From Croceivirga radicis (GTDB lineage Bacteria; Bacteroidota; Bacteroidia; Flavobacteriales; Flavobacteriaceae), in the NCBI RefSeq assembly GCF_002072105.2, contig NZ_MTBC01000008.1:62001-126000 (forward strand): a stretch of DNA of 64,000 nt, read 5' to 3'. Each line of letters opens with the position of its first letter. Position 1 is the stretch's first letter. The position numbers were made by a program, and so were the translations under genes. Under the pieces are notes generated by a model, which worked only from the letters and a program-made list of their open reading frames with translations, did not search any database and was not told where the DNA came from. Below are positions 1 to 64,000 of the stretch, one piece after another.

Positions 1-178
1 CTGTTATTTTAGTATCAAAACCGTTTAAAGAAGCGGTTTGCATTAAATCCATGGCTTTACCTTCTGCATAGCCTTCCTTAATATCTAACAACACTACTTC
101 AGAAGCAAAATCTTTAATTGCTATATATTCTGCACAACTTGCTCCAACGGCTCCTGCGCCTACTACGGTTACTTTCAT
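1..178 (-). CDS. mdh: Malate dehydrogenase, N-terminal part (cut by window edge)
   Basis: Only the first 59 codons lie in the window; the gene runs off the left edge. It begins MKVTVVGAGAVGASCAEYIA, the glycine-rich NAD-binding loop of a Rossmann fold. VVLLDIKEG follows, with the acidic residue that ends strand beta-2 and selects NAD, then KAMDLMQT, a segment typical of the LDH-like malate dehydrogenases. The enzyme interconverts malate and oxaloacetate in the TCA cycle, in the cytoplasm. A lactate dehydrogenase cannot be excluded from this fragment because the substrate loop is missing, but the AMDL segment favours malate dehydrogenase. The start ATG at 178-176 lies about 32 bases downstream of a -7 promoter element. 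Confidence 0.9.
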   Translation of the reverse strand, partial: MKVTVVGAGAVGASCAEYIAIKDFASEVVLLDIKEGYAEGKAMDLMQTASLNGFDTKIT

Positions 179-191
179 TATATATTTAATT

Positions 192-217
192 TTTAGATTC
201 TAAACTGCCCAAAAATA
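192..217 (-). promoter_or_regulatory. Candidate mdh promoter with overlapping palindrome
   Basis: On the minus strand TATTTTTG (217-210) matches the Bacteroidota -7 consensus TAnnTTTG. No good -33 element is visible. The perfect 13-bp palindrome TTTAGATTCTAAA (192-204) sits about where transcription should start and could be an operator. The promoter is an inference from motif and position; a regulator is not known. Confidence 0.45.
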
Positions 218-416
218 GGGAATTTTAAGGCGATTTCTTTATGAATTTTATCATTGTTTTAAAGAATTACCATCTATTTGTGATGTTTTTTAAAGTGTAT
301 AACAAAACAGCATCTTTGGCCTTTTTATCGATGAAGTGAAATAAATCTACCGTTCGTCGAATAAAAGCAATATCCCTTTCTTCTATACCGTTCTAATAGT
401 CCCAAATCTTATTGTT

Positions 417-779
417 ATGCTTATGAAGAGGCTCTTTTACATTCTGGGCATTTATGCCATTATGTTAAGTGGATGTTCTGAAATTCCAGAAAACAACGAT
501 CCCATATTAGGAGTGTGGACCAAAACAGAGACCAACTCGGTATCTGAAAAAACAACCGGAACCACAATTACTGAAGAATGGACGTTTAACGATGTTTTTC
601 TGGGCAGATATGAACAATTTTCTGGTAATACCATTGTGATATCCAGAGATTTTAAATGGGAAGTAAATAACGGAGTGTACAAAATGTATTACCCGCAAGA
701 TAACAACCCTATTTTCTTGACAATGGACTTACCCGAGTTACTTACACAAAATGGTGAAACATTTGCGATAAAGAAGTAA
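417..779 (+). CDS. Small lipocalin-like lipoprotein, function unknown
   Basis: A 120-residue protein. A hydrophobic signal peptide ends in the lipobox LSGC (Cys about residue 20), so it should be a lipoprotein on the outer or inner membrane. The mature part starts with an acidic linker and continues as alternating beta-strand-like segments (GVWTKTE, EEWTFNDV, GRYEQFSGN, FKWEVNNGVYKMYY). This recalls the short lipocalin-like domains common in Bacteroidota lipoproteins, but no catalytic motif is seen. A second ATG at 423 gives an equally good signal peptide and may be the true start. The gene is monocistronic, bounded by mdh running the other way and by its own terminator. Confidence 0.7.
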   Translation: MLMKRLFYILGIYAIMLSGCSEIPENNDPILGVWTKTETNSVSEKTTGTTITEEWTFNDVFLGRYEQFSGNTIVISRDFKWEVNNGVYKMYYPQDNNPIFLTMDLPELLTQNGETFAIKK

Positions 780-795
780 TGAAATTAAAAAAGTA

Positions 796-831
796 ATCCC
801 CATCTGTATTAAAACAGATGGGGATTTTTTT
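796..831 (+). terminator. Rho-independent terminator of the 417-779 gene
   Basis: A 12-bp perfect stem, ATCCCCATCTGT (796-807) with ACAGATGGGGAT (814-825), a 6-base loop, then a run of T to 831. It starts 17 bases after the stop codon. Confidence 0.85.
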
Positions 832-857
832 ATGGTGCTAATTCAAAAAGTATACTT

Positions 858-1865
858 CTATCTAAATCCAAAGTGCATACCCGCAGTAAGCGTATTGAAT
901 TCTGATATATTATAATCTACGTTAAGTCTAAAAAATCCTAGTTTTATTTTTGTACCTACATTGGCTGTAACTCCACTAGCATTATTCTTAATGCTAAATG
1001 GATCCGTTACCGTAGTAGTAAAGAAAGGTCCGTTAGCTTCATAGGTACCTAAAAAATCGGTTTCCGAGGTTCCGGTTACGTATCCTAAACCACCGTAAAA
1101 GTTAATAACCGGTATTTTTCTGGTAGACACTACCGCACTAAAATTCCAAGTTTTAAAATTGGCGTCGATACGTTGATTATCTCCTTGGATAAATCCAGAA
1201 TCGGTAAAATCATACTCTCCGTTTAAATTGGTATAACCAATTACCGCAGAAATAGCTACTGGCAGTATTTTATCTGCAGGTAACAATTTGGTAAAATCAT
1301 ATTGTAAGCCAGCACCGAACAAGCCTAGTTTTACGTCTTCCGTATCTATTTTAGGTAAAAAACGGGCTTTTACCTCCAGGCCTTTAATTAGACCAACACT
1401 TGCTTGTATATAACCCGTTGGTATAAAATTTAAATCTTCGCCCGCTAATCCAGAAGGTAAATCAAAAGAATGAATTATAACCCCACTTTCATCTTCTACA
1501 AAAACCGTAACGCCTTCTATATCTCCTAGAGCAGTAGAGACCAATTTTGAGGTGCTACCGTCTGCAAATTGCAAGTTTTCATAATCTGCCGTATTCAAGG
1601 TAAAGGCTTTCTTATCGGTTTTGTTTTTAAAACCGGTAATATTACCAACTATGGAAATTTCAAAACCTCCTAATGGCTTTGCATCCGCAGTATTATACCA
1701 CCCATTGGACATACTATAAATAGTAGCTTCCGTTGCTGGTGCAAAATAAGATGTAGCAAAACGTTCTGCATCTGCAACCCCGGAGGCAAACAAATCGCCA
1801 ATACTATTCTGGGCACTAACTATTGAAAAAGAAGCGATTGCCCACATAAAAACTAATTTCTTCAT
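858..1865 (-). CDS. DUF6588-type outer-membrane beta-barrel-like protein
   Basis: A 335-residue exported protein. The signal peptide MKKLVFMWAIASFSIVSAQ ends in the usual Bacteroidota AQ. The mature chain begins NSIGDLFASGVADAERFATS and is built of short amphipathic strands with aromatic girdles, ending in FRLNVDYNISEFNTLTAG and a terminal ...GFR, as expected for an outer-membrane barrel. I recognise the overall pattern as the DUF6588 family, which has no known function. It lies downstream of gyrB but is separated from it by a strong terminator, so it probably has its own promoter. No lipobox or enzymatic motif is seen. Confidence 0.75.
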   Translation of the reverse strand: MKKLVFMWAIASFSIVSAQNSIGDLFASGVADAERFATSYFAPATEATIYSMSNGWYNTADAKPLGGFEISIVGNITGFKNKTDKKAFTLNTADYENLQFADGSTSKLVSTALGDIEGVTVFVEDESGVIIHSFDLPSGLAGEDLNFIPTGYIQASVGLIKGLEVKARFLPKIDTEDVKLGLFGAGLQYDFTKLLPADKILPVAISAVIGYTNLNGEYDFTDSGFIQGDNQRIDANFKTWNFSAVVSTRKIPVINFYGGLGYVTGTSETDFLGTYEANGPFFTTTVTDPFSIKNNASGVTANVGTKIKLGFFRLNVDYNISEFNTLTAGMHFGFR

Positions 1866-1887
1866 TGGTGTAATTTTCTTTAAAACT

Positions 1888-1917
1888 AAAAAGCCCGGTT
1901 AAAAAACCGGGCTTTTT
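1888..1917 (-). terminator. gyrB terminator (possibly bidirectional)
   Basis: A 10-bp stem AAGCCCGGTT (1891-1900) / AACCGGGCTT (1905-1914) with a four-A loop. It is flanked by A and T runs on both sides, so it could work on either strand. It lies between the gyrB stop and the next gene start on the minus strand. Confidence 0.85.
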
Positions 1918-1947
1918 GTTGTGAAACAAGTATTATTTGTCATCTAC

Positions 1948-3891
1948 CTACACATCAATGTTGGCATAGACTGCGTTTTTCTCTATAAATTCACGTCTTG
2001 GTGGTACCTCATCTCCCATTAGCATAGAGAAAATCCTATCAGATTCCGTAGCATTATCTATGGTAACTTTTCTTAATGTCCTAAATTCGGGGTTCATGGT
2101 AGTGTCCCACAATTGTTCAGCATTCATTTCCCCAAGACCCTTATAACGTTGTATACCGGCCTGGCCTCCCATAGATTCTACAATTTCGTCTCGCTCTTTA
2201 TCATTCCAAGCGTAACGCTTTTTAGCACCTTTTTTAACCAAATATAACGGTGGTGTTGCAATATAAACGTGTCCGCTTTCTATCAACTCCCTCATATACC
2301 TGAAGAAGAAAGTTAGAATCAACGTTTCAATATGGCTACCATCAACATCGGCATCACACATAATTACTACCTTGTGATAACGAAGTTTTTCCAAGTTCAA
2401 GGCTTTACTATCTTCTTCTGTACCAATAGTTACACCTAAAGCCGTATAAATATTTTTGATTTCTTCGTTCTCGAATACTTTATGCTGCATGGCCTTTTCC
2501 ACGTTTAGGATTTTACCCCTTAATGGCAAAATAGCCTGGAAATTTCTATCTCTACCCATTTTAGCCGTACCACCTGCAGAGTCTCCCTCTACCAAGAATA
2601 TCTCGCAATTTTCTGGGTCTTGATCAGAACAATCTGATAGTTTACCGGGCAAACCACCACCACCCATAGGGTTTTTACGCTGTACCATTTCTCTAGCCTT
2701 GGCAGCTGCATGTCTTGCTTGGGCGGCAAGTTTTACCTTCTCTACAATCTGCTTGGCATCATCTGGGTGTTCTTCCAAATAATCCGTAAGCATTTCTGAT
2801 ACAGCTTGGCTAACCGCACTAGTTACTTCACGGTTACCTAATTTGGTTTTGGTCTGTCCTTCAAATTGCGGCTCAGAAACTTTAACCGATACTATTGCAG
2901 TAAGGCCCTCCCTAAAATCATCTCCAGAAATCTCAAACTTAAGCTTATCTAGAAGACCGCTACTATCTGCATATTTTTTTAAGGTTGAAGTTAAACCCCT
3001 TCTAAATCCAGAAAGATGCGTACCCCCTTCATGGGTATTGATATTGTTAACGTAAGAATGGAGATTCTCTGAAAAGCCTGTATTGTAGATCATGGCTACC
3101 TCTACCGGGATGCCATTCTTCTCGCCTTCCATAGAAATAACGGTATTGATCAAAGGCTCTCTGGTAGCGTCTAAAAACTTAATAAATTCTTTTAGACCTT
3201 CTTGAGAATGAAAAGTTTCACTAATGAACTCTCCTTTTTCATCTTTATTCCTTTTATCCGTAATTATTATAGTAATACCCTTGTTTAAATAAGCAAGCTC
3301 TCGCATTCTGTTAGAAAGCGTCTCATAGCTATACTCTGTGGTTTGGGTAAATATGGTATCATCTGGAATAAAAGTTACTACGGTACCAGACAATTCTGTT
3401 TCCCCAATACTTTTAACAGGATATTGGGCTTTACCTCTGGAATATTCTTGTTCCCAAATTTTACCTTCTCTGTATACGGTTGCTTTTAAATGATTGGACA
3501 GTGCATTAACACAAGAAACCCCAACCCCGTGCAAACCACCTGAAACTTTATAGGAATCCTTATCAAACTTACCACCCGCACCAATTTTGGTCATAACTAC
3601 CTCTAAAGCAGAAACACCCTCTTTTTTGTGCAAGCCTACCGGTATACCCCTACCATTATCTTCTACGGTAATGGAATTATCTTCATTAATTGTTACTTTG
3701 ATGTTATCGCAGTGACCTCCCATTGCTTCATCAATAGAGTTGTCTACCACCTCGTACACCAAATGGTGTAAACCTCTAACACCTACATCTCCAATATACA
3801 TGGACGGACGCATACGTACATGCTCCATACCTTCTAGAGCCTGTATACTATCCGCTGAATATTGTTTATTATTAGTTAATTCTTCGCTCAT
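1948..3891 (-). CDS. gyrB: DNA gyrase subunit B
   Basis: 647 residues, the full length for the short Bacteroidota GyrB. Gyrase B supplies the ATPase and TOPRIM halves of the enzyme that introduces negative supercoils. The GHKL ATPase shows YEVVDNSIDEA (about 46), EDNGRGIPVG (about 78) and GGLHGVGVS (about 118). A transducer domain follows (QTKTKLGN). The TOPRIM domain has EGDSAGGTAKMGRD (about 435), PLRGKILNVEKA and CDADVDGSHI (about 510), which supply the catalytic Glu and the DxD metal ligands. The C-terminal GyrB tail has QRYKGLGEMNAEQLWDTTMN. ParE is the main alternative, but the overall similarity and the N-terminal pattern (SADSIQALEGMEHVRMRPSMYIGD, here only partly quoted as ALEGMEHVRMRPSMYIGD) favour GyrB. 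It is transcribed alone, with its own terminator. Confidence 0.96.
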   Translation of the reverse strand: MSEELTNNKQYSADSIQALEGMEHVRMRPSMYIGDVGVRGLHHLVYEVVDNSIDEAMGGHCDNIKVTINEDNSITVEDNGRGIPVGLHKKEGVSALEVVMTKIGAGGKFDKDSYKVSGGLHGVGVSCVNALSNHLKATVYREGKIWEQEYSRGKAQYPVKSIGETELSGTVVTFIPDDTIFTQTTEYSYETLSNRMRELAYLNKGITIIITDKRNKDEKGEFISETFHSQEGLKEFIKFLDATREPLINTVISMEGEKNGIPVEVAMIYNTGFSENLHSYVNNINTHEGGTHLSGFRRGLTSTLKKYADSSGLLDKLKFEISGDDFREGLTAIVSVKVSEPQFEGQTKTKLGNREVTSAVSQAVSEMLTDYLEEHPDDAKQIVEKVKLAAQARHAAAKAREMVQRKNPMGGGGLPGKLSDCSDQDPENCEIFLVEGDSAGGTAKMGRDRNFQAILPLRGKILNVEKAMQHKVFENEEIKNIYTALGVTIGTEEDSKALNLEKLRYHKVVIMCDADVDGSHIETLILTFFFRYMRELIESGHVYIATPPLYLVKKGAKKRYAWNDKERDEIVESMGGQAGIQRYKGLGEMNAEQLWDTTMNPEFRTLRKVTIDNATESDRIFSMLMGDEVPPRREFIEKNAVYANIDV

Positions 3892-3927
3892 AATCTAAAG
3901 CTAAGTTGTTGCATTTTTCAAATCTTA

Positions 3928-3956
3928 CAAATATAACCAAAAGCCAATTAAATCAA
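3928..3956 (-). promoter_or_regulatory. Candidate gyrB promoter
   Basis: Minus strand: TATATTTG (3935-3928) matches the -7 consensus TAnnTTTG exactly. A TTG at 3956-3954 stands 18 bases upstream, close to the usual -33 spacing of 19-21. The element lies 37 bases before the gyrB ATG. Confidence 0.6.
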
Positions 3957-4055
3957 GGGTTTTGAAACAATCTGCCTTTTCAAGTTATCAACAAATTCAT
4001 GTGAAAAAGATTTGCTCTTAAATCTGCTACAATCTGCCTTAACGTTTACTTATAG

Positions 4056-4081
4056 AAACAAGAAAAGCGCCTCTCGGCGCC
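4056..4081 (-). terminator. asnB terminator
   Basis: On the minus strand GCGCC-GAGA-GGCGC (4080-4067), a GC-rich hairpin with a GNRA loop, followed by TTTTCTTGTTT. It lies about 58 bases after the asnB stop. Confidence 0.75.
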
Positions 4082-4137
4082 TTTCCTCGACTAATTAAAA
4101 TGAATAAAACTACTTCCTCTCCAAATGAAAACAAGTA

Positions 4138-5808
4138 TTACTTTACGTAGGCATCTGTATGCACTTTGGCTACAGCCCTACCAGATGGATCGTTCATGTT
4201 TTTAAAGGCCTCATCCCATTCCAATGCAATTTTGGTACTACAGGCTACAGAAGGCTCTTGCGGTACGCTCTTAGCTGCCGCATCTGAAGGATAATGCCCC
4301 TCAAAAATACTTCTGTAATAATATTCTTCTTTTGATGTTGGTGTCTGTATAGGAAATTTAAAATGTGCATTCTCCATTTGCTCATCAGAAATTTCTGTTG
4401 CTACCAACTCTTTTAAAGTATCTATCCAACTATAACCTACACCATCAGAAAACTGTTCTTTTTGTCTCCAGGCTACACTTTCTGGCAAGTAATCTTCAAA
4501 TGCTTTTCTAATTACCCATTTTTCCATACGCTCGCCATTGATCATCTTATCTTTAGGGTTAATACGCATGGCCACATCCATAAATTCCTTATCCAAAAAT
4601 GGCACACGCCCTTCTATACCCCATGCTGCCAAAGATTTGTTGGCCCTTAGACAGTCATACATATGCAACTTATCCAATTTACGCACGGTCTCTTCATGAA
4701 AATCTTTTGGACTTGGTGCTTTATGAAAGTATAGATAACCACCAAATAACTCATCCGCCCCTTCTCCTGAGAGTACCATTTTAATACCCATAGATTTGAT
4801 AACACGCGCCATAAGATACATTGGTGTAGAGGCACGTATGGTGGTTATATCATATGTTTCCAAGTTATAGATAACATCTTTAATTGCATCTAACCCTTCT
4901 TGTATGGTAAATTTAATTTCATGATGCACGGTACCAATATGGTCTGCAACTTTTCTTGCCGCAGCCAAATCTGGACTACCTTCTAAACCTACGCTAAAAG
5001 AATGCAATTGTGGCCACCAAGCGTCTGCGGTATCTCCACTTTCTATTCTTTTTTGCGAGTATTTTTTAGCGATTGCAGAAGTAACCGAACTGTCTAAACC
5101 TCCTGAAAGCAGTACGCCATAAGGCACGTCTGACATTAATTGACGGTGCACCGCGGCCTCCAATGCATCTTTTAATGCCTTAATGCTAGTTTCGTTTTCT
5201 TTCACAGCTTCATACTCCATCCAATCTCTTTGATACCAACGTACAAATTCACCCGTACTACTATGCATGTAATGTCCTGGAGGAAACAACTCTATTTTAG
5301 TACACGTACCTTCTAAAGCCTTGAGTTCTGATGCAACATAAAAAGTACCGTTTTTATCCCATCCAATATATAATGGTATAATACCCATATGGTCTCTAGC
5401 TATGAAATACTCGTCTTTTTCAGAGTCATAGATGGCAAAACCAAAAATTCCGTTTAGTTCATCTACAAAATCCACACCTTTTTCTTGATACAAAGCCAAG
5501 ATAACTTCGCAATCAGATTGCGTTTTAAAATTATATTTTCCCTCGAACTGTTTTCTCAGTTCACTATGATTATAGATTTCGCCATTGGCGGCCAAAACCA
5601 GTTTTTCGTCTTCGCTAAACAAAGGTTGTTTACCCGATGCAGGATCTACAATAGCCAATCTCTCATGTGCTAGTATAGCCTTTTCGTCTGCATAAATTCC
5701 ACTCCAGTCTGGCCCACGATGTCTTACTTTTTTGGACATCTCTAAAAGTTGCGGACGCAAATCCTCCGAACTTTGTTTTAAATCAAATGCACAAACAATT
5801 CCACACAT
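4138..5808 (-). CDS. asnB: Asparagine synthetase B (glutamine-hydrolysing)
   Basis: 556 residues, full length. It converts aspartate, glutamine and ATP to asparagine and glutamate in the cytoplasm. The N-terminal class II glutaminase starts with MCGIVCAFDL; Cys2 becomes the nucleophile after Met removal. It also has RHRGPDWSG and LANGEIYNH, which bind glutamine. The synthetase domain carries the PPi loop LLSGGLDSS (about 233), FSVGLEGSPD, and VLSGEGADELFGGY, which is the adenylate pocket. The C-terminus WDEAFKNMNDPSGRAVAKVH matches AsnB of the E. coli type. It is a single gene with its own terminator, divergent from the DUF2911 gene across a 251-bp AT-rich gap in which I see no other gene. 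Confidence 0.96.
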   Translation of the reverse strand: MCGIVCAFDLKQSSEDLRPQLLEMSKKVRHRGPDWSGIYADEKAILAHERLAIVDPASGKQPLFSEDEKLVLAANGEIYNHSELRKQFEGKYNFKTQSDCEVILALYQEKGVDFVDELNGIFGFAIYDSEKDEYFIARDHMGIIPLYIGWDKNGTFYVASELKALEGTCTKIELFPPGHYMHSSTGEFVRWYQRDWMEYEAVKENETSIKALKDALEAAVHRQLMSDVPYGVLLSGGLDSSVTSAIAKKYSQKRIESGDTADAWWPQLHSFSVGLEGSPDLAAARKVADHIGTVHHEIKFTIQEGLDAIKDVIYNLETYDITTIRASTPMYLMARVIKSMGIKMVLSGEGADELFGGYLYFHKAPSPKDFHEETVRKLDKLHMYDCLRANKSLAAWGIEGRVPFLDKEFMDVAMRINPKDKMINGERMEKWVIRKAFEDYLPESVAWRQKEQFSDGVGYSWIDTLKELVATEISDEQMENAHFKFPIQTPTSKEEYYYRSIFEGHYPSDAAAKSVPQEPSVACSTKIALEWDEAFKNMNDPSGRAVAKVHTDAYVK

Positions 5809-6059
5809 AATCCTTCTTAAATAATATTAATTACAAGACAAATTTGCATTTACAGTAACAAAATAAAAACCCTTAACTCATATTCGGTTACATTTTTAAA
5901 CTTTAAAACTCGTATTTAATTAAATTTGAAATGATTTTTAATCAAATCAAACACTTTATATTACAGTAAACTATCTTAAAAAATCTATAAAGTCTTTAAT
6001 AAAAAAGTAATAAACCCAGTAGTTTTGAGACCAAGCAGTAATAAATCAATAAAAGAATC

Positions 6060-6599
6060 ATGAAAAACCTATTAAAATTATCTTTTCTATTTGTGGCCCT
6101 TTTAGGTGCTAGTTCTTTAAGTGCACAAAAATTTGGAGGTCTAGACAAAAGCCCTGCAGATATTGCCAGCTACCCAACCAGTTATAAAGATGCCAATAAG
6201 ATTGTAAAAATTGTTTATAGCAGACCGCAATTAAAAGGCAGGGACCTAGAGACATTGGCACCTTCTGGTAAAGTATGGAGAACCGGGGCTAACGAAGCAA
6301 CAGAAATCACTTTTTATAAAGACGTAACTTTTGGAAATAAAAAAGTATCGGCGGGTACCTATAGTTTGTTTACCATACCTGGTGAAACGGAATGGACGTT
6401 AATTTTAAATAAAAATCTGAACCAGTGGGGAGCCTATAGTTATGAAAACGCTGCCGATGTAGTGCGTGTTCAAGGAAAAGTATCTAAAGGTAGCGAATCC
6501 TTAGAGGCATTTTCTATTGCATTTAATGATGTAGAAGGTGGCGCGGAGCTTGTAATGGGATGGGGAACCGCTAGAATAACTACTCCTATAAAATCATAA
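6060..6599 (+). CDS. DUF2911 domain exported protein
   Basis: 179 residues. The signal peptide MKNLLKLSFLFVALLGASSLSAQ directs export. The mature region contains KIVYSRPQLKGRD, SGKVWRTGANEATEI and SAGTYSLFTIPGETEWTLILN. These are the hallmark segments of DUF2911, a periplasmic beta-sandwich family of unknown function that is very common in Bacteroidota. Normal family members of this size hold a single domain, as here. A -7 element TAGTTTTG (6020-6027) lies 32 bases before the ATG. The gene converges on an amidohydrolase gene and shares a bidirectional terminator with it. Confidence 0.88.
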   Translation: MKNLLKLSFLFVALLGASSLSAQKFGGLDKSPADIASYPTSYKDANKIVKIVYSRPQLKGRDLETLAPSGKVWRTGANEATEITFYKDVTFGNKKVSAGTYSLFTIPGETEWTLILNKNLNQWGAYSYENAADVVRVQGKVSKGSESLEAFSIAFNDVEGGAELVMGWGTARITTPIKS

Positions 6600-6610
6600 T
6601 CCCGAATAGA

Positions 6611-6646
6611 GAAAAAAAAAGCTCCCAAAAGGGAGCTTTTTTTATT
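6611..6646. terminator. Bidirectional terminator between convergent genes
   Basis: Stem GCTCCC (6621-6626) / GGGAGC (6631-6636), loop AAAA, a run of nine A before it and seven T after it. It can end transcription of the DUF2911 gene on plus and of the amidohydrolase gene on minus, overlapping the last codons of the latter. Confidence 0.88.
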
Positions 6647-8267
6647 TTACCTTTTTACCATTCACAAAAACATCCGTTGCTTTTACAAACGGTATACTGT
6701 CTACCGGTACGGCAAGCAAATCTTTATCCAATACGGTAAAATCTGCAAGTTTACCAGGCTCCAAACTGCCTTTTTCATTTTCTTCAAAGTTGGAATATGC
6801 CGCCCAAATGGTCATCCCCTTTAACGTTTCTTCGCGGGTTAACGCCTCTTCTTTCATAAAGCCCTCTTGAGGATATTGCTCTAAATCTTGTCTTGCCACT
6901 GCAGCATAAAAAGTTAAAAACGGACTTACTTGTTCTACTGGAAAATCGGTACCCAAAGCTACCAACCCTGCTTTGCGCAATAGTGTTTGGTAGGCATATG
7001 CGCCATGTATGCGTTCTTTCCCCAAACGGTCTTCTGCCCAGTACATATCACTAGTGGCGTGTGTTGGCTGTACCGAAGGAATAATACCAGAACTGAAATA
7101 ATCAAAGTCTTGATTTTCCAATATTTGAGCGTGTTCTACTTTCCATCTTCGGTTATTTTTACCCTCCAATGCCGATTTGTATGCTTTTAATACGACAATA
7201 TTTGCAGAATCGCCAATGGCATGCGTGTTCATCTGGTAATCTGTTGCAGCTATTCTTTTTGCTAAACCTTCAATTTTATCCGCTGGGGTAACCAAAGCCC
7301 CAAAATGCCCAGGTTTATCTGAATATTCCTGTTTTAATGCTGCTCCCCTAGAACCTAAAGCACCGTCCCCGTATACCTTAACAGAGCGTACATTGAGCCT
7401 ATCGGTTTTTAATATACCCTTGTTTAAAAAGTGGTCTAAATTTTCTGGAGTATTAGACACCATTGCATACATACGAATAGACAAGTCTCCAGCTTGCTGT
7501 AAACTATCTACTAAATAAATTATCTCTTTATCTAAACCAGCATCATTAACTGTAGTTAAACCATAATCAAAACAAATTTTTTCTGCCTGTTTTAGTGCTT
7601 TTATTTGCGTAGCCCTACTAGGTTTGGGCATTACAGCATCTACCAAAGCCATTGGATTATCTACCAAAACACCGGTAAGTTCGTTGTCCTTTTTAAGAAT
7701 GTCGCCACCAGACACCTGAGTATCCATGTTAATACCTGCCAACTTTAAGGCCGCATTATTTACCAAATACGCATGCCCATCTACACGTTCTAGTACAACC
7801 GGTTTATCTGGAAAAAGTTCGTTTAAAACAGTATTGGCAGGAAATTCTTTTAATGACCAATCGTTTTGATCCCAACCTCTACCCCTTATAACAGTGGCTT
7901 GGTTTGAGGCCGCAAATGTCTTAACCCTTTCAATTACTTCATCAAAGCTGTTGGTACCCACCAAATCTACAATTTGCTGGTTTAAACCCAGACCATAAAA
8001 ATGACAGTGGGCATCTATTAAACCTGGTACGATTGTTTTACCTTCTGCATCAAAAGTTTCTTTGCCTGAGTAAGTATTGAGTAATTCATTAGAATTGGCC
8101 AACGCCACAATCTTACCCTTATCAATAGCCATGTAAGTTGCTTTTGAGAACGTACTATCTACAGTATAAATAGTAGCATTGCTTACAATTAAATCTACCG
8201 CTTGTTTTTGTTTACATGCAAAAAGCAGCGTTGTTAACGCTGCAATTGTTAAAAAGTGTTTTTTCAT
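6642..8267 (-). CDS. Amidohydrolase family lipoprotein (YtcJ-like)
   Basis: 541 residues. The signal peptide ends in the lipobox LLFAC (Cys about 18), predicting a membrane-anchored, periplasm- or surface-facing enzyme. The chain then follows the metal-dependent Amidohydro_3 plan: a beta-strand cap (DLIVSNATIYTVDSTF), PGLIDAHCHFYGLG with the HxH metal ligands (about 87-89), GRGWDQNDW, GDGALGSRGAAL, MNTHAIGDSAN, KVEHAQIL and LGTDFPVEQVSP, ending in the cap strands GKLADFTVLDKD. The family hydrolyses amide or related bonds in varied small molecules; the substrate cannot be told from the sequence. The normal family length is 530-560, so it appears complete. It converges on the DUF2911 gene. Confidence 0.88.
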   Translation of the reverse strand: MKKHFLTIAALTTLLFACKQKQAVDLIVSNATIYTVDSTFSKATYMAIDKGKIVALANSNELLNTYSGKETFDAEGKTIVPGLIDAHCHFYGLGLNQQIVDLVGTNSFDEVIERVKTFAASNQATVIRGRGWDQNDWSLKEFPANTVLNELFPDKPVVLERVDGHAYLVNNAALKLAGINMDTQVSGGDILKKDNELTGVLVDNPMALVDAVMPKPSRATQIKALKQAEKICFDYGLTTVNDAGLDKEIIYLVDSLQQAGDLSIRMYAMVSNTPENLDHFLNKGILKTDRLNVRSVKVYGDGALGSRGAALKQEYSDKPGHFGALVTPADKIEGLAKRIAATDYQMNTHAIGDSANIVVLKAYKSALEGKNNRRWKVEHAQILENQDFDYFSSGIIPSVQPTHATSDMYWAEDRLGKERIHGAYAYQTLLRKAGLVALGTDFPVEQVSPFLTFYAAVARQDLEQYPQEGFMKEEALTREETLKGMTIWAAYSNFEENEKGSLEPGKLADFTVLDKDLLAVPVDSIPFVKATDVFVNGKKVK

Positions 8268-8320
8268 TTCTGTAGTCTAGTTTCTTCAAAAATACAGAAA
8301 GAAAAAAGATATGTGCCACA

Positions 8321-9421
8321 TTATGGATTCAAGGCATCAAATTCTGTGATTACAAACTCTACCCTTCTATTTTGTTGCTTACTCAACGGGTCAAATCCTT
8401 TGTATAATGGTTGTTTTTCACCGTATGCCTCTGTTTTAATATTTTCATTAGGCATGCCTAAATCTTTAAGATAATTGGCTACGGCAACCACTCGTTTTTT
8501 AGAAAGTTGATAATTATAAAATGAGGACCCATCATTATCCGTATGTCCTTTTAAAGTAAGCTGGTGTCTTTTTGGATCTGCAATAGAGAAGAAAAACTTT
8601 CTCAAATACTCTTTTGATTCCTTGGTTAAGCTATGGCTATTTGGATCAAATTTTACCTTATCCATAACCATTGCCTTATTGTACTCAATATTCAAAGGTT
8701 CATTAATGAATAAGGTTGCATCATCTATATAGTAATAGGCTATTTGACCACCTTTAAGGCCAGACCCATCCAATTGGCGCAAATATTCTTTAGGGGTTTT
8801 ACCAAAATTACCTATGGTAACGTATTTTTCAAATCCATCTGCCACAAATGTTAGAGATACTTTTGTCCAACCTTTTTTATTACTAAGACTACCATGGCTT
8901 TTTAGGTTTTCAAATTTGTAACTACCGTATTTATCTGAAACTCGTCTTAGGCTGATATTATTACTATCATCAAAATTCATTTTCTTACGAGTAAACAAAG
9001 CGCTTACTTGCTTTACTGCAAACTGAGAATCTTCTGATAGGCTAACATGAAAAGCAAAAGTATATTCCTTACCAGCCTCTAACGTTTCTTCAAACTTTAA
9101 TTGGACATACTCTGTATAGGATTTACCAGCATACATATAAATACCCATGTAACCGTTACCATTTTTTGGCTGTTGAAAGCCCCTAAAATTTCTCGGTGCT
9201 GCGTTTTTACCTTTTGCATCTACATTAAAGTAATCTGCACTACCCTTGTTTGGCGTACTTACATAGGAGACCACACCATCTACCGCACCCAACTCATCTG
9301 GTACATGGCTATTTTTCTCAAAATCGCCATTCAACACCAAATTTTGACTATTTGCAAAAGGTATTGCAAACAAAATTGCCGATAAGACACTTAAAACTCT
9401 TGTTCTTCTTGTACTAAACAT
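8321..9421 (-). CDS. OmpA family outer-membrane/peptidoglycan-linking protein
   Basis: 366 residues with an N-terminal signal peptide (MFSTRRTRVLSVLSAILFAIPFANSQ). Residues about 30-235 form a carbohydrate-binding-module-like beta domain (LVLNGDFEKNSHVP near its start, then ADYFNVDAKG, KKGWTKVSLTFVADG, YYYIDDATLF). Residues about 250-362 are an OmpA domain with KVKFDPNSHSLTKES, LKGHTDNDGSSFYN, LSKKRVVAVANYL and the closing QQNRRVEFVI, which hold the Asp and Arg that bind diaminopimelate. The N-terminal domain is not an OmpA barrel, so this is a peptidoglycan-anchored secreted protein rather than a porin. A -7 element (TAAGTTTG, minus, 9471-9464) lies 43 bases upstream of the start. Confidence 0.85.
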   Translation of the reverse strand: MFSTRRTRVLSVLSAILFAIPFANSQNLVLNGDFEKNSHVPDELGAVDGVVSYVSTPNKGSADYFNVDAKGKNAAPRNFRGFQQPKNGNGYMGIYMYAGKSYTEYVQLKFEETLEAGKEYTFAFHVSLSEDSQFAVKQVSALFTRKKMNFDDSNNISLRRVSDKYGSYKFENLKSHGSLSNKKGWTKVSLTFVADGFEKYVTIGNFGKTPKEYLRQLDGSGLKGGQIAYYYIDDATLFINEPLNIEYNKAMVMDKVKFDPNSHSLTKESKEYLRKFFFSIADPKRHQLTLKGHTDNDGSSFYNYQLSKKRVVAVANYLKDLGMPNENIKTEAYGEKQPLYKGFDPLSKQQNRRVEFVITEFDALNP

Positions 9422-9554
9422 TCTGTAGGTATTTAAGGTTTAGATTTGGGATTAATTTCTCCACAAACTTACCATAAATAGTATTTTTCCTACATATGCA
9501 GTAGTTTATCACGTAAGTACTATAGGTGAATTAACTATTTCTATAGACGAATGG

Positions 9555-11303
9555 TTAAAAATCAAATTTGTAAGAAATACCCGCTAGCGCCTGAAAACCT
9601 TGCACATAGAAATTACTCCATCTTTGATAATTCTTATTAGAAAGGTTAGAAAATTTAGCAAAAACTGACAATTGCTCATTAAAACGATAGCCTAAATGCG
9701 CATTGGCATCAAAAAAACTATCTAAGGTTACCTGGGTAGAAGGAAACTCGTTGGGAAACAAACCTGCAGTCGCTACCGCTTGTAAGTCTTCCCGTTCTCC
9801 TACATAAAAAAGATTTGCACCTGCAAACCAGTTATCACTAATCTGATAATCCATAAATACCGAAGCCTGTATTTGTGGTAAATTCCACGCAGGATTATCT
9901 GTCTCTGTATTATAGTGGTTGTATTCTGCATTAATACCTAAAGAAAAATTCCTATTAACATCTACGTTAATTTCACCAAATGCACCAATAGTTTTTACAT
10001 CATCATAAAACACCTGAAAAGAATTACCGTAGGCATACCCCTCATCTGACCTATTGGAGTTCTCTGGATTTAATAAAAACAACGGTTTTCTATTTTCTGC
10101 TTTGTAATACGCTTTAAAATTATAACCAAAGTTGCTCAACAATTGGCCTTTTAAACCTAAATGCGCATGATATTGCATGTCTGTTGGCTGTATTTCCAAG
10201 GTTGGCGAAACATAAGGATTTTGCGCCACCAGTGTTTTGTAAGAATTTTGCTGCAGGTCGCCTTCAATGCCTCCATAAGCAATTACCTGATCTTCCATAA
10301 TACGGTAAGATGCTGTTACTGCAGGGTAAATGTAAAAACTACCGTTACTTCTTTCTAAATCCATACCATATACAAAATTGGCACCTAATTTTAAGGTCAA
10401 TTCATCCCTTAATACCAAAAAGCTAGGGTTTATACCAGCAATTAATTGCCCATAAGCTATACCTTCATCGTTATCCGTACTGTTTAAACTAGCGTTGGCA
10501 AATTCTCCACCAACGTAGTCTACTCTACCTTTAATAGTTACCATTTCTGTGGTAATGGGCAATTCTATGGCAGCACTAAGAGCAGCGCTATTCTCTGCAG
10601 ATTTTAAGTGATCCCAAAAACGATTCAATTTTAAATCTGCATTTTTAAAGAAACTGTCTTCTACGTTTATGTAAGCGTTGGCACCAGCGGAAAAATAATT
10701 CTGCTGCTCATTTATGGCATCTACTTCTTCTTGTGTGTATACGCCACTTTGCAGACCGTACCAATTGTATAGTTGGTGCCCCAAATCCAATCCAACACCA
10801 TAATCATAATCACGGTCTCTCTTGGTAAAGGTTACATCCAAATCCGTATGGTAAAAATCAGTTTCTAAAGGGGTACTATTTATATCGCCTCTAGACGAAT
10901 GATGGTCTAGACCAATATCCAATAGGTTCTCATCTCTTCCAATTTCCCTACTGGTATAAAAGTTAACCAAAGCATTATTATAATTACCCAGACCAACAGC
11001 TGCGTATGAATTATATAATCTTGGTGGCGGGGTTTTCTTTACAGTAGAAGCTTTTGCTTTAGCGGGTGTAAACGTAGAAGCTACCGGAACCGAGAAAATG
11101 CTGTATTTAATTGGTTTCTTTTGTAAGGCTATAGAATCTTCAATTACAGGCTGTGTTTTAATTTTAAAAGCATCTGAAACCGATGGCGCATATGGTTTTA
11201 CAACCGTTACGGTTTCTGTACCTATATCTTCTTTTTCTTGCCCCAAAACCAGCGCTATGGTAAATAGCGCTAGCAGGGTAACTATATTCTTATTTGTATT
11301 CAT
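9555..11303 (-). CDS. TonB-receptor-like outer-membrane barrel lacking a plug domain
   Basis: About 582 residues. The signal peptide MNTNKNIVTLLALFTIALVLGQ supports the start at 11303. An upstream ATG at 11336 overlaps the preceding gene by 11 bases and would add a hydrophilic leader. After the signal comes a Pro-rich segment (TVTVVKPYAPSVSDAFKI, ARPPPRLYN-like linkers), then only transmembrane beta strands typical of TonB-dependent receptors, ending in LAGISYKFDF with a terminal Phe. I see no carboxypeptidase-regulatory domain, no TonB box and no plug, so the usual annotation 'TonB-dependent receptor' probably overstates it. It directly follows the 1007-residue TPR gene and is very likely co-transcribed and functionally paired with it. 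Confidence 0.8.
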   Translation of the reverse strand: MNTNKNIVTLLALFTIALVLGQEKEDIGTETVTVVKPYAPSVSDAFKIKTQPVIEDSIALQKKPIKYSIFSVPVASTFTPAKAKASTVKKTPPPRLYNSYAAVGLGNYNNALVNFYTSREIGRDENLLDIGLDHHSSRGDINSTPLETDFYHTDLDVTFTKRDRDYDYGVGLDLGHQLYNWYGLQSGVYTQEEVDAINEQQNYFSAGANAYINVEDSFFKNADLKLNRFWDHLKSAENSAALSAAIELPITTEMVTIKGRVDYVGGEFANASLNSTDNDEGIAYGQLIAGINPSFLVLRDELTLKLGANFVYGMDLERSNGSFYIYPAVTASYRIMEDQVIAYGGIEGDLQQNSYKTLVAQNPYVSPTLEIQPTDMQYHAHLGLKGQLLSNFGYNFKAYYKAENRKPLFLLNPENSNRSDEGYAYGNSFQVFYDDVKTIGAFGEINVDVNRNFSLGINAEYNHYNTETDNPAWNLPQIQASVFMDYQISDNWFAGANLFYVGEREDLQAVATAGLFPNEFPSTQVTLDSFFDANAHLGYRFNEQLSVFAKFSNLSNKNYQRWSNFYVQGFQALAGISYKFDF

Positions 11304-11325
11304 GTGTTCTCTAATGCTAGTACTA

Positions 11326-14300
11326 TTAATTTTCATTTGGGTCTACAGAAGCGTTCCTTTCTGCTTCTTGCGACTTAATCAAGGCTAATTCTCCTTTAGC
11401 CTGTGCAATTATTTCTGGATATTCCTTAAAATTCTCCAATACGTTTTCTAAGATGTACGTGGCCTGGAAAGCATCATCTAAGGCATTAAAGTTCTTGGCC
11501 ATAACAATTAAACCTTTTCCTGCCCATTCTTTGTAAGAAGAAAAATCTTTTACCAGTTTCTGTACCGATGTATTGGACGCTTCATAGTTTCCATTTCGGT
11601 TTTTAAAGAAGGCATCATAATACCAAGCTTCTGCTCCTACTTTACCCGTTGCTATGGATTTTACCTCTGCAAATGTTTCTTCTGCCAAGGCTTCATCTCC
11701 CGTTTCAATAGCAGATTTAGCGATCATGATTTTTGCATCGCTTTTTATTCTATTATCTATGTTTGGTACGGCCAAAACCTTATTGGCATAGGCCAAGGTT
11801 TTAGTGTAATCTTTTTGCTCATAGTACCCTTTCATCAAATTACTTTGCGCAAAGGTTCTATTCTGGCTTATTTCTGCTTCTTTTTCTAATTGTTGTAGGT
11901 AAGGAATAGCGTTTTTATAATCTGCGTTGCCTACATAGATTTCGCAAACCCTGGTAAGCGCCTGTTCCACAAACTCGCCACCACCTTGTTGGGCAACTGC
12001 CTTATAATGCGGTAATGCCTTTTGCTTGTTTCCTTGGCCAAAATATAGCTGAGCCAATGTAAAATGTGCTTGGGTAGCATGTGCACCATTAGGAAACTGT
12101 TTTAAATAGCTTTCAAAAGATTTAATTGCCTGGTCCGTTTTCCCTTCCACATATTTTCTATCTGCTGCCTCATAACTGGCTTCTTCCAACTCAGAATCGG
12201 TTACCTCAACAAAATCTAAATTTTTGGCCCATTCGGCATACTCATCTACCTTACCCATATCCACATAAACCAGTTTTGCCGTGCTTACGGCCTGTAACGC
12301 CTCTTGTGAATTTGGATATTCTGCAACAACATGTTTAAACTTTCCTATGGCTTGTTCATTCCTATTGGCATTGTAATGCACCAAACCTTGTCTTAATAAA
12401 GCCTGTGGTGCAAACTTACTAGTAGAAAATTCTTGCAACACCTTGTCATAAGTAGCTAAACCTTGAGCTTCTTTATTTGTTTTAACGTACGTGTTGGCCA
12501 GCTCAAAAAGAGCATCATCTCTTAAAGAACTATTTCCATACCTACTGTTAAACGCGTTAAGCTGCTCTATTTTTGCCGTATTGTTTCCTAAAAAACCAGT
12601 ACTCATGGCCTTTTGATAAACCGCATAATCACGTTCTGGCCCATTAAGTTTAGACGCCTCATCATAAGCACTTATTGCCGCTGTGTAATTACTACTTACA
12701 AAATAGGTATCGCCCAGCCTAATTAACGCATCTGTTTTAATAGCATCTTCTAACTGTGCATTGTTGGCCGCACTCTTAAAAAACGTAACCGCATTACCAT
12801 AATCTTTCAATTTAAAATAGGTATAACCTAAATTGTAATTTATTAATTGAACCTCGTTACCCTCTAAATTTTTATAATCTCTTTTGAACGAATTGAATTC
12901 AGCAAGGGCCTCATTAAATTGGTTTAAACGGTATAAGGATTCTGCCAACCAATATTGAGATTTTCCCTTAATCTCATTGGTTCCATTTTTCTTAACGGCA
13001 ATTTCAAAAGCATCAACGGCATCTTTATAATCACCATCTGTAAATAATTCTACCCCACGGAAATATGCAACTTTTTGATAGGTAGCTTCATCTGCAAAAG
13101 ATGGATTATCTTTTAAAAGTTTCATGGCACCTGCAAAATTCTTGGAGGTGATGTAAGAATCAACCAATAGATTTTTTAATTCTTCTTCATTATTATCTTT
13201 AAGATACGTTTCCAGATAAGCCATAATTACTTGTGGTACCGGCTCGTACGGGTTACCTATTTCATAACTTAGCCTGGCATAATTAAGAAAGGCGTCTTTT
13301 TTAATATCCGCACTAAACTCCATGCTGGCGGCATTCTTAAAGGCATTTAAGGCCTCAGATTTCTTATCTAACTTTAAATAACATTCCGCCAAATGGTAAT
13401 ATGCGTTCTGGGCCACGGCATTGGTTCCGTTCACAATTTTGTTAAACTGACCTATTGCTTGCTCAAAATCTCCAATTTTATAATAGCTATAGCCTAACAA
13501 ATAAAAATCGGTATTGTTCCACTTACCCCTTTTACCTTTATATTCTTTTAAATATGGAATAGCTTCTTGGTACTGCTCCAGATTAAAATAGCTTTCACCT
13601 ATAATCTTGTTCAACTCCGAAACTTCTCTTCTATCAGATTTTGGCAATTGCTTTTTAGCCATGGCAATGGCTTTATCAAAATTGCCCAGCTTAAAATTTA
13701 AATCGGCCTGGTAGTAAGACAATTTCTCTTCAAGAATTTCTGGGTCGTTAATTTCATCGAATCGCTCGTTGGCGCTATCATAATCATCTTGCTCATAAGA
13801 AATGTAACCCAAATAATATTTAGCTTGGCTACCATATTTATTAGAATTAGCAACTTTTGCCAAATACTTTTCTGCCTCCTTTGGTCTATTGGCGGCATAA
13901 TAGCTATAGCCCGTGTTAAAGTTAAAGCGTTCTTGGTCTTTTCTAGACATCTTGTCCTGCTCTACTTTCTTGTACCATTTTAGGGCATACGGATATTTCC
14001 CTGTTTCAAAATAATAGTCCGCAACATCCATAAAAGCCGAGTTGCGTTTGGTAGATGTTGGGTAGCGCTCTACAAAATCTTCCATTAAATCATCCGCGCC
14101 ACGTTGGTTTAAACGGATGGCGGCATTGGCCACATAGTAGGTACTATTGGCCTTGGTTTCATAATCGTTGGAAGTTTCTTTTACCTTCATAAACAAAGCT
14201 TGTGCCGCTTGGTATTGCTCGTTATTGTAGAGTTCTAGGGCATCTAGATAGCTTTTATTTTGATGGGTATAAATTTTGGTTTCCTGTGCAAAGGATAGTG

Positions 14301-14349
14301 CAGTAAAAAGAACCCCAAAAAGGGAAAGGTATAAAGTTTTACGATTCAT
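11326..14349 (-). CDS. Large tetratricopeptide-repeat periplasmic protein
   Basis: 1007 residues. A signal peptide (MNRKTLYLSLFGVLFTALSFAQ) is followed by a chain made almost wholly of tetratricopeptide or Sel1-like helical pairs. Recurrent units include YYVANAAIRLNQ, FNTGYSYYAANRPKEAEKYL, YLLGYSYYKIGDFEQAIGQF, YWLAESLYRLNQFNEAL, YNLGYTYFKLKDYGNAV and FTLAQLYFGQGNKQKALPHY, running from about residue 30 to the acidic end. No membrane segment follows the signal peptide, so it should be a soluble periplasmic or surface scaffold. It is the first gene of a two-gene operon with the plugless barrel downstream. The sequence does not let me equate it with SprE or another named gliding protein. Confidence 0.88.
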   Translation of the reverse strand: MNRKTLYLSLFGVLFTALSFAQETKIYTHQNKSYLDALELYNNEQYQAAQALFMKVKETSNDYETKANSTYYVANAAIRLNQRGADDLMEDFVERYPTSTKRNSAFMDVADYYFETGKYPYALKWYKKVEQDKMSRKDQERFNFNTGYSYYAANRPKEAEKYLAKVANSNKYGSQAKYYLGYISYEQDDYDSANERFDEINDPEILEEKLSYYQADLNFKLGNFDKAIAMAKKQLPKSDRREVSELNKIIGESYFNLEQYQEAIPYLKEYKGKRGKWNNTDFYLLGYSYYKIGDFEQAIGQFNKIVNGTNAVAQNAYYHLAECYLKLDKKSEALNAFKNAASMEFSADIKKDAFLNYARLSYEIGNPYEPVPQVIMAYLETYLKDNNEEELKNLLVDSYITSKNFAGAMKLLKDNPSFADEATYQKVAYFRGVELFTDGDYKDAVDAFEIAVKKNGTNEIKGKSQYWLAESLYRLNQFNEALAEFNSFKRDYKNLEGNEVQLINYNLGYTYFKLKDYGNAVTFFKSAANNAQLEDAIKTDALIRLGDTYFVSSNYTAAISAYDEASKLNGPERDYAVYQKAMSTGFLGNNTAKIEQLNAFNSRYGNSSLRDDALFELANTYVKTNKEAQGLATYDKVLQEFSTSKFAPQALLRQGLVHYNANRNEQAIGKFKHVVAEYPNSQEALQAVSTAKLVYVDMGKVDEYAEWAKNLDFVEVTDSELEEASYEAADRKYVEGKTDQAIKSFESYLKQFPNGAHATQAHFTLAQLYFGQGNKQKALPHYKAVAQQGGGEFVEQALTRVCEIYVGNADYKNAIPYLQQLEKEAEISQNRTFAQSNLMKGYYEQKDYTKTLAYANKVLAVPNIDNRIKSDAKIMIAKSAIETGDEALAEETFAEVKSIATGKVGAEAWYYDAFFKNRNGNYEASNTSVQKLVKDFSSYKEWAGKGLIVMAKNFNALDDAFQATYILENVLENFKEYPEIIAQAKGELALIKSQEAERNASVDPNEN

Positions 14350-14418
14350 AGTGTTCTACGCTCTGGTCGATTGTTAATGCATAACGTCAAAAAACGGACC
14401 AAAGTATAAACAAAGTTG

Positions 14419-14439
14419 ATCCTAACATAAAATTAGGAT
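14419..14439. promoter_or_regulatory. Inverted repeat in the TPR gene/ftsE divergent region
   Basis: ATCCTAA (14419-14425) and TTAGGAT (14433-14439) form perfect 7-bp arms with a 7-base spacer, midway between the two divergent genes. A second, TTTAGA-N7-TCTAAA (14473-14491), lies just before the ftsE start, overlapping a weak -7 element TACCTTTA (14469-14476). Either could be an operator; this is inference. Confidence 0.35.
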
Positions 14440-14496
14440 TTAAAAATATACATATTGGTATAACTTATTACCTTTAGACCTAGAATCTAAAACGGT

Positions 14497-15180
14497 ATGG
14501 CAGAACCTATCTTAAAACTTACGGACGTATCTATTTTTCAAAAAGATAATCTGGTATTGAGTAATGTTGACCTACAAGTAAAAAAAGGCGAATTTGTTTA
14601 TATTATTGGAAAGACGGGTAGCGGCAAAAGTAGTTTTATGAAAACCCTTTATGGAGATTTACCCTTAAGTAAGGGCGAAGGTACTGTAGTAGATTTTAAC
14701 CTAAAAACCCTTAAAGAAAACGATATTCCCTATTTAAGGCGAAAACTGGGTATTGTATTCCAAGATTTTAAACTATTATCTGACCGAAACATTAATAATA
14801 ATCTGAAGTTCGTACTCAAAGCAACTGGTTGGACAGACACCTCTAAAATGGACGATAAAATTGCTGAAGTTTTGGATAAAGTAGGTATGAAAACCAAAGG
14901 TTTCAAGTATCCGCATGAGCTTTCTGGAGGCGAACAGCAGCGTATAGCCATTGCCAGAGCACTGTTGAACGACCCTGAATTGATTCTTGCAGATGAACCT
15001 ACTGGTAACTTAGATCCACAAACCAGTGTAGAGGTTATGAAAGTGTTGCAAGAAATAAACAATAACGGGCGCACCATCATTATGGCAACACATGATTATG
15101 CATTAATACTAAAATACCCACACAAAACCATTAAATGCGATGGAGGCAAAGTATTTGAAGTGATACAAAAAGCCATATAA
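14497..15180 (+). CDS. ftsE: Cell division ABC ATP-binding protein FtsE
   Basis: 227 residues, the standard FtsE length. FtsE drives the FtsEX complex at the inner membrane, which controls cell-wall hydrolases during division. The ATPase core has Walker [11 protein letters not shown] (about 39-47), Q-loop VFQDFKLL, signature [16 protein letters not shown] (about 147), Walker [14 protein letters not shown] and the switch His in MATHDYAL. The phrase ...[19 protein letters not shown] is typical of Bacteroidota FtsE. The partner ftsX is not adjacent, as is common in Bacteroidota. LolD-type exporters share the signature but normally read NV..PL after the Q-loop; the context supports FtsE. Confidence 0.88.
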
Positions 15181-15249
15181 GCCAACAAAACTTCTTTTTT
15201 TTATTTCTTCAACTTTTGTTTCTTTGTTAAAATTGATTTAAAATTTTAT

Positions 15250-16011
15250 ATGGAACTTCTTGGAATAGATATTGGCGGTACGGGAACCAAAGGCGCCTTG
15301 GTAAATGCAGAAACGGGAGAAATGCTTACGGAACGCTTTAGAGTACCTACCCCAAAATCCAAAAAGCCTAAAGATATGGCCAAGGCCATTAAAGAAATAG
15401 TTGATCATTTTGATTACAAAGGACCTGTTGGTTGTGGTTTCCCAACTATAGTAAAAAATGGGGTGTGCATGAGCCCAGGAAACTTACATAAAAGCTGGGT
15501 AGGTGTTAATATAGATGAATTGCTTACAGAAACTACAGGACACGAATTTACCGTACTAAACGATGCCGATGCTGCTGGCTACGCCTCTATGAATTACGGC
15601 GTGGGCAAAGGAAAAAACGGTTTGGTAATCATGCTTACCGTGGGTACGGGATTGGGTAGTGGTGCTTTTTTTAATGGGCAGTTGTTACCTAATTTTGAAT
15701 TGGGCCAAATACCTTATAAAAAATATAAAAAAATAGAATTGTACGCCTCTAATTTTGCTAAAGAACGTGATGATCTAAGCATGGAAAAATGGGCCAAAAG
15801 ATTTAACAAATTTCTACACTATGTAGAACTGTTGGTTAACCCAGATTTGCTAATTGTTGGTGGTGGTATTTCTAAAAAATGGGACCAATTTGGCCATCTT
15901 TTGGAAACTGAGGCAGATATTGTACAAGCAGAATTGATGAACCATGCCGGTATAATTGGAGCGGCAATTGCTTGTTTAAGGGAGCAACACCATGGTCATC
16001 TTACCAAATAA
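15250..16011 (+). CDS. ppgK: Polyphosphate glucokinase (ROK family)
   Basis: 253 residues. It has the ROK/hexokinase-like phosphate loop LGIDIGGTGTKGALV (residues 4-18) and VGCGFPTIVKNGV. The glucose-contacting NDADAAGYASMNYG, phosphate-2 TVGTGLGSGAFFNGQL and adenosine motif LIVGGGISKKWDQF are also present. It lacks the zinc-binding Cys cluster of sugar-repressor-type ROK proteins, and both length and motif spacing match polyphosphate--glucose phosphotransferases, which phosphorylate glucose from polyphosphate (and often ATP). It lies 69 bases after ftsE and may be co-transcribed. ATP-glucokinase remains possible. Confidence 0.82.
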   Translation: MELLGIDIGGTGTKGALVNAETGEMLTERFRVPTPKSKKPKDMAKAIKEIVDHFDYKGPVGCGFPTIVKNGVCMSPGNLHKSWVGVNIDELLTETTGHEFTVLNDADAAGYASMNYGVGKGKNGLVIMLTVGTGLGSGAFFNGQLLPNFELGQIPYKKYKKIELYASNFAKERDDLSMEKWAKRFNKFLHYVELLVNPDLLIVGGGISKKWDQFGHLLETEADIVQAELMNHAGIIGAAIACLREQHHGHLTK

Positions 16012-16031
16012 AGAATGATAAAATTATTAAT

Positions 16032-16063
16032 AAAAAAGCCCAAGTAATTGCTTGGGCTTTTTT
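16032..16063. terminator. Bidirectional terminator
   Basis: Stem AAAGCCCAAG (16035-16044) / CTTGGGCTTT (16051-16060) with a six-base loop, flanked by A and T runs. It serves the glucokinase gene on plus and the lipoprotein gene at 16084 on minus. Confidence 0.88.
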
Positions 16064-16083
16064 ATTAATACTGCTACTTATAT

Positions 16084-16992
16084 CTAAAGTTTCTTTGCTC
16101 CTTCTGGCATCTCAAAGAAATCTTCTGGTAATTCGGATACGAACTCCATATCGCTAATTTCGATTTTGGTAATGTACTCTCCTGGCATACCATCTACCGT
16201 CCAATGCGTTTTTAATAGACTAGGCAATAGAACTCCGTCCACATCTACTAATTCACCAACCTCCATAAATTTTTCTGGATTGTGCCCACCATTTTTGAAG
16301 TATTCTGGATAAGAAACAATATATCTAGTTGCCATTAGCAAATACGTATCTGCATCAAAATGTAAAATATAGTAATCGTCTGGAGCATCTCCTGTACCAG
16401 CGTCATATGTCACTTTAACAACCTTGGTTTTCTTATCTTTATAAGTAGCGTCTGGCAATAATTCCAAATTAACGCCTTCCCCATCTTCTACAAACGGGTG
16501 TCCCATTAAATAAAGTGGCGTTAAAGCCCAAAATTTGGTATCATAAGCAAAAGCGGTTGAATCTGCTTTTATCCATGCTATTTCTCCAGTATAACCAAAC
16601 GTGGCCTCTTTATCTGTAGTACTGGTATGCACTACCCTATTGTTCCATGGGTCTACAATTTCATAACTGTCGCGCTGTGTTTTATCTTTTTCTAAAGGCT
16701 GGTAATTAAAACGCATACCCAAAGGCCCATTTTCAAACCAAGTAGCTAAACCACCGTGCGCTTCCATGGAATTCCAAATTACAGTACCAGCCGAAGAAGC
16801 TGTTAGGCGTTCTTTTGCTTTTTTAACCCTATTTGTAATCCATGTATCTGGTATGGCTACGCTATTTTCTACCACTGTTGGATCTGGTAGAACATTTTCT
16901 TCGTTTTCTTTTTTTTGCTCTTTACAAGCTATTGTACTGATTAATAAGGCGGTCACCCCTATCTGTTTAATTAAGTGTTTCATTTTGTCCAT
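16084..16992 (-). CDS. Lipoprotein with LolA/LolB-like fold, DUF6503-like
   Basis: 302 residues. A signal peptide ends in the lipobox STIAC (Cys about 23), so it is a membrane-anchored periplasmic lipoprotein. After an acidic linker the chain shows long beta segments (MEAHGGLATWFENGPLG, NRVVHTSTTDKEA, DDYYILHFDADTYLLMATRYI, GVLLPSLLKTHWTVDG). These resemble the curved LolA/LolB-like sheet found in Bacteroidota outer-membrane lipoprotein families such as DUF6503. No catalytic residues stand out. It has its own promoter region, as the typA terminator closes transcription just upstream. The family assignment is by general resemblance only. Confidence 0.65.
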   Translation of the reverse strand: MDKMKHLIKQIGVTALLISTIACKEQKKENEENVLPDPTVVENSVAIPDTWITNRVKKAKERLTASSAGTVIWNSMEAHGGLATWFENGPLGMRFNYQPLEKDKTQRDSYEIVDPWNNRVVHTSTTDKEATFGYTGEIAWIKADSTAFAYDTKFWALTPLYLMGHPFVEDGEGVNLELLPDATYKDKKTKVVKVTYDAGTGDAPDDYYILHFDADTYLLMATRYIVSYPEYFKNGGHNPEKFMEVGELVDVDGVLLPSLLKTHWTVDGMPGEYITKIEISDMEFVSELPEDFFEMPEGAKKL

Positions 16993-17031
16993 TTTAAGCT
17001 TTGGTAGTCGGCCTATATTTAAAAACCTTTC

Positions 17032-17061
17032 AAAAAAAAGCCCCGATTAATATCGGGGCTT
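17032..17061 (-). terminator. typA terminator
   Basis: Stem AAGCCCCGAT (17038-17047) / ATCGGGGCTT (17052-17061), loop TAAT, followed on the minus strand by eight T (17039-17032). It lies directly after the typA stop. Confidence 0.9.
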
Positions 17062-17065
17062 AAAC

Positions 17066-18862
17066 TTATACTTTGTTACGTTTTCTATCTACCTCTTTAA
17101 GAAATACCTTTCTTAACCTTAAGTGGTTTGGCGTAACCTCTACATATTCATCTTTCTGTATGTATTCCAAGGCTTCTTCTAGAGAAAATTTAATTGCTGG
17201 TACAATCTTAGCCTTATCATCTGCTCCTGAAGAACGTACGTTAGAAAGCTTTTTGGTTTTGGTAACGTTTACCGTCATATCATCTTGACGTGAATTTTCA
17301 CCTATTACCTGGCCCTCATAAATATCCTCTCCTGGATCTACAAAGAATTTACCTCTATCTTGTAATTTATCAATAGAATAAGGAATTGCAGTACCGGTTT
17401 CCATTGAAACAAGAGAACCGTTGATTCTACCTGCAATGTCTCCTTTAAGTGGTTGGTATTCCACAAAACGGTGTGCCATTATAGCTTCACCCGCTGTTGC
17501 CGTTAATAATTGGTTTCTAAGCCCTATAATACCTCTAGACGGAATCATAAATTCGCACAACATACGCGAACCTTTAGCTTCCATACTCACCATTTCACCT
17601 TTACGAATAGACACCATTTCTACGGCTTTACCAGATACTTCTTCTGGTAAATCTATTGTCAATTGCTCTATTGGTTCACATTTTACACCATCTACCTCCT
17701 TTATAATTACCTGCGGCTGACCAATTTGCAACTCGTACCCTTCTCTACGCATGGTTTCTATTAGCACAGATAAGTGTAACACCCCACGCCCAAATACCAA
17801 AAATTTATCTGCGCTATCTGTTTCTTGCACCCTTAGTGCCAAGTTCTTCTCTAATTCTTTTTCTAGACGTTCTTTAATGTGTCTAGAAGTTACGAACTTA
17901 CCGTCTTTACCAAAGAATGGACTGTCATTAATAGTAAATAACATACTCATGGTAGGCTCGTCTATAGCAATAGTCTTAAGCGCTTCTGGGTTTTCTATAT
18001 CCGCCACGGTATCGCCAATTTCAAAACCTTCCATACCTACAATGGCACAGATATCTCCTGTTTGAATTTGCTCTACCTTTACGCGTCCTAAACCTTCAAA
18101 AACGTAAAGTTCTTTTATTTTAGACTTTACAACTTTACCATCTCGCTTAACCAATGATACTTGTTGTCCTTCCTTTAAAGTACCACGTTGTAATCTACCA
18201 ATTGCAATTCTCCCTGTAAAAGAAGAGAAATCTAAAGAGGTGATTAACATCTGTGTAGTACCCTGTTCTGGTTTAAATTCTGGAACGTGGTCTAGTACCA
18301 TGTCTAATAATGGCTCAATATTTTCGGTTGGTTTTTTCCAATCCTCTCCCATCCAGTTGTTCTTAGCAGAACCATATACGGTAGGGAAGTCTAATTGCCA
18401 TTCTTCTGCACCCAACTCAAACATTAGATCAAACACCTTTTCGTGTACACCTTCTGGGTCACAGTTTTCTTTATCTACCTTGTTTACAACAACACAAGGC
18501 TTTAACCCTAATTCAATGGCCTTTTGCAACACAAAACGTGTTTGTGGCATAGGACCTTCAAAAGCATCTACCAACAAAAGAACACCATCTGCCATGTTTA
18601 ATACACGCTCTACCTCACCACCAAAATCGGCGTGACCAGGAGTATCAATGATATTAATTTTGGTATCCTTATAGATAACGGAAACGTTCTTAGAAACAAT
18701 TGTAATTCCTCTTTCTCGTTCCAAATCGTTGTTGTCCAAGATCAAATCTCCTTTGTTTTCGTTCTCACGAAACAACTGACAGTGAAACATAATTTTGTCT
18801 ACCAGGGTAGTTTTACCGTGGTCTACGTGCGCTATGATAGCGATGTTCTTGATTTTCTGCAT
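17066..18862 (-). CDS. typA: Ribosome-associated GTPase TypA/BipA
   Basis: 598 residues from the ATG at 18862 (MQKIKNIAIIAHVDHGKTTL), the conserved family start. A longer in-frame start at 18883 would lie inside the -7 promoter element and is rejected. TypA is a translational GTPase that binds the 70S or 30S ribosome and supports growth under stress and cold. G-motifs: AHVDHGKTTLVDK (G1), RGITI (G2), DTPGHADFGGEVER (G3), NKVDKENCDPE (G4), YGSAKN (G5). Domain II, an EF-G-like domain (RREGYELQIGQPQVI), and the TypA-specific C-terminus (GRGVLHLSVLIETMRREG, FMIPSRGIIGLRNQLLT) follow. Length and domain order are normal. It is a single gene with its own terminator. Confidence 0.95.
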   Translation of the reverse strand: MQKIKNIAIIAHVDHGKTTLVDKIMFHCQLFRENENKGDLILDNNDLERERGITIVSKNVSVIYKDTKINIIDTPGHADFGGEVERVLNMADGVLLLVDAFEGPMPQTRFVLQKAIELGLKPCVVVNKVDKENCDPEGVHEKVFDLMFELGAEEWQLDFPTVYGSAKNNWMGEDWKKPTENIEPLLDMVLDHVPEFKPEQGTTQMLITSLDFSSFTGRIAIGRLQRGTLKEGQQVSLVKRDGKVVKSKIKELYVFEGLGRVKVEQIQTGDICAIVGMEGFEIGDTVADIENPEALKTIAIDEPTMSMLFTINDSPFFGKDGKFVTSRHIKERLEKELEKNLALRVQETDSADKFLVFGRGVLHLSVLIETMRREGYELQIGQPQVIIKEVDGVKCEPIEQLTIDLPEEVSGKAVEMVSIRKGEMVSMEAKGSRMLCEFMIPSRGIIGLRNQLLTATAGEAIMAHRFVEYQPLKGDIAGRINGSLVSMETGTAIPYSIDKLQDRGKFFVDPGEDIYEGQVIGENSRQDDMTVNVTKTKKLSNVRSSGADDKAKIVPAIKFSLEEALEYIQKDEYVEVTPNHLRLRKVFLKEVDRKRNKV

Positions 18863-18880
18863 CTTCTGATAATAAGGGCG

Positions 18881-18888
18881 CAAAATTA
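18881..18888 (-). promoter_or_regulatory. typA -7 promoter element
   Basis: Minus strand TAATTTTG matches TAnnTTTG and ends 19 bases before the typA ATG at 18862. No clear -33 box is seen. It supports the shorter start of typA. Confidence 0.55.
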
Positions 18889-19020
18889 CATTGTTTTTTT
18901 TGCATTCTTATTTTACCTAACAAAAAAATAATCTGATTTTAGAAATAAACAACTTTACGGGGCGATCTATTGATAGAAAATCAAGACATAGCACTGATAA
19001 ATCAATATAATTACAACCCT

Positions 19021-19593
19021 TTATAACTTCTTTTGTATTTGACAGGGATTGCCAAATGCCAACACATTGTCTGGAATATCTTTATTTACGACACTACCCG
19101 CACCAATGGTTACATTATTACCAATGGTAACCCCAGGAAAAATGACCGAATTGCCACCAATCCAAACATTGTCACCAATCTTTACCGGCTTGCTTGAAGT
19201 TAAATAACTAGAACCATTTTCCGTGGTAATTATTCGTTCCGATGCTTTTAGCGGGTGGCTCGCGGTGTATATCTGTACATAAGGAGCTATTAATCCATTC
19301 TTACCTATAATTATACTATTGTTATCCAAGAAGATACAATTGGTATTTACAAACGTATTTTCACCAATATGAATGTTCTCTCCATAATCGCAAAAAAAAG
19401 GTGTTTCTATCCAAACGCCTTTATCCACACCTCCTAATAATTCTTCTAAAATACGCGCTCTTTCTTGCAATAAAGTGGAATCTAACGTATTGTACTGCTG
19501 TAATAACCTTCTGGCTTTATGATACATATTCAACAATTCTACGTCTCTGGAATCGTAAAATTCGCCTGCAAGCATTTTTTGTTTTTCTGTCAT
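19021..19593 (-). CDS. Sugar O-acetyltransferase (maltose/galactoside acetyltransferase type)
   Basis: 190 residues. The N-terminal cap MTEKQKMLAGEFYDSRDVEL belongs to the Mac domain of Maa/LacA enzymes. A left-handed beta-helix of hexapeptide repeats follows (FCDYGENIHIGENTFVNTNC in part, IIIGKNGLIAPYVQIYTASH with the catalytic His, VKIGDNVWIGGNSVIFPGVT, IGNNVTIGAGSVVNKDIPDN). It transfers acetyl from acetyl-CoA to a sugar hydroxyl in the cytoplasm. The exact acceptor is not visible, so I leave the symbol blank rather than write maa. Nearby genes are of mixed function and it has about 77 bases of spacing to the next gene on the same strand. Confidence 0.85.
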   Translation of the reverse strand: MTEKQKMLAGEFYDSRDVELLNMYHKARRLLQQYNTLDSTLLQERARILEELLGGVDKGVWIETPFFCDYGENIHIGENTFVNTNCIFLDNNSIIIGKNGLIAPYVQIYTASHPLKASERIITTENGSSYLTSSKPVKIGDNVWIGGNSVIFPGVTIGNNVTIGAGSVVNKDIPDNVLAFGNPCQIQKKL

Positions 19594-19670
19594 AAAAAAG
19601 TTAGTGTGATATGTTTATCGTTCGTCTTCTTTTAAAACGGCCCCATTCTTTTCATTAAACTATTAAGTTT

Positions 19671-20261
19671 TTAATAACTAATTCCAAAATCTGCCTGTTG
19701 CTTTCTGCGTTTGGTGGCCACCCAACCAAAAGTGAAGTTTAGCAGTGGCCCATGACCATTTAAAACACCATCGCCACGGTAATAACCATACCCCCCTTCT
19801 ATATTGTAAGTAAATCCTTTTTTATTGGTACGTTGTATGCCGTAAACCCCACCATAAAATGCCACTGCAAAGTCTTTATCCGGTGCCATATTTTGAGACA
19901 ATTGTAGTTTTCCCCAGAAGATAGAACGGGCTGGAGCCAAATAGTTGGCCGAATTACCTGTTACATTTTTATTGGCATCCAAACGTTTTTGAATATTATG
20001 GTAGTATCTAATACGGGTATGCCATGCGTAACCAAAAGTGTATCCTTCTTGATATGTTGCCAGGCCAGGTGAAAAACTGATAGATGCGGTTACATTACGT
20101 AGTAAACCAATTTCATATCTAAATCCAGGTCCTAAAAGGTTAAAGGTTACTTGGTGTTTTTCTAAATGTAATAACCCAGTACCTTTTTCACTTAGGCGAT
20201 ACTGTGCTTGTATGGTTGGCAATGCCGAAAGGCAGAGTACTAGCCAAAAAATACGTTTCAT
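19671..20261 (-). CDS. Small envelope protein, tandem paralogue B
   Basis: 196 residues with a signal peptide ending in IQAQ. The mature chain is a series of short beta strands with glycine and aromatic residues (FNLLGPGFRYEIGLLRN, YYHNIQKRLDANKNVTGNS, YGGVYGIQRTNKKGFTYN, LNFTFGWVATKRRK), suggesting a small outer-membrane barrel. It is a diverged duplicate of the gene next to it at 20345. Both share NLLxPGxxYE, a KNxxGNSxNYxAP segment and a YGxQRTxKKG segment at matching positions. I do not recognise a named family and no function is proposed. Confidence 0.7.
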   Translation of the reverse strand: MKRIFWLVLCLSALPTIQAQYRLSEKGTGLLHLEKHQVTFNLLGPGFRYEIGLLRNVTASISFSPGLATYQEGYTFGYAWHTRIRYYHNIQKRLDANKNVTGNSANYLAPARSIFWGKLQLSQNMAPDKDFAVAFYGGVYGIQRTNKKGFTYNIEGGYGYYRGDGVLNGHGPLLNFTFGWVATKRRKQQADFGISY

Positions 20262-20344
20262 GATGGTTGTTTAGGGCATAAGATAATTTTCTTATACCCT
20301 ATTTCAGTCGGCTTTAGCTAATTTTTAGGATTTTACGGGCAACT

Positions 20345-20887
20345 TTATCTTCTTGATTTACCAAGTACAAAACCCAGTTTTAGGGCCGTAGCTATGGCAA
20401 AACCACCATCGTATTCTGAAAAGAGATATGCAGGCCCCACTTCAAACCGAAACTGCAAACCTTTCTTACCCGTACGCTGTAATCCGTAAACTGCACCTGC
20501 CAACGCAAAATAATCCTCGTAAAAATCCAAGTCGCCAATAAATGCCTTTCCGCCTTGTACCGCCAACAATGGCGCTATATAATTCCCAGAATTACCGGCA
20601 ATATTCTTGCCTTTAGACAACCGTCTATCAAAATTTAAGTAGTTGCGGTACTGCAAACGACCAATAGGGTAAATACCAAAACCACTTTCTGAAAATGAAG
20701 ATTCCACATACTGAAAGCCAATCGTTCCTTCTAGAGCCATTGTAGATCTGTCTCCTACCGCTGCCTCATAAATTACTCCGGGCAACAGCAGATTAAGTGT
20801 TATTTGCGATTCTTCTACCTGTCTGTTCTGTGCCATAACAGGCATAATTAGCCCTAGGGCCATTAGTGTGGTGTAAATGATTTTCAT
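20345..20887 (-). CDS. Small envelope protein, tandem paralogue A
   Basis: 180 residues from the ATG at 20887 (MKIIYTTLMALGLIMPVMAQ, a clean signal peptide). An in-frame ATG at 20905 adds six residues but no better signal. The mature chain has the same layout as the neighbour at 19671 (TLNLLLPGVIYEAAVG, NYLNFDRRLSKGKNIAGNSG, GAVYGLQRTGKKGLQFRFEV). It ends ALKLGFVLGKSRR and is strand-rich, so it is likely a small outer-membrane barrel. The pair probably arose by tandem duplication. The gap to the paralogue is 83 bases and to kdsA, which is divergent, about 70 bases. Function unknown. Confidence 0.7.
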   Translation of the reverse strand: MKIIYTTLMALGLIMPVMAQNRQVEESQITLNLLLPGVIYEAAVGDRSTMALEGTIGFQYVESSFSESGFGIYPIGRLQYRNYLNFDRRLSKGKNIAGNSGNYIAPLLAVQGGKAFIGDLDFYEDYFALAGAVYGLQRTGKKGLQFRFEVGPAYLFSEYDGGFAIATALKLGFVLGKSRR

Positions 20888-20934
20888 GATGGATTGTTTA
20901 AACATTTAAGCTATCAAATAATGAGCCAAAAAAG

Positions 20935-20942
20935 TATCTTTG
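20935..20942 (+). promoter_or_regulatory. kdsA -7 promoter element
   Basis: TATCTTTG matches TAnnTTTG exactly and lies 15 bases before the ATG at 20958. An upstream TTG start at 20940 would fall inside this element, so the ATG is preferred. No clear -33 box is present. Confidence 0.6.
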
Positions 20943-20957
20943 TCAAAATACTACATT

Positions 20958-21776
20958 ATGAATCTTTCTTTAATACCGCAACTAAAACATGCCCAAAGCG
21001 ATAACTTTTTTTTACTATCTGGCCCTTGTGCCATCGAGGGCGAAGACATGGCCATGCGTATTGCGGAGCATATTGTTACGGTAACGGACAAGCTTAAGAT
21101 ACCTTACGTATTTAAAGGAAGTTTTAAAAAAGCCAACCGTAGCAGAGTAGATTCTTTTACAGGGATTGGCGATGAAAAAGCACTTAAAATCCTTAGAAAA
21201 GTATCCGAAACATTTGAAGTACCTACTATAACGGATATACATGAAATCTCGGATGCGGCCATGGCTGCAGCATATGTAGATGTACTACAGATTCCCGCTT
21301 TTTTGGTAAGACAAACAGATTTGGTTGTTGCTGCCGCCGAAACCGGCAAAGTTGTAAACTTAAAAAAGGGGCAGTTTATGAGCCCAGAAAGCATGCAACA
21401 CGCCGTAAATAAAGTTAGGGAAAGTAACAATGACCAAGTTTGGATTACAGATCGTGGTACCATGTTCGGTTATCAAGATATGATCGTAGATTTTAGGGGC
21501 GTACCCACTATGAAGCAATATGCTCCGGTGGTCTTAGATGTAACCCACTCTTTACAGCAACCCAACCAAGCTTCTGGCGTTACTGGTGGTAGGCCGGCAT
21601 TAATTGGCACCATGGCAAGAGCAGGTATTGCTGCAGGCGTGGATGGCATCTTTATGGAAACACACTTTGACCCAAAAAATGCAAAAAGTGATGGCGCAAA
21701 TATGCTAGATTTAAGTCTTTTAGAGAAAGTCCTTACCGATTTAACCGCTATCAGAACCACCGTTAACTCACTGTAA
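20958..21776 (+). CDS. kdsA: 3-deoxy-8-phosphooctulonate synthase (KDO-8-P synthase)
   Basis: 272 residues, normal length. The enzyme condenses phosphoenolpyruvate with arabinose 5-phosphate to make KDO-8-phosphate, the first committed step of the KDO part of lipopolysaccharide, in the cytoplasm. Diagnostic segments: LLSGPCAIEGEDMAMRIAEH, FKGSFKKANRSRVDSFTG (substrate-binding KxxxxKANR), ITDIHE, LQIPAFLVRQTDLVVAAAET, DRGTMFGYQDMIVDFRG, FDVTHS-type VLDVTHSLQQPN, TGGRPALIGTMARAG and METHFDPKNAKSDGANM. The CAIE-type cysteine is present; whether it is a metal-dependent enzyme is not decided here. It is divergent from the paralogous envelope-protein pair. Confidence 0.94.
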   Translation: MNLSLIPQLKHAQSDNFFLLSGPCAIEGEDMAMRIAEHIVTVTDKLKIPYVFKGSFKKANRSRVDSFTGIGDEKALKILRKVSETFEVPTITDIHEISDAAMAAAYVDVLQIPAFLVRQTDLVVAAAETGKVVNLKKGQFMSPESMQHAVNKVRESNNDQVWITDRGTMFGYQDMIVDFRGVPTMKQYAPVVLDVTHSLQQPNQASGVTGGRPALIGTMARAGIAAGVDGIFMETHFDPKNAKSDGANMLDLSLLEKVLTDLTAIRTTVNSL

Positions 21777-21825
21777 ATCAACACTTAAAAACCAATAGAA
21801 AACTACAACTAAAATTCTTATTTTT

Positions 21826-21904
21826 ATTTATTCTAAATAAATTTTGAATAAATAGCCTTCTCATGTACATTTGTATTGTTTTTATTTAGACTAATAACAA
21901 ATAA
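21826..21904 (+). promoter_or_regulatory. Promoter and candidate iron-responsive operators of the siderophore operon
   Basis: TTTG (21843-21846), 19 bases, then TACATTTG (21866-21873) is a textbook Bacteroidota -33/-7 promoter. A 17-bp palindrome ATTTATT-CTA-AATAAAT (21826-21842) abuts the -33 box. A second inverted pair, TTATTT-N11-AAATAA (21882-21904), lies at the expected transcription start and contains TTTAGACTA. The placement suits a repressor such as Fur, but binding is inference. Confidence 0.6.
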
Positions 21905-21916
21905 CAATCCAATAAC

Positions 21917-24247
21917 ATGAAACATTATATACTTTTCTGCCTTTGCCTTTTAGGGTTTGGGTTAAGCGCGCAAGAAACTAAAGTGAGTGGAAACCTAATA
22001 GATACCGATGGTTCGCCTATTGCTTGGGTTTCCGTAGTAGAAGAAAACTCCACCAACGGAACCAACTCTCATGAAGATGGTTCTTTTACCCTAACAGTTT
22101 CACAAAATACCCCTACTACACTAATCTTCTCAGCGGTTGGTTTCCAAACCGTCATAAAAAAAATCAACCCAAAAGTTGCCAACCTACAATTGGGCAGTAT
22201 ACTACTGGCACAAAATCAGGAACAATTGGCAGAGGTGGTTGTAGAAGGGCATCATAACAAATATGTACAACGCACCCCTTCCTCCTCTTTAAGGCTACAA
22301 ACAGAAGTGGCTAAACTGCCGCAAAACATCCAAATAATTGGCGGAGAATTGCTTAAAGACCAACAAGTAACCAATATCATGGAAGGGCTTAGCCGTAATG
22401 TGAGTGGTGTTACGCTGCTAGAACACTGGGGTAATTTTGCCCGGGTAAACATGCGTGGTTTTCGTTTACCTGCTTTTAGAAACGGATTTAACGTACAAGA
22501 TACTTGGGGTCCTTTATCTGAGGACATGGCTTTTGTAGACCAGGTAGAATTTGTTAAAGGTCCGGCTGGATTTATGATGGCCGCTGGAGAACCAGGTGGA
22601 TTTTATAATGTGGTTACTAAAAAACCAACAGAACAATCTATTGCCAGTGTTAATATTATGGCTGGAAGTTATGATTTTTACAGAGGTAGTTTTGATTTTG
22701 GTGGTAAACTTACTACCAACGGCAAGCTTTTGTATCGCCTAAATGCCATGTACCAAAGTAGTGACACCCATAGGGGTAACGAAACTACAACCCGTTACGG
22801 TGTTGCACCTGCCCTAACGTACAACATTAGTGATAAAACCGCCGTAACGGCAGAATTAAATGTACAGCAGGCAGAAAGCCTACTAGGTACTGCCTATGTA
22901 TTTGCACCAGTAGCAGATGGTTACGGAAGTTTAGACCGTGATTTTAAATTTGTAGATACTAATTATCCCGCAACAGATATCCAAGAAGTTACCTTGTTCA
23001 CCAACATAAAACATGAGTTTAATGAAAATTGGGCCTTGGAAGGTAAGTTTGGATACTTGCGTTATGATCAAGAAGGTACCTCTACCTGGTTATTGTCTTT
23101 AGACGATGCCACCGGAGATGCCATACGTTATAATAGCATTTGGGACGCGCTATCTATTGGTAAATTTGCACAAGCCTACTTAAATGGAACGGTTTATACG
23201 GGTGGAGTTACCCATAAGATATTGGTCGGATTTGATTTTACCGAACGTGAATATTGGGCAGATTTTAATCAATTTGGCGTAGTAGACGTAGCGCAACCTT
23301 TCAACATATACAATCCAGAGTATGGCAATAGCGTTTTACCCGATTTTAACCGTTCTGTAGCTGTAAAATTTAGACCCAATGTGTACAACTACGGTTTTAC
23401 CAATCGCTCGTTTTATTTTCAGGATGAAATTGGTTTTATACAAGATAAAATTCGTTTAACCTTAGCCGGTAGGTACACTAATTTAGCCACTATTGGGATT
23501 ACTGAAAATGAAGACATCTTTACACCTAGAGCTGGTTTGAGTATAGACATTTTACCCAGTTTAACCCTTTACGGATTGTATGACCAAGCTTTTACACCCA
23601 ATGCAGGTGTAAGTGCTACTGGCGAACAATTTGACCCCGTTAAAGGAAATGATATTGAAGGGGGTCTTAAAAAACGTTTTTTTGACGGAAAACTAACCAC
23701 GTCTTTAGGCGCTTACGTTATTACCAAAGAAAACGTACTTACTGCAGACCCGGATAACCCTAATTTTTCTATTCAATTAGGTGAGATACAATCTAAAGGT
23801 ATAGAATTTGACCTACAGGGAGAGGTTACTCCAGAACTTAATGTAGTTCTTAACTATGCCAACACCAATGTTGAAATAACCGAAGACAGCAATCCAGAAA
23901 ATATTGGTAATCGTGTGGCAGGCCACGCCAAACACATGACCAATGGTTGGTTAAATTATAACTTTGCTAATGATTCTAAATTTAAAGGCTTCGGTGCTTC
24001 TTTAGGATACCAATACCAAATAGACCGCTCTACCTGGCAATGGGGTGCAGATAACGAATCTGTATTGCCAGATTACTTTAGGTTAGACGGTGCACTTTCT
24101 TGGCAGAACAACCACTTTAGAGTGCAATTAAACATTAATAATTTATTAGATGAATACCTCTACTCTGGCTCTGCCTACAGTTCTTATCTGTACTGGCAGT
24201 CAGAACCAGGTATAAACGGTAGACTTTCCGTTACCTACAATTTTTAA
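21917..24247 (+). CDS. TonB-dependent siderophore receptor
   Basis: 776 residues. Signal peptide (MKHYILFCLCLLGFGLSAQ). Residues about 20-100 form a carboxypeptidase-regulatory-like domain (VSGNLIDTDGSPIAWVSVVE, IFSAVGFQTVIKKI) common in Bacteroidota receptors. A plug follows (about 110-235: VAKLPQNIQIIGGELL, RNVSGVTLLEHWGNF, VNMRGFRLPAFRNGF, VEFVKGPAGFM, GGFYNVVTKKP), typical of TIGR01783-type siderophore receptors. The 22-strand barrel ends NGRLSVTYNF with the terminal Phe. It imports a ferric chelate across the outer membrane using TonB energy. The identity of the ligand is not visible. It heads an operon with genes for periplasmic and inner-membrane iron handling, and its promoter carries palindromes. 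Confidence 0.92.
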   Translation: MKHYILFCLCLLGFGLSAQETKVSGNLIDTDGSPIAWVSVVEENSTNGTNSHEDGSFTLTVSQNTPTTLIFSAVGFQTVIKKINPKVANLQLGSILLAQNQEQLAEVVVEGHHNKYVQRTPSSSLRLQTEVAKLPQNIQIIGGELLKDQQVTNIMEGLSRNVSGVTLLEHWGNFARVNMRGFRLPAFRNGFNVQDTWGPLSEDMAFVDQVEFVKGPAGFMMAAGEPGGFYNVVTKKPTEQSIASVNIMAGSYDFYRGSFDFGGKLTTNGKLLYRLNAMYQSSDTHRGNETTTRYGVAPALTYNISDKTAVTAELNVQQAESLLGTAYVFAPVADGYGSLDRDFKFVDTNYPATDIQEVTLFTNIKHEFNENWALEGKFGYLRYDQEGTSTWLLSLDDATGDAIRYNSIWDALSIGKFAQAYLNGTVYTGGVTHKILVGFDFTEREYWADFNQFGVVDVAQPFNIYNPEYGNSVLPDFNRSVAVKFRPNVYNYGFTNRSFYFQDEIGFIQDKIRLTLAGRYTNLATIGITENEDIFTPRAGLSIDILPSLTLYGLYDQAFTPNAGVSATGEQFDPVKGNDIEGGLKKRFFDGKLTTSLGAYVITKENVLTADPDNPNFSIQLGEIQSKGIEFDLQGEVTPELNVVLNYANTNVEITEDSNPENIGNRVAGHAKHMTNGWLNYNFANDSKFKGFGASLGYQYQIDRSTWQWGADNESVLPDYFRLDGALSWQNNHFRVQLNINNLLDEYLYSGSAYSSYLYWQSEPGINGRLSVTYNF

Positions 24248-24282
24248 CCTTCTTGTTTAGTTTGAGTCAGTTTTTTTTTACT

Positions 24283-24310
24283 GGTCCCCGGGAAACTGGG
24301 GACCTCTTTT
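24283..24310 (+). terminator. Intra-operon hairpin, possible attenuator
   Basis: Stem GGTCCCC (24283-24289) / GGGGACC (24298-24304) with an 8-base loop and TCTTTT after it. The T-run is short, so partial termination or mRNA stabilisation is more likely than full stop. It separates the highly expressed receptor gene from the downstream genes of the same operon. Confidence 0.55.
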
Positions 24311-24323
24311 AAACACTTTACTT

Positions 24324-25040
24324 ATGAAAAAATACATAACAACATTAGTTTTAGCCTTGAGCTGCTTTACCTCTTTTGCCCATTATTTGTGGGTAGATAC
24401 AGCACCAAAAGGGAACATAGGAAAAACCCATGAGGTAAAAGTGCACTTTGGTGAATATACCTACGGTGTTATTGAAAAAGTAGCTGGAGAAGCCTTTCCT
24501 GCGGTTGCTAATTTTTCACTTTGGTTAATACATCCAGACGGTACTAAAACTGTTTTAGAAACCCAAGCCAAAGACAATCATTATTTGGCCCAATTTAGCC
24601 CAACCACCAATGGTGTATATACCATCGCCCTAAATAATAATGAAATTGATGTTATAGACTACACCCAGTACGATTTCGGGATATTTAAAACACATTATCA
24701 CAGTACCGCAAAGGTTCAGATTGGTTCCGCCAACAGTGATACCAAGACGATAAATCCAGAAGGCATTACCATTAAGCAACTAGCTAACACCAACGATATA
24801 GTTACCTTACAAGTGCTGTATAAAAATGCCCCTTTAACAAACCATGAGGTTAAAATATATGTGGCAGACCTATGGTCTAAAACCTTAGAAACAAACGCAA
24901 AAGGAAATGTAGAATTTACAATGCCGTGGAACACCAAGTTTATTATCGAGACCACCAAAAACGAGGAGGTTCCCGGCATTTATAAAAATGAGAAGTACGA
25001 GTTTATTTGGCATTGCGCCACCTATTGCATTAATAACTAG
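24324..25040 (+). CDS. DUF4198-type periplasmic protein of an iron operon
   Basis: 238 residues with signal peptide MKKYITTLVLALSCFTSFA followed by HYLWVDTAP, the typical start of DUF4198 (NikM-like) proteins where an N-terminal His follows cleavage. The mature part is a two-domain beta-sandwich (VKVHFGEYTYGVIEK, LWLIHPDGTKTVLE, VTLQVLYKNAPLTNHEVKIY, EVPGIYKNEKYEFIWHCATY). Such proteins sit next to TonB receptors for metal chelates and are thought to act in the periplasm; the exact role is not known. The C-terminus has a His and two Cys (WHCATYCINN). It lies 76 bases after the receptor and two bases before the next gene. Confidence 0.8.
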   Translation: MKKYITTLVLALSCFTSFAHYLWVDTAPKGNIGKTHEVKVHFGEYTYGVIEKVAGEAFPAVANFSLWLIHPDGTKTVLETQAKDNHYLAQFSPTTNGVYTIALNNNEIDVIDYTQYDFGIFKTHYHSTAKVQIGSANSDTKTINPEGITIKQLANTNDIVTLQVLYKNAPLTNHEVKIYVADLWSKTLETNAKGNVEFTMPWNTKFIIETTKNEEVPGIYKNEKYEFIWHCATYCINN

Positions 25041-25042
25041 CT

Positions 25043-25375
25043 ATGATTACACTATGTATTTTATTGCTTCTAGTTGGCTTTTCTTTGTGCTATAGTACCT
25101 CCAAGAAAATGCAACCGGCTCCAATTCTAGGTTTTGAGCCTATGTTAGGTCCTAACCCTGTTATAAAAACAGGATTAGGACTTACCTTTCTTGGACTGGC
25201 ATTGGGCTGCACCTTAATTAATTTTGGACTCACCACTGGTATTTTTGTCTATTTGGTTTTTCTAATGACGGTTGCTAGTCTTGTAATTTTATTGGCCCCA
25301 TTAAAACTGCTTAGTCCATTAGTTGTTGTACCAATATTATTTGTCCTTGCCGTCTTAGAAAATTATGTGTTCTGA
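25043..25375 (+). CDS. Small inner-membrane protein, DUF3325-like
   Basis: 110 residues, almost wholly hydrophobic, with three to four membrane segments (LCILLLLVGFSLCY, TGLGLTFLGLALGCTLINFG, GIFVYLVFLMTVASLVILL, PLVVVPILFVLAVL). The size, the layout and the position between a siderophore receptor and a PepSY protein match DUF3325 proteins of iron-uptake operons in Proteobacteria. The resemblance is by pattern, not by search. It begins two bases after the DUF4198 gene, and its stop overlaps the next start by one base, showing tight coupling. Confidence 0.6.
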   Translation: MITLCILLLLVGFSLCYSTSKKMQPAPILGFEPMLGPNPVIKTGLGLTFLGLALGCTLINFGLTTGIFVYLVFLMTVASLVILLAPLKLLSPLVVVPILFVLAVLENYVF

Positions 25376-25662
25376 TGCCAGCCAATCCTAAATACTTAAA
25401 TCCAAATATAGGGTCGCGAATCGCAAAAATTAGCGCAGCTATTTTGGGCGGACTCCTAGTAACCGTTTCGCTGCATATGGCATTAGCTGCTTGGTTAGAC
25501 CGCGCTCTAGTAATTATCACTAGCACCTATTCTGCTTTTATACTTTGGGTGCTATTAATGATGATTGCTTTTATGGCTAAAAACGGCTTAAAAATCTGGG
25601 GCATATATCTTTTAGTTAGTGTATTGTGCTCTGCCTTAATGTATTTTGCTCCAAACCCTTAG
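25375..25662 (+). CDS. Small inner-membrane protein, DUF3649-like
   Basis: 95 residues. A short polar start (MPANPKYLNPNIGSRIAK) is followed by three hydrophobic segments (ISAAILGGLLVTVSLHMALAA, FILWVLLMMIAFMA, GIYLLVSVLCSALMYF). The pattern R-x-AKISAAILGGY-like and the operon context match DUF3649 proteins found beside PepSY iron reductases. Its ATG overlaps the previous stop codon (TGATG), and it ends seven bases before the PepSY start. Function unknown beyond a presumed part in iron uptake. Confidence 0.6.
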   Translation: MPANPKYLNPNIGSRIAKISAAILGGLLVTVSLHMALAAWLDRALVIITSTYSAFILWVLLMMIAFMAKNGLKIWGIYLLVSVLCSALMYFAPNP

Positions 25663-25669
25663 ACCCATT

Positions 25670-27226
25670 ATGAAAAGACGCATTTACAATATTCTTTTCC
25701 ATACACATACTATTAGCGGCATTATTATAAGCGTAGCCCTGTATGTTATTTTTTTTGCTGGCTCTCTTTCTTTCTTTAGGGACGAAATTGCCAATTGGGA
25801 ACAAAATAGCCATACGCAGTTTACGGACCATTTACCCGCAGATATCGATGCTTACCTTAAAACGATTTCTGAAACCCATCCCTTACAAGGAAGAGAGGTA
25901 GAATTTACACACTACTACAATGAGCCTTCCTTTACCGTGAATATTAGCGCCAGTGCAGACAGTCTTGCCCTAAAAGAACTACAACAACCTAGCTTTTTCT
26001 ATTTAAATACAAATGATTACACAACCAGTACGTATCTAGACAATTATGGTTTGGGAGAGTTCCTTTATCGTTTACACTTTCTAGACCAAATTCCTTACCC
26101 CTATGGCCGTTATTTATCTGGATTTGTGGCACTGTTTTTTCTTTTTGCCTTGTTTACCGGCATTTGGATTCATTGGGATAAAGTTGTAAGCAACTTTTAC
26201 ACGTTTAGACCTTTGGCAAAACTTAAAACGGTTTGGACAGATGCACATACCGCATTAGGACTTATTGGTTTTCCGTTTCAATTTGTTTATGCTTTGACCG
26301 GCGCTTTTTTCTTATTGAAGGGTATTTTAATGCTTCCGCTAGTTTATGGGTTGTATGGTGGCGACCAAAACAAACTATATGAAGATTTGGAATACACACA
26401 TCCCCATTTTGATTATACCTATACCCCACTAAATTATTCCCCAAAAATAAATCCGCTAATAGAAAAAACGCTCGCAGATTGGCCAGATTTTCAATTGACG
26501 GAAGTCCATATTTTTAATCATGGAGATGCCAATATGCATGTATCCTTAAGCGGCAACACAACGTACAGCAAAAAGTTTAGTGGTTACGGTTATAGAATTT
26601 ACAAGGTGGCAGACCAGTCTATTACCCACCAGAAAGTTCCTAAAACCAATAACACCTATCTAGATGGTGCCAAAACCATTCTTTACAGATTACATTTGGG
26701 AGACTATGGTGGACTGGCACTACGTTTTATCTCCTTTATTCTAGGGTTAATTTCTTGCGTGGTAATTATCTCTGGTATCCTAATTTGGCTGGTAGCACGA
26801 AACAAAAAAAACATACCAGAGAAAAGACGCCGATTTAACCATTGGGTTGCCAATAGCTATATGGCCATTTGTTTAAGCATGTTACCGGTAACAGCGCTAA
26901 CTTTTATTGTTACCAAAATTTACGGGGTAGAGCGTTCGCTCATTTTTAAAACCTACTTTATTAGTTGGTTGTTCTTGAGTTTGTTTTTCACGTTTAAGAG
27001 AAACATCAACTTTACCAATAAATGGTGTTTAGTAACTGGTGGTATACTTAGTTTAGTTGTCCCTTTTACCAATTGGCTTAGCACTGGCAATTGGCCTTGG
27101 ATAAGCATTGCAAACCAATATACGGAGATACTGTTTATAGATTTACTCTTTTTAGGAATTGGCTTGATTGCCAGTTGGGTAGGCGTTTTTAAAATAAAAT
27201 TTCAATCTAAAATTATTAACACGTAA
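25670..27226 (+). CDS. PepSY-associated transmembrane protein (siderophore-iron reductase type)
   Basis: 518 residues from the ATG at 25670 (MKRRIYNILFHTHTISGIII), the conserved family start; an upstream in-frame ATG at 25646 overlaps the previous gene. The chain has four main membrane segments: about residues 11-35, around 150 (SGFVALFFLFALFTGIWIHW), around 200 (LGLIGFPFQFVYALTGAFFL), and 350-500. Family His residues lie in the membrane regions (FHTHTISG, DAHTALGLIG, LYRLHLGDYGG), fitting haem-linked PepSY_TM proteins such as FoxB/PiuB. These reduce or help release iron from siderophores at the inner membrane. It closes the iron operon. Confidence 0.85.
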   Translation: MKRRIYNILFHTHTISGIIISVALYVIFFAGSLSFFRDEIANWEQNSHTQFTDHLPADIDAYLKTISETHPLQGREVEFTHYYNEPSFTVNISASADSLALKELQQPSFFYLNTNDYTTSTYLDNYGLGEFLYRLHFLDQIPYPYGRYLSGFVALFFLFALFTGIWIHWDKVVSNFYTFRPLAKLKTVWTDAHTALGLIGFPFQFVYALTGAFFLLKGILMLPLVYGLYGGDQNKLYEDLEYTHPHFDYTYTPLNYSPKINPLIEKTLADWPDFQLTEVHIFNHGDANMHVSLSGNTTYSKKFSGYGYRIYKVADQSITHQKVPKTNNTYLDGAKTILYRLHLGDYGGLALRFISFILGLISCVVIISGILIWLVARNKKNIPEKRRRFNHWVANSYMAICLSMLPVTALTFIVTKIYGVERSLIFKTYFISWLFLSLFFTFKRNINFTNKWCLVTGGILSLVVPFTNWLSTGNWPWISIANQYTEILFIDLLFLGIGLIASWVGVFKIKFQSKIINT

Positions 27227-27257
27227 AGGATTACAAAAAAAACTTGCTTTATTGTGG

Positions 27258-27361
27258 TTTGCAAATCATTCACAATCAATTATTTGCAAATCACTCGAAT
27301 AAATAACCGTTTCACAACATTTGTTTTAGACTAGGTTCAAATACTATCAATTTTATAGTAT
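27258..27361 (+). promoter_or_regulatory. Repeats and palindrome upstream of the VCBS exoprotein gene
   Basis: Two copies of TTTGCAAATCA (27258-27268, 27283-27293) lie 25 bp apart; TTTGCAAA is itself palindromic. A near -7 element AACATTTG (27316-27323) is followed by TTTAGACTA (27325-27333), the same 9-mer as in the siderophore promoter. ATACTAT-N7-ATAGTAT (27341-27361) forms a hairpin in the leader. Functional roles are inferred. Confidence 0.4.
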
Positions 27362-27378
27362 CAACCTAAACTATTATA

Positions 27379-30300
27379 ATGACCAAATTTAGAATTTGTG
27401 TAATCCATTGCATAGATTATTTAAGAAGAACGGCCACTTTTAGTTACCTTATTCTAGCCTTTGTTTTTAGCATACAACAACTAAGTGCCCAGACTACATT
27501 TACTGAAAGTGCAGCCAGTTACAATTTAAATATTGGTCAAAGTAAAGATGGAGGACATGCTTGGGCAGATTTTGATTTGGATGGCGACCAAGATGTTTTG
27601 GTTTTGGTAAATAGCACCTCGCAAAAGGCACGTTTAATGCGTAACAATGGAGATGGAACCTTTACCAACGTACAAACTACTCTTGCTCCAGGAATCTTAA
27701 ATGCCCGTGCAGAACGCCAAGCAGCATGGGGAGACTTAAATAATGATGGCCGTCCAGATTTTATGATAACCTCTAGCGGTAATTCTGGAGGCAATCCATC
27801 ACCACCTGCATTGCAAATTTTTCTACAAAATTTAGACGGCACCTTTGGAGATGCCCTTGGCGGTACTAACCCAATAACCGTAGGTAGAAACGGACATACA
27901 ATTACTATTAACCCAATGAATGCGGAGGGCGCGGGATTTTTTGATTTTGAGGGCGATGGAGATTTAGACATCTTTTTTGATAGCCACAATTACGGTATAG
28001 AAATTCTACGTAATAATTATATAGACCATACCAACAGTACCGTAACCAACCCAACCGCGGCTTTATTATTTAGCCATATAACTACAGGGAACGGAAATGG
28101 CGTGGTAAATTTTGGGTTAAACCAATTTGCCACCGATGGAGATTATGGAACGGCCGCAGATGCCAATGATGATGGTTGGGTGGATATTTTTATGCGTAAA
28201 AGGGATGAGAACGACTTCTTTTTAAATCAAGGTGGAATATTTACCAATGGGTCTGATTTGGCACAAGCTGCCAATGGCAACAAAGGTGGTAATGGGCTAT
28301 GGGATTTGGATAACGATGGCGATTTAGATGCTGTTTGGACAGAAAACGGATTAACCCAAATTTATAGAAATGATGGCTCCGGTATATGGACTGCCTTAGG
28401 AACTGGTGTTTTTCCTGGCTTACCGCAGCCCAATAACAGCAACAACGGCAATTCTTCTAACAGAATAGATGCCTTGGCAGGTGGCGATATAGATAATGAC
28501 GGCGATATAGACATTTTACTGGTGGGGCAAAGCAGAAGTTATCTTTATATAAACCAATTAAATAGTCCAACCCCGGCCCCTGGGGTTATTGGTAGTGGTA
28601 GTCCCATGAATTTTAGTCTAGATCCAGAAACATTTAACACCAATGATGGTGAGGGAACCACTATGGTTGATGTTGATGATGATGGAGATTTAGATATTTA
28701 TATGAACATCAATGGCTCTGGCAACCAACTATGGATAAACAACCTAGCAGCGGCAAACCGAAATAACCATTTGATGGTAAACGTTATAGAAGACCGTGCT
28801 TCCAATGGAGACACCGGCGGATTTGCTGGAAGAATTGCCTTAGGAACCAACGTGCTAATCCGAGATTGTAGTGGAAATATCGTTAGTGGGCTAAGACAAG
28901 TAAATGGAGTTTATGGTCATGGTACCCAACAACCAGAAACCGTTCATTTTGGATTGCCTCTTGGAGAAAACGAAACCTACATTATAGAAGTTCGCTATCC
29001 TAATTTTAATGACCCAGAAGAAGGGATTACTAGATTGATCGCTACAGGGGTGGCGCAGCCTTCTACCATTGCTGGCACCAATCATTATAATCTAACAACA
29101 ACAAACGCAGAAACCATACAAAATTTAAATGCGCCAGAGGCAGAAGATGACTTGGTTACCATACCCTATGGTAATAGTGTGTCTATACAAATAAACCTTT
29201 TTACCAATGATTCTGAACCAGATGGGGAAAATTTCTTTATAGAAAGTATAACCCAACCAACGGTTGGTTCCGTTACCATAGATGATGCCAACAATGGCTT
29301 GGTTACCTACACATATAATAACGCAGCTCCATTTCCTGGCTCTACTTCTTTTACCTATACTATTGTTGATGACACCTACAATATATGTGCAGCGCAGGGA
29401 AAATCAGACACGGCAACGGTAACGGTTTACGAACCCTGTTCTGACCCTACGGGAGTGGATACCGATGGAGATGGCATTAACGATATTTGTGATTATGACG
29501 ATGATAATGATGGTATTTCAGATTTTGACGAACAACAATGTTCTACCACAAATCCTGGGGTATTGGGAGTACCCACTACAGTTTTAGGTGGTACCGCGGT
29601 AGATGAGATTTATACAGATTACAATGGCTATTGGTATTCCTCAACTGCATCCATAAACTCAATAGAACCTAATTTAAGCCATAATTTGTTGGCTTTTGGT
29701 TCTGGTGGAAACCTTTACAGCACAGGCGTTGTTAACACCAATATGCTAGACACAGATAGTAATGGAAGGTATGATGCCGTAGATACCAATGGCGATGGCA
29801 GTGGTAATATAAATATTACGGAAATGGAGTGGCGTGCCTTTAGGCCCAATAGCAACATTACCAATAAAGTAGCATTAGAATCCGCCTTAAATGATGGTAC
29901 CTTAGGTAGTGCACTAGGCTCTACCGTAATAGCCAACCTGGCAACCGATCCGTTAAATCCATTACTCACCAATGGGCCAAGGGGTTTGGATTTAGGAACG
30001 GGTATAGCTAACGTATTTGATTCATGGTTCTTTAATATTTCTACTATTGATATAGCGGCCGTTAACGATGGATTACCAGATATTTTGATTACTCAAGTAG
30101 CACAAATTAGCTCTACCGTTGATCATAATATTGCTTTCTTTGATGCTGCCGGTAATCCCGTAGGAAACCAAGTTAGGGTTACCTCATTAGGTGGTGGGGA
30201 ACTTTCTAGCGTAATAGGTGCTCAGCGTTACGATGTCTATCAAACCAATGGTAGTTCATGGCAGGTAAACGTGACAAAAAACATTAGAATGGCCACATTA

Positions 30301-31197
30301 GAATTATCGGAATTTGGCTTGGATGCTAGTAATATTGGCAATGTAGCACTAATGCGCCTTACCTTGAACAATAGCGCAGACACAGCATTTTTAGCTTATA
30401 ATATGGACTCTTTTGGAGAATTCTGTACAGATTTGGATACAGATGGCGATGGCATTGTAGACCGCCTAGATCTAGACAGTGATAATGATGGAATTTATGA
30501 TGTTGTAGAAGCTGGCCATAATCTAACACATACCAATGGCAGGTTAACTGGTGCCGTAGGAGCAGATGGTATTATAGATGCATTACAGACCAACCCTAAC
30601 AACCAAACCACAACTTATATAGTAGCAGATACCAATGGAGACGGTATACCTGATTTTAAAAACTTAGATAGCGATGGGGATGGCTGTACAGACGTGAATG
30701 AAGCTGGTATTACAGATAACAACGATGATGGCTACTTAGGTGATATTCCCCTAACCGTTTCTTTAGACGGTGTGGTTACATCTGGTGCGGATGGTTATAC
30801 CACACCCGTTGATGCAGATGGTAACGGAATATATGACTATACCGAAGTTGGCGCGGCTCCTACAATTACCGATCAACCCACCAATACTACAATTTGCCCT
30901 GGTTGCTCTGGAACCATAACGGCTAATTTTGCCAATGCAGATGGCTATCAATGGCAACTATTTAATGGCAGCACTTGGGAAAATTTGGTTAACGGGGGCC
31001 TTTACGGAGGCACCACTACGCAGACACTTACTATAACCAACCCAACAAGTGCAGAGCATGGCAATACGTATAGAATTGTTGGTAGTAGCACAACTTTTGT
31101 CTGTAGAAATGCTATCTCTAACCCTGTTGTATTAAGCGTGCGTATTAATACAGTTATTACGAATAGACGTATAACTTATAGGGTTGATCCAAAATAG
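27379..31197 (+). CDS. Giant secreted VCBS/FG-GAP and thrombospondin type 3 repeat protein
   Basis: 1272 residues. A long N-terminal leader (hydrophobic core TFSYLILAFVFSIQQLSAQ) precedes about 450 residues of VCBS/FG-GAP repeats with calcium-binding Asp loops (FDLDGDQDVLV, DLNNDGRPDFMI, DINDGDIDILL-like DIDNDGDIDILL, DVDDDGDLDIYM). Then come an ASPIC/UnbV-like region, an Ig-like Pro-rich domain, and two thrombospondin type 3 blocks (DTDGDGINDICDYDDDNDG; DTDGDGIVDRLDLDSDNDG). Last comes an Ig-like domain with ICPGCSGTI. The C-terminus TVITNRRITYRVDPK may be a sorting signal, since no classical T9SS type A or B domain is seen. Likely surface-exposed or secreted, calcium-stabilised; binding partner unknown. 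Translation may start at an internal Met. Confidence 0.85.
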   Translation: MTKFRICVIHCIDYLRRTATFSYLILAFVFSIQQLSAQTTFTESAASYNLNIGQSKDGGHAWADFDLDGDQDVLVLVNSTSQKARLMRNNGDGTFTNVQTTLAPGILNARAERQAAWGDLNNDGRPDFMITSSGNSGGNPSPPALQIFLQNLDGTFGDALGGTNPITVGRNGHTITINPMNAEGAGFFDFEGDGDLDIFFDSHNYGIEILRNNYIDHTNSTVTNPTAALLFSHITTGNGNGVVNFGLNQFATDGDYGTAADANDDGWVDIFMRKRDENDFFLNQGGIFTNGSDLAQAANGNKGGNGLWDLDNDGDLDAVWTENGLTQIYRNDGSGIWTALGTGVFPGLPQPNNSNNGNSSNRIDALAGGDIDNDGDIDILLVGQSRSYLYINQLNSPTPAPGVIGSGSPMNFSLDPETFNTNDGEGTTMVDVDDDGDLDIYMNINGSGNQLWINNLAAANRNNHLMVNVIEDRASNGDTGGFAGRIALGTNVLIRDCSGNIVSGLRQVNGVYGHGTQQPETVHFGLPLGENETYIIEVRYPNFNDPEEGITRLIATGVAQPSTIAGTNHYNLTTTNAETIQNLNAPEAEDDLVTIPYGNSVSIQINLFTNDSEPDGENFFIESITQPTVGSVTIDDANNGLVTYTYNNAAPFPGSTSFTYTIVDDTYNICAAQGKSDTATVTVYEPCSDPTGVDTDGDGINDICDYDDDNDGISDFDEQQCSTTNPGVLGVPTTVLGGTAVDEIYTDYNGYWYSSTASINSIEPNLSHNLLAFGSGGNLYSTGVVNTNMLDTDSNGRYDAVDTNGDGSGNINITEMEWRAFRPNSNITNKVALESALNDGTLGSALGSTVIANLATDPLNPLLTNGPRGLDLGTGIANVFDSWFFNISTIDIAAVNDGLPDILITQVAQISSTVDHNIAFFDAAGNPVGNQVRVTSLGGGELSSVIGAQRYDVYQTNGSSWQVNVTKNIRMATLELSEFGLDASNIGNVALMRLTLNNSADTAFLAYNMDSFGEFCTDLDTDGDGIVDRLDLDSDNDGIYDVVEAGHNLTHTNGRLTGAVGADGIIDALQTNPNNQTTTYIVADTNGDGIPDFKNLDSDGDGCTDVNEAGITDNNDDGYLGDIPLTVSLDGVVTSGADGYTTPVDADGNGIYDYTEVGAAPTITDQPTNTTICPGCSGTITANFANADGYQWQLFNGSTWENLVNGGLYGGTTTQTLTITNPTSAEHGNTYRIVGSSTTFVCRNAISNPVVLSVRINTVITNRRITYRVDPK

Positions 31198-31210
31198 AAA
31201 AGTTGAATAA

Positions 31211-31579
31211 TTATTTTTTATAGAATCCGTTTCCCCTTAAAGAATATGCCTCTTCTAAGACCTCTTGCAAAACATGGTTATCTATAGCTTCTAGAGAAGA
31301 ATACCGTAGCGATTTTACCACTTTCCGATTCTCGCAATTCATTTTATCTAGATGTTTGGTCAAATGTGCAGAGTTCCAAAACGCGATATCCACATATTGT
31401 TTTTTGTGGGAAGCATTTAAATAACATATTGGGTTCTTACCTACATAAAAACAAGGAATGTTCCACTTGTACTTAATTTCTACATCTGGTACTATGCTCT
31501 GGATGGTCATTTGTAAGTGAAGTAATATGCTGCGATACGGTTCTGGTTGATTAAGTATGTAGGCCTCGGCTGGATTCAT
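31211..31579 (-). CDS. DUF1801 domain protein
   Basis: 122 residues, no signal peptide. The segments MNPAEAYILNQPEPYRSIL, VDVEIKYKWNIPCF-like PDVEIKYKWNIPCFYV, and YVDIAFWNSAHL match the YdhG/DUF1801 fold, a small cytoplasmic alpha/beta family of unknown function. The gene converges on the large exoprotein gene with 13 bases between stop codons, and lies eight bases after the DUF808 gene, so those two are probably one transcript. Confidence 0.82.
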   Translation of the reverse strand: MNPAEAYILNQPEPYRSILLHLQMTIQSIVPDVEIKYKWNIPCFYVGKNPICYLNASHKKQYVDIAFWNSAHLTKHLDKMNCENRKVVKSLRYSSLEAIDNHVLQEVLEEAYSLRGNGFYKK

Positions 31580-31586
31580 TTTAAAA

Positions 31587-32453
31587 TCACTTTTTAAAAA
31601 TCTTTTTAGTTCCTTGAATTACCAACACCACTACCAATCCAATGAATAAGCCTAACAAGAACTCCTTTAACATAGTTGGCAAAGCAGGAAATAAATGATG
31701 AAAAAACGCAATATTATGATTAAAAATACCACCAGAAACCAATAAAAGCGCCAATGTTCCCACAACCGATAAGGCTTTAATTATCACCGGAAGAGCATTG
31801 ACCAGTAACGTACCAACTTTATCAGAAAAACTGTTTTCTTCTTCGTTCAAATTAATTAAACGAACGCCATAATCGTCCATACGTACAATAAGCGCAACTA
31901 TACCGTAAACCCCAACAGTTGCCAGTAATGCAACAACGGAAACGGTTGCAATCTGTATGGTCAACGTTTCATTTACAACCGTGCTTAAAGCAATGATTAC
32001 TATCTCTACAGAAAGGATAAAATCCGTAATTATGGCATCCTTAATTTTCTTTTTTTCTAATTGCGGTAAATCTTGTTCTGCTACCGCTGTTGGTTTCTGT
32101 GCATGTTCTTTCTGATCTTTATGAAAAAAATATTCATAAATCTTTTCTGCGCCTTCATAGGCCAAATAAATACCGCCCAAGACTAGTATTACGGTTATTG
32201 CTAAGGGAAAATAGGCACTCAATAAAAAAGCTATGGGTAGAATTATAAGTTTATTTAAAAAGGAACCTTTGGTTATGGCCCACAATACCGGTATTTCCCT
32301 GCTAGATAAAAAGCCGGTTGCCTTTTCTGCATTAACGGCCAAATCATCTCCTAGAATACCTGCTGTTTTTTTAGTTGCTATTTTACTCATGGTTGCTACG
32401 TCATCCATTAAGGCAGAGATATCATCTAAAACAGCAAAAAAACCAGAAGCCAT
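31587..32453 (-). CDS. DUF808 family inner-membrane protein (YedI-like)
   Basis: 288 residues. The start MASGFFAVLDDISALMDDVA and the following KKTAGILGDDLAVNAEKATG are hallmark DUF808/YedI. About five membrane segments follow (around 75-110, 140-165, 170-195, 215-245, 260-282), ending in ...VIQGTKKIFKK. The family has no proven role and lies in the inner membrane. Length is normal (about 290-310). The gene starts 94 bases after the preceding gene on this strand and is followed at eight bases by the DUF1801 gene. Confidence 0.88.
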   Translation of the reverse strand: MASGFFAVLDDISALMDDVATMSKIATKKTAGILGDDLAVNAEKATGFLSSREIPVLWAITKGSFLNKLIILPIAFLLSAYFPLAITVILVLGGIYLAYEGAEKIYEYFFHKDQKEHAQKPTAVAEQDLPQLEKKKIKDAIITDFILSVEIVIIALSTVVNETLTIQIATVSVVALLATVGVYGIVALIVRMDDYGVRLINLNEEENSFSDKVGTLLVNALPVIIKALSVVGTLALLLVSGGIFNHNIAFFHHLFPALPTMLKEFLLGLFIGLVVVLVIQGTKKIFKK

Positions 32454-32547
32454 ATACTTAATTTAAGATTAGTGATTTACTAAGTTGCGCCGCAAAATAA
32501 ATAAATCCTGCCTAGAAGCTGGTCTTAAAAACAAAAAAATAGAACGC

Positions 32548-33003
32548 TTATAGACCTTTTAAAGACATTAAAGTGGCCACCCAAATAATTAAAGACGATA
32601 AAAAGATACCTATTGTATTGGCCATAAATGCCTTTGTTTTTTCCATATTAAACAGGTAGGCCGCTATACTGCCTGCATAAACACCTGTTCCTGGAAGCGG
32701 AATCATAACAAATAGGATAACACCTAAAAATCCGTACTGCTTAATTTTATTTCCAGACCCCTTTTTGGCTCTTTGCCCAACAAAAACAGCAGATTTCTTA
32801 TAAAAACGCCATTTAACCAAGTGCCTGTTTACGTACTCCAAAAAAAACATCATTAGCGGAAAAACCAAAACATTAGCGGCAAAACAAACTACAAATACCA
32901 AATAGGGGTTAATTCCTTGATACATACCGTATGGAATACCCACCTTTGCCTCTCCAAACGGAGAAATGCTCCAAAGTGCCGCTATGAGTAATTCTTTAAG
33001 CAA
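32548..33003 (-). CDS. Small multidrug-export family membrane protein (COG2426)
   Basis: 151 residues with four membrane segments. It shows SPFGEAKVGIPYGMYQGINP, FVVCFAANVLVFPLMMFFL, the basic loop GQRAKKGSGNKIKQYG, then MIPLPGTGVYAGSIAAYLF and NTIGIFLSSLIIW. The pattern SPxxExxxGIPxG and PLPGTGxxxGxxAA define Pfam Sm_multidrug_ex (PF06695), whose transport role is suggested but not proven. A -7 element TAGTTTTG (minus, 33031-33024) lies 20 bases before the ATG. Confidence 0.85.
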   Translation of the reverse strand: MLKELLIAALWSISPFGEAKVGIPYGMYQGINPYLVFVVCFAANVLVFPLMMFFLEYVNRHLVKWRFYKKSAVFVGQRAKKGSGNKIKQYGFLGVILFVMIPLPGTGVYAGSIAAYLFNMEKTKAFMANTIGIFLSSLIIWVATLMSLKGL

Positions 33004-33226
33004 TTTTTATGGTTTAGAGCCTGCAAAACTAGTAAGGATTTTAAGTTAAGCTCCTTAAAATATTATTAATTCTATTTTTTATCGTTTAAGTGAACTCTAA
33101 TGAAGTTTACCCGTAAGTATAGTTTTAATATAAATAGTAGCGCAAACTATTTTCTTGCGTTAATAGAAGATAAAAAGGTTGCTTTTTAAAGTTATCAGAA
33201 CGAACCAAAAAAATAGCGTTCTAGGT

Positions 33227-33475
33227 TTAAAAATAGGTCTTAAAACCCTTAGAAATTTTTGTAGTAAATACCTCCGGGGTTTCTTGGGCTATAGCTACCT
33301 TACCGGTAGCCAAGTAGACATCAAATACAAAGCAAGAAAAATCCACACAGCATTCCTCTTCCAATTCTTTTAAAAGAAACTGAACCAACTTTGGCCTTAA
33401 TTGATATTCTAACCGAAGCTTGTGTTGGTCAAAATTAACGGTAGAATTAGAGGGGGCAATCCAATTGAATTTCAT
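33227..33475 (-). CDS. Conserved small hypothetical protein
   Basis: 82 residues, MKFNWIAPSNSTVNFDQHKL at the start, then LRPKLVQFLLKELEEECCVD, and a strand-rich second half. It is predicted soluble with no signal peptide. Support for being real: a -7 element TAGTTTTG (minus, 33503-33496) lies 20 bases before the ATG, and residue composition is protein-like. The overlapping plus-strand frame at 33179-33373 lacks such support. No family is recognised. Confidence 0.5.
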   Translation of the reverse strand: MKFNWIAPSNSTVNFDQHKLRLEYQLRPKLVQFLLKELEEECCVDFSCFVFDVYLATGKVAIAQETPEVFTTKISKGFKTYF

Positions 33476-33543
33476 TTGTTAATTTATTGTTAAAACAAAA
33501 CTAACTAAAAAATTGAAATGCCCTCTATATTTTAGCCCAAGCG

Positions 33544-34749
33544 TTACGCTTTACCGTCTACATAATCTTGTAAGTATTCATATTTGGCGGTAAGTTTTCC
33601 ATTTTGAGTCATTCTAGCCCTTTCTAGGATTCCATCTTTATCGCCATTAAAAAAGGCGGGGATAACATGTGCCACGAATGCTTCTCCAAAACCTCCACTA
33701 GCATCTCTTGGTAGTTCTGCCGGCAAATTATCTACTGCCATTACCGCTATAGCATCTTGTTGTAAAAAATCTACTTCGGATTCTGTTTTGGGATCATAAC
33801 CATAAACAGGGTCTGCAATAGTAGATGGTTTAATGGTACATGCTACAGGACCATCTATATCACAGCTGATGTCTGCAACAACTTTTATTTTAAAATCAGG
33901 TTGTTTGGCATCTTCTCTTGTAAATAAGTACGGTGCCCCGTCCCCATAAAAATGCCCTGCAATAAATACATCTGACACCTTTGCAAAACGAAAGAAATTA
34001 GATTCGTATCCAGATGGGTCATTAAAAAACGCTTGTTTATCTCCTTCAGAACCGTCTTTTGTTTTATTATAATCTAACACATCTATTTGGCAATACACGG
34101 CCTCTTGGTATACATTATTTAAATAGTCTGTTACGCTAACCTCTTTAATGCCCATACCGTCTAACATTTCTTTGGCCCCATTACCTACTCTGCCCATACC
34201 GGTAAGCACAATTTTAATGACTGGCAATGTTATTTTTTTGAGTTCTGCGATTAAAGCCGCTTGGTCTTTTAAGTGTTCTGCTTTGGGCAAGGTAAAAGAT
34301 TGTTGTTTTAAACCAAAGGTCCTTATCCCATTATACGCACCTACAATACCAGCGTACCTACCAAAGGCCACTAGGCGTTGGCCTTGGGTATTGGTAATTA
34401 CTTCATGATCATACAACTCTATATTCTTATCTAATATGGCCCTAAGCAAATCTCTATTGTAAGGTTGCTTTTTTATGGTATGCGAAAAGAAAAAGTATTT
34501 TTTATTGGGTAGCAATGCATTTATTGGCACTTCTTTTACACCTAAAAGTACATCACAACTTTCCATAGCATCTTGTACCGGCACTCCTGCATCTAAATAT
34601 TCTTGGTCTGTAAATACCCGAATAGATGACGGCTCTACAACAAGTTTAGCTTCTGGATGTGTTTCCATGACGGTTTGGCATTGTGCTGGCGGCAATACTA
34701 CGCGCTTGTCTGGTGGATTTTTACGTTCTTGTATGATTCCGAATTTCAT
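33544..34749 (-). CDS. Saccharopine dehydrogenase-like/alanine-dehydrogenase-fold NAD(P) oxidoreductase
   Basis: 401 residues from the ATG at 34749 (MKFGIIQERKNPPDKRVVLP), the family start; an in-frame ATG at 34803 adds a low-complexity GNLGNLG leader and is unlikely. The N-terminal half has the AlaDh/PNT fold (VVEPSSIRVFTDQEYLDAGV, KEVPINALLPNKKYFFFSHT, the catalytic-type HTIKKQPYNR). Then follow GRYAGIVGAYNGIRTFG and the Rossmann motif VLTGMGRVGNGAKEML. The ending DNLPAELPRDASGGFGEAF matches lysine-forming saccharopine dehydrogenase-type proteins. It probably reduces or oxidises an amino-acid-derived substrate; the substrate is not decided. It is transcribed alone. Confidence 0.78.
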   Translation of the reverse strand: MKFGIIQERKNPPDKRVVLPPAQCQTVMETHPEAKLVVEPSSIRVFTDQEYLDAGVPVQDAMESCDVLLGVKEVPINALLPNKKYFFFSHTIKKQPYNRDLLRAILDKNIELYDHEVITNTQGQRLVAFGRYAGIVGAYNGIRTFGLKQQSFTLPKAEHLKDQAALIAELKKITLPVIKIVLTGMGRVGNGAKEMLDGMGIKEVSVTDYLNNVYQEAVYCQIDVLDYNKTKDGSEGDKQAFFNDPSGYESNFFRFAKVSDVFIAGHFYGDGAPYLFTREDAKQPDFKIKVVADISCDIDGPVACTIKPSTIADPVYGYDPKTESEVDFLQQDAIAVMAVDNLPAELPRDASGGFGEAFVAHVIPAFFNGDKDGILERARMTQNGKLTAKYEYLQDYVDGKA

Positions 34750-34831
34750 TGCAGTTGTGGTATAATTTTTGCCTAAATTACCTAGATTGCCAAGGTTGTA
34801 CAAACTTTTTAATTGTTTGGTGAAATACTGT

Positions 34832-34864
34832 TACCTTTGCGGTCCGTTTTCCCGAAAGGGAAAA
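34832..34864 (+). promoter_or_regulatory. Promoter element and leader hairpin upstream of tmRNA
   Basis: TACCTTTG (34832-34839) fits the -7 consensus. Eight bases later comes the perfect inverted repeat TTTTCCC-GAAA-GGGAAAA (34847-34864) with a GNRA loop, placed to be the first structure in the transcript. The tmRNA starts 180 bases downstream, so a processed 5' leader is implied. Confidence 0.45.
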
Positions 34865-34948
34865 TGTGCGTTAGGGATTGCGGCTTTGTTGGAGCTCTTC
34901 TTTTTACTCTTGAAAAGGATAAATAGAAAGCGACTGCCAAAAGCCCGA

Positions 34949-34962
34949 CCTGCCAAGGCAGG
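34949..34962. repeat. CCTGCC-AA-GGCAGG palindrome in the tmRNA leader
   Basis: Perfect 6-bp arms around AA in a GC-rich patch of otherwise AT-rich DNA. A related GC-rich palindrome, GGCCTG-GGCGG-CAGGCC (35471-35487), lies on the other side of tmRNA. They resemble short extragenic palindromic repeats; a genome-wide count would decide. Apart from this and the promoter, the stretch 34750-35019 holds nothing I can call a gene. Confidence 0.4.
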
Positions 34963-35019
34963 GAACGCCCTTCTGTTCTTTGAAAAAAGTAGGCAGTGTT
35001 TTTTTACTGACTTACTAAT

Positions 35020-35417
35020 GGGGCCGACCGGTTTTGACAGCGAGACCAATGGCGGTGTAAGCATGCCGAGCTATGGGAATGATGCTCGTAAATACAATGT
35101 CTCAACTTTTTTAAATGGCGAGTCTAACTACGCTTTAGCTGCTTAATTGACTGAATTATAGTAAGTCCAAGCCTAGTCGCGCAAGGCGCGAAAGCTGAAT
35201 GTTCCATGGTAGCCCTTGTTGATGGCGACCAGTTTAGGAGCACCATAAAAGTCAACACCGAATTGTTTGTGCTTCGGTAACAATTCTAAACTAAAGAAGC
35301 TAAGCTTAAGATAGGCGGTTTTGGGTCGGTCTTAAGTCGAAAAATGAACCAAGACTAAGCATGTAGAAAGCTCAGTTATTGCTTGTTTGGACGAGGGTTC
35401 GAATCCCTCCGGCTCCA
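35020..35417 (+). ncRNA. ssrA: Transfer-messenger RNA (tmRNA)
   Basis: A one-piece tmRNA, which rescues stalled ribosomes and tags incomplete proteins. The 5' end GGGGCCGACCGGTTTTGACA pairs with the 3' end: GGGGCCG (35020-35026) with CGGCTCC (35410-35416), followed by discriminator A (35417); CCA is not encoded. The T-arm loop GGTTCGAATCC (35396-35406) is canonical. The tag reading frame starts at GGC 35117 and gives G-E-S-N-Y-A-L-A-A before TAA (35144-35146). This is close to the Bacteroidota tags GETNYALAA and GENNYALAA, from general knowledge. Exact processed ends are inferred from pairing. Confidence 0.95.
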
Positions 35418-35421
35418 CTTT
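35407..35421 (+). repeat. Direct repeat copy 1 (3' end of tmRNA), att-like
   Basis: CTCCGGCTCCACTTT covers the acceptor-stem 3' strand of tmRNA plus four bases. The same 15 bases recur at 35538-35552, 131 bp away. Duplication of a tmRNA 3' end is the usual footprint of site-specific integration by tyrosine-recombinase elements. Confidence 0.7.
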
Positions 35422-35425
35422 AAAA

Positions 35426-35446
35426 GCCACCTTATGGGTGGTTTTT
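35426..35446 (+). terminator. First terminator after tmRNA
   Basis: Stem CCACC (35427-35431) / GGTGG (35437-35441) with a five-base loop, then TTTTT. It lies nine bases after the tmRNA end, inside the 131-bp segment bounded by the direct repeats. Confidence 0.7.
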
Positions 35447-35537
35447 GCGTTTTTACCTACGGTATTCGAAGGCCTGGGCGGCAGGCCCGCTCCTGCACTA
35501 AAAAGGGCTACCAGACCTTTTTTTAACGTTTGGCCGT

Positions 35538-35552
35538 CTCCGGCTCCACTTT
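35538..35552 (+). repeat. Direct repeat copy 2, att-like remnant
   Basis: Exact copy of the 15 bases at 35407-35421. It is followed directly by a strong terminator hairpin, which may be the original tmRNA terminator displaced by an insertion. The segment between the copies (35422-35537) holds no gene but has a GC-rich palindrome at 35471-35487. Confidence 0.7.
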
Positions 35553-35553
35553 T

Positions 35554-35592
35554 AACCCTCGTAAACCCAGTGTTTACGGGGGTTTATTTTTT
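35554..35592 (+). terminator. Second, strong terminator after the tmRNA region
   Basis: A 13-bp stem (35554-35566 with 35572-35584, one G-T wobble), loop CCAGT, followed by TATTTTTT. From here to 35688 I see no gene; the next coding sequence starts at 35689. Confidence 0.85.
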
Positions 35593-35688
35593 GCGTTGAC
35601 AGAATCGTTGACTTTGTTTTAAACTACCATTCACAACAAAACAAAAATGTTACCGTTAAAAAACTCTATTTAACAATTACAAACTAAA

Positions 35689-37038
35689 ATGACGATTAAA
35701 AACTACTTTTCTATTTTTTTATTTGTTGCGGTCTTAACTTCTTGTTCTTCTGATGCTGACAATGATACGGAGACGGTAAACCAACCAGAACCGCCAACAG
35801 AAGTTACCGTACAAGCCTTTGAACAACCTTATGCCTATGTAAATGATCAAGTAACTCTTGTAGGTACCAATTTTACCACCAATGCAAGTGAAATTAAAGT
35901 CTTACTAGATGATATTGAGGCCACACTTATTTCTGCTACATCAACAGAACTTACTTTTACCATACCTGCAGGAACTAGTGCCAGCCCTTTTGTTGCTATT
36001 GAAATGCCAAATACAAATGTTTCCTATGCAGACACCTACCAACCTATTGCTGTAGTTGATAACACCAAAGGTGAATGGATTACCTATCCATTTTATTTAG
36101 AAGCTATTAACGCAGTAAGAAACATACAAGCAACTGGCAAAGAGGAAATATATTTTTCAACCGAAGCCAAAAGAGAAGAAGGTGGTGGAACTGGCATAAT
36201 GAAAGTACACAATACCTTAAATGGCGGTGTTTCTATTGCATTTTTTAATCAGGCGTATGCTTTTACCGAGGAGAATGGTGACTTTTTGGTTGGTCCGCAA
36301 GGGGGTGAATTCCTTCTGGGCTCAAATTATCTATCTTATTTAAAAGCTGATGGAACACAAACCATTTTTGAGGATTTTCCAAGTAACGTTAATTCTTGGA
36401 CCAGAGGTTTGTTTGTTGATGAAAATGAACAAACCATAATTGTTGGTTCTGCAGAAGGTAGAATATACAAGTCTACAAACGGTGCGCAATCTTTTGACAT
36501 GATACATTCCAGAGAAAGCAACAATTATGAATTTTTGAGCTTTTATGCCCATTCCGAAAATCAAGTATGGCTAGCGGGTTACACCTTTCCTTTTCCAGAG
36601 AACCTAGATTACTACCCTGCCAAACAATTGAGACTAAAAGATGGGGTTTGGGAAGATAGTGCCATACAAATAGAACCCGGAAATAGAACAAGGGAAAGGA
36701 TAGAACGTATAAAGTTTATAGATGGTATTACGGGCTATGCTTCTGCTTACATTGTAGATTTAGATACTGGAGCAGAAAAATATGTTTTAATAAAATCTAT
36801 TAATAGTGGAGATAGTTATGAGATTGTACTAGAAGAAGATACGCGCATAGACGATTTCATCTTTAAAAACCCCAACGAAGGTTGGTATATTGCTGGCAAC
36901 CAAATTTTTACCACCACAGATGGGGGCAGCTCTTGGCAATTAATGCATACCACTACCATGGCCTGTAAAGGAATTCTGTACAATGATGGTATTTTATGGG
37001 TAATTGCCGATGGTATGTTATTGAAATATTATTTTTAA
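35689..37038 (+). CDS. Lipoprotein with IPT/TIG domain and Ycf48/BNR-like propeller
   Basis: 449 residues. The signal peptide ends in the lipobox LTSC (Cys about 19) followed by an SSDADND acidic linker, which often marks surface lipoproteins in Bacteroidota. Residues about 38-125 form an IPT/TIG immunoglobulin-like fold (YAYVNDQVTLVGTNFTTNAS, STELTFTIPAGTS). The rest is a beta-propeller-like region with BNR/Ycf48 signatures (IVGSAEGRIYKSTNGAQSFD, NEGWYIAGNQIFTTTDGGSSW). It is likely a cell-surface binding protein; ligand unknown. It is monocistronic, bounded by terminators on both sides. Confidence 0.8.
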   Translation: MTIKNYFSIFLFVAVLTSCSSDADNDTETVNQPEPPTEVTVQAFEQPYAYVNDQVTLVGTNFTTNASEIKVLLDDIEATLISATSTELTFTIPAGTSASPFVAIEMPNTNVSYADTYQPIAVVDNTKGEWITYPFYLEAINAVRNIQATGKEEIYFSTEAKREEGGGTGIMKVHNTLNGGVSIAFFNQAYAFTEENGDFLVGPQGGEFLLGSNYLSYLKADGTQTIFEDFPSNVNSWTRGLFVDENEQTIIVGSAEGRIYKSTNGAQSFDMIHSRESNNYEFLSFYAHSENQVWLAGYTFPFPENLDYYPAKQLRLKDGVWEDSAIQIEPGNRTRERIERIKFIDGITGYASAYIVDLDTGAEKYVLIKSINSGDSYEIVLEEDTRIDDFIFKNPNEGWYIAGNQIFTTTDGGSSWQLMHTTTMACKGILYNDGILWVIADGMLLKYYF

Positions 37039-37061
37039 AATACGCATAAACTGCGATAGGG

Positions 37062-37091
37062 CTCCTTGTAATTTCTTACAAGGAGTTTTTT
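37062..37091 (+). terminator. Terminator of the IPT/TIG lipoprotein gene
   Basis: Perfect 10-bp stem CTCCTTGTAA (37062-37071) / TTACAAGGAG (37076-37085), loop TTTC, then TTTTTT. Confidence 0.92.
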
Positions 37092-37178
37092 GTTTCTATT
37101 CGTTAAACTACTTTAGTTTTTAACATACACTAGCGTCAAATCTTTTTAATTTTAATAGATAAAAAGGAAAGGAACGGT

Positions 37179-38534
37179 TTGTACACGATAATTGACGTTG
37201 AAACTACGGGTAATGGATTAAAAGGCAACAAAATAACAGAAATCTCCATATTCAAGTTTGATGGTTCTGCCATAGTAGAAGAATTTACCAGCCTGGTAAA
37301 TCCAGAACAACCAATACCTCAATATATAACTGCTCTAACGGGCATAGACGACCAAATGGTTGCCCATGCCCCAACATTTTCAGAAATTGCCGAAGACATT
37401 TTACGCATAACCCAAGATGCAATTTTTGTGGCACATGCCGTTAACTTTGACTACGGTGTTATTAAAGAAGAATTTAAACAAACCAACACCAACTTTGTTC
37501 GTAAAAAATTATGCACCGTTAGGCTTTCTAGAAAGTTAATTCCGGGGTTAAATTCTTACAGTCTGGGAAAATTATGCACTAGCTTAAACATACCCCTTAA
37601 AAATAGACATAGAGCAAGAGGAGATGCACATGCAACGGTATTGCTATTTAAAATGTTATTGGCAAAAAAGCAATCCGATACCGTAATCAAGTCTTTTCTA
37701 AACTCCAGGAGCCAAGAAGCCACCCTACCTCCATTATTGGATAGAAAAACGGTGGACAACCTACCCAACCAACCTGGAATCTATTATTTTTTGGATCGCA
37801 CTAATAAAATAATTTACGTGGGTAAGGCCAAGCAACTTAAAAAAAGGGTCTTGGGACATTTTTATGATAAGTCTGAGCATGAAATACAACTATGTAAGGA
37901 AATTGCGCATGTAGAATTTGAGTTGTCTGGATCTGAATTATTAGCATTACTAATGGAAAGTGCTGCTATAAAAAAACATTTTCCAAAGTTTAATAGGGCC
38001 CAAAAAAAAGTTATAAAACAATATGGTATCTTTTCTTATGAAGATAGAAACGGCATTAAACATCTAGCATTCGGGGCTTTAAAGCAAATACCAAATGCCT
38101 TTACAACTGTGAATAACCCTACGGAAAGTCGTTTATTGTTAGAAGAAATCTGTAAACAATTTCAACTTTGCCCTAAATATTGTCAATTAAGAAACGGTAC
38201 CCTAAACTGTGATGAGATACCTTATACGCACTGCAAAGGAATTTGCAACAATAATGAGGAAATACAAGCGTACAATCTACGAGTAGACAGCGCAATTAAT
38301 TTTTTAAAAGAAAGAAGACAAACCCTATTACTTTCCTTACCTGGAAGAACGGCAGAAGAAAATGCTTTTATATACATGAACCAAGGCCATTATAAGGGCT
38401 ATGGTTTTGTAAGCAGGGAAACAACTGTAAATTCAGAAATGGATTTAGAAGCTTTTCTAATACCGCAACCCAATACGGTAGAGGCTAGACAAATAATAAA
38501 TGCACATTTAAATAAAATTAAAATATCTATCTAA
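37179..38534 (+). CDS. DEDDh exonuclease fused to a GIY-YIG nuclease domain (DnaQ-Cho type)
   Basis: 451 residues. It starts with TTG at 37179 after a purine-rich stretch (AAAAAGGAAAGGAACG), giving MYTIIDVETTG at once, so an ATG start would cut the domain. Residues 1-165 are a DEDDh 3'-5' exonuclease: IDVETTG (Exo I), VAHAVNFDYGV (Exo II), HRARGDAHAT (Exo III). Residues about 195-275 are a GIY-YIG domain as in UvrC and Cho: PGIYYFLDRTNKIIYVGKA, KKRVLGHFYD and ESAAIKKHFPKFNRA. A Cys-containing tail (CPKYCQLRNGTLNCD, HCKGICNN) follows. The fusion suggests DNA repair or proofreading nuclease activity. It lies 32 bases upstream of the LytS cassette. Confidence 0.88.
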   Translation: MYTIIDVETTGNGLKGNKITEISIFKFDGSAIVEEFTSLVNPEQPIPQYITALTGIDDQMVAHAPTFSEIAEDILRITQDAIFVAHAVNFDYGVIKEEFKQTNTNFVRKKLCTVRLSRKLIPGLNSYSLGKLCTSLNIPLKNRHRARGDAHATVLLFKMLLAKKQSDTVIKSFLNSRSQEATLPPLLDRKTVDNLPNQPGIYYFLDRTNKIIYVGKAKQLKKRVLGHFYDKSEHEIQLCKEIAHVEFELSGSELLALLMESAAIKKHFPKFNRAQKKVIKQYGIFSYEDRNGIKHLAFGALKQIPNAFTTVNNPTESRLLLEEICKQFQLCPKYCQLRNGTLNCDEIPYTHCKGICNNNEEIQAYNLRVDSAINFLKERRQTLLLSLPGRTAEENAFIYMNQGHYKGYGFVSRETTVNSEMDLEAFLIPQPNTVEARQIINAHLNKIKISI

Positions 38535-38566
38535 GCTAATTACAATAACGTAACTTAGGAAAGGTT

Positions 38567-39655
38567 ATGTTCAATCCAAAAGCTAAAACAATATTTTTTG
38601 CAAACTCAAAGCCGTTCATAGGTTTTGATGACAAATATTTTATTCTGGGCTGTATATTTTTTAACACCCAAGTATTAATGTCTCTTTTTTACCAGAATGC
38701 ACTTTACGAGGTACCATTCACCATCTATTTTTATAAATGGTTAGAATATGCACTTGTAACCGTAGTGCTCATAGTTACCCTAAGAACCTTATACCTTTAT
38801 AACCTCAAAAAGTATCCTGGACCAGAAAACAGAAAAAAACGCTGGCTGTTTTTACCCCTTCTTTTGATTCCGTTTTCCATAATCTTGTGCATGTACCTCT
38901 TTTTTATAGAGCCCCATGTTACCACAGAAATACCGGGCTATGTACAACCAAATACCAGAACATTGGTAATAACTGGTAGCATAATGTTACTGGTTAATGA
39001 AGCAGCTTACACAATCCTAATTTACATCTATGAACTTAATCAAGTAAAAGTTAAGGCAGAACAATTAGAAAAAGAGAAAGCTATTGCCCAACTAATTAAT
39101 CTTCAGAACCAAATGAACCCGCATTTTTTGTTCAACAGCTTAAATACTTTGGTTTTTTTAATAGAAAATGATAAAGATAAAAGTATTGACTTTGTGCATA
39201 AACTGGCTTTTTTTTACAAAAGAATGGTTTCACAACACCATAAGAACCTAATTTCTTTAAAAGAAGAACTAGAATATATAGAGGCATACACCAAACTATT
39301 AAAGATAAGGCATGGTGGCAATCTCAACTTCAACTTTACAATTCGGGAAGATGTTTTAACTAATTATGTAGTACCCATGTCTATTCAAATAGGAATAGAA
39401 AATGCCGTAAAGCACAACAATGTTTCGCAAAGACATCCATTGACCATTACTATTTACAGCCAAAATCAAGAAATAGTAATTGAGAACAACCTACAAAAAA
39501 CAGAAAAAAATATAGGGGTAAGCGGTTTAGGCATTTCCAATATCAATAAGAGATATCAACTAGTGGCCAACAAAACGGTTAGTACAGAGGATAACGGTAG
39601 TGTTTACCGCTTAAAAATACCCTTAATACATAAGGATGATAAGAAAATGGATTAA
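38567..39655 (+). CDS. LytS-type sensor histidine kinase, paralogue 1 (intact)
   Basis: 362 residues. Four membrane segments (about 25-45, 58-78, 93-113, 133-155) follow a conserved start PFIGFDDKYFILGCIFFNT. A coiled-coil linker (VKVKAEQLEKEKAIAQL) leads to the His_kinase domain with the phospho-acceptor in QMNPHFLFNSLNTL (His186, codon 39122-39124). The N-box is IQIGIENAVKHNN and the G-box SGLGISNINKRY. It is thus a complete LytS/YehU-type kinase of the inner membrane. The next kinase overlaps its end by 20 bases. The three kinases and the response regulator form one probable transcript. Confidence 0.9.
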   Translation: MFNPKAKTIFFANSKPFIGFDDKYFILGCIFFNTQVLMSLFYQNALYEVPFTIYFYKWLEYALVTVVLIVTLRTLYLYNLKKYPGPENRKKRWLFLPLLLIPFSIILCMYLFFIEPHVTTEIPGYVQPNTRTLVITGSIMLLVNEAAYTILIYIYELNQVKVKAEQLEKEKAIAQLINLQNQMNPHFLFNSLNTLVFLIENDKDKSIDFVHKLAFFYKRMVSQHHKNLISLKEELEYIEAYTKLLKIRHGGNLNFNFTIREDVLTNYVVPMSIQIGIENAVKHNNVSQRHPLTITIYSQNQEIVIENNLQKTEKNIGVSGLGISNINKRYQLVANKTVSTEDNGSVYRLKIPLIHKDDKKMD

Positions 39656-40691
39656 ATTCATCTTTCCAGATTCTAAACCTATTTTAGGTTTCAATGATCG
39701 GTACCTTGCAATGGTAGCTTCTATTATTAACTGCCATACGGCTATGACCATTTATTTTACCAATGCTTTTTTTACCATTCCAAAATTTTTGTATTTCAAA
39801 AAATGGTTAGAGTTCTATTTAATTGTTTCCGTAATTTTTATTTGTACCCGAAAAGCATACCTTTTTCTAGTAAAAAAATACCCTGCTTTTGAACAAAGTA
39901 GGGCCAGATGGAAACGCATACCACTAGTGCTTCTTCCCTTTTTTGGGATTGCTATACCGTACGTTAAAATATACCGACCAAAATTTTCCATTTATTTAGA
40001 GAATTATGGACATCCAAATTTTTATAACGAGTTGGTTACAGGTACCATTATAATCCTTGTAGATTTGGCAATTTATGAAACCATCTATCTTTTATTGGAA
40101 CTTAAAGAGGCAAAAATTAAAGAGAAAGAATATCAGAATAAAAAATTGCTGTTCGAGTTATCTGGTCTTAAAAATCAAATAAGCCCACATTTTTTATTCA
40201 ATAACCTTAATTCACTACTCTATTTAATTGATGAAAGCCCAGAAAAAAGTAAGGAGTTTGTACACAAATTATCTTTTATCTATCACAAGATATTAGAGGG
40301 TTCACAAAAAGACTTAATTGCCGTGAGCGAAGAAATGGAATACACCAATGCCTATATAGATTTATTACAGCAAAGATTTGGTGGTAATCTAGTTTTTAAT
40401 GTAGATGTTAAAAGCAAAAACATGAAAGTTATTCCACTGGCTTTACAGCTTTGTATAGAAAATGCCGTTAAACACAACATAGTATCTAAAAACCACCCTT
40501 TGACCATATCAATTACAGATAAGAATGGCTACCTTATTATAACCAACAACAAACAGTTAAAACCAAAACCCTTTAGTTCAGGAATTGGCATAAACAACAT
40601 TAAAGATCGTTACGGCATAATTACGGACCAAAGCGTTATTGTACAAGAAAACCAAAGCAGTTTCACCTTAAAACTTCCGTTAATCCCATAA
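39636..40691 (+). CDS. LytS-type sensor histidine kinase, paralogue 2 (intact)
   Basis: 351 residues, same plan as paralogue 1: PILGFNDRYLAMVASIINC, four membrane segments, linker, then QISPHFLFNNLNSLLYL with His185 (codon 40188-40190), N-box LQLCIENAVKHN and G-box SSGIGINNIKDRYG. All residues expected for catalysis are present. It overlaps the upstream kinase by 20 bases and the downstream pseudokinase by one base (TAATG), which implies translational coupling and fixed stoichiometry. Confidence 0.9.
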   Translation: MIRKWIKFIFPDSKPILGFNDRYLAMVASIINCHTAMTIYFTNAFFTIPKFLYFKKWLEFYLIVSVIFICTRKAYLFLVKKYPAFEQSRARWKRIPLVLLPFFGIAIPYVKIYRPKFSIYLENYGHPNFYNELVTGTIIILVDLAIYETIYLLLELKEAKIKEKEYQNKKLLFELSGLKNQISPHFLFNNLNSLLYLIDESPEKSKEFVHKLSFIYHKILEGSQKDLIAVSEEMEYTNAYIDLLQQRFGGNLVFNVDVKSKNMKVIPLALQLCIENAVKHNIVSKNHPLTISITDKNGYLIITNNKQLKPKPFSSGIGINNIKDRYGIITDQSVIVQENQSSFTLKLPLIP

Positions 40692-41758
40692 TGATAAATT
40701 GGATTATAAAAAGCTTGAACCGAAGTCATCGTTACACCATTTTAGGTTTTAACGATAGACCTTTATTTTGGGCCGCCTGCTTTATAAATACCAATATTTT
40801 AATGGGAATTCTCTATATGGACTTATTTTTAGAAGGCCCTTTTAAACGTTTTGTTGCCATATACATTGGTGTTTTTTGCTACATAATGCTTCATTACGTA
40901 CTAATGCGGGCCTATTACCTTTACCTCCTTAACCAATATCCTGGATTCAATAACAGAACTACTAGGATAGTATTATTACCTATTGTCTTGGTTATTTATT
41001 TACTAACAACCTTGTTATTAGATATTGCTTTAGACCCTTTTCTGGCCATAGAGGACCCTTTGCACAACAAACCTCCTATTTCAAAAGAATTACTAACTGG
41101 CACCTTATTAATTTTACTAAATGTTGGTGTATACGAAGCCTTACAATCTTTAATAGAATTAGAAAAAGTAAAACAGCGGTCCTTTAAGTTAGAAAAAGAC
41201 CACGCCCTTTTAAAACTTAAAAGCCTAGAAGAAAAAACCAATCCAAGGTTTTTGTTCAACAGCCTAAACACTTTATTGTTTTTAATGGATGAGAGCCATG
41301 AAAAAAGTAAGCAATTTGTATTAGACCTTTCTTACCTCTATCAAAAACTATTACAAAATTCTAAAAGCAACACTATACCATTAGAACATGAAATAGAACA
41401 TATAACCATTTACAGTAGAATCCTTAAAGAGCGGTATAGAGAAAGTTTTGAAATGCAGATAACAGGAACAGCCTTAGCGGATAAACACATAATACCGCTA
41501 ACGTTATTTCTACTATTAGAACAGATTTTTAAAACAACTTATAAAAGCAAAAATAAGCCCTTACTAATAAGACTAACCATAGAAAAAGACAAGGTTGTAC
41601 TGAATCATAATAACTTAAACCAAGAGACCGTAACGCCTAAAGATGATGCAATAGCACTTATTAACGGCAGGTATACAGCTTTGACCAGCCAGCTCATTTT
41701 ACAAGAAAAAAAAGAAAATTGGTACTATTACAGTGTACCGTTAATTGTACCATCTTAG
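40691..41758 (+). CDS. LytS-type pseudokinase, paralogue 3 (phospho-acceptor His and ATP boxes lost)
   Basis: 355 residues. It has the same N-terminal signature (TILGFNDRPLFWAACFINTN), four membrane segments and dimerisation region, but the acceptor motif reads NPRFLFNSLNTLLFL: Arg186 (AGG, 41246-41248) replaces His. The N-box is LFLLLEQIFKTTYKSKN, without the Glu-Asn-x-x-x-His core. The G-box region is DDAIALINGRY, without the glycines. The frame is open over the full normal length with no frameshift, so it looks like a kept pseudokinase rather than decay. It may act as a regulatory dimer partner for the two active paralogues or as a pure sensor. A sequencing error cannot explain several independent motif losses. 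Confidence 0.88.
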   Translation: MINWIIKSLNRSHRYTILGFNDRPLFWAACFINTNILMGILYMDLFLEGPFKRFVAIYIGVFCYIMLHYVLMRAYYLYLLNQYPGFNNRTTRIVLLPIVLVIYLLTTLLLDIALDPFLAIEDPLHNKPPISKELLTGTLLILLNVGVYEALQSLIELEKVKQRSFKLEKDHALLKLKSLEEKTNPRFLFNSLNTLLFLMDESHEKSKQFVLDLSYLYQKLLQNSKSNTIPLEHEIEHITIYSRILKERYRESFEMQITGTALADKHIIPLTLFLLLEQIFKTTYKSKNKPLLIRLTIEKDKVVLNHNNLNQETVTPKDDAIALINGRYTALTSQLILQEKKENWYYYSVPLIVPS

Positions 41759-41815
41759 GATGATAGGACTTTTGTACTATATTTAATAAGAAATTGAAAG
41801 TGTATATTTGAACAC

Positions 41816-42592
41816 ATGCAAAAGAAGGTAAAAATTGTAATTGTTGAGGACGAACCCATATCTACTGCTTACTTAAAAAAGCTTATTAGAGAAACTGAAA
41901 TAGAACACGAGATAGTTGCAGAATTGGATTCTGTATCTGATTCCGTTTTGTTCTTTGGTTCTGATACTGAATATGATATTATATTCATGGATATTCACCT
42001 TGGTGATGGTACATGTTTTGAAATTTTAAATACCATAAAAATTTCTAAGCCTATAATTTTCTGCACAACTTTTGACACCTATGCCATTGAAGCTTTTAAT
42101 TACAATAGCATTGACTATATTTTAAAACCTGCTAAGCTTAATGATATTGAAGACGCCCTTTCTAAATACTACTCCATAAAAAAAGTAGAAGAAGAAAGTT
42201 ATGCGCACCGTATGGGTAAAATGATGGATACCATTGCACCTAAAAGTTATAAAAAGCGATTTCTTATTCGCACAGAAAACAAACTTAATCTAGTAGATGT
42301 ACATAATATCTGTTGCATCTATTCCGAAGACGGACACACCCATTTGGTAGACAAATCTGGAAAAGAATACGTTATAGATTTTACGTTAGAAAAATTAGAA
42401 GAATTATTAAATCCAGAGTTTTTCTTTAGAATCAACAGAAAACTCACATTAAATATAGACGAAATAAAATCTGTGGAAGATTACCCAAACAATAGGCTTA
42501 TTGTAGAATTGGAGCATCCGGTAGATTTAGAGTTGGTGGTAAGTAGAAATAGGGTAAAGGATTTTAAAAATTGGCTCAAAGGCATTCTATAG
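41816..42592 (+). CDS. LytTR-family response regulator
   Basis: 258 residues. The receiver has acidic residues in VIVEDEPIS, the phospho-acceptor Asp59 in IIFMDIHLGDG, T83/T84 in FCTTFD and Lys104 in YILKPAK. Residues about 145-255 are a LytTR DNA-binding domain (KRFLIRTENKLNLVDVHNIC in part, YSEDGHTHLVDKSGKEYVID in part, FFRINRKLTLNIDEI, VVSRNRVKDFKNWL). It should bind DNA when phosphorylated by the upstream LytS proteins. A TATATTTG -7 motif (41803-41810) ends five bases before the ATG, so a second, nearly leaderless transcript is possible. The gene follows the pseudokinase after 57 bases. Confidence 0.92.
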   Translation: MQKKVKIVIVEDEPISTAYLKKLIRETEIEHEIVAELDSVSDSVLFFGSDTEYDIIFMDIHLGDGTCFEILNTIKISKPIIFCTTFDTYAIEAFNYNSIDYILKPAKLNDIEDALSKYYSIKKVEEESYAHRMGKMMDTIAPKSYKKRFLIRTENKLNLVDVHNICCIYSEDGHTHLVDKSGKEYVIDFTLEKLEELLNPEFFFRINRKLTLNIDEIKSVEDYPNNRLIVELEHPVDLELVVSRNRVKDFKNWLKGIL

Positions 42593-42595
42593 CCT

Positions 42596-42691
42596 TTACT
42601 TTTTCATCTTCCTGTACATTCTTGCAATGAAGATGAGCCAGACAACAAATATAATTGCCACTATAATGGAATATCCTAGTATAAAATCCAT
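42596..42691 (-). CDS. 31-residue single-pass membrane protein
   Basis: A very short frame, MDFILGYSIIVAIIFVVWLI at the start and ending FIARMYRKMKK. It has one membrane helix and a basic C-terminal tail, so N-out/C-in is likely. Its ATG overlaps the stop of the 60-residue gene upstream on the same strand (TAATG), the usual sign of translational coupling. Such coupling and the clear topology support it as a real gene despite its size. No family is recognised. Confidence 0.55.
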   Translation of the reverse strand: MDFILGYSIIVAIIFVVWLIFIARMYRKMKK

Positions 42692-42873
42692 TATTCGTTC
42701 ATTTTAAAATAAATCATAAACCCTAAAATTGTTGGGGCCCAAAACGCTATAAAAATAGCATCTAACTTATTTCCACTCAGAAATAAAACCTCCGAAACGA
42801 TAATAATCGATAGAACAACCAACAGCATAATACAATTCATTATACCGAGTTTTCTAATAAACTCTTTTAACAT
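42691..42873 (-). CDS. 60-residue membrane protein
   Basis: MLKEFIRKLGIMNCIMLLVV at the start, with two hydrophobic segments (IMNCIMLLVVLSIIIVSEVL and IFIAFWAPTILGFMIYF) and a basic N-terminus. It overlaps the 31-residue gene by one base. It stands downstream of nothing on this strand; the LytS cassette converges from the other side. Function unknown; the pair may form a small membrane complex. Confidence 0.6.
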   Translation of the reverse strand: MLKEFIRKLGIMNCIMLLVVLSIIIVSEVLFLSGNKLDAIFIAFWAPTILGFMIYFKMNE

Positions 42874-42970
42874 AAAAAGTGTCTCTCGCTTTTTTACAAA
42901 ATCAAGTTACTGAATTAAACTTAGTAATCCTTAACATTTTTTAGATTTCTTTAACGTTTTAAGAAATAAC

Positions 42971-42999
42971 AAAAAAAAGCCCCAATTACTGGGGCTTTT
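42971..42999 (-). terminator. aceA terminator
   Basis: Stem GCCCC (42979-42983) / GGGGC (42991-42995), extended by A-T pairs, loop of seven. On the minus strand it is followed by a run of T (42978-42971). It lies 20 bases after the aceA stop. Confidence 0.85.
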
Positions 43000-43018
43000 C
43001 ACAATAAATAAAAACAAC

Positions 43019-44299
43019 CTATATAAACTGAGCGGTTTCTGTACTTCCTTTCATGGCAACCGTAGATGCCCTACCTGCTGTTACGGTATTTTGTACAGCA
43101 TCAAAATAAGTTGTACCTACAAAGGCTTGGTGCTTTACAGCCCTAAAGCCATATTGCTGCAAGGCAAATTCACGTTCTTGTAATTCAGAATAACCTGCCA
43201 TACCGCGTTCCTTGTATGCCTTGGAAAGCTCAAACATGCTGGTATTCAATGCATGGAAACCTGCAAGGGTAATAAATTGAAACTTATACCCCAATGCTGC
43301 TAATTCCTCTCTAAATGTTTCCATTTCTGCAACACTTAATTTTGATGCCCAATTAAAAGAAGGAGAACAATTGTAGGCTAACATTTTGCCCGGATATTGG
43401 GCATGTATGGCCGTTGCAAATTTTCTTGCCTCTTCTAGATTGGGGGTGGAGGTTTCTAACCAAAGCAAATCAGCATAAGGTGCATAACTCAACCCTCTAT
43501 CAATACCTTGCTCTAATCCGTTTTTAACATAAAAGAACCCTTCTGGAGAACGCTCACCTGTAACAAACTTTTTATCCCTATCATCTATATCACTGGTAAG
43601 CAAATTTGCGGCATCAGCATCTGTACGGGCAATAATTACCGTAGGTACGTTCATAACATCTGCTGCCAGCCTAGCAGCAATCAACTTATTAACAGCTTCT
43701 TGCGTAGGCACTAGTACTTTACCGCCTAAGTGACCACATTTTTTGGCAGAACTCAACTGATCTTCAAAGTGAACTCCAGAAGCCCCGTTTTCTATCATCC
43801 CCTTCATCAATTCAAAAGCATTTAGGTTACCTCCAAAACCAGCTTCTGCATCTGCTACAATTGGTACCAAATAATCTTTTTTATCTTCAACCCCGTTTAC
43901 GGTTTGTATTTGGTCTGCCCGCAATAAAGCATTATTGATTCTTTTTACTACCATTGGTACGCTATTAGCGGGATATAAAGACTGGTCTGGATACATTTCT
44001 CCCGCCAAATTGGCATCGGCCGCAACTTGCCATCCACTCAAATAAATAGCCTCTAGACCTGCCTCTACCTCTTGTATTGCTTGGTTGCCGGTTAATGCAC
44101 CCAACCCTGCTACCCAGTCTTGGTTATTTAATTTGGTCCACAATTTTTCTGCCCCTAACCGTGCAACCGAGTAATCAATAGTATAAGAACCTCTTAGGTT
44201 AATCACCTCTTCTGCGGTGTAAGGTCTTTCAACACCTTTCCATCTAGGGTTTACCGTCCATTCTGTTACTAATTGTTGAATTCTTTCTTTTTTTTCCAT
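43019..44299 (-). CDS. aceA: Isocitrate lyase
   Basis: 426 residues, the length of the short bacterial class. It splits isocitrate to glyoxylate and succinate, the first glyoxylate-shunt step, in the cytoplasm. Signature [17 protein letters not shown] carries the catalytic Cys. Other motifs are [84 protein letters not shown] and [18 protein letters not shown]. It follows aceB by 62 bases on the same strand, so both are probably co-transcribed, with a hairpin between them. Confidence 0.96.
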
Positions 44300-44325
44300 A
44301 AGTTTAGTTTTTAGAAATTTAATTG

Positions 44326-44363
44326 TCCCAGGTTGTGTTCGCCCACGCTTGGGATTTTTTTTT
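44326..44363. terminator. Hairpin between aceB and aceA
   Basis: TCCCA (44326-44330) pairs with TGGGA (44350-44354), with a looser inner helix. A T-run (44355-44363) follows on the plus strand, so in classical terms it would stop plus-strand (antisense) transcription. On the minus strand it would be a processing or stability hairpin in the aceB-aceA message. Function uncertain. Confidence 0.35.
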
Positions 44364-45963
44364 AAATGATTTCTTTATAGGCATTTAGTGTTAAAAACTC
44401 TTCAAATTGGGTTTGGGTAACCAATGCGTCAAACAGTTCAAATGCTTTTAAAAATTGGGTGTTTAAAAGATTGGCCTCACCTACCAAGTGTTTAATTTTC
44501 TCTTTTTCCTCCTCAAAAATGCTTTGGTATAATTCCTTTTTAAATCGCCTACCATCCGCTAACCGAACCTCATATTTAAGCCATTGCCAAATTTGGGTTC
44601 TAGAAATCTCTGCGGTTGCGGCATCTTCCATTAAATTGTACAATGCCACACAACCTTGACCACGCAACCAAGATTCTATATAAAGGATGCCAACGTTAAT
44701 ATTCTTTCGTATGCCTTCTTCTGTTATGGTTCCTTTAGGTATGGCAATTAAATCTGCTTCTAAAATCTGGTCTTCCTCTCGTAGCACTTGCATTTGGTTT
44801 TGAGTTGGCATATACCTATCAAACTCTTTTAAGGCAATAGGTACCAATGCAGGATGCGCTACCCAAGTACCATCGTGCCCATTTTTAACCTCGCGTTCTT
44901 TATCCAACCGAACTTTTTCCATAGCGGTTTCATTTGCCAAAGGATTATCTTTAATGGGTATTTGTGCGGCCATACCTCCTATGGCCAAAATTCCTCTTTT
45001 ATGGCACCGCTGTATTACCCGTTTAGAATAGGCATCCATAAAAGGTACCGTCATGGTTACCTGATCCCTGTTTGGTAGTATAAATTCTGGGTGATTCCTG
45101 AATTTTTTTATGTATGAAAAGATATAATCCCAACGTCCACAGTTTAAACCAACAATATGGTGTTTTAACTCATAAATAATCTCATCTAGCTGAAAGCTTG
45201 CCGTTATTGTCTCTACTAAAACAGTAGCTTTAAAGGTACCTTTAGGCACGTTTAAATAATTTTCTGAGAACGTAAAAACCTCATCCCACCATCTTGCCTC
45301 TAGGTAGTGCTCTAGTTTGGGCAGGTAAAAATATGGGGCACTACCCTTTTCTAGCAGCACTTGGGTATTATGAAAAACATACAATCCAAAATCTATCAAA
45401 CTCGCAGAAGTAGATATCCCCTTAACTTTTAAATGGCATTCCTCTAAGTGCAATCCTCGTGGACGTACCAACAATACAGCAGGATTATCATTTAACTCAT
45501 ACTGTTTTGCCCTTTTACTATCGTAAAATTTTATGGTGCCCTTATTGGCTTCTATAAGGTTCTGCTGGCCTAACATGCAATTATACCAAGTAGGCGCATT
45601 ACTATCTTCAAAATCTGCCATAAAGGTCTTGGCTCCAGAGTTTAAAGCATTTATGACCATTTTACGATCAACAGGCCCCGTAATTTCCACACGTCTATCC
45701 AAAAGGTCTTTAGGTATATGTGGCACCTGCCATTCCATATTCCTGGTTTGTTCTGTTTCTTTTGGAAACGTTGGAAATACCCCAGCATCAAATTGTGCCT
45801 GCGTTTTTACGCGCTCTTGCAACAGTTGCAGTCTAGTTTTGTTAAACTTGGCATGTAAAGCGATAAGAAATTCTAAAGCTTTATCCGTTAATAGTTCTGG
45901 ATAATAGTTGTTCACATTATCCGCAAACTGAATTTCTGAAGTGGTCATAATAGCTTGTTCCAT
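44362..45963 (-). CDS. aceB: Malate synthase A
   Basis: 533 residues, typical for malate synthase A. It condenses glyoxylate with acetyl-CoA to malate, the second step of the glyoxylate shunt. Motifs: [71 protein letters not shown] with the metal Glu, [62 protein letters not shown] and [20 protein letters not shown] with the catalytic Asp. The start [13 protein letters not shown] leaves a leader of about 16 bases after the mapped -7 element. A second ATG at 45948 is possible. Confidence 0.95.
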
Positions 45964-45985
45964 AACTTCTTAGTTTTTGTTGAAA

Positions 45986-46081
45986 CAAGAATAAATGAAA
46001 GTTTTTCAATTTACAAGCGAACGTTCGCTATTTTTTAGTTATTCGCTATTTTTAAAAGATTCGCAAAATATTGTACATTTG
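45986..46081. promoter_or_regulatory. Shared aceB/RamB-like regulatory region with phased operator
   Basis: TTCGC begins at 46024, 46042 and 46060, an exact 18-bp period. The first two extend to TTCGCTATTTTT and the third reads TTCGCAAAA. The first is also the right half of the 14-bp palindrome AGCGAACGTTCGCT (46016-46029). Minus-strand promoter: TTG (46016-46014), 20 bases, TATTCTTG (45993-45986) for aceB. Plus-strand -7: TACATTTG (46074-46081) for the regulator, ending 10 bases before its ATG. The array lies between both promoters, fitting control by the adjacent regulator. Confidence 0.75.
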
Positions 46082-46091
46082 ATCAAGAATA

Positions 46092-47567
46092 ATGGAAGAA
46101 GAGTATATAAAACTAATTTTTGGTCTAAAGCTGAAGCAGCTTCGACTTAAAAAAGACCTATCCTTATTTGGGTTGGCCAAGCTTACAGGATTATCTAAAT
46201 CTTATTTAAACGAGATTGAAAAAGGAAAAAAGTATCCCAAAACGGATAAAATTCTGCTATTGGCAGAAAAACTGGATATACCCTACGATAGTCTTGTATC
46301 CTTAAAATTGGACAAGAATTTGGCTCCAGTGGCTCAATTGTTCCAATCCAAAATCCTAAAAGAAATTCCATTAGACCTTTTTGGGGTAAAGGAAAGAGAC
46401 CTAATTGAAATTGTTGCCAATGCCCCTACCAAGGTTAATGCGTTTATAAGTACCATTATAGAGATTGCCAAACAATATAATTTTGGTAAGGAAAGCTTCT
46501 ATTTGGCCTCTTTACGTTCTTTTCAAGAAGCCAATAACAACTTTTTTCCAGAAATGGAAAAAGCAGCATTAGATTTTGCAAAGGCGTACCAAATTGATTT
46601 GAATGAAAATATTACTTCTATAGAATTAGAAGAAATTTTAATTGAGGAATATGGCTATACCATTAATAATAATGATTTAAACAAGCACCAAGAATTGGAT
46701 TCTTTGCGGTCTGTTTTTGTGCCCAAAACCAAAACGCTTTTAATTGCCGGCCATATAGACGAGGCACAGCGTACTTTTATTTATGCCAAGGAAATTGGCT
46801 ACAATTATTTAAAAATTACAGAAAGACTGTATACGTTTAGCTGGATAAATTTTGAAAATTTTGACCAAGTATTAAATAATTTCTATGCCTCCTACTTTGC
46901 CGGCGCCTTGGTTATACCTAGAACAAAACTAAAACAGCAGGTGAACCAAATGTTGGCCAAACCCAGTTTTGACAAAAGCTTTTTGGCACAAATACGCCAG
47001 CAACACAATGCCTCACCAGAATCATTATATCAAAGGCTAACCAATATTCTACCCCAAGATTACCAATTAGAGAACCTTTTCTTTTTACGATTTTCGCATA
47101 ACCAGAATAGTACAAGATTTGATATTACCAAGGAACTGCACTTAACCCACCAGCATTCGCCACACGGAAATCAGACAAACGAAAAGTATTGCCGGCGTTG
47201 GGCCTCTATCCGGGTGTTAAAAGAAATAGCGGAACAAGAGGAAGAACACATTATGGATGTTCAAATTTCGCACTATCCTGAAGATCAATTGTCCTATTTA
47301 ATATTAGCGTCTGCCACTAAGGATCCTTTTAAAGAAAACCAATACCGTAGCGTAAGTATTGGTCTGCAAATAACAGATACGCTAAAAAAGAAGGCTCAAT
47401 TTTTAGAAGACCCAAACATAAAACAATTAAACGTAGGTGTTACTTGTGAGCGTTGTGCTATTACCAACTGTGCAGAACGGGCAGCCAATCCTATTTTTTT
47501 ACAACAAAAAAACCGCGACCAAGAAACCGCAAGAGTGGTTCAAGAATTGCAAAACAAATTTAGCTAA
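46092..47567 (+). CDS. RamB/ScfR-type XRE transcriptional regulator of the glyoxylate shunt
   Basis: 491 residues, divergent from aceB. Residues about 8-65 are an XRE helix-turn-helix (LRLKKDLSLFGLAKLTGLSK, SYLNEIEKGKKYP). Residues about 190-285 are an IrrE/ImmA-like domain, but the protease motif HEXXH is replaced by AKEIGYNYL, so it is probably a ligand-sensing or structural relic; NFYASYFAGALVIPR keeps the fold signature. The C-terminus (about 310-490) fits the ScfR family (DUF2083) with TCERCAITNCAERAANP, the conserved Cys-Arg cluster. In actinobacteria such proteins (RamB) control aceA/aceB by acyl-CoA status. Here the same role is inferred from position and the operator array. Confidence 0.87.
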   Translation: MEEEYIKLIFGLKLKQLRLKKDLSLFGLAKLTGLSKSYLNEIEKGKKYPKTDKILLLAEKLDIPYDSLVSLKLDKNLAPVAQLFQSKILKEIPLDLFGVKERDLIEIVANAPTKVNAFISTIIEIAKQYNFGKESFYLASLRSFQEANNNFFPEMEKAALDFAKAYQIDLNENITSIELEEILIEEYGYTINNNDLNKHQELDSLRSVFVPKTKTLLIAGHIDEAQRTFIYAKEIGYNYLKITERLYTFSWINFENFDQVLNNFYASYFAGALVIPRTKLKQQVNQMLAKPSFDKSFLAQIRQQHNASPESLYQRLTNILPQDYQLENLFFLRFSHNQNSTRFDITKELHLTHQHSPHGNQTNEKYCRRWASIRVLKEIAEQEEEHIMDVQISHYPEDQLSYLILASATKDPFKENQYRSVSIGLQITDTLKKKAQFLEDPNIKQLNVGVTCERCAITNCAERAANPIFLQQKNRDQETARVVQELQNKFS

Positions 47568-48343
47568 CCCTGTTGTACCGTTAATTTCACGGAAAAGGTA
47601 ACTGGCTCGTTCAGATGCTCAAAGCCTTGGTGTAATTTATCTTGAGAAACCCGGTACGGATAAAAAGTAATTGGTTCTATACAAACCATATTCCTAACTT
47701 CTGTCCAACACATAAAATTACCAAAACCCTTTGTTTCAATGGTCAATTCTTTTTTGTCTCTTAAGGTAATTTGTGTACAATCTTCAACTTCCAAAGCTCT
47801 ACTACCCACAGCCAATACTTCTTCCAAAGTAATTTCTTTCTCGCCAGCTACAATTGTAGGATTATCCGTGTATAATTTAAATGCTGGATGATAGCCCAAC
47901 ATGTACGGCATATCCTTATCTCCATCTATTAAAAAGTCAATTACTAAACCAGCAGCCGTTAATTGTACGGTTTTTATAAACTTAAAAGTATAAGGCCAGA
48001 CCAAATACTTGCGGCTACTCTTCTCTGGATATTTGTTGTTTTCTATCGGCGTCATAGCCGTATATTCTTTAACAAATATAGCTTTGGTAGTTGTAGCCGA
48101 TTCTAATTGATATGGAAATTGCCTTAATAACCCGTGTTGGTCTTGTATGGCTTGTCCTTTATTGACTTGAACCATAAAATTCGCCTCGTTTACCGGGCCA
48201 ATAATAGGAAACATTTCGGTATCTGAAGAACCCCATCCAGGACTACCCTTTTGATGAATAAATTCGTGGCCAGATATGGTATAGCTAACCAATTCGCCAT
48301 TTTCTATACCTACTGCCTGTTCTCCTAATGCTAACTTTGTCAT
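47564..48343 (-). CDS. Aldose 1-epimerase-like (galactose mutarotase family) protein
   Basis: 259 residues, no signal peptide. The supersandwich-fold motifs are GIENGELVSYTISGHEFIHQ, WGSSDTEMFPIIGPVNEANF, QDQHGLLRQFPYQLE (with the family His), LGYHPAFKLYTD with the second His and EPITFYPYRVSQ. It probably interconverts sugar anomers in the cytoplasm, though some family members have other roles. It starts one base after the M20 peptidase stop, so it is translationally coupled, and it overlaps the 3' end of the divergent regulator gene by four bases. Confidence 0.82.
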   Translation of the reverse strand: MTKLALGEQAVGIENGELVSYTISGHEFIHQKGSPGWGSSDTEMFPIIGPVNEANFMVQVNKGQAIQDQHGLLRQFPYQLESATTTKAIFVKEYTAMTPIENNKYPEKSSRKYLVWPYTFKFIKTVQLTAAGLVIDFLIDGDKDMPYMLGYHPAFKLYTDNPTIVAGEKEITLEEVLAVGSRALEVEDCTQITLRDKKELTIETKGFGNFMCWTEVRNMVCIEPITFYPYRVSQDKLHQGFEHLNEPVTFSVKLTVQQG

Positions 48344-48344
48344 T

Positions 48345-49640
48345 TTAGTCTTGATTGATGAGTCTATAAATCAATATTGCCGTTCTTTTGGTCAATGCCT
48401 CAAAAGTATTAAGATTAACCGTTTCTTCTGGTGTATGTGCTCCTGTACCCATAGTGCCCAAACCATCTAGACAATCTACATATTCTGCAATAAAGGAAAC
48501 ATCTGCAGCTCCACGTTTACCAGGGTCATAGGCCACTACTTCTCCCTGCCCTAAAGCAAGGCTAACCGTATTTAAGGTTTTCAATAATTCTTTATTGCCA
48601 GCGGTTGGTTGCATTGCCGGGTAACTATCCGTAAACCTTACGGTAGCACTGGTCTGTGGTAAATTCTGCCCTACAATTTCCCGCATTTTTGCACGTGCAC
48701 GTTCTTTTTGTTCTTCAGAAATAAACCGAAGCCCTCCTTTGACCATTGCTGTTTGAGATACTACATTGGTCTTACCAAAAGCGTCTCCTTTTCCTGTTTT
48801 AGGGTCAAAATTTACAAACGTACCACCTAAAAGCACTCCAGGGTTAAACGTTAACAAATCCTCTCCTTTTACATCGGTATAAAATTGGTGTAAAATCCTA
48901 GACATTTCAAATATGGCACCAGCACCAACCCGCTCATTAAAAATACCAGAAGAATGGGCCCGTTTACCGGTTACGTTAACCTCCCATCCAGAAGACCCCC
49001 TTCTAGCTACAGTTGCATAATTAAATCCAGTAGACGTCTCAAAACCCAACGCTATATCGCTTCGTTTAGCCGCGTTAATCAAATCTTTTCTACTCAACTC
49101 TAACGGACTACCCGTACTTTCTTCATCTCCAGTAAAGGCAACAATAATTTGGGCATCATCCAAAAGACCATTTTCCCGTAAGGCTTTTAAGGCATATAAA
49201 ACAATTACATCGCCCCCTTTCATATCATTACCACCTGGGGCATGGGCAGTAGAATCTGTAACCATAGTAAAAGTCTGGAATGGGCTATCTTCTTCAAAAA
49301 CGGTATCTAAATGCCCAACTAGCAGTAGTTTTTTGCCCTTGCTTCCCTTAGTTTCTGCAAATAAATGCCCAGCACGGTTCATTTCTTCGGGCATAGGTAT
49401 CCAATTGGTTTCAAAGCCGATATCCGTAAAGGCCGTACCAAATACTTCCCCTACTTTTTGCACCCCTTTTAAATTTAGGGTACCGCTATTAATATTTACT
49501 ACTTTTTCTAGAAATTGTAGGGCATCGGTATTGTTTTGAGCAACCGTTGCCACAATTTTCTTTTCTATTCTTGTTAGCTTTTGCGCGGGCGCTATAGATA
49601 TGAAAAGCAATAAACAGCACGCAATAATTTGTGTTCTCAT
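48345..49640 (-). CDS. M20 family metallopeptidase, exported
   Basis: 431 residues. The N-terminus (TQIIACCLLLFISIAPAQ) is a signal peptide. Metal ligands and motifs: LLVGHLDTVFEEDSP (His and Asp), APGGNDMKGGDVIVLYA (bridging Asp), AFTGDEESTGSP (catalytic Glu-Glu), GFETSTGFNYATVARRGSSG, and the dimerisation domain with HSSGIFNERVGAGAIFEMS. The pattern fits glutamate carboxypeptidase-type M20 enzymes that remove C-terminal residues. Substrate is not defined. It forms a two-gene unit with the mutarotase gene, and a 24-bp palindrome lies 11 bases before its start. Confidence 0.85.
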   Translation of the reverse strand: MRTQIIACCLLLFISIAPAQKLTRIEKKIVATVAQNNTDALQFLEKVVNINSGTLNLKGVQKVGEVFGTAFTDIGFETNWIPMPEEMNRAGHLFAETKGSKGKKLLLVGHLDTVFEEDSPFQTFTMVTDSTAHAPGGNDMKGGDVIVLYALKALRENGLLDDAQIIVAFTGDEESTGSPLELSRKDLINAAKRSDIALGFETSTGFNYATVARRGSSGWEVNVTGKRAHSSGIFNERVGAGAIFEMSRILHQFYTDVKGEDLLTFNPGVLLGGTFVNFDPKTGKGDAFGKTNVVSQTAMVKGGLRFISEEQKERARAKMREIVGQNLPQTSATVRFTDSYPAMQPTAGNKELLKTLNTVSLALGQGEVVAYDPGKRGAADVSFIAEYVDCLDGLGTMGTGAHTPEETVNLNTFEALTKRTAILIYRLINQD

Positions 49641-49651
49641 AGTTGGGTGAG

Positions 49652-49675
49652 TTAAGTCTTAAAATTAAGACTTAA
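49652..49675. promoter_or_regulatory. 24-bp inverted repeat before the M20 peptidase gene
   Basis: TTAAGTCTTAA (49652-49662) and TTAAGACTTAA (49665-49675) are perfect 11-bp arms with two bases between. It stands 12 bases upstream of the peptidase start. AT-rich with no T-run, so an operator is more likely than a terminator. Confidence 0.5.
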
Positions 49676-49702
49676 TAGTGAAAAGCATGCAGTTAAGAGG
49701 TA

Positions 49703-50944
49703 TTATTCAAATTTTATAGCTTTTACCGGGGCTATTTTAGAAATTGCGTAAGAAGGCACCAAAAGCATTAACAAACACAGCACCATTACCCCAATGTTTA
49801 ATAATACTACGGTTAAAAAATCTATGCTTACCGGCACATAGGTAACGTAATATTCTTCCGGATTCGGAAATTTTAGGAATTGAAACTTTTGCTGAAGAAA
49901 TAGAATGCCCAATCCAATTAAATTACCCCAAAACAAACCAAGAACAATTAAGTACGCCGCATTAAGTAAGAATACCTTTCTAATGCTCCAGTTGGGAGAA
50001 CCCAATGCCTTTAACACACCTATCATTTGGGTACGTTCCAAAATTAAAACCAATAGTGCGGTTATCATGTTAATACCGCCAACAACTATCATTATTCCAA
50101 TGATCAGGGCAATATTAAAATCGAACAATGGCAACCACTCAAATATTTTAAAATATTTTGTTTTTATGTTTTGGGTATCTAAGGTTGAGAGGGTTTCGTC
50201 ATAAATAGCATTGGTTTTGGCATCAATTTCGTTAAAATTAGACAAGAAAACCTCAAAATTTCCTATCTCATTAGGCTTCCATTTATTCATACGCTGTATA
50301 TGCCTTATATCAATTAAAATATAAGACGCATCCAACTCCTCAAAACCACTGTCATAAATACCGCTTACTGTAAACCTTCTGTTATTTGGAGGTCTGGAAG
50401 GATCGCCATCTTTAAGGAAAATAGCCAAAAAGGTATCGCCCACATCTAGTTGCAAACGTTTTGCCAAAATATTAGAAATCAAGGCCTTTTCAGATATATC
50501 CTTAGAAAAATCTGGCAAGTTCCCCGCAACCAAAAATTCGTTGAAAGATTGCCATCTAAAATCTTTGCCTACCCCTTTTGCCAAAATACCTTCAAAGGTC
50601 TTTTCTGTACGAATGATGCCTGCTTTTACCGCAACCGCTTGTACATGTTCTATACCATTTATAGTAGTAAAGTTTGGATAAAAAGCCTGATTTATATCTA
50701 CTGGAGAAACGGAAACATCTGACCTGTTATTGTCATAATTAGCTATTTGGATATGCCCATTAAAAGCAGCTATTTTTTCCCTGATTTTTTCCTTTAAACC
50801 CGCTCCAGTGGCAATTGCAATGAGCATCATTACTACGCCAATGGCAATTGCTGCAATAGCAATTTTAATGATTGGTGCAGAAATACTACTTTTATGTTCC
50901 TTACCTGTAATAAGGCGCTTGGCTATAAACAATTCTAAATTCAA
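49703..50944 (-). CDS. LolE/FtsX-type ABC transporter permease
   Basis: 413 residues. It starts with TTG at 50944 (read as MNLELFIAKRLITGKEHKSS), the conserved N-terminus, so the rare start is preferred. Membrane segments lie at about 25-45 and in a cluster of three at about 275-300, 320-345 and 375-400, which is the MacB/FtsX-LolCE layout. A large periplasmic domain lies between about 50 and 265 (FEGILAKGVGKDFRW, NILAKRLQLDVGDTF). The typical ERTQMIGVLKALGSPNWSIR precedes the C-terminal helices. It may export lipoproteins or other lipids to the outer membrane with a separate ATPase. It is divergent from namZ with only three bases between the two start codons. Confidence 0.85.
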   Translation of the reverse strand: MNLELFIAKRLITGKEHKSSISAPIIKIAIAAIAIGVVMMLIAIATGAGLKEKIREKIAAFNGHIQIANYDNNRSDVSVSPVDINQAFYPNFTTINGIEHVQAVAVKAGIIRTEKTFEGILAKGVGKDFRWQSFNEFLVAGNLPDFSKDISEKALISNILAKRLQLDVGDTFLAIFLKDGDPSRPPNNRRFTVSGIYDSGFEELDASYILIDIRHIQRMNKWKPNEIGNFEVFLSNFNEIDAKTNAIYDETLSTLDTQNIKTKYFKIFEWLPLFDFNIALIIGIMIVVGGINMITALLVLILERTQMIGVLKALGSPNWSIRKVFLLNAAYLIVLGLFWGNLIGLGILFLQQKFQFLKFPNPEEYYVTYVPVSIDFLTVVLLNIGVMVLCLLMLLVPSYAISKIAPVKAIKFE

Positions 50945-50947
50945 CGA

Positions 50948-52177
50948 ATGCCATTTTTATTCCGTTTCAAAAGTACAGTTTTATGTTTAAGCATGGTATT
51001 AATTGCCTGCGGACAAGAAAAAAACAAGGTTAAAACCAACACCCAAACCGTTGCGGCACCAATTGCAACAGAAATTGTTGTAGCCGCCAATCGCACAGAT
51101 AGGTACCTACCGCTATTAAAAAATAAAAATATAGCCGTGGTGGCCAACCAAACATCAGTAGTTTTTAAACCCAATAAAACCACTGTACACCTTGTGGACA
51201 CCCTTATAAGTAGCGGCATAAAAATTTCCAAAGTTTTTGCTCCAGAACATGGCTTTAGAGGTAATGTGGATGCAGGGGAAATGGTCAAAAATGGAATCGA
51301 TGATAAAACTGGACTGCCACTAATTTCACTTTATGGTAAAAATAAAAAACCCACCAAGGAACAATTAGTCAATATTGATTTGGTTTTATTTGACATACAA
51401 GACGTAGGGGTTAGATTCTACACCTATATTGCTACGCTACAATTGGTAATGGAAGCCTGCGCAGATACCAACATTCCCGTTTTGGTCTTAGATCGCCCAA
51501 ACCCAAACGCACATTATGTAGATGGCCCTACCATGGAAGCAGAGCATACAAGCTTTTTGGGTATGACACAAATTCCTTTGGTCTATGGTATGACTATTGG
51601 CGAATATGCCAATATGATAAATGAGGAAGGATGGCTTTCTTCTTCTAAAAAAGCTGACTTGACCATTGTTAAACTAGAGAATTATACCCATGACACCCCT
51701 TATGATCTAGCTATTAGGCCTTCTCCAAATTTACCCAATGACACGGCCATTAACCTATACCCCTCGTTGGGTTTATTTGAGGGAACAACCGTGAATGCCG
51801 GTAGAGGAACAGAAGCACAGTTTCAACGTTTTGGCGCCTCGTTTTTAGATAGTACAAAGTTTTTCTTTAAGTATACACCTGCTCCAAATTTTGGTTCAAA
51901 AAACCCAAAGGAAAATGGCAAGCTTTGTTATGGTATGGACTTGAGCAATATTCCAAAAATGAACCGTGTTACCATAAAATGGATAAAAACCGCTTATGAC
52001 AACGCCCTGAACAAGAAGGCTTTTTTTATGACCAATTCTTTTACCAAACATGCTGGTAACACAACCTTGCAACAGCAAATTATTGATGGTATCTCTGCGG
52101 AAGAAATTGAAGCAAGTTGGCAGCCAGATGTAAGGGCTTTTAAAGCCATACGCAATAAATATTTAATCTACGATTAA
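50948..52177 (+). CDS. namZ: Exo-beta-N-acetylmuramidase NamZ (DUF1343)
   Basis: 409 residues. The signal peptide ends in the lipobox LIAC (Cys about 21), so it is a lipoprotein. The catalytic-domain motifs are FAPEHGFRGNVDAGE, GLPLISLYGKNKKPT, LVLFDIQDVGVRFYTYIATL, VLDRPNPNAH, GPTMEAEHTSFLGMTQIPLV, RPSPNLPND and GLFEGTTVNAGRGTEAQFQR. These match DUF1343, shown in Bacillus and Tannerella to remove terminal N-acetylmuramic acid, for cell-wall recycling or scavenging. The start stands three bases from the divergent permease start, so its promoter must lie within that gene. The end overlaps the phosphodiesterase gene by four bases. Confidence 0.9.
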   Translation: MPFLFRFKSTVLCLSMVLIACGQEKNKVKTNTQTVAAPIATEIVVAANRTDRYLPLLKNKNIAVVANQTSVVFKPNKTTVHLVDTLISSGIKISKVFAPEHGFRGNVDAGEMVKNGIDDKTGLPLISLYGKNKKPTKEQLVNIDLVLFDIQDVGVRFYTYIATLQLVMEACADTNIPVLVLDRPNPNAHYVDGPTMEAEHTSFLGMTQIPLVYGMTIGEYANMINEEGWLSSSKKADLTIVKLENYTHDTPYDLAIRPSPNLPNDTAINLYPSLGLFEGTTVNAGRGTEAQFQRFGASFLDSTKFFFKYTPAPNFGSKNPKENGKLCYGMDLSNIPKMNRVTIKWIKTAYDNALNKKAFFMTNSFTKHAGNTTLQQQIIDGISAEEIEASWQPDVRAFKAIRNKYLIYD

Positions 52178-53457
52178 TCCGCAGATTGAAGTAAGGGCAG
52201 CAATTTTTCCAGGTTTCCATCAATTGGTGTAAGAATGTCTAAACCCAAAAGGTGCGCTACAAACGGGTATACGTTAATATTTTCAACCTCAGCTACACTA
52301 GTACCTTTTGCAATGCTAGGGCCTTCTACATAAAAAATACCACCCATATCCGTATACCTATAGGGGTCATAACCATGTGTGCCTTCCGCCTTGGCTAAAT
52401 CTTCCTTTTTAGCCGCAGAATTAATAAGCGTATAGGGTGGTTCCGCTATTAGAACTATATCTCCTATTCTAGGGTTATTTTTAAAATTAAGATAATCAGG
52501 AACACTTTCTTTTGTGTAAGATGCAAAATGAGATTGCTTGGTCAAAACGTTTAATAGCGAATTTTTCTGGTCTTCAGAATCCGTATAAATCATCCCAACC
52601 GGGCCACCTAAAAAATTCTCATTATCAACGGAAACAAAATCATGTATGTTTATGAATTTAGAAACAGGCGTCATTCCATGATCTGATGTAACTATAAGGT
52701 AGACTGGCAATCCAGATTGTTGAATACCCTTTCTTAAAGCACCAATTTGTTTGTCTACAAAGGCCACGGCCTTAGAAACCTCATCAGATTCCGGGCCAAA
52801 TTTATGCCCTTGTGTATCTACTAAAGAAAAGTAAAGTGTAACCATATGTGGTCTGTCCTTTTCTGGCAATTGCAACCATTCCATTACCCGTTTCACCCTA
52901 AACTCATACGGTGTTTTTTTATCGTACTTGTAATAATATTTAGGATGTAACCCGTTAATATTGGCCTCGCTACCAACCCAAAAATAAGATGCGGATACCA
53001 TTCCTTGTAATTGAGCTAAATTCCAAAGCGGAACGCCACCGTACCAACCCCCATCTTCTACTGCGTTTCTATTACCAATGCTATACCTCTTTTTTATTTT
53101 AGTATCAAAAAAAGAATTGGCCACGATACCATGTTTAGATGGGTACAATCCTGTGGCTAGGGTATAATGGTTAGGAAAAGTTTTGGAAGGAAAAGATGGT
53201 AAGAGCATTTTTGCCCTAGCTCCGTTTTTGGCCATATCCAAAAGATTAGCAGCCTTGTATTTTTCTGCATAATCATGCCTAAAACCATCTAACGAAACCA
53301 TTATCACATATGGTTTAGCCTGCGCGTTCTTGGTATTCTCTATGAAGTTTGAAGCTATTTCTTTGGCAACAACAGCGTTATAATTTTCAGTTTGCGCCTG
53401 TAGGCTGTTACAAAAGCATAAAAACAATCCTAGACCGTAAAAAAGTTTAAAACTCAT
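52174..53457 (-). CDS. Nucleotide pyrophosphatase/phosphodiesterase-type (ENPP) protein
   Basis: 427 residues with a signal peptide ending in LQAQ. It has the alkaline-phosphatase superfamily core: VIMVSLDGFRHDY with the first metal Asp, FPSKTFPNHYTLATGLYPSK with the catalytic Thr, DTQGHKFGPES and TSDHGMTP with metal Asp and His, and EGTHGYDP. This is the ENPP subgroup, which cleaves phosphodiester or pyrophosphate bonds of nucleotides or lipids in the periplasm. Its stop overlaps the NamZ stop region by four bases, convergent. Confidence 0.9.
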   Translation of the reverse strand: MSFKLFYGLGLFLCFCNSLQAQTENYNAVVAKEIASNFIENTKNAQAKPYVIMVSLDGFRHDYAEKYKAANLLDMAKNGARAKMLLPSFPSKTFPNHYTLATGLYPSKHGIVANSFFDTKIKKRYSIGNRNAVEDGGWYGGVPLWNLAQLQGMVSASYFWVGSEANINGLHPKYYYKYDKKTPYEFRVKRVMEWLQLPEKDRPHMVTLYFSLVDTQGHKFGPESDEVSKAVAFVDKQIGALRKGIQQSGLPVYLIVTSDHGMTPVSKFINIHDFVSVDNENFLGGPVGMIYTDSEDQKNSLLNVLTKQSHFASYTKESVPDYLNFKNNPRIGDIVLIAEPPYTLINSAAKKEDLAKAEGTHGYDPYRYTDMGGIFYVEGPSIAKGTSVAEVENINVYPFVAHLLGLDILTPIDGNLEKLLPLLQSAD

Positions 53458-53517
53458 CTATCCATTTTATAATTGATGGAAAGCTACAAATTTCAATGTT
53501 TTGCCAGGGTTAAGTCT

Positions 53518-54348
53518 TTAATTAATTGTGGTTGGTTTTCTGTATTTGTGAAACGGTTGCCGCAGCAAACCTTTAATACTACTGTTCTCTTTTTCGTCTG
53601 GAAAAGTATCAACACCATATTTAATTTTATCACGGTCTAGCTCCATGTACGTTCCTAAAAGCCGGTCCCAAATAGAAAAGATATTTCCATAGTTACTATC
53701 TGTATAAGGTAATACATAATGATGATGTACTTTATGCATATCTGGGGATACTATTAAATAACTTATGGCTTTGTCAAATTTTCTTGGTAATGAAATATTG
53801 GCATGGTTAAATTGCGAACAAACTACGGAAAGACTTTGGTAAAGCATTATTACTCCTATGGGGGCACCAACTATAAAAACACCAAATAGTGTAAATGCGT
53901 ACCGTATACAACTTTCTAAAGGATGATGCCGGTTGGCCGTAGTGGTATCTACATTATGGTCTGAATGGTGAACCAAATGGACCATCCACAACGGTTTTAC
54001 TTTATGCTCTACCAAATGTGCCAAATAGGCGCCAAAAAAGTCTAAGAATAATACGCCCAAAATAACGTACAACCATAGGGGCATAGCCGGCATCCAATTA
54101 ATGATTCCAAAACTATTGTTTACCGCCCAATCTGAGCACAACAAAAGTAAAAATGCCAAAGGCATGTTTATGAGTATGGTGGTTAGAGTAAAGAAAAAAT
54201 TGGGTAAGGCATGTTGCCACTTTTTATAGTTTACCGAAAATAAAGGTACAATACCCTCCAATATCCAAAAGAAGGTAATTCCACCAACTAAAATTAATGA
54301 ACGGTGAAGCGGAGGTATTGTCTCAAAATATTTTATAATCGATTCCAT
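53518..54348 (-). CDS. Fatty-acid hydroxylase/sterol desaturase family membrane protein
   Basis: 276 residues, inner-membrane, with about four membrane segments (about 20-40, 50-75, 90-112, 160-180). The diiron His motifs are HLVEHKVKPLW and HLVHHSDHNVDTTTANRHHP in the first half, and HKVHHHYVLPYTDSNYGN in the second. The reaction in this group is oxygen-dependent C-H oxidation of a lipid or carotenoid; the substrate is not predictable. Length is normal for bacterial members. It starts 67 bases before the YkgJ gene on the same strand. Confidence 0.88.
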   Translation of the reverse strand: MESIIKYFETIPPLHRSLILVGGITFFWILEGIVPLFSVNYKKWQHALPNFFFTLTTILINMPLAFLLLLCSDWAVNNSFGIINWMPAMPLWLYVILGVLFLDFFGAYLAHLVEHKVKPLWMVHLVHHSDHNVDTTTANRHHPLESCIRYAFTLFGVFIVGAPIGVIMLYQSLSVVCSQFNHANISLPRKFDKAISYLIVSPDMHKVHHHYVLPYTDSNYGNIFSIWDRLLGTYMELDRDKIKYGVDTFPDEKENSSIKGLLRQPFHKYRKPTTIN

Positions 54349-54415
54349 CTTAATACAATTAGTATTGAAGTAGTGAATCCTAAATTAACAATCTTTAAGC
54401 TAAAAATGCAAAATA

Positions 54416-54913
54416 TTACTTTTTGGGCAAGCTTTGTTTCATTGCCTCAACAATATTGTATGCTGCTGGGCAAATAGCCACGTTTTTGAGGGTAAGATTA
54501 TTAATTTGATGGAATTTTTTACGGTCGGTATGCGGATATTCCCTACACGCTTTAGGCCGCACATCATAAATTGAACAATAATTATCCGTACCTAGAAAAA
54601 CACAAGGCACATTTTGTAAAACATAATCATTATCCTCATCTAATCGTAAATAGGCATCTATAAATTGAGTCGGCTTTAGGCGTAGTTTTTTTGCAATTCT
54701 TTCTATATCGGCATTAGTGAACAGTGGGCCAGTAGTTTTACAACAATTGGCACAGGTTAGACAATCTGTTTGCCTAAACTCCTTTTCGTGCAAATCTGCC
54801 ATTAGATAATCTAAGTTTTTAGGCGGCTTCTTTTTTAATTTGGCCAAAAACTTTTTATTCTCTTGGTGTTTTTGATTTGCCTTTTTAGGCAAATCCTTCA
54901 AAAAATCTTCCAT
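54416..54913 (-). CDS. YkgJ-type cysteine-cluster protein (UPF0153)
   Basis: 165 residues, no signal peptide. The cysteines lie in CLTCANCCKTTGPLF (about 55) and NVPCVFLGTDNYCSIYDVRP with CREYPHT and ICPAAY, the pattern of the YkgJ/UPF0153 metal-binding (probably zinc or iron-sulphur) family of unknown function. The ATG overlaps the stop codon of the DUF2059 gene upstream (TAATG), so it is translationally coupled to it. Confidence 0.88.
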   Translation of the reverse strand: MEDFLKDLPKKANQKHQENKKFLAKLKKKPPKNLDYLMADLHEKEFRQTDCLTCANCCKTTGPLFTNADIERIAKKLRLKPTQFIDAYLRLDEDNDYVLQNVPCVFLGTDNYCSIYDVRPKACREYPHTDRKKFHQINNLTLKNVAICPAAYNIVEAMKQSLPKK

Positions 54914-55437
54914 TACTCCTTCAACAACAAAACCGCGGTCTGGTACAAATCTTTACTCCAATATTCAGAAACCGCTTCAATTTCTTGGGTTAGTTGTGCT
55001 TTTTTAGTGTTTAATTTTTGGCCAATTTCAGAATAAAAAAAATCTTGAACGGTTATTCGTTGTTCTTCAGAAAGTCCACTCTTGTCCGCGATTAATTGCT
55101 TACCTGCATCTGAGGTATAAAAATCACTCATGGCGTTTAATTCTGCCTCTGTAAAGTTTTGTATATATATGGGCACTAATAAATCTTTGATTTCCAATAG
55201 GGCCTTTGGTTTGTTTCGCTCTAAAAACAACCAACCATTGGCATTTGCTTCTGACCTAGGGTATTGTTTTTCCATGAGAATTAGTAGCTGCCCATAGGCA
55301 TCTGAATATTGCATCATGGTGCCATTGGCCTCTAAATAAGCCCCAACTTTTTGGGTTAAATTAGAATCTTGGGCATTAATTGAAATTCCTATAAGTAAAC
55401 TAAAAAAGAGGAATACTATACCTTTGACTTTTTTCAT
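54913..55437 (-). CDS. DUF2059 domain exported protein
   Basis: 174 residues from the ATG at 55437 (MKKVKGIVFLFFSLLIGISI), a signal peptide followed by NAQDSN. A longer frame starting at 55500 adds a second hydrophobic stretch and is less likely. The mature helical domain has YIQNFTEAELNAMSDFYTSD and GLSEEQRITVQDFF, typical of DUF2059, a periplasmic family of unknown function. It is the first gene of a two-gene unit with the YkgJ gene and is divergent from the methyltransferase gene at 55481. Confidence 0.85.
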   Translation of the reverse strand: MKKVKGIVFLFFSLLIGISINAQDSNLTQKVGAYLEANGTMMQYSDAYGQLLILMEKQYPRSEANANGWLFLERNKPKALLEIKDLLVPIYIQNFTEAELNAMSDFYTSDAGKQLIADKSGLSEEQRITVQDFFYSEIGQKLNTKKAQLTQEIEAVSEYWSKDLYQTAVLLLKE

Positions 55438-55480
55438 AGCGATAATCCATAATCTAGACGTGCAAAATACAAATAAAAAT

Positions 55481-56191
55481 ATGGTAGACGTAATGGGCAT
55501 AGCCCTAATAGAGCATTTGACACAAAATAGTAAAGAATCTATTATTACCCATTCTACCTTAGAAGAAAATGGCAGCTTACCCTTAGACTATTTGTTCAGG
55601 GATTTTTCCCAAATGCCCAAGTTAGAAAAGCATGCATTAACCTTATGTAAGGGCGCTGTTTTGGATATTGGCTGCGGTGCAGGTAGCCATGCCTTATATC
55701 TACAAAATAAAGGGTTAAAAGTAACTGCTTTGGACAAATCTAAAGGAGCCATAGAAGTATGTGAAAAAAGAGGCTTGCAATCAACTATTTGTACCAACAT
55801 TTTGGATTATAGTGAAGAAAAATTTGATACGCTATTGCTCTTAATGAACGGCATTGGAATTGCTGGTAGTCTAGAACAATTACCCAACTACCTAAACCAT
55901 TTTAGAACCTTGTTACAGCCTAATGGGCAAATTTTATTGGATAGTAGCAATATAATTTACATGTTTGATGCAGACGAGGATGGGGGCTATTGGATTCCAG
56001 GGGATACAGATTATTATGGAGAAGTAAAGTTTACAATGGAATATAAAACATATAAGAGCGATACTTTCCCTTGGTTATATATAGATTTTGAGACCCTAGA
56101 AAGAGTAGCCTTATATTGTGGATTTGCTTGTGAAAAAATAATGGAAGGAGAACATTATGATTATCTAGCAAAACTTAGCCTTCTTGCGTAA
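55481..56191 (+). CDS. Class I SAM-dependent methyltransferase
   Basis: 236 residues from the ATG at 55481 (MVDVMGIALIEHLTQNSKES). A longer frame (from 55424) overlaps the divergent DUF2059 start and is rejected. Residues about 60-160 are the class I fold with motif I in AVLDIGCGAGSHALYLQNKG, the acidic end of motif II in TALDKSKGAIEVC, TLLLLMNGIGIAGSLEQLPN, and LQPNGQILLDSSN (motif III). The acceptor is unknown. The C-terminal part (YWIPGDTDYYGEVKFTMEYK in part) is not diagnostic. Confidence 0.85.
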   Translation: MVDVMGIALIEHLTQNSKESIITHSTLEENGSLPLDYLFRDFSQMPKLEKHALTLCKGAVLDIGCGAGSHALYLQNKGLKVTALDKSKGAIEVCEKRGLQSTICTNILDYSEEKFDTLLLLMNGIGIAGSLEQLPNYLNHFRTLLQPNGQILLDSSNIIYMFDADEDGGYWIPGDTDYYGEVKFTMEYKTYKSDTFPWLYIDFETLERVALYCGFACEKIMEGEHYDYLAKLSLLA

Positions 56192-56238
56192 TAATAGATA
56201 ATCTTTTTCGACGTTTATATTTAGATAACTTTTTTGCC

Positions 56239-57156
56239 ATGAAACGTTTTTCCCTAATTATTCTTTTAGGTATGGCTATTTTATTGGCCAATTGCTCCAA
56301 GGACAATACAGATGACAGCGGAACCAATAACTCAGGAAACGAAAATGAAGTTGAAAACATAGACAAGAGTGGAAACTTATTGCCCACAGGAGCTTCTGCG
56401 AACGATTTATTGACGAATACAAATTTCGAAAATTTACTTATCGAAATTGCTTACGTAGCAGGATACCGCCCCACCCCAGAGGCAATGGATAATTTTATCG
56501 CCTTTTTAAGACAGCATACGTTTAAGCAAAATATCACGATTAACTACCTTGAGTTACCCTCCCCAGAAGAAGAAACCTTGGAGTTACAAGAAATTGGAGA
56601 TTTAGAAATAGAAAACCGCACCGCTTATAATACAGACAATACCTTAGCTGTTTACATATATTTTGCAGATGCACCTTCTGATGGTGACGATTCTGACGAA
56701 GGCTTGGTTACACTTGGCGCCGTATATCGTAATACATCTATGGTTATTTATGAAGAAACCATAAGGAGCCTTGCCAGCAGAAGTGTTCTAATTTCCAATG
56801 AAGATGTAGAGACGGCAACCTTAAATCATGAATTTGGACATCTTTTTGGTTTGGTAGACTTAAGCGGCACACAAAATGGCGAAGAAATTACCTATACGCC
56901 TATGGTTAATGATCATGAAGATCCTGAGGCAGCAGATCATTGTGCCGTAGAAGGATGCTTAATGCGTGCAGAACTTCAGTTTAATACAAATTTTAAAGGA
57001 GAAACGCATCTTAACAAAAATGGCATACATAGCGCTTGTTCACTTTCTGGAGAAAGCATGCTTAGTTTATTAAATACCCAAGCTGGGCAAAGTGCTAGGG
57101 TACCTGGTTTGGATGCCGAGTGCATTTTAGATTTACAAAACAACGGTGGCCGTTAA
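56239..57156 (+). CDS. Lipoprotein zinc metalloprotease
   Basis: 305 residues. The signal peptide ends in the lipobox LANC (Cys about 19), followed by a low-complexity SKDNTDDSGTNNSGNENE linker common in surface-exposed lipoproteins. Active-site motif NHEFGHLFGLVD (about 198-209) is the metzincin HExxHxxGxxD pattern, with the zinc His pair, catalytic Glu and a third ligand. A Met-turn-like CLMRAELQ lies about 40 residues further. It should cleave proteins outside or in the periplasm. A family name such as the pappalysin-like group cannot be assigned. It converges on queE with six bases between stops. Confidence 0.78.
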   Translation: MKRFSLIILLGMAILLANCSKDNTDDSGTNNSGNENEVENIDKSGNLLPTGASANDLLTNTNFENLLIEIAYVAGYRPTPEAMDNFIAFLRQHTFKQNITINYLELPSPEEETLELQEIGDLEIENRTAYNTDNTLAVYIYFADAPSDGDDSDEGLVTLGAVYRNTSMVIYEETIRSLASRSVLISNEDVETATLNHEFGHLFGLVDLSGTQNGEEITYTPMVNDHEDPEAADHCAVEGCLMRAELQFNTNFKGETHLNKNGIHSACSLSGESMLSLLNTQAGQSARVPGLDAECILDLQNNGGR

Positions 57157-57162
57157 ACGGCT

Positions 57163-57795
57163 TTACGGAATGTTTAAATATTTATGTGTTTGTAAAGAAA
57201 CTTTCCATTGCGGATTGGCCATAACATAATCTACGATCATTGGCACCACTTTATCTCGCACACTCCACTCTGGCTGTAGGTATAGAATACAATCTTTGTT
57301 TACTTTTTTAGCTTGTTCTTCGGCGAAAATTAAATCATGTTTGTTGTAAACGATTACTTTTAACTCGTTTGCTTTTTCATAAACTTCCGGAACAGGCAAT
57401 TTCATTTTCTTGGGAGATAGGCAAATCCAGTCCCAAACACCTGTTAACGTATAGGCCCCAGAAGTTTCTATATGCGTTTTTAAGCCCTTGGCTTTTAGAC
57501 CTTGGGTCAATGGTCCCATATCCCAAGTAAGTGGCTCTCCTCCTGTTATCACAATGGTATCAGAATAGCTGGCCGCATTGTTTATAATTTTTTCTATTGC
57601 CGTTGGTGGATGCGTCTCTGCATTCCAACTTTCTTTAACATCGCACCAATGGCAACCTACGTCGCAACCGCCTACCCTAATAAAATAAGCTGCCGTACCC
57701 TTAAAATACCCTTCTCCTTGAATGGTGTAAAATTCTTCCATCAAGGGCAGCATCTGCCCTTTCTCCACCAAATCCATAACATCCTGTAAAACCAT
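57163..57795 (-). CDS. queE: 7-carboxy-7-deazaguanine synthase QueE
   Basis: 210 residues, the short QueE type. A radical-SAM enzyme making 7-carboxy-7-deazaguanine in queuosine synthesis. Fe-S motif VGGCDVGCHWCDVKESW has Cys-x3-Cys-x2-Cys; before it is FYTIQGEGYFKGTAAYFIRV with the substrate-binding QGEG, then VITGGEPLTWDMGPL and HIETSGAYTL. The C-terminal part (DCILYLQPEWSVRDK, GNPQWKVSLQTHKYLNIP-like PQWKVSLQTHKYLNIP) is family-typical. The neighbour RidA gene lies 15 bases upstream on the same strand, so they may be co-transcribed. Confidence 0.94.
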   Translation of the reverse strand: MVLQDVMDLVEKGQMLPLMEEFYTIQGEGYFKGTAAYFIRVGGCDVGCHWCDVKESWNAETHPPTAIEKIINNAASYSDTIVITGGEPLTWDMGPLTQGLKAKGLKTHIETSGAYTLTGVWDWICLSPKKMKLPVPEVYEKANELKVIVYNKHDLIFAEEQAKKVNKDCILYLQPEWSVRDKVVPMIVDYVMANPQWKVSLQTHKYLNIP

Positions 57796-57810
57796 TTTGC
57801 AAAGATAATA

Positions 57811-58269
57811 TTACTTAACGGCAATCACATCAATTTCTATAGCAGCGTTTCTTGCCAAGCCAGCGGCAGCAAAAGTGGTTCGTGCCGGTTTCTTAGTAAA
57901 GTAAGTTGAATATACCTTGTTAAAAGTTGCAAAATCTTCCATAGAACTTAAGATTACCGTACACTTAACCACGTTATCCAAGTCCATATCATGTTGTTTC
58001 AATACGGATGTTATATTAGCAATAGCTTGGTGGGTTTCTGCAACAATTCCGCCCTTTACCAATGTTCTGGTGGTATGGTCCATTCCAATTTGCCCGGCTA
58101 AAAAGTACAAGTTACCGACTTGTACCACGTCGCTAAACGGCGCATTTTGTTTTTTTACTTCGTGCGATGGATGAAATGTAACAGGCGTTTTATCTTGTGA
58201 ACGAGCAGAAAATGAAAATAGAATAACAGTTAAAACAACCATTACTAAGATTTTAGTATTCAATTGCAT
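57811..58269 (-). CDS. Exported RidA family protein
   Basis: 152 residues from ATG 58269 (MQLNTKILVMVVLTVILFSF), a signal peptide ending SARSQ; a longer in-frame ATG at 58305 lacks a better signal. The rest is a RidA/YjgF trimer domain: VQVGNLYFLAGQIGMDHTT, GGIVAETHQAIANITSVLKQ, VVKCTVILSSMEDFATFNKV, ARTTFAAAGLARNAAIEIDV with the substrate-contacting Arg. RidA normally acts in the cytoplasm as an enamine/imine deaminase, so a secreted copy is unusual. Catalytic function in the periplasm is unknown. Confidence 0.85.
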   Translation of the reverse strand: MQLNTKILVMVVLTVILFSFSARSQDKTPVTFHPSHEVKKQNAPFSDVVQVGNLYFLAGQIGMDHTTRTLVKGGIVAETHQAIANITSVLKQHDMDLDNVVKCTVILSSMEDFATFNKVYSTYFTKKPARTTFAAAGLARNAAIEIDVIAVK

Positions 58270-58340
58270 AGGCCTTTTGTTGATTAATTTGCTTTTACAC
58301 TTCACCTAATTTACCCTATTTTTATCGCAAAGTTATTCCA

Positions 58341-59852
58341 ATGGACAAGAAAGCATCGTTTTTAGCAGAAATAGAAAAAGGATATAGCATTAAAGGCGAA
58401 TCCATTATCATGGGAGGCGCTATGCTAGATGGGGAAACACAAAAAGATGCTTTTGTAAAAATTCCATTAAAAACCTTAAATAGACATGGATTAATTGCAG
58501 GTGCCACCGGAACCGGTAAAACCAAAACCTTACAGGTACTTGCAGAAAACCTTTCTGAACAAGGAGTTCCCGTCCTTTTAATGGACTTAAAAGGAGATTT
58601 GAGTGGAATTGCCCAACCAAGTGAAGGCCACCCTAAAATTGATGAAAGACACGAGGCTATTGGCATCCCCTTTAACGCTAAAGGCTTTCCGGTAGAAATT
58701 TTATCGCTTTCAGAACAAGACGGTGTACGTTTAAGAGCTACAGTATCTGAATTTGGTCCCGTGCTCTTGTCTAGAATATTGGATTTAACCACTACCCAAG
58801 AAGGCATAATGGCGGTTGTTTTTAAATATTGTGACGACCAAAAAATGCCATTGCTAGATTTAGAAGACCTTAAGAAGGTTTTGCAATATGCCACTGGCGC
58901 AGGTAAAAAGGAATTCCAAGAAGCTTATGGTAGAATATCTACTAGTTCTACCGGAACCATTTTAAGAAAAATAATAGAACTGGAACAACAGGGAGCAGAA
59001 CTGTTCTTTGGGGAGAAATCTTTTGAAGTTGATGATTTAACACGTATTGACGAAAATGGTAATGGGTATATAAACATTATTAGATTAACGGATATACAGG
59101 ATAAACCTAAGCTATTCTCTACCTTTATGCTGAGCTTACTGGCAGAAATTTATGCCACGTTTCCTGAACAAGGAGATAGTGATAGACCAGAATTGGTGCT
59201 CTTTATAGACGAAGCGCACTTAATATTTGACAATGCATCAAAAGCCCTCTTAGACCAAATAGAAAGCATAGTAAAATTAATACGCTCTAAAGGCATAGGT
59301 CTTTTCTTTGTTACCCAAAACCCAACAGATATTCCAGATGATGTTTTGGCACAGCTGGGTTTAAAAGTACAACACGCCTTGAGGGCCTTTACCGCAAAAG
59401 ATAGAAAAGCAATTAAACTTACTGCCCAAAACTATCCGGATACTGAGTTTTATGATACCGAAGAAGTACTAACAAGTTTAGGAATTGGAGAGGCACTTAT
59501 TTCTGCTTTAGATGAAAAAGGCAGGCCTACCCCGTTAGCGGCTACTTTGTTACGGGCCCCAATGAGTAGAATGGACGTGCTTACCCCAAAAGAATTAAAA
59601 AGTTTATTGGATAAATCCCAATTAATCAAAAAGTATAATGAAGAGATTGATAGGGAAAGTGCCTATGAAATTTTAAACGAAAAAATAGAAAAGGCAGAAC
59701 AAGAGGCCGAAAAAGAAAAAGAACAAAAAAGCACTTCTAGAAGAAGAAGTACAAGTAGCAGAAGTACCAGAATGAATCCCGTGGTAAAAGTGTTGACCAG
59801 TGCTACGTTTATTAGAGGTGTTCTAGGGGTTCTTAAAAAAGTAATACGTTAA
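58341..59852 (+). CDS. HerA-like P-loop ATPase (DUF853)
   Basis: 503 residues. Walker A is IAGATGTGKTKTLQVLAE (about 52), followed by VPVLLMDLKGDLSGIAQPSE. Walker B is LVLFIDEAHLIFDNA, then GIGLFFVTQNPTDIPDDVLA and an arginine-finger region (ALRAFTAKDRKAI). This is the DUF853/helicase HerA-like C-terminal family, hexameric DNA-pumping-type ATPases of uncertain role. The C-terminal tail is highly charged (KEKEQKSTSRRRSTSSRSTR), then VTSATFIRGVLGVLKKVIR. It is followed at eight bases by a small lipoprotein gene, with which it may be co-transcribed. Confidence 0.88.
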   Translation: MDKKASFLAEIEKGYSIKGESIIMGGAMLDGETQKDAFVKIPLKTLNRHGLIAGATGTGKTKTLQVLAENLSEQGVPVLLMDLKGDLSGIAQPSEGHPKIDERHEAIGIPFNAKGFPVEILSLSEQDGVRLRATVSEFGPVLLSRILDLTTTQEGIMAVVFKYCDDQKMPLLDLEDLKKVLQYATGAGKKEFQEAYGRISTSSTGTILRKIIELEQQGAELFFGEKSFEVDDLTRIDENGNGYINIIRLTDIQDKPKLFSTFMLSLLAEIYATFPEQGDSDRPELVLFIDEAHLIFDNASKALLDQIESIVKLIRSKGIGLFFVTQNPTDIPDDVLAQLGLKVQHALRAFTAKDRKAIKLTAQNYPDTEFYDTEEVLTSLGIGEALISALDEKGRPTPLAATLLRAPMSRMDVLTPKELKSLLDKSQLIKKYNEEIDRESAYEILNEKIEKAEQEAEKEKEQKSTSRRRSTSSRSTRMNPVVKVLTSATFIRGVLGVLKKVIR

Positions 59853-59859
59853 GCTATAT

Positions 59860-60402
59860 ATGATGAAGAAAATAGTGGGTATGGTAGGTTTGCTTGCCAT
59901 AATAGGTTGTAAGGAAAAAGATACTGCCTTTCTAATAAGCAATGATAAAGTTGGCAAACTAGACCAAATAAGTTTGGTTAGGGACTTAGATTTAATTTAT
60001 GCGGACGATTCTATAGTAAAAGACACTTTTTCTACAAGATTAGATGGTGCCAACCGCAAAGTAAAGGTCTTTGAAAAAGGAGGAAAACACTTACTAACCC
60101 TAACCCCTACAGACGATAGCATACCAAAAATAGAAAACGTTCAAATAATGGACCCACGTTTTACCACGGAAGACGGTATTGGCCTAAACAGTACGTTCAA
60201 AGACATTCAAGACCGGTATACCATAAAAAAAATAGTAACCGCGTTGAACAACATTGTCATTTTTGTTAATGAGACCAATTTATATTTTACTATAGATAAA
60301 GAGCAGTTACCAGAAAATTTAAGATATAGCAAAGGAAACGTAGAAGCTGTTCAAATTCCTGATGATGCCAAGATTAAATTTTTAATGCTGGGCTGGGATT
60401 AA
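59860..60402 (+). CDS. Lipoprotein, function unknown
   Basis: 180 residues with a lipobox IIGC (Cys about 17). The mature region alternates acidic strands (DKVGKLDQISLVRDLDLIYA, KVKVFEKGGKHLLTLTPTDD, GIGLNSTFKDIQDRYTIKKI, IVIFVNETNLYFTIDKEQLP). The segment GIGLNSTFKDIQDRY recalls several Bacteroidota lipoproteins of unknown function. It begins eight bases after the HerA-like gene and ends in a palindromic hairpin. Confidence 0.68.
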   Translation: MMKKIVGMVGLLAIIGCKEKDTAFLISNDKVGKLDQISLVRDLDLIYADDSIVKDTFSTRLDGANRKVKVFEKGGKHLLTLTPTDDSIPKIENVQIMDPRFTTEDGIGLNSTFKDIQDRYTIKKIVTALNNIVIFVNETNLYFTIDKEQLPENLRYSKGNVEAVQIPDDAKIKFLMLGWD

Positions 60403-60433
60403 ATAGCTATTCCCAGATATGGGAACGCTATTT
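60401..60433 (+). terminator. Hairpin overlapping the end of the 59860 gene
   Basis: Extended imperfect palindrome: AAATAGC (60401-60407) with GCTATTT (60427-60433) and TTCCCA (60410-60415) with TGGGAA (60420-60425), loop GATA. No long T-run follows, so termination is uncertain; a stability role is possible. Confidence 0.45.
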
Positions 60434-60464
60434 AATACACTACTAAATCAGAAGAAGTATTTTA

Positions 60465-61307
60465 ATGAAAAAAACCCTAGAAAGAATAGTTCCTAAACTA
60501 TACGGTAAGTGGTTGAATTTTATAGCTTTTTTCTCTCCAAGAACAGCTGCTAAAATAGGTTTTGATATTTTTTGCACCATTAGAAAGGGTAGGGTTAAGC
60601 CAGAGCAAGTTTCCTTTTTAGATGCTGCAAAGCATTCTGTTGAACTTATAGGAGAACAACAAATACAGACCTACACATGGAGGGGAACAAAAGAAACGGT
60701 ATTGCTCTTACACGGTTGGGAAAGCAACACCTACAGATGGCGCAATTTAATTGCCAAATTAAAAGAACATAACTTTAATATTATCGCGTTTGACGCCCCT
60801 GCTCATGGCCATTCTACGGGCAAAATGCTCCATGTTCCGTTGTATGCAGCTTCTACCAGGTATATATTGGACAAATTTAATCCAGATTACGTGGTTGCCC
60901 ATTCCATGGGAGGAATGACCATACTTTTTGACCATTTTTTAAACCCGAAAGATCATGTTAAAAAAATAGTTACCATTGGTTCTCCTTGCGACTTTGAAAG
61001 TTTTATGCACCACTACCAAGCCATTTTAAAATTCAATGACAAAGTTTGGAAAGCCATGGACCAACGCTTAAAACGTGTTTTTGGTTTTCACATAAACGAA
61101 TTTAAAAGTTCTCTATTTGTAGCCAATAATAAGGTGCCAGGTCTACTTTTTCATGATGTGGAAGACAAACAAGTATTGCATACCGAATCTATCAAGGTAC
61201 ATGAAAGTTGGAAAAATAGCAGATTGGTACTTACAACAGGACTAGGGCACTCCATGCATCAAGAAGAAGTAAATGAGGAAATCATAACTTTTTTGGAGTC
61301 AAACTAG
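60465..61307 (+). CDS. Alpha/beta hydrolase
   Basis: 280 residues. The alpha/beta fold is shown by VLLLHGWESNTYRWRNLI (HGW oxyanion), FDAPAHGHSTG, and the nucleophile elbow VVAHSMGGMTILF with Ser about 143. The charge relay His is probably in TTGLGHSMHQEE (C-terminus). The N-terminus has no clear signal peptide; MKKTLERIVPKLYGKWLN-type starts occur in cytoplasmic forms. Substrate unknown. It stands 62 bases after the lipoprotein gene. Confidence 0.85.
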   Translation: MKKTLERIVPKLYGKWLNFIAFFSPRTAAKIGFDIFCTIRKGRVKPEQVSFLDAAKHSVELIGEQQIQTYTWRGTKETVLLLHGWESNTYRWRNLIAKLKEHNFNIIAFDAPAHGHSTGKMLHVPLYAASTRYILDKFNPDYVVAHSMGGMTILFDHFLNPKDHVKKIVTIGSPCDFESFMHHYQAILKFNDKVWKAMDQRLKRVFGFHINEFKSSLFVANNKVPGLLFHDVEDKQVLHTESIKVHESWKNSRLVLTTGLGHSMHQEEVNEEIITFLESN

Positions 61308-61339
61308 AAGTTACTTTTCAAGTAATTTGAAAATAAAAA

Positions 61340-61588
61340 ATGGCACAGGAAGAAAGACCTCAAATAGAAAACGAAGAGCAATATGAAGCCTTAAAAGAAA
61401 AAGGCTACAGCAAAGAGAAAGCTGCCCGGATTGCCAATACCAATAATGCTGGCAAAAAGGGTGGAAAAGCCACCACCTATGAAAATCGTACCAAAGAAGA
61501 GCTCTACGAACAGGCCAAAAAAGTAGGTATTGAGGGACGATCCAAAATGGACAAAAAAGAACTCATTAAAGCTTTACGAAACAATTAA
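61340..61588 (+). CDS. Small Rho-N/DUF7218-like protein
   Basis: 82 residues, strongly charged. KEKGYSKEKAARIANTNNAG is followed by GKKGGKATTYENRTKEELYE and QAKKVGIEGRSKMDKKELIK. The last 40 residues resemble the Rho termination factor N-terminal (Rho_N) helical motif, which binds nucleic acid. Widely present as a stand-alone protein in many genomes; function unproven. Confidence 0.8.
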   Translation: MAQEERPQIENEEQYEALKEKGYSKEKAARIANTNNAGKKGGKATTYENRTKEELYEQAKKVGIEGRSKMDKKELIKALRNN

Positions 61589-61647
61589 TTGATCCTTTTG
61601 TTTTTGCACTTACCGGTATTGCTTAATTTTAGTAAAAACTAGAATAA

Positions 61648-62073
61648 ATGGCCAACAATTTAACTCCATTCCACGTTGCAATACCTGTTCATAATTTAGC
61701 AGAATGCCGTAAGTTTTATAAAGACACATTGGGTTTTGAGGAAGGTAGAAGTAGTGACCAATGGGTCGACTTTAATTTTTTTGGTCATCAATTGGTTATC
61801 CATTATAAACCCAAATCAAACGAAGAACTACATACCAATCCTGTAGATGGTAAAGCTGTTCCCGTGCCGCATTATGGGGTTGTATTGGATTGGGATACAT
61901 TTGAAACTTTTTCCAAAAAACTTACGGACAAGGGTATAGAATTTGTAATAGCACCTTACATAAGATTTAAAGGGTTACCGGGAGAACAGGCAACAATGTT
62001 TTTTTTAGACCCCGCGGGTAATGCCCTAGAGTTTAAAGCGTTTAAAGATATGAAGCAATTATTTGCTAAGTAA
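61648..62073 (+). CDS. VOC family protein (glyoxalase/dioxygenase fold)
   Basis: 141 residues, cytoplasmic. The start [20 protein letters not shown] is followed by [48 protein letters not shown] and [17 protein letters not shown]. It is a vicinal-oxygen-chelate fold with His, His and Glu metal ligands. Enzyme type cannot be told. The stop codon abuts the stop of the hybrid kinase gene, convergent. Confidence 0.88.
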
Positions 62074-64000
62074 TTAGCTAACCGCTACGGTTTCAAACGC
62101 GGTTAAAATAGAATTAATAAAACGGTAGAGCTTACCACCTTCTACCACCGATTTTTCAAACTCTTGATTCTGCACAGCTTGCTCAACGGTTTTTGACAAC
62201 TCCCTACCTTTTTCTATTCTTAAAGCACCAAAAGTACCCAAGAAGTAATGGGCTTTATCTTTTATAGTTTCATGGTCTTCTTGCGCTAACGCAATTTTAA
62301 ACTCCTCTAAAGGCGCAGGGATGGTCCTAATAAACACCTCAACAATTTCAGCAGCAAAACCTTCTACAAAATTTTCATCAAAAGATTTTAACAGAGCGGC
62401 AACTTCATCCTTTTCTGAGTACTCCATAGATTCGTCTACCAACGCATCAGGAGTCATTAACAACTGTAATTTATCCTTCTCTGTAAAAAATTGTAATATG
62501 GAACTTAAAAGTTCTTGCTCGGTGTAGGGTTTACTAACATAATCATTCATTCCAATTGCCAAACATTTATGCTTTTCTCCTACCAATGAATGGGCACTAC
62601 AGCCTACAATTGGAGTTTCTAACTTAATTTTGTTCCTTATTATGTCCGTTGCCATAAAGCCATCCATTACGGGCATTTGCAAATCCATAAAGATGATATC
62701 AAAGGTTTTGTTCTGGACCATTTGAACACCTTCTTCTCCATTATTGGCAATTGTACAGTTAACACCCCATAGATTTAAATAATTTTTTATAAGTAGTTGA
62801 TTGTGGGGATTGTCTTCTACCACTAAAGCCTCTTTTCCTTTAATAAACGAAGTAACCTGCGTAACATCAATATTGTTAATTATCTTTATTTCCTCTTCCT
62901 CGGCATGTTCAAATCTTAGTTCTACCGTAAAAGTGGTACCCTTTCCTAACGTACTTTCTACGGTAACAGCACCACCCATTAGTTCTGTAAATCCTTTTAC
63001 AATACTAAGACCTAGACCAGTGCCTCCATAGAGCCTGGTTGTATTGGCATCTGCTTGTGTAAAGCGTTCAAAAATTTTGTCCAAGTTCTCTTCCGGAATT
63101 CCAATGCCCGTATCCACAACTTGAAAACGCACCAAGCTATTAAAATCATCTTGTTCTACAACATAAGCCTTTAATTCTACCAAACCTTTTGCAGTAAACT
63201 TGATAGCATTACTAATCAAGTTCGTAAATATTTGCGCCAACCTGGTTTGGTCTCCCAAAACATATACTGGCAAAGCAGCATCCAAACTTTTAAGTAGCCT
63301 AACACCCTTTTCATTGGCAATTGGTAATTGTAATTTAATTACGTGATCCACAAGCGCTTCTAAAGATATTGGCCTTAATTCTAATTCTATTTTATCGCTT
63401 TCTAACTTAGAAAAATCCAATACATCATCTATGATAACCTTTAGTGTTTGAGAAGAAGTTCTAATGGTATCTAAATACTCTGATTGCGTAGTGGTTAACG
63501 TAGTTTTTCGCAATAAGTCATTAAAACCAATAATGGCATTTAGAGGTGTTCTAATCTCATGACTCATATTAGACAAAAATTCTTCTTTTGCCTTTGCCAA
63601 TTTCATTGCCTCTAACCTACTTTTTCTTAAAGAAATTAAGCTCATGGCTGTTTTAGCCATGGTTTTTAAAAGTTGTTTCTCTTTATCTGTAAGCTCTCTC
63701 GGTTTTTGATCTACTGCGCAGAAAGTACCTATAGCATGGTTATCTAAATCCATTATGGGGACACCAGCATAAAACCGAGCTCCCAATTCTCCTGTAACAA
63801 ATACGTTATCTTTAAAGGTTTCGCTCTCTAAAGTATCATTTACAATTAAAGGCTCCTTACCCATTATGGTATGTTTGCAGAACGATATATCTATAGGCGT
63901 CTCACTTACATCTAAACCTACTTTTGATTTAAACCATTGTCGTTGACCATCCAAAAGACTTATGTAAGAAATAGGTACATCTAAAATTTGGGAGGCAAGC
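62074..64000 (-). CDS. Hybrid sensor histidine kinase with GAF, receiver and Hpt domains (cut by window edge)
   Basis: Minus strand, open to the right edge of the window, so the N-terminus is missing. The reading frame upstream of residue one of the visible part continues ASQILDVPISYISLLDG, the start of a GAF domain (LLDGQRQWFKSKVGL, FYAGVPIMDLDNHAIGTFCA). It then has HisKA with the acceptor FLSNMSHEIRTPLNAIIGF, HATPase boxes (QIFTNLISNAIKFT, VVDTGIGIPEENLDKIFERF, GGTGLGLSIVKGF), a receiver (ALVVEDNPHNQLLI, FDIIFMDLQMPVMDG with the Asp, YVSKPYTEQELL), and a C-terminal Hpt domain with KDKAHYFLGTFGALR. It is a phosphorelay kinase; the sensed signal is unknown. Confidence 0.92.
   Translation of the reverse strand, partial: LASQILDVPISYISLLDGQRQWFKSKVGLDVSETPIDISFCKHTIMGKEPLIVNDTLESETFKDNVFVTGELGARFYAGVPIMDLDNHAIGTFCAVDQKPRELTDKEKQLLKTMAKTAMSLISLRKSRLEAMKLAKAKEEFLSNMSHEIRTPLNAIIGFNDLLRKTTLTTTQSEYLDTIRTSSQTLKVIIDDVLDFSKLESDKIELELRPISLEALVDHVIKLQLPIANEKGVRLLKSLDAALPVYVLGDQTRLAQIFTNLISNAIKFTAKGLVELKAYVVEQDDFNSLVRFQVVDTGIGIPEENLDKIFERFTQADANTTRLYGGTGLGLSIVKGFTELMGGAVTVESTLGKGTTFTVELRFEHAEEEEIKIINNIDVTQVTSFIKGKEALVVEDNPHNQLLIKNYLNLWGVNCTIANNGEEGVQMVQNKTFDIIFMDLQMPVMDGFMATDIIRNKIKLETPIVGCSAHSLVGEKHKCLAIGMNDYVSKPYTEQELLSSILQFFTEKDKLQLLMTPDALVDESMEYSEKDEVAALLKSFDENFVEGFAAEIVEVFIRTIPAPLEEFKIALAQEDHETIKDKAHYFLGTFGALRIEKGRELSKTVEQAVQNQEFEKSVVEGGKLYRFINSILTAFETVAVS

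Follow-up and report, generated by a model that had tools for sequence, protein, structure and literature searches.

A predicted LytS-derived pseudokinase follows two intact sibling kinases and precedes a LytTR regulator gene in Croceivirga radicis

The Croceivirga radicis locus analyzed here consists of three genes for LytS-type membrane sensor kinases (K1, K2 and K3), followed by one LytTR regulator gene. Judged by its sequence, K3 is a LytS-derived membrane pseudokinase and not a kinase, as the acceptor His, the N-box Asn and the G-box glycines are all absent. We consider it probable, at roughly 60%, that K3, having emerged inside the kinase cluster found here, serves as a catalytically dead subunit regulating one or both of its live siblings. 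The locus lies at positions 38567-42592 of the window, i.e. of the whole 64,000-nucleotide stretch of DNA that was analyzed, and is composed as follows.

37179..38534, + strand: upstream neighbor, which we take to be an exonuclease and GIY-YIG-like protein; conserved, used as synteny anchor, 32 bases 5' of K1
38567..39655, + strand: K1, intact LytS-type kinase, 362 aa; His186, N-box from residue 277, G-box GLGI from 320
39636..40691, + strand: K2, intact LytS-type kinase, 351 aa; His185, N-box from residue 274, G-box GIGI from 316
40691..41758, + strand: K3, predicted LytS-type pseudokinase, 355 aa; assigned by motif losses, PF06580 match and model
41240..41260, + strand: K3 acceptor motif NPRFLFN (residues 184-190), with Arg186 where K1 and K2 have His
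41516..41539, + strand: K3 N-box remnant LEQIFKTT (residues 276-283), Asn changed to Gln and KHN to KTT
41633..41674, + strand: K3 region spanning G-box and lid, TPKDDAIALINGRY (residues 315-328); no G-box glycines remain
41816..42592, + strand: LytTR response regulator, 258 aa, receiver intact (Asp59); assigned by domain matches and alignment

As evidenced by both the open reading frames and the PF06580 matches (76.0, 72.4 and 56.9 bits for K1, K2 and K3, all above the curated cut-off of 25.2 bits), three LytS-type paralogs do stand in a row ahead of the regulator, in agreement with the original prediction. Their proposed common N-terminal signature reads GF(D/N)D and begins at residue 19 in K1, 18 in K2 and 19 in K3. 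A four-helix membrane part had been proposed for all three; hydropathy analysis gives four segments in K1 and K3 and only three in K2. K1 and K2 keep the catalytic motifs expected of them (His186 and His185, N-box IENAVKHN, G-boxes GLGI and GIGI). The K1 and K2 genes overlap by 20 bases, while the K2 stop codon and the K3 start codon share the single base 40691, as had been noted. K3 had been described as placed between two active kinases, but it follows both and lies immediately ahead of the regulator. The regulator (P0004) matches PF04397 (4e-18) and PF00072 (6e-13), and its residues D12 and K104 are invariant among 8 aligned syntenic sequences. With at least two kinase-like genes and one regulator gene in an array, the locus resembles FasBCA-type systems in gene order. 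NCBIfam assigns no family to K1-K3 or to two of the other pseudokinases discussed below. In a motif scan neither kind of site exceeded expectation: promoter-like sites numbered 21 (26.7 expected) and terminator-like sites 4 (4.3 expected). Isocitrate lyase and malate synthase genes are convergent with the regulator in seven genomes, including Croceivirga radicis. They are absent from the stretches examined for G009, G208 and G183, and because this neighborhood is not constant there is no case for them as regulated targets.

Alignment of K3 with its siblings bears out the ruined motifs: Arg186 replaces the His of the PHFxxN acceptor motif, the N-box Asn is gone and the G-box reads DDAIAL compared with GLGI in K1 and GIGI in K2. 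The full-length frame claimed for K3 also stands. Its 355 codons run without stop or frameshift from the overlapping start to the stop codon, which rules out a frameshift or sequencing artifact. Apart from the His, the acceptor helix is nearly unchanged (NPRFLFNSLNTL), and FLFNSLNTL is retained around Arg186. The structural model of K3 (pLDDT 82.4) predicts a helix bundle plus a CA-like alpha/beta fold, with four long N-terminal helices (residues 23-41, 51-82, 96-119 and 130-182) and DHp helices at 185-222 and 231-248. Its top match in the PDB is the GanS kinase domain (E 2e-5, TM-score 0.52 by target length). K3 has thus lost the catalytic residues and retained the predicted fold, as in regulatory pseudokinases of the RocA/DivL type. 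Compared with six intact or near relatives, the mean identity of K3 is 39% in the DHp, 27% in the membrane part and 24% in the CA domain, whereas K2 reaches 51%, 33% and 42% against the same six. The excess divergence of K3 is therefore greatest in the CA domain, its membrane part and DHp being likewise more diverged than those of K2.

The original prediction also called K3 conserved, and this did not hold. A search for the triplet across genomes, with alignment of the boxes, found syntenic relatives with zero to two kinases and never three: among nine same-genus genomes the locus holds none in two, one in four and two in three, and a third kinase in 0/9, compared with three kinases in Croceivirga radicis. 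No K3 ortholog was found among 60 relatives. Nor did one appear in a scan of one genome per species across 84,980 species, which detects close relatives only; 15 stretches fitted a pattern and none coded for a relative. In the tree, K3 sits in a 15-row clade of its own locus (support 100/99), where its end branch (1.52) is the longest. K1 was rejected as its closest kin, as the nearest intact rows are K2-like; K1 itself is 59% identical to the sole kinase at the same locus in G010. Membership of K3 in a widespread pseudo-LytS family was also rejected, since a joint clade with nine rows of that family fails the AU test (p 0.0155). The second kinase of Croceivirga lutea (L076:8916-9989) is half-dead, with the His kept and the ATP site lost. 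The tree disfavors a clade of this kinase with K3 but the AU test does not reject it (p 0.091), which leaves one or two separate losses in the genus. For dN/dS of K3, dS is saturated and the gene is present in one genome only.

We surveyed 112 consecutive best-ranked regulator-anchored loci from 395 Bacteroidota genomes, Croceivirga radicis included; scoring was confined to the top 5 or 6 preliminary candidates in each genome, which makes absences in such searches soft. Counting kinase runs directly upstream of the regulator gave 78 runs in 76 of the 112 loci and none in 36. Sixty-seven runs were solitary, of which one was dropped as cut by the locus end, and the remaining 66 full-length kinases all keep His, N-box Asn and G-box Gly. 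By contrast, a kinase without at least one of these residues occurs in 8 of the 11 tandem runs, and the other three (L228, L231 and L239) lack the N-box His that 66/66 solitary kinases retain. Fisher's test gave p 8e-9 when counting loci and 5e-6 with only the tandem side collapsed to five groups, the solitary and tandem loci being phylogenetically non-independent. Within this sample, every upstream LytS that had lost a motif had an intact LytS gene as its neighbor, and such losses are spread over four or more separate groups in the tree. A second set of 80 loci showed a degenerate member in 5/5 tandem pairs, with His, Asn and Gly present in 18 of 25 solitary kinases; the other seven have gaps in the G-box column and no substitutions, one of them, at a contig end, with a further gap in the acceptor column. 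Degeneration, though frequent, is not universal: both kinases are intact in the tandem pairs of G003 and G005 in the same genus and of G457 (L230) outside it. Among kinases of the 112 loci that fall outside the upstream rule, 37/39 retain all three residues. The two exceptions are L246:5931-7499, a kinase of another kind on the opposite strand with an unaligned acceptor column, and L319:6196-7308, a single-gene run whose G-box Gly is lost and which lies 367 bases downstream of a regulator that two more LytS genes precede. Recurring pairs of an intact and a degenerate LytS before LytTR regulators fit heteromeric signaling, and the recurrence suggests that the putative dead copy is a regulatory partner rather than junk.

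The widespread family provides a separate instance. Its order of intact LytS, pseudo-LytS and LytTR holds in 11/11 loci (A5 profile), with a gene for a secreted-looking repeat protein upstream in 10/10 readable loci. Its pseudokinase is under purifying selection, with a w of 0.13, and of 0.145 for the CA domain alone (one pair, G721 vs G352). The acceptor surface of these pseudokinases is altered (NPxLLYESLE-like). The gene upstream of K1 is the exonuclease-like conserved neighbor and not a secreted-looking repeat gene, and a search of the Croceivirga radicis genome with the repeat-protein member L105:214-1773, run without a positive control, gave no match. We tentatively consider that tandem LytS proteins of Bacteroidota might in general be obligate hetero-oligomeric receptors of one catalytic and one dead or half-dead input subunit, evolved several times. 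In one widespread four-gene version, with a secreted repeat protein encoded ahead of a live LytS, a dead LytS and LytTR, the heteromer might read the secreted protein or its ligand.

As a regulatory subunit, K3 would pair with K2 (or K1) via the DHp and membrane helices, as gene order and recurrence suggest, and would tune the extent to which its live partner phosphorylates or dephosphorylates the regulator, perhaps contributing a membrane input of its own. Because it has neither His nor ATP site, K3 is not expected to be a donor or acceptor of phosphate in the ordinary manner; it would instead work allosterically, like RocA or DivL, or via docking of the regulator. The heteromeric signaling originally proposed gains from a K3 that is dead by sequence and from recurring live/dead LytS pairs, and loses from K3 itself being unconserved. 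That lack of conservation, together with the variable copy number at the syntenic locus, the longest end branch and the concentration of excess divergence in the CA domain, would also be expected of a decaying duplicate that stays open by chance or through frame coupling to the operon. We regard such decay as rather unlikely, as the 355 codons of K3 form an unbroken frame although the protein differs from its closest intact relatives in about 67-70% of its amino acids. In a neutral simulation by random substitutions in copies of K2, with indels left out, stop-free copies numbered 5/1000 at 0.1 substitutions per site and 0/1000 at 0.25. The nearly unchanged acceptor helix and the tracking of motif loss with an intact neighbor in the Bacteroidota sample argue in the same direction.

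It is less probable still that K3 has no effect on K1 or K2 and instead binds the response regulator, serving as a sink or helping its dephosphorylation. The FLFNSLNTL surface kept by Arg186 would suit docking, and the dead kinase core of DivL can bind a phosphorylated regulator (PMC4211667); however, the separate pseudokinase family has changed the same surface, and docking is no evident common feature. That K3 is still a kinase, with a different phospho-acceptor or a reorganized ATP site, seems very improbable: its PF06580 score exceeds the cut-off and its model has a CA-like fold, but His, N-box Asn and G-box glycine are lost together, and none of them is lost in the 66 full-length solitary relatives.

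Histidine kinases are commonly regarded as homodimers, and few natural pseudo-histidine kinases are known, each from a lineage of its own. Here, motif loss goes with the presence of an intact neighbor in a phylum-wide sample; such losses occurred separately several times, and one operon family is conserved. Whether duplication frees one sensor-kinase subunit to specialize as a dead partner thereby becomes a question that genetics can address in a number of free-living genera. Should the heteromer prove real, live/dead pairs would be natural designs for asymmetric receptors with a bearing on cis versus trans phosphorylation, for which K3, with neither His nor ATP site, and the Croceivirga lutea kinase, with His but no ATP site, provide contrasting partners.

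The principle is not new, as pseudokinase-partner systems have already been published (FasBCA, RocA-CovS and DivL). We take these precedents to belong to kinase families other than LytS, FasB and FasC included, and RocA is presumably no LytS paralog and not arrayed with its partner genes. The BtsS/BtsR and YpdA/YpdB systems, we assume, have one kinase per regulator. In the open-access literature we found no LytS/PF06580-LytTR system with a pseudokinase partner. BtsS/BtsR and YpdA/YpdB of gamma-proteobacteria likewise combine a LytS-type kinase with a LytTR regulator (PMC5552118; PMC10653868), and PMC5552118 makes no mention of Bacteroidetes, tandem, degenerate, two histidine kinases or heteromer.

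A CA-dead ChrS variant shifts output through the live paralog HrrS; native HrrS-ChrS heterodimers were detected by two-hybrid assay, while truncated ChrS gave no significant heterodimer signal (PMC9491836). Unlike K3, this variant is a laboratory-evolved frameshift form, and ChrS and HrrS belong to two separate two-component systems (PMC9491836). In DivL-CckA/DivK the acceptor His of DivL is replaced by Tyr and the dead core is reused to control another kinase (PMC4211667). K3 shares the replaced acceptor, with Arg instead of Tyr, but the CA domain of DivL is usable, since its Y550H form has autokinase activity, and its architecture differs (PMC4211667). RocA is, like K3, a membrane pseudokinase; it contacts live CovS and alters CovR phosphorylation, a partner action that K3 may share, but is an accessory protein to CovR/S (PMC7028121). 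In the three-component system FasBCA of Streptococcus, a single operon encodes two kinase-like membrane proteins together with their regulator; one kinase-like protein is a proposed pseudokinase with a dispensable CA domain, and FasB and FasC form heterodimers and not homodimers in two-hybrid assays (PMC12675982). The Croceivirga radicis locus resembles it in joining several kinase-like membrane proteins, one of them dead, to one regulator, but has three kinases instead of two and a K3 without acceptor His, whereas FasC retains and requires His246 (PMC12675982). K3 is thus not of the FasC type, because FasC still provides the His, and the second kinase of Croceivirga lutea, which keeps it, is closer to FasC than K3 is.

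Three LytS-type kinase genes and one LytTR regulator gene stand in a row in the window, downstream of a conserved exonuclease-like gene (37179-38534, + strand) that served as synteny anchor:

38567-39655, + strand, first kinase (K1), PF06580 match above cut-off
39636-40691, + strand, second kinase (K2), PF06580 match above cut-off
40691-41758, + strand, third kinase (K3), PF06580 match above cut-off
41816-42592, + strand, regulator, matches to LytTR and receiver domain

The array is packed, with a 20-base overlap between K1 and K2, a one-base overlap between K2 and K3 and 57 bases from K3 to the regulator, which retains Asp59. K1 and K2 carry the acceptor His (positions 186 and 185, respectively), the N-box IENAVKHN and the G-box GLGI (K1) or GIGI (K2). 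K3 has lost its catalytic motifs, reading NPRFLFN (acceptor), LEQIFKTT (N-box) and DDAIAL (G-box) at the corresponding sites. Among the 10 PF06580 matches of the whole source genome, all seven outside the array have the His and the N-box Asn; six of the seven also have the G-box Gly column, and for L006, a LytS of a different kind, the alignment ends there.

The K3 fold is predicted to be kept: its model (pLDDT 82.4, pTM 0.50, 21 rows) retains the N-terminal helices, the long signalling helix, the DHp domain and a CA-like fold, and is resembled by that of the pseudokinase from locus L105 (pLDDT 82.6, pTM 0.53). Both are single-chain models whose low pTM leaves domain packing unfixed. Their top PDB matches are GanS kinase-domain entries, with TM-scores of 0.52-0.58 by target length, and profile A2 likewise matches GanS (5e-14) and no other sequence at E up to 0.01.

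Seven of the 10 other genomes of the genus set retain the upstream neighbour, the kinase gene or genes and the regulator in this order, with one kinase in G002, G004, G007 and G010 and two in G003, G005 and G009. The regulator directly follows the neighbour, with no kinase, in G006 and G008; G001, with a weak neighbour match and the regulator at a contig start, was left out of the locus comparison. G208 and G183, from elsewhere in the family, each carry a single kinase at this place. The kinase array expands and contracts between genomes, that of the window being the largest among the compared loci. All kinases at the syntenic locus are intact in the three columns (acceptor His, N-box Asn, G-box Gly) except K3 and the second kinase of G009, whose kinase lengths and motifs are those of Croceivirga lutea CSW06 (Flavobacteriaceae); this second kinase retains the His, has the N-box IEDAVAKN and no G-box. 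No K3 orthologue was found in 60 relatives, the top match being a K2-like kinase at 33%.

The regulators of the two kinase-less loci have altered receivers. That of G006 (L207:590-1408) has Asn for the phospho-Asp and has lost the conserved Lys, and that of G008 (L206:584-1363) retains the Asp with altered residues around it. The LytTR domain stays conserved. These loci appear to have changed to regulation that does not depend on phosphorylation. Downstream of the window's regulator, and convergent with it, lie two genes (43019-45963) that we take to be isocitrate lyase and malate synthase, an arrangement found in seven genomes including the window and missing from the examined stretches of G009, G208 and G183. 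A terminator-like hairpin of 12 pairs with a T-rich tail follows the isocitrate lyase gene (42974-43000, - strand); the scan as a whole gave no excess of such sites over expectation.

Recurrence was surveyed with a regulator profile (A1) that is blind to kinases. Tandem LytS pairs occur in five of 80 loci from genome contigs, namely those of C. lutea, L077 (an uncultured Flavobacteriaceae), L078 (Flammeovirga sp. SJP92) and, from two Bacteroidetes assemblies, L085 and L105, where contig ends cut the live kinase and the regulator, respectively. Every one of these pairs includes a degenerate kinase. The three columns are intact in 18 of 25 solitary kinases, and the other seven have G-box alignment gaps (one also an acceptor gap) rather than substitutions. 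A second set comprised the best 112 rows of the regulator profile among 395 phylum genomes, window included, kinase runs being counted within 400 bases upstream of the regulator. It gave 78 runs in 76 loci, 67 solitary and 11 tandem. All 66 full-length solitary runs have His, Asn and Gly, as against eight tandem runs (window, L223-L227, L229, L277) with a kinase lacking at least one of them; the remaining tandem runs, L228, L231 and L239, begin with a kinase that has lost the N-box His kept by all 66 of these solitary kinases. Loss is associated with an intact neighbour (Fisher p = 8e-9 on loci and 5e-6 with only the tandem side collapsed, neither side being phylogenetically independent). Exceptions are G003, G005 and G457, with both tandem members intact, and a run of one downstream of its regulator (L319:6196-7308) that has lost the G-box Gly.

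This last gene has the His and the N-box. Within the stretch covered, its LytTR regulator is flanked by three LytS genes (L319:2262-7308), two before it and this one after. In a second tandem arrangement an intact kinase follows one that keeps the His and is altered in the N-box or the G-box (first kinases L228:3399-4460, L239:2933-3991, L231:5477-6532, L229:4485-5537 and L277:3166-4740). The first kinases of L228, L231 and L239 form one clade. That of L277 is a 524-aa LytS whose single chain, by eye, seems to carry the membrane sensor part twice in its N-terminal half, ahead of one kinase core.

A profile built from four of the dead kinases (A5) sets a pseudokinase family apart well: five of the 395 phylum genomes reach 1.6e-79 or better, the next match only 1.4e-37, and six of 335 class genomes fall below 1e-42 (weakest 7e-65), four of these being among the five from the phylum. 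The order intact LytS, pseudo-LytS, LytTR holds in 11/11 loci, with a 4-base live/dead overlap in nine. The next gene upstream encodes a 446-573 aa protein in all 10 loci with readable upstream DNA (L223, L224, L225, L226, L227, L339, L340, L077, L078, L105). These proteins are mutually similar by BLAST across the ten loci, and inspection by eye suggests a signal peptide and repeats of the SDxY/SDH type; Pfam gave nothing above curated cut-off for the seven searched. They are probably a fourth part of the system. As dead members and live partners each form one clade (9 rows, 100/100 in both cases), the sequences speak for inheritance as a pair. Selection keeps the dead kinase, CA-like domain included, judging by its low dN/dS in one genome pair (G721 against G352): 0.13 (membrane part 0.14, DHp 0.10, CA 0.145), beside 0.17 for the live kinase (0.28, 0.15 and 0.06) and 0.09 for the regulator, all rough ratios because overall dS is 1.1-1.4. 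In this pair the CA-like domain is held less tightly than the live CA.

In the tree K3 belongs to the clade of its own locus (15 rows, 100/99), where its branch is long (1.52). Its grouping with the A5 family was rejected (p 0.0155); it may share an origin with the second kinase of C. lutea (p 0.091). K3 is a case parallel to the A5 family. In the likeliest reading it pairs with K2 or K1 and modulates its partner, and it should take no part in phosphate flow, since both the His and the ATP site are missing. K3 may instead be a spare copy in decay, mainly because it is known from one genome. The phylum-wide pattern is of more interest than the single window locus.

Pseudo-histidine kinases and three-component systems are already known; searches of the open-access literature turned up no pseudokinase system of the LytS/PF06580-LytTR type. 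FasC of FasBCA needs its own His246 (PMC12675982), whereas K3 has no such His. RocA (PMC7028121) and DivL (PMC4211667) show that a dead-kinase-like protein can act through a live kinase, and are precedents for such action by K3.
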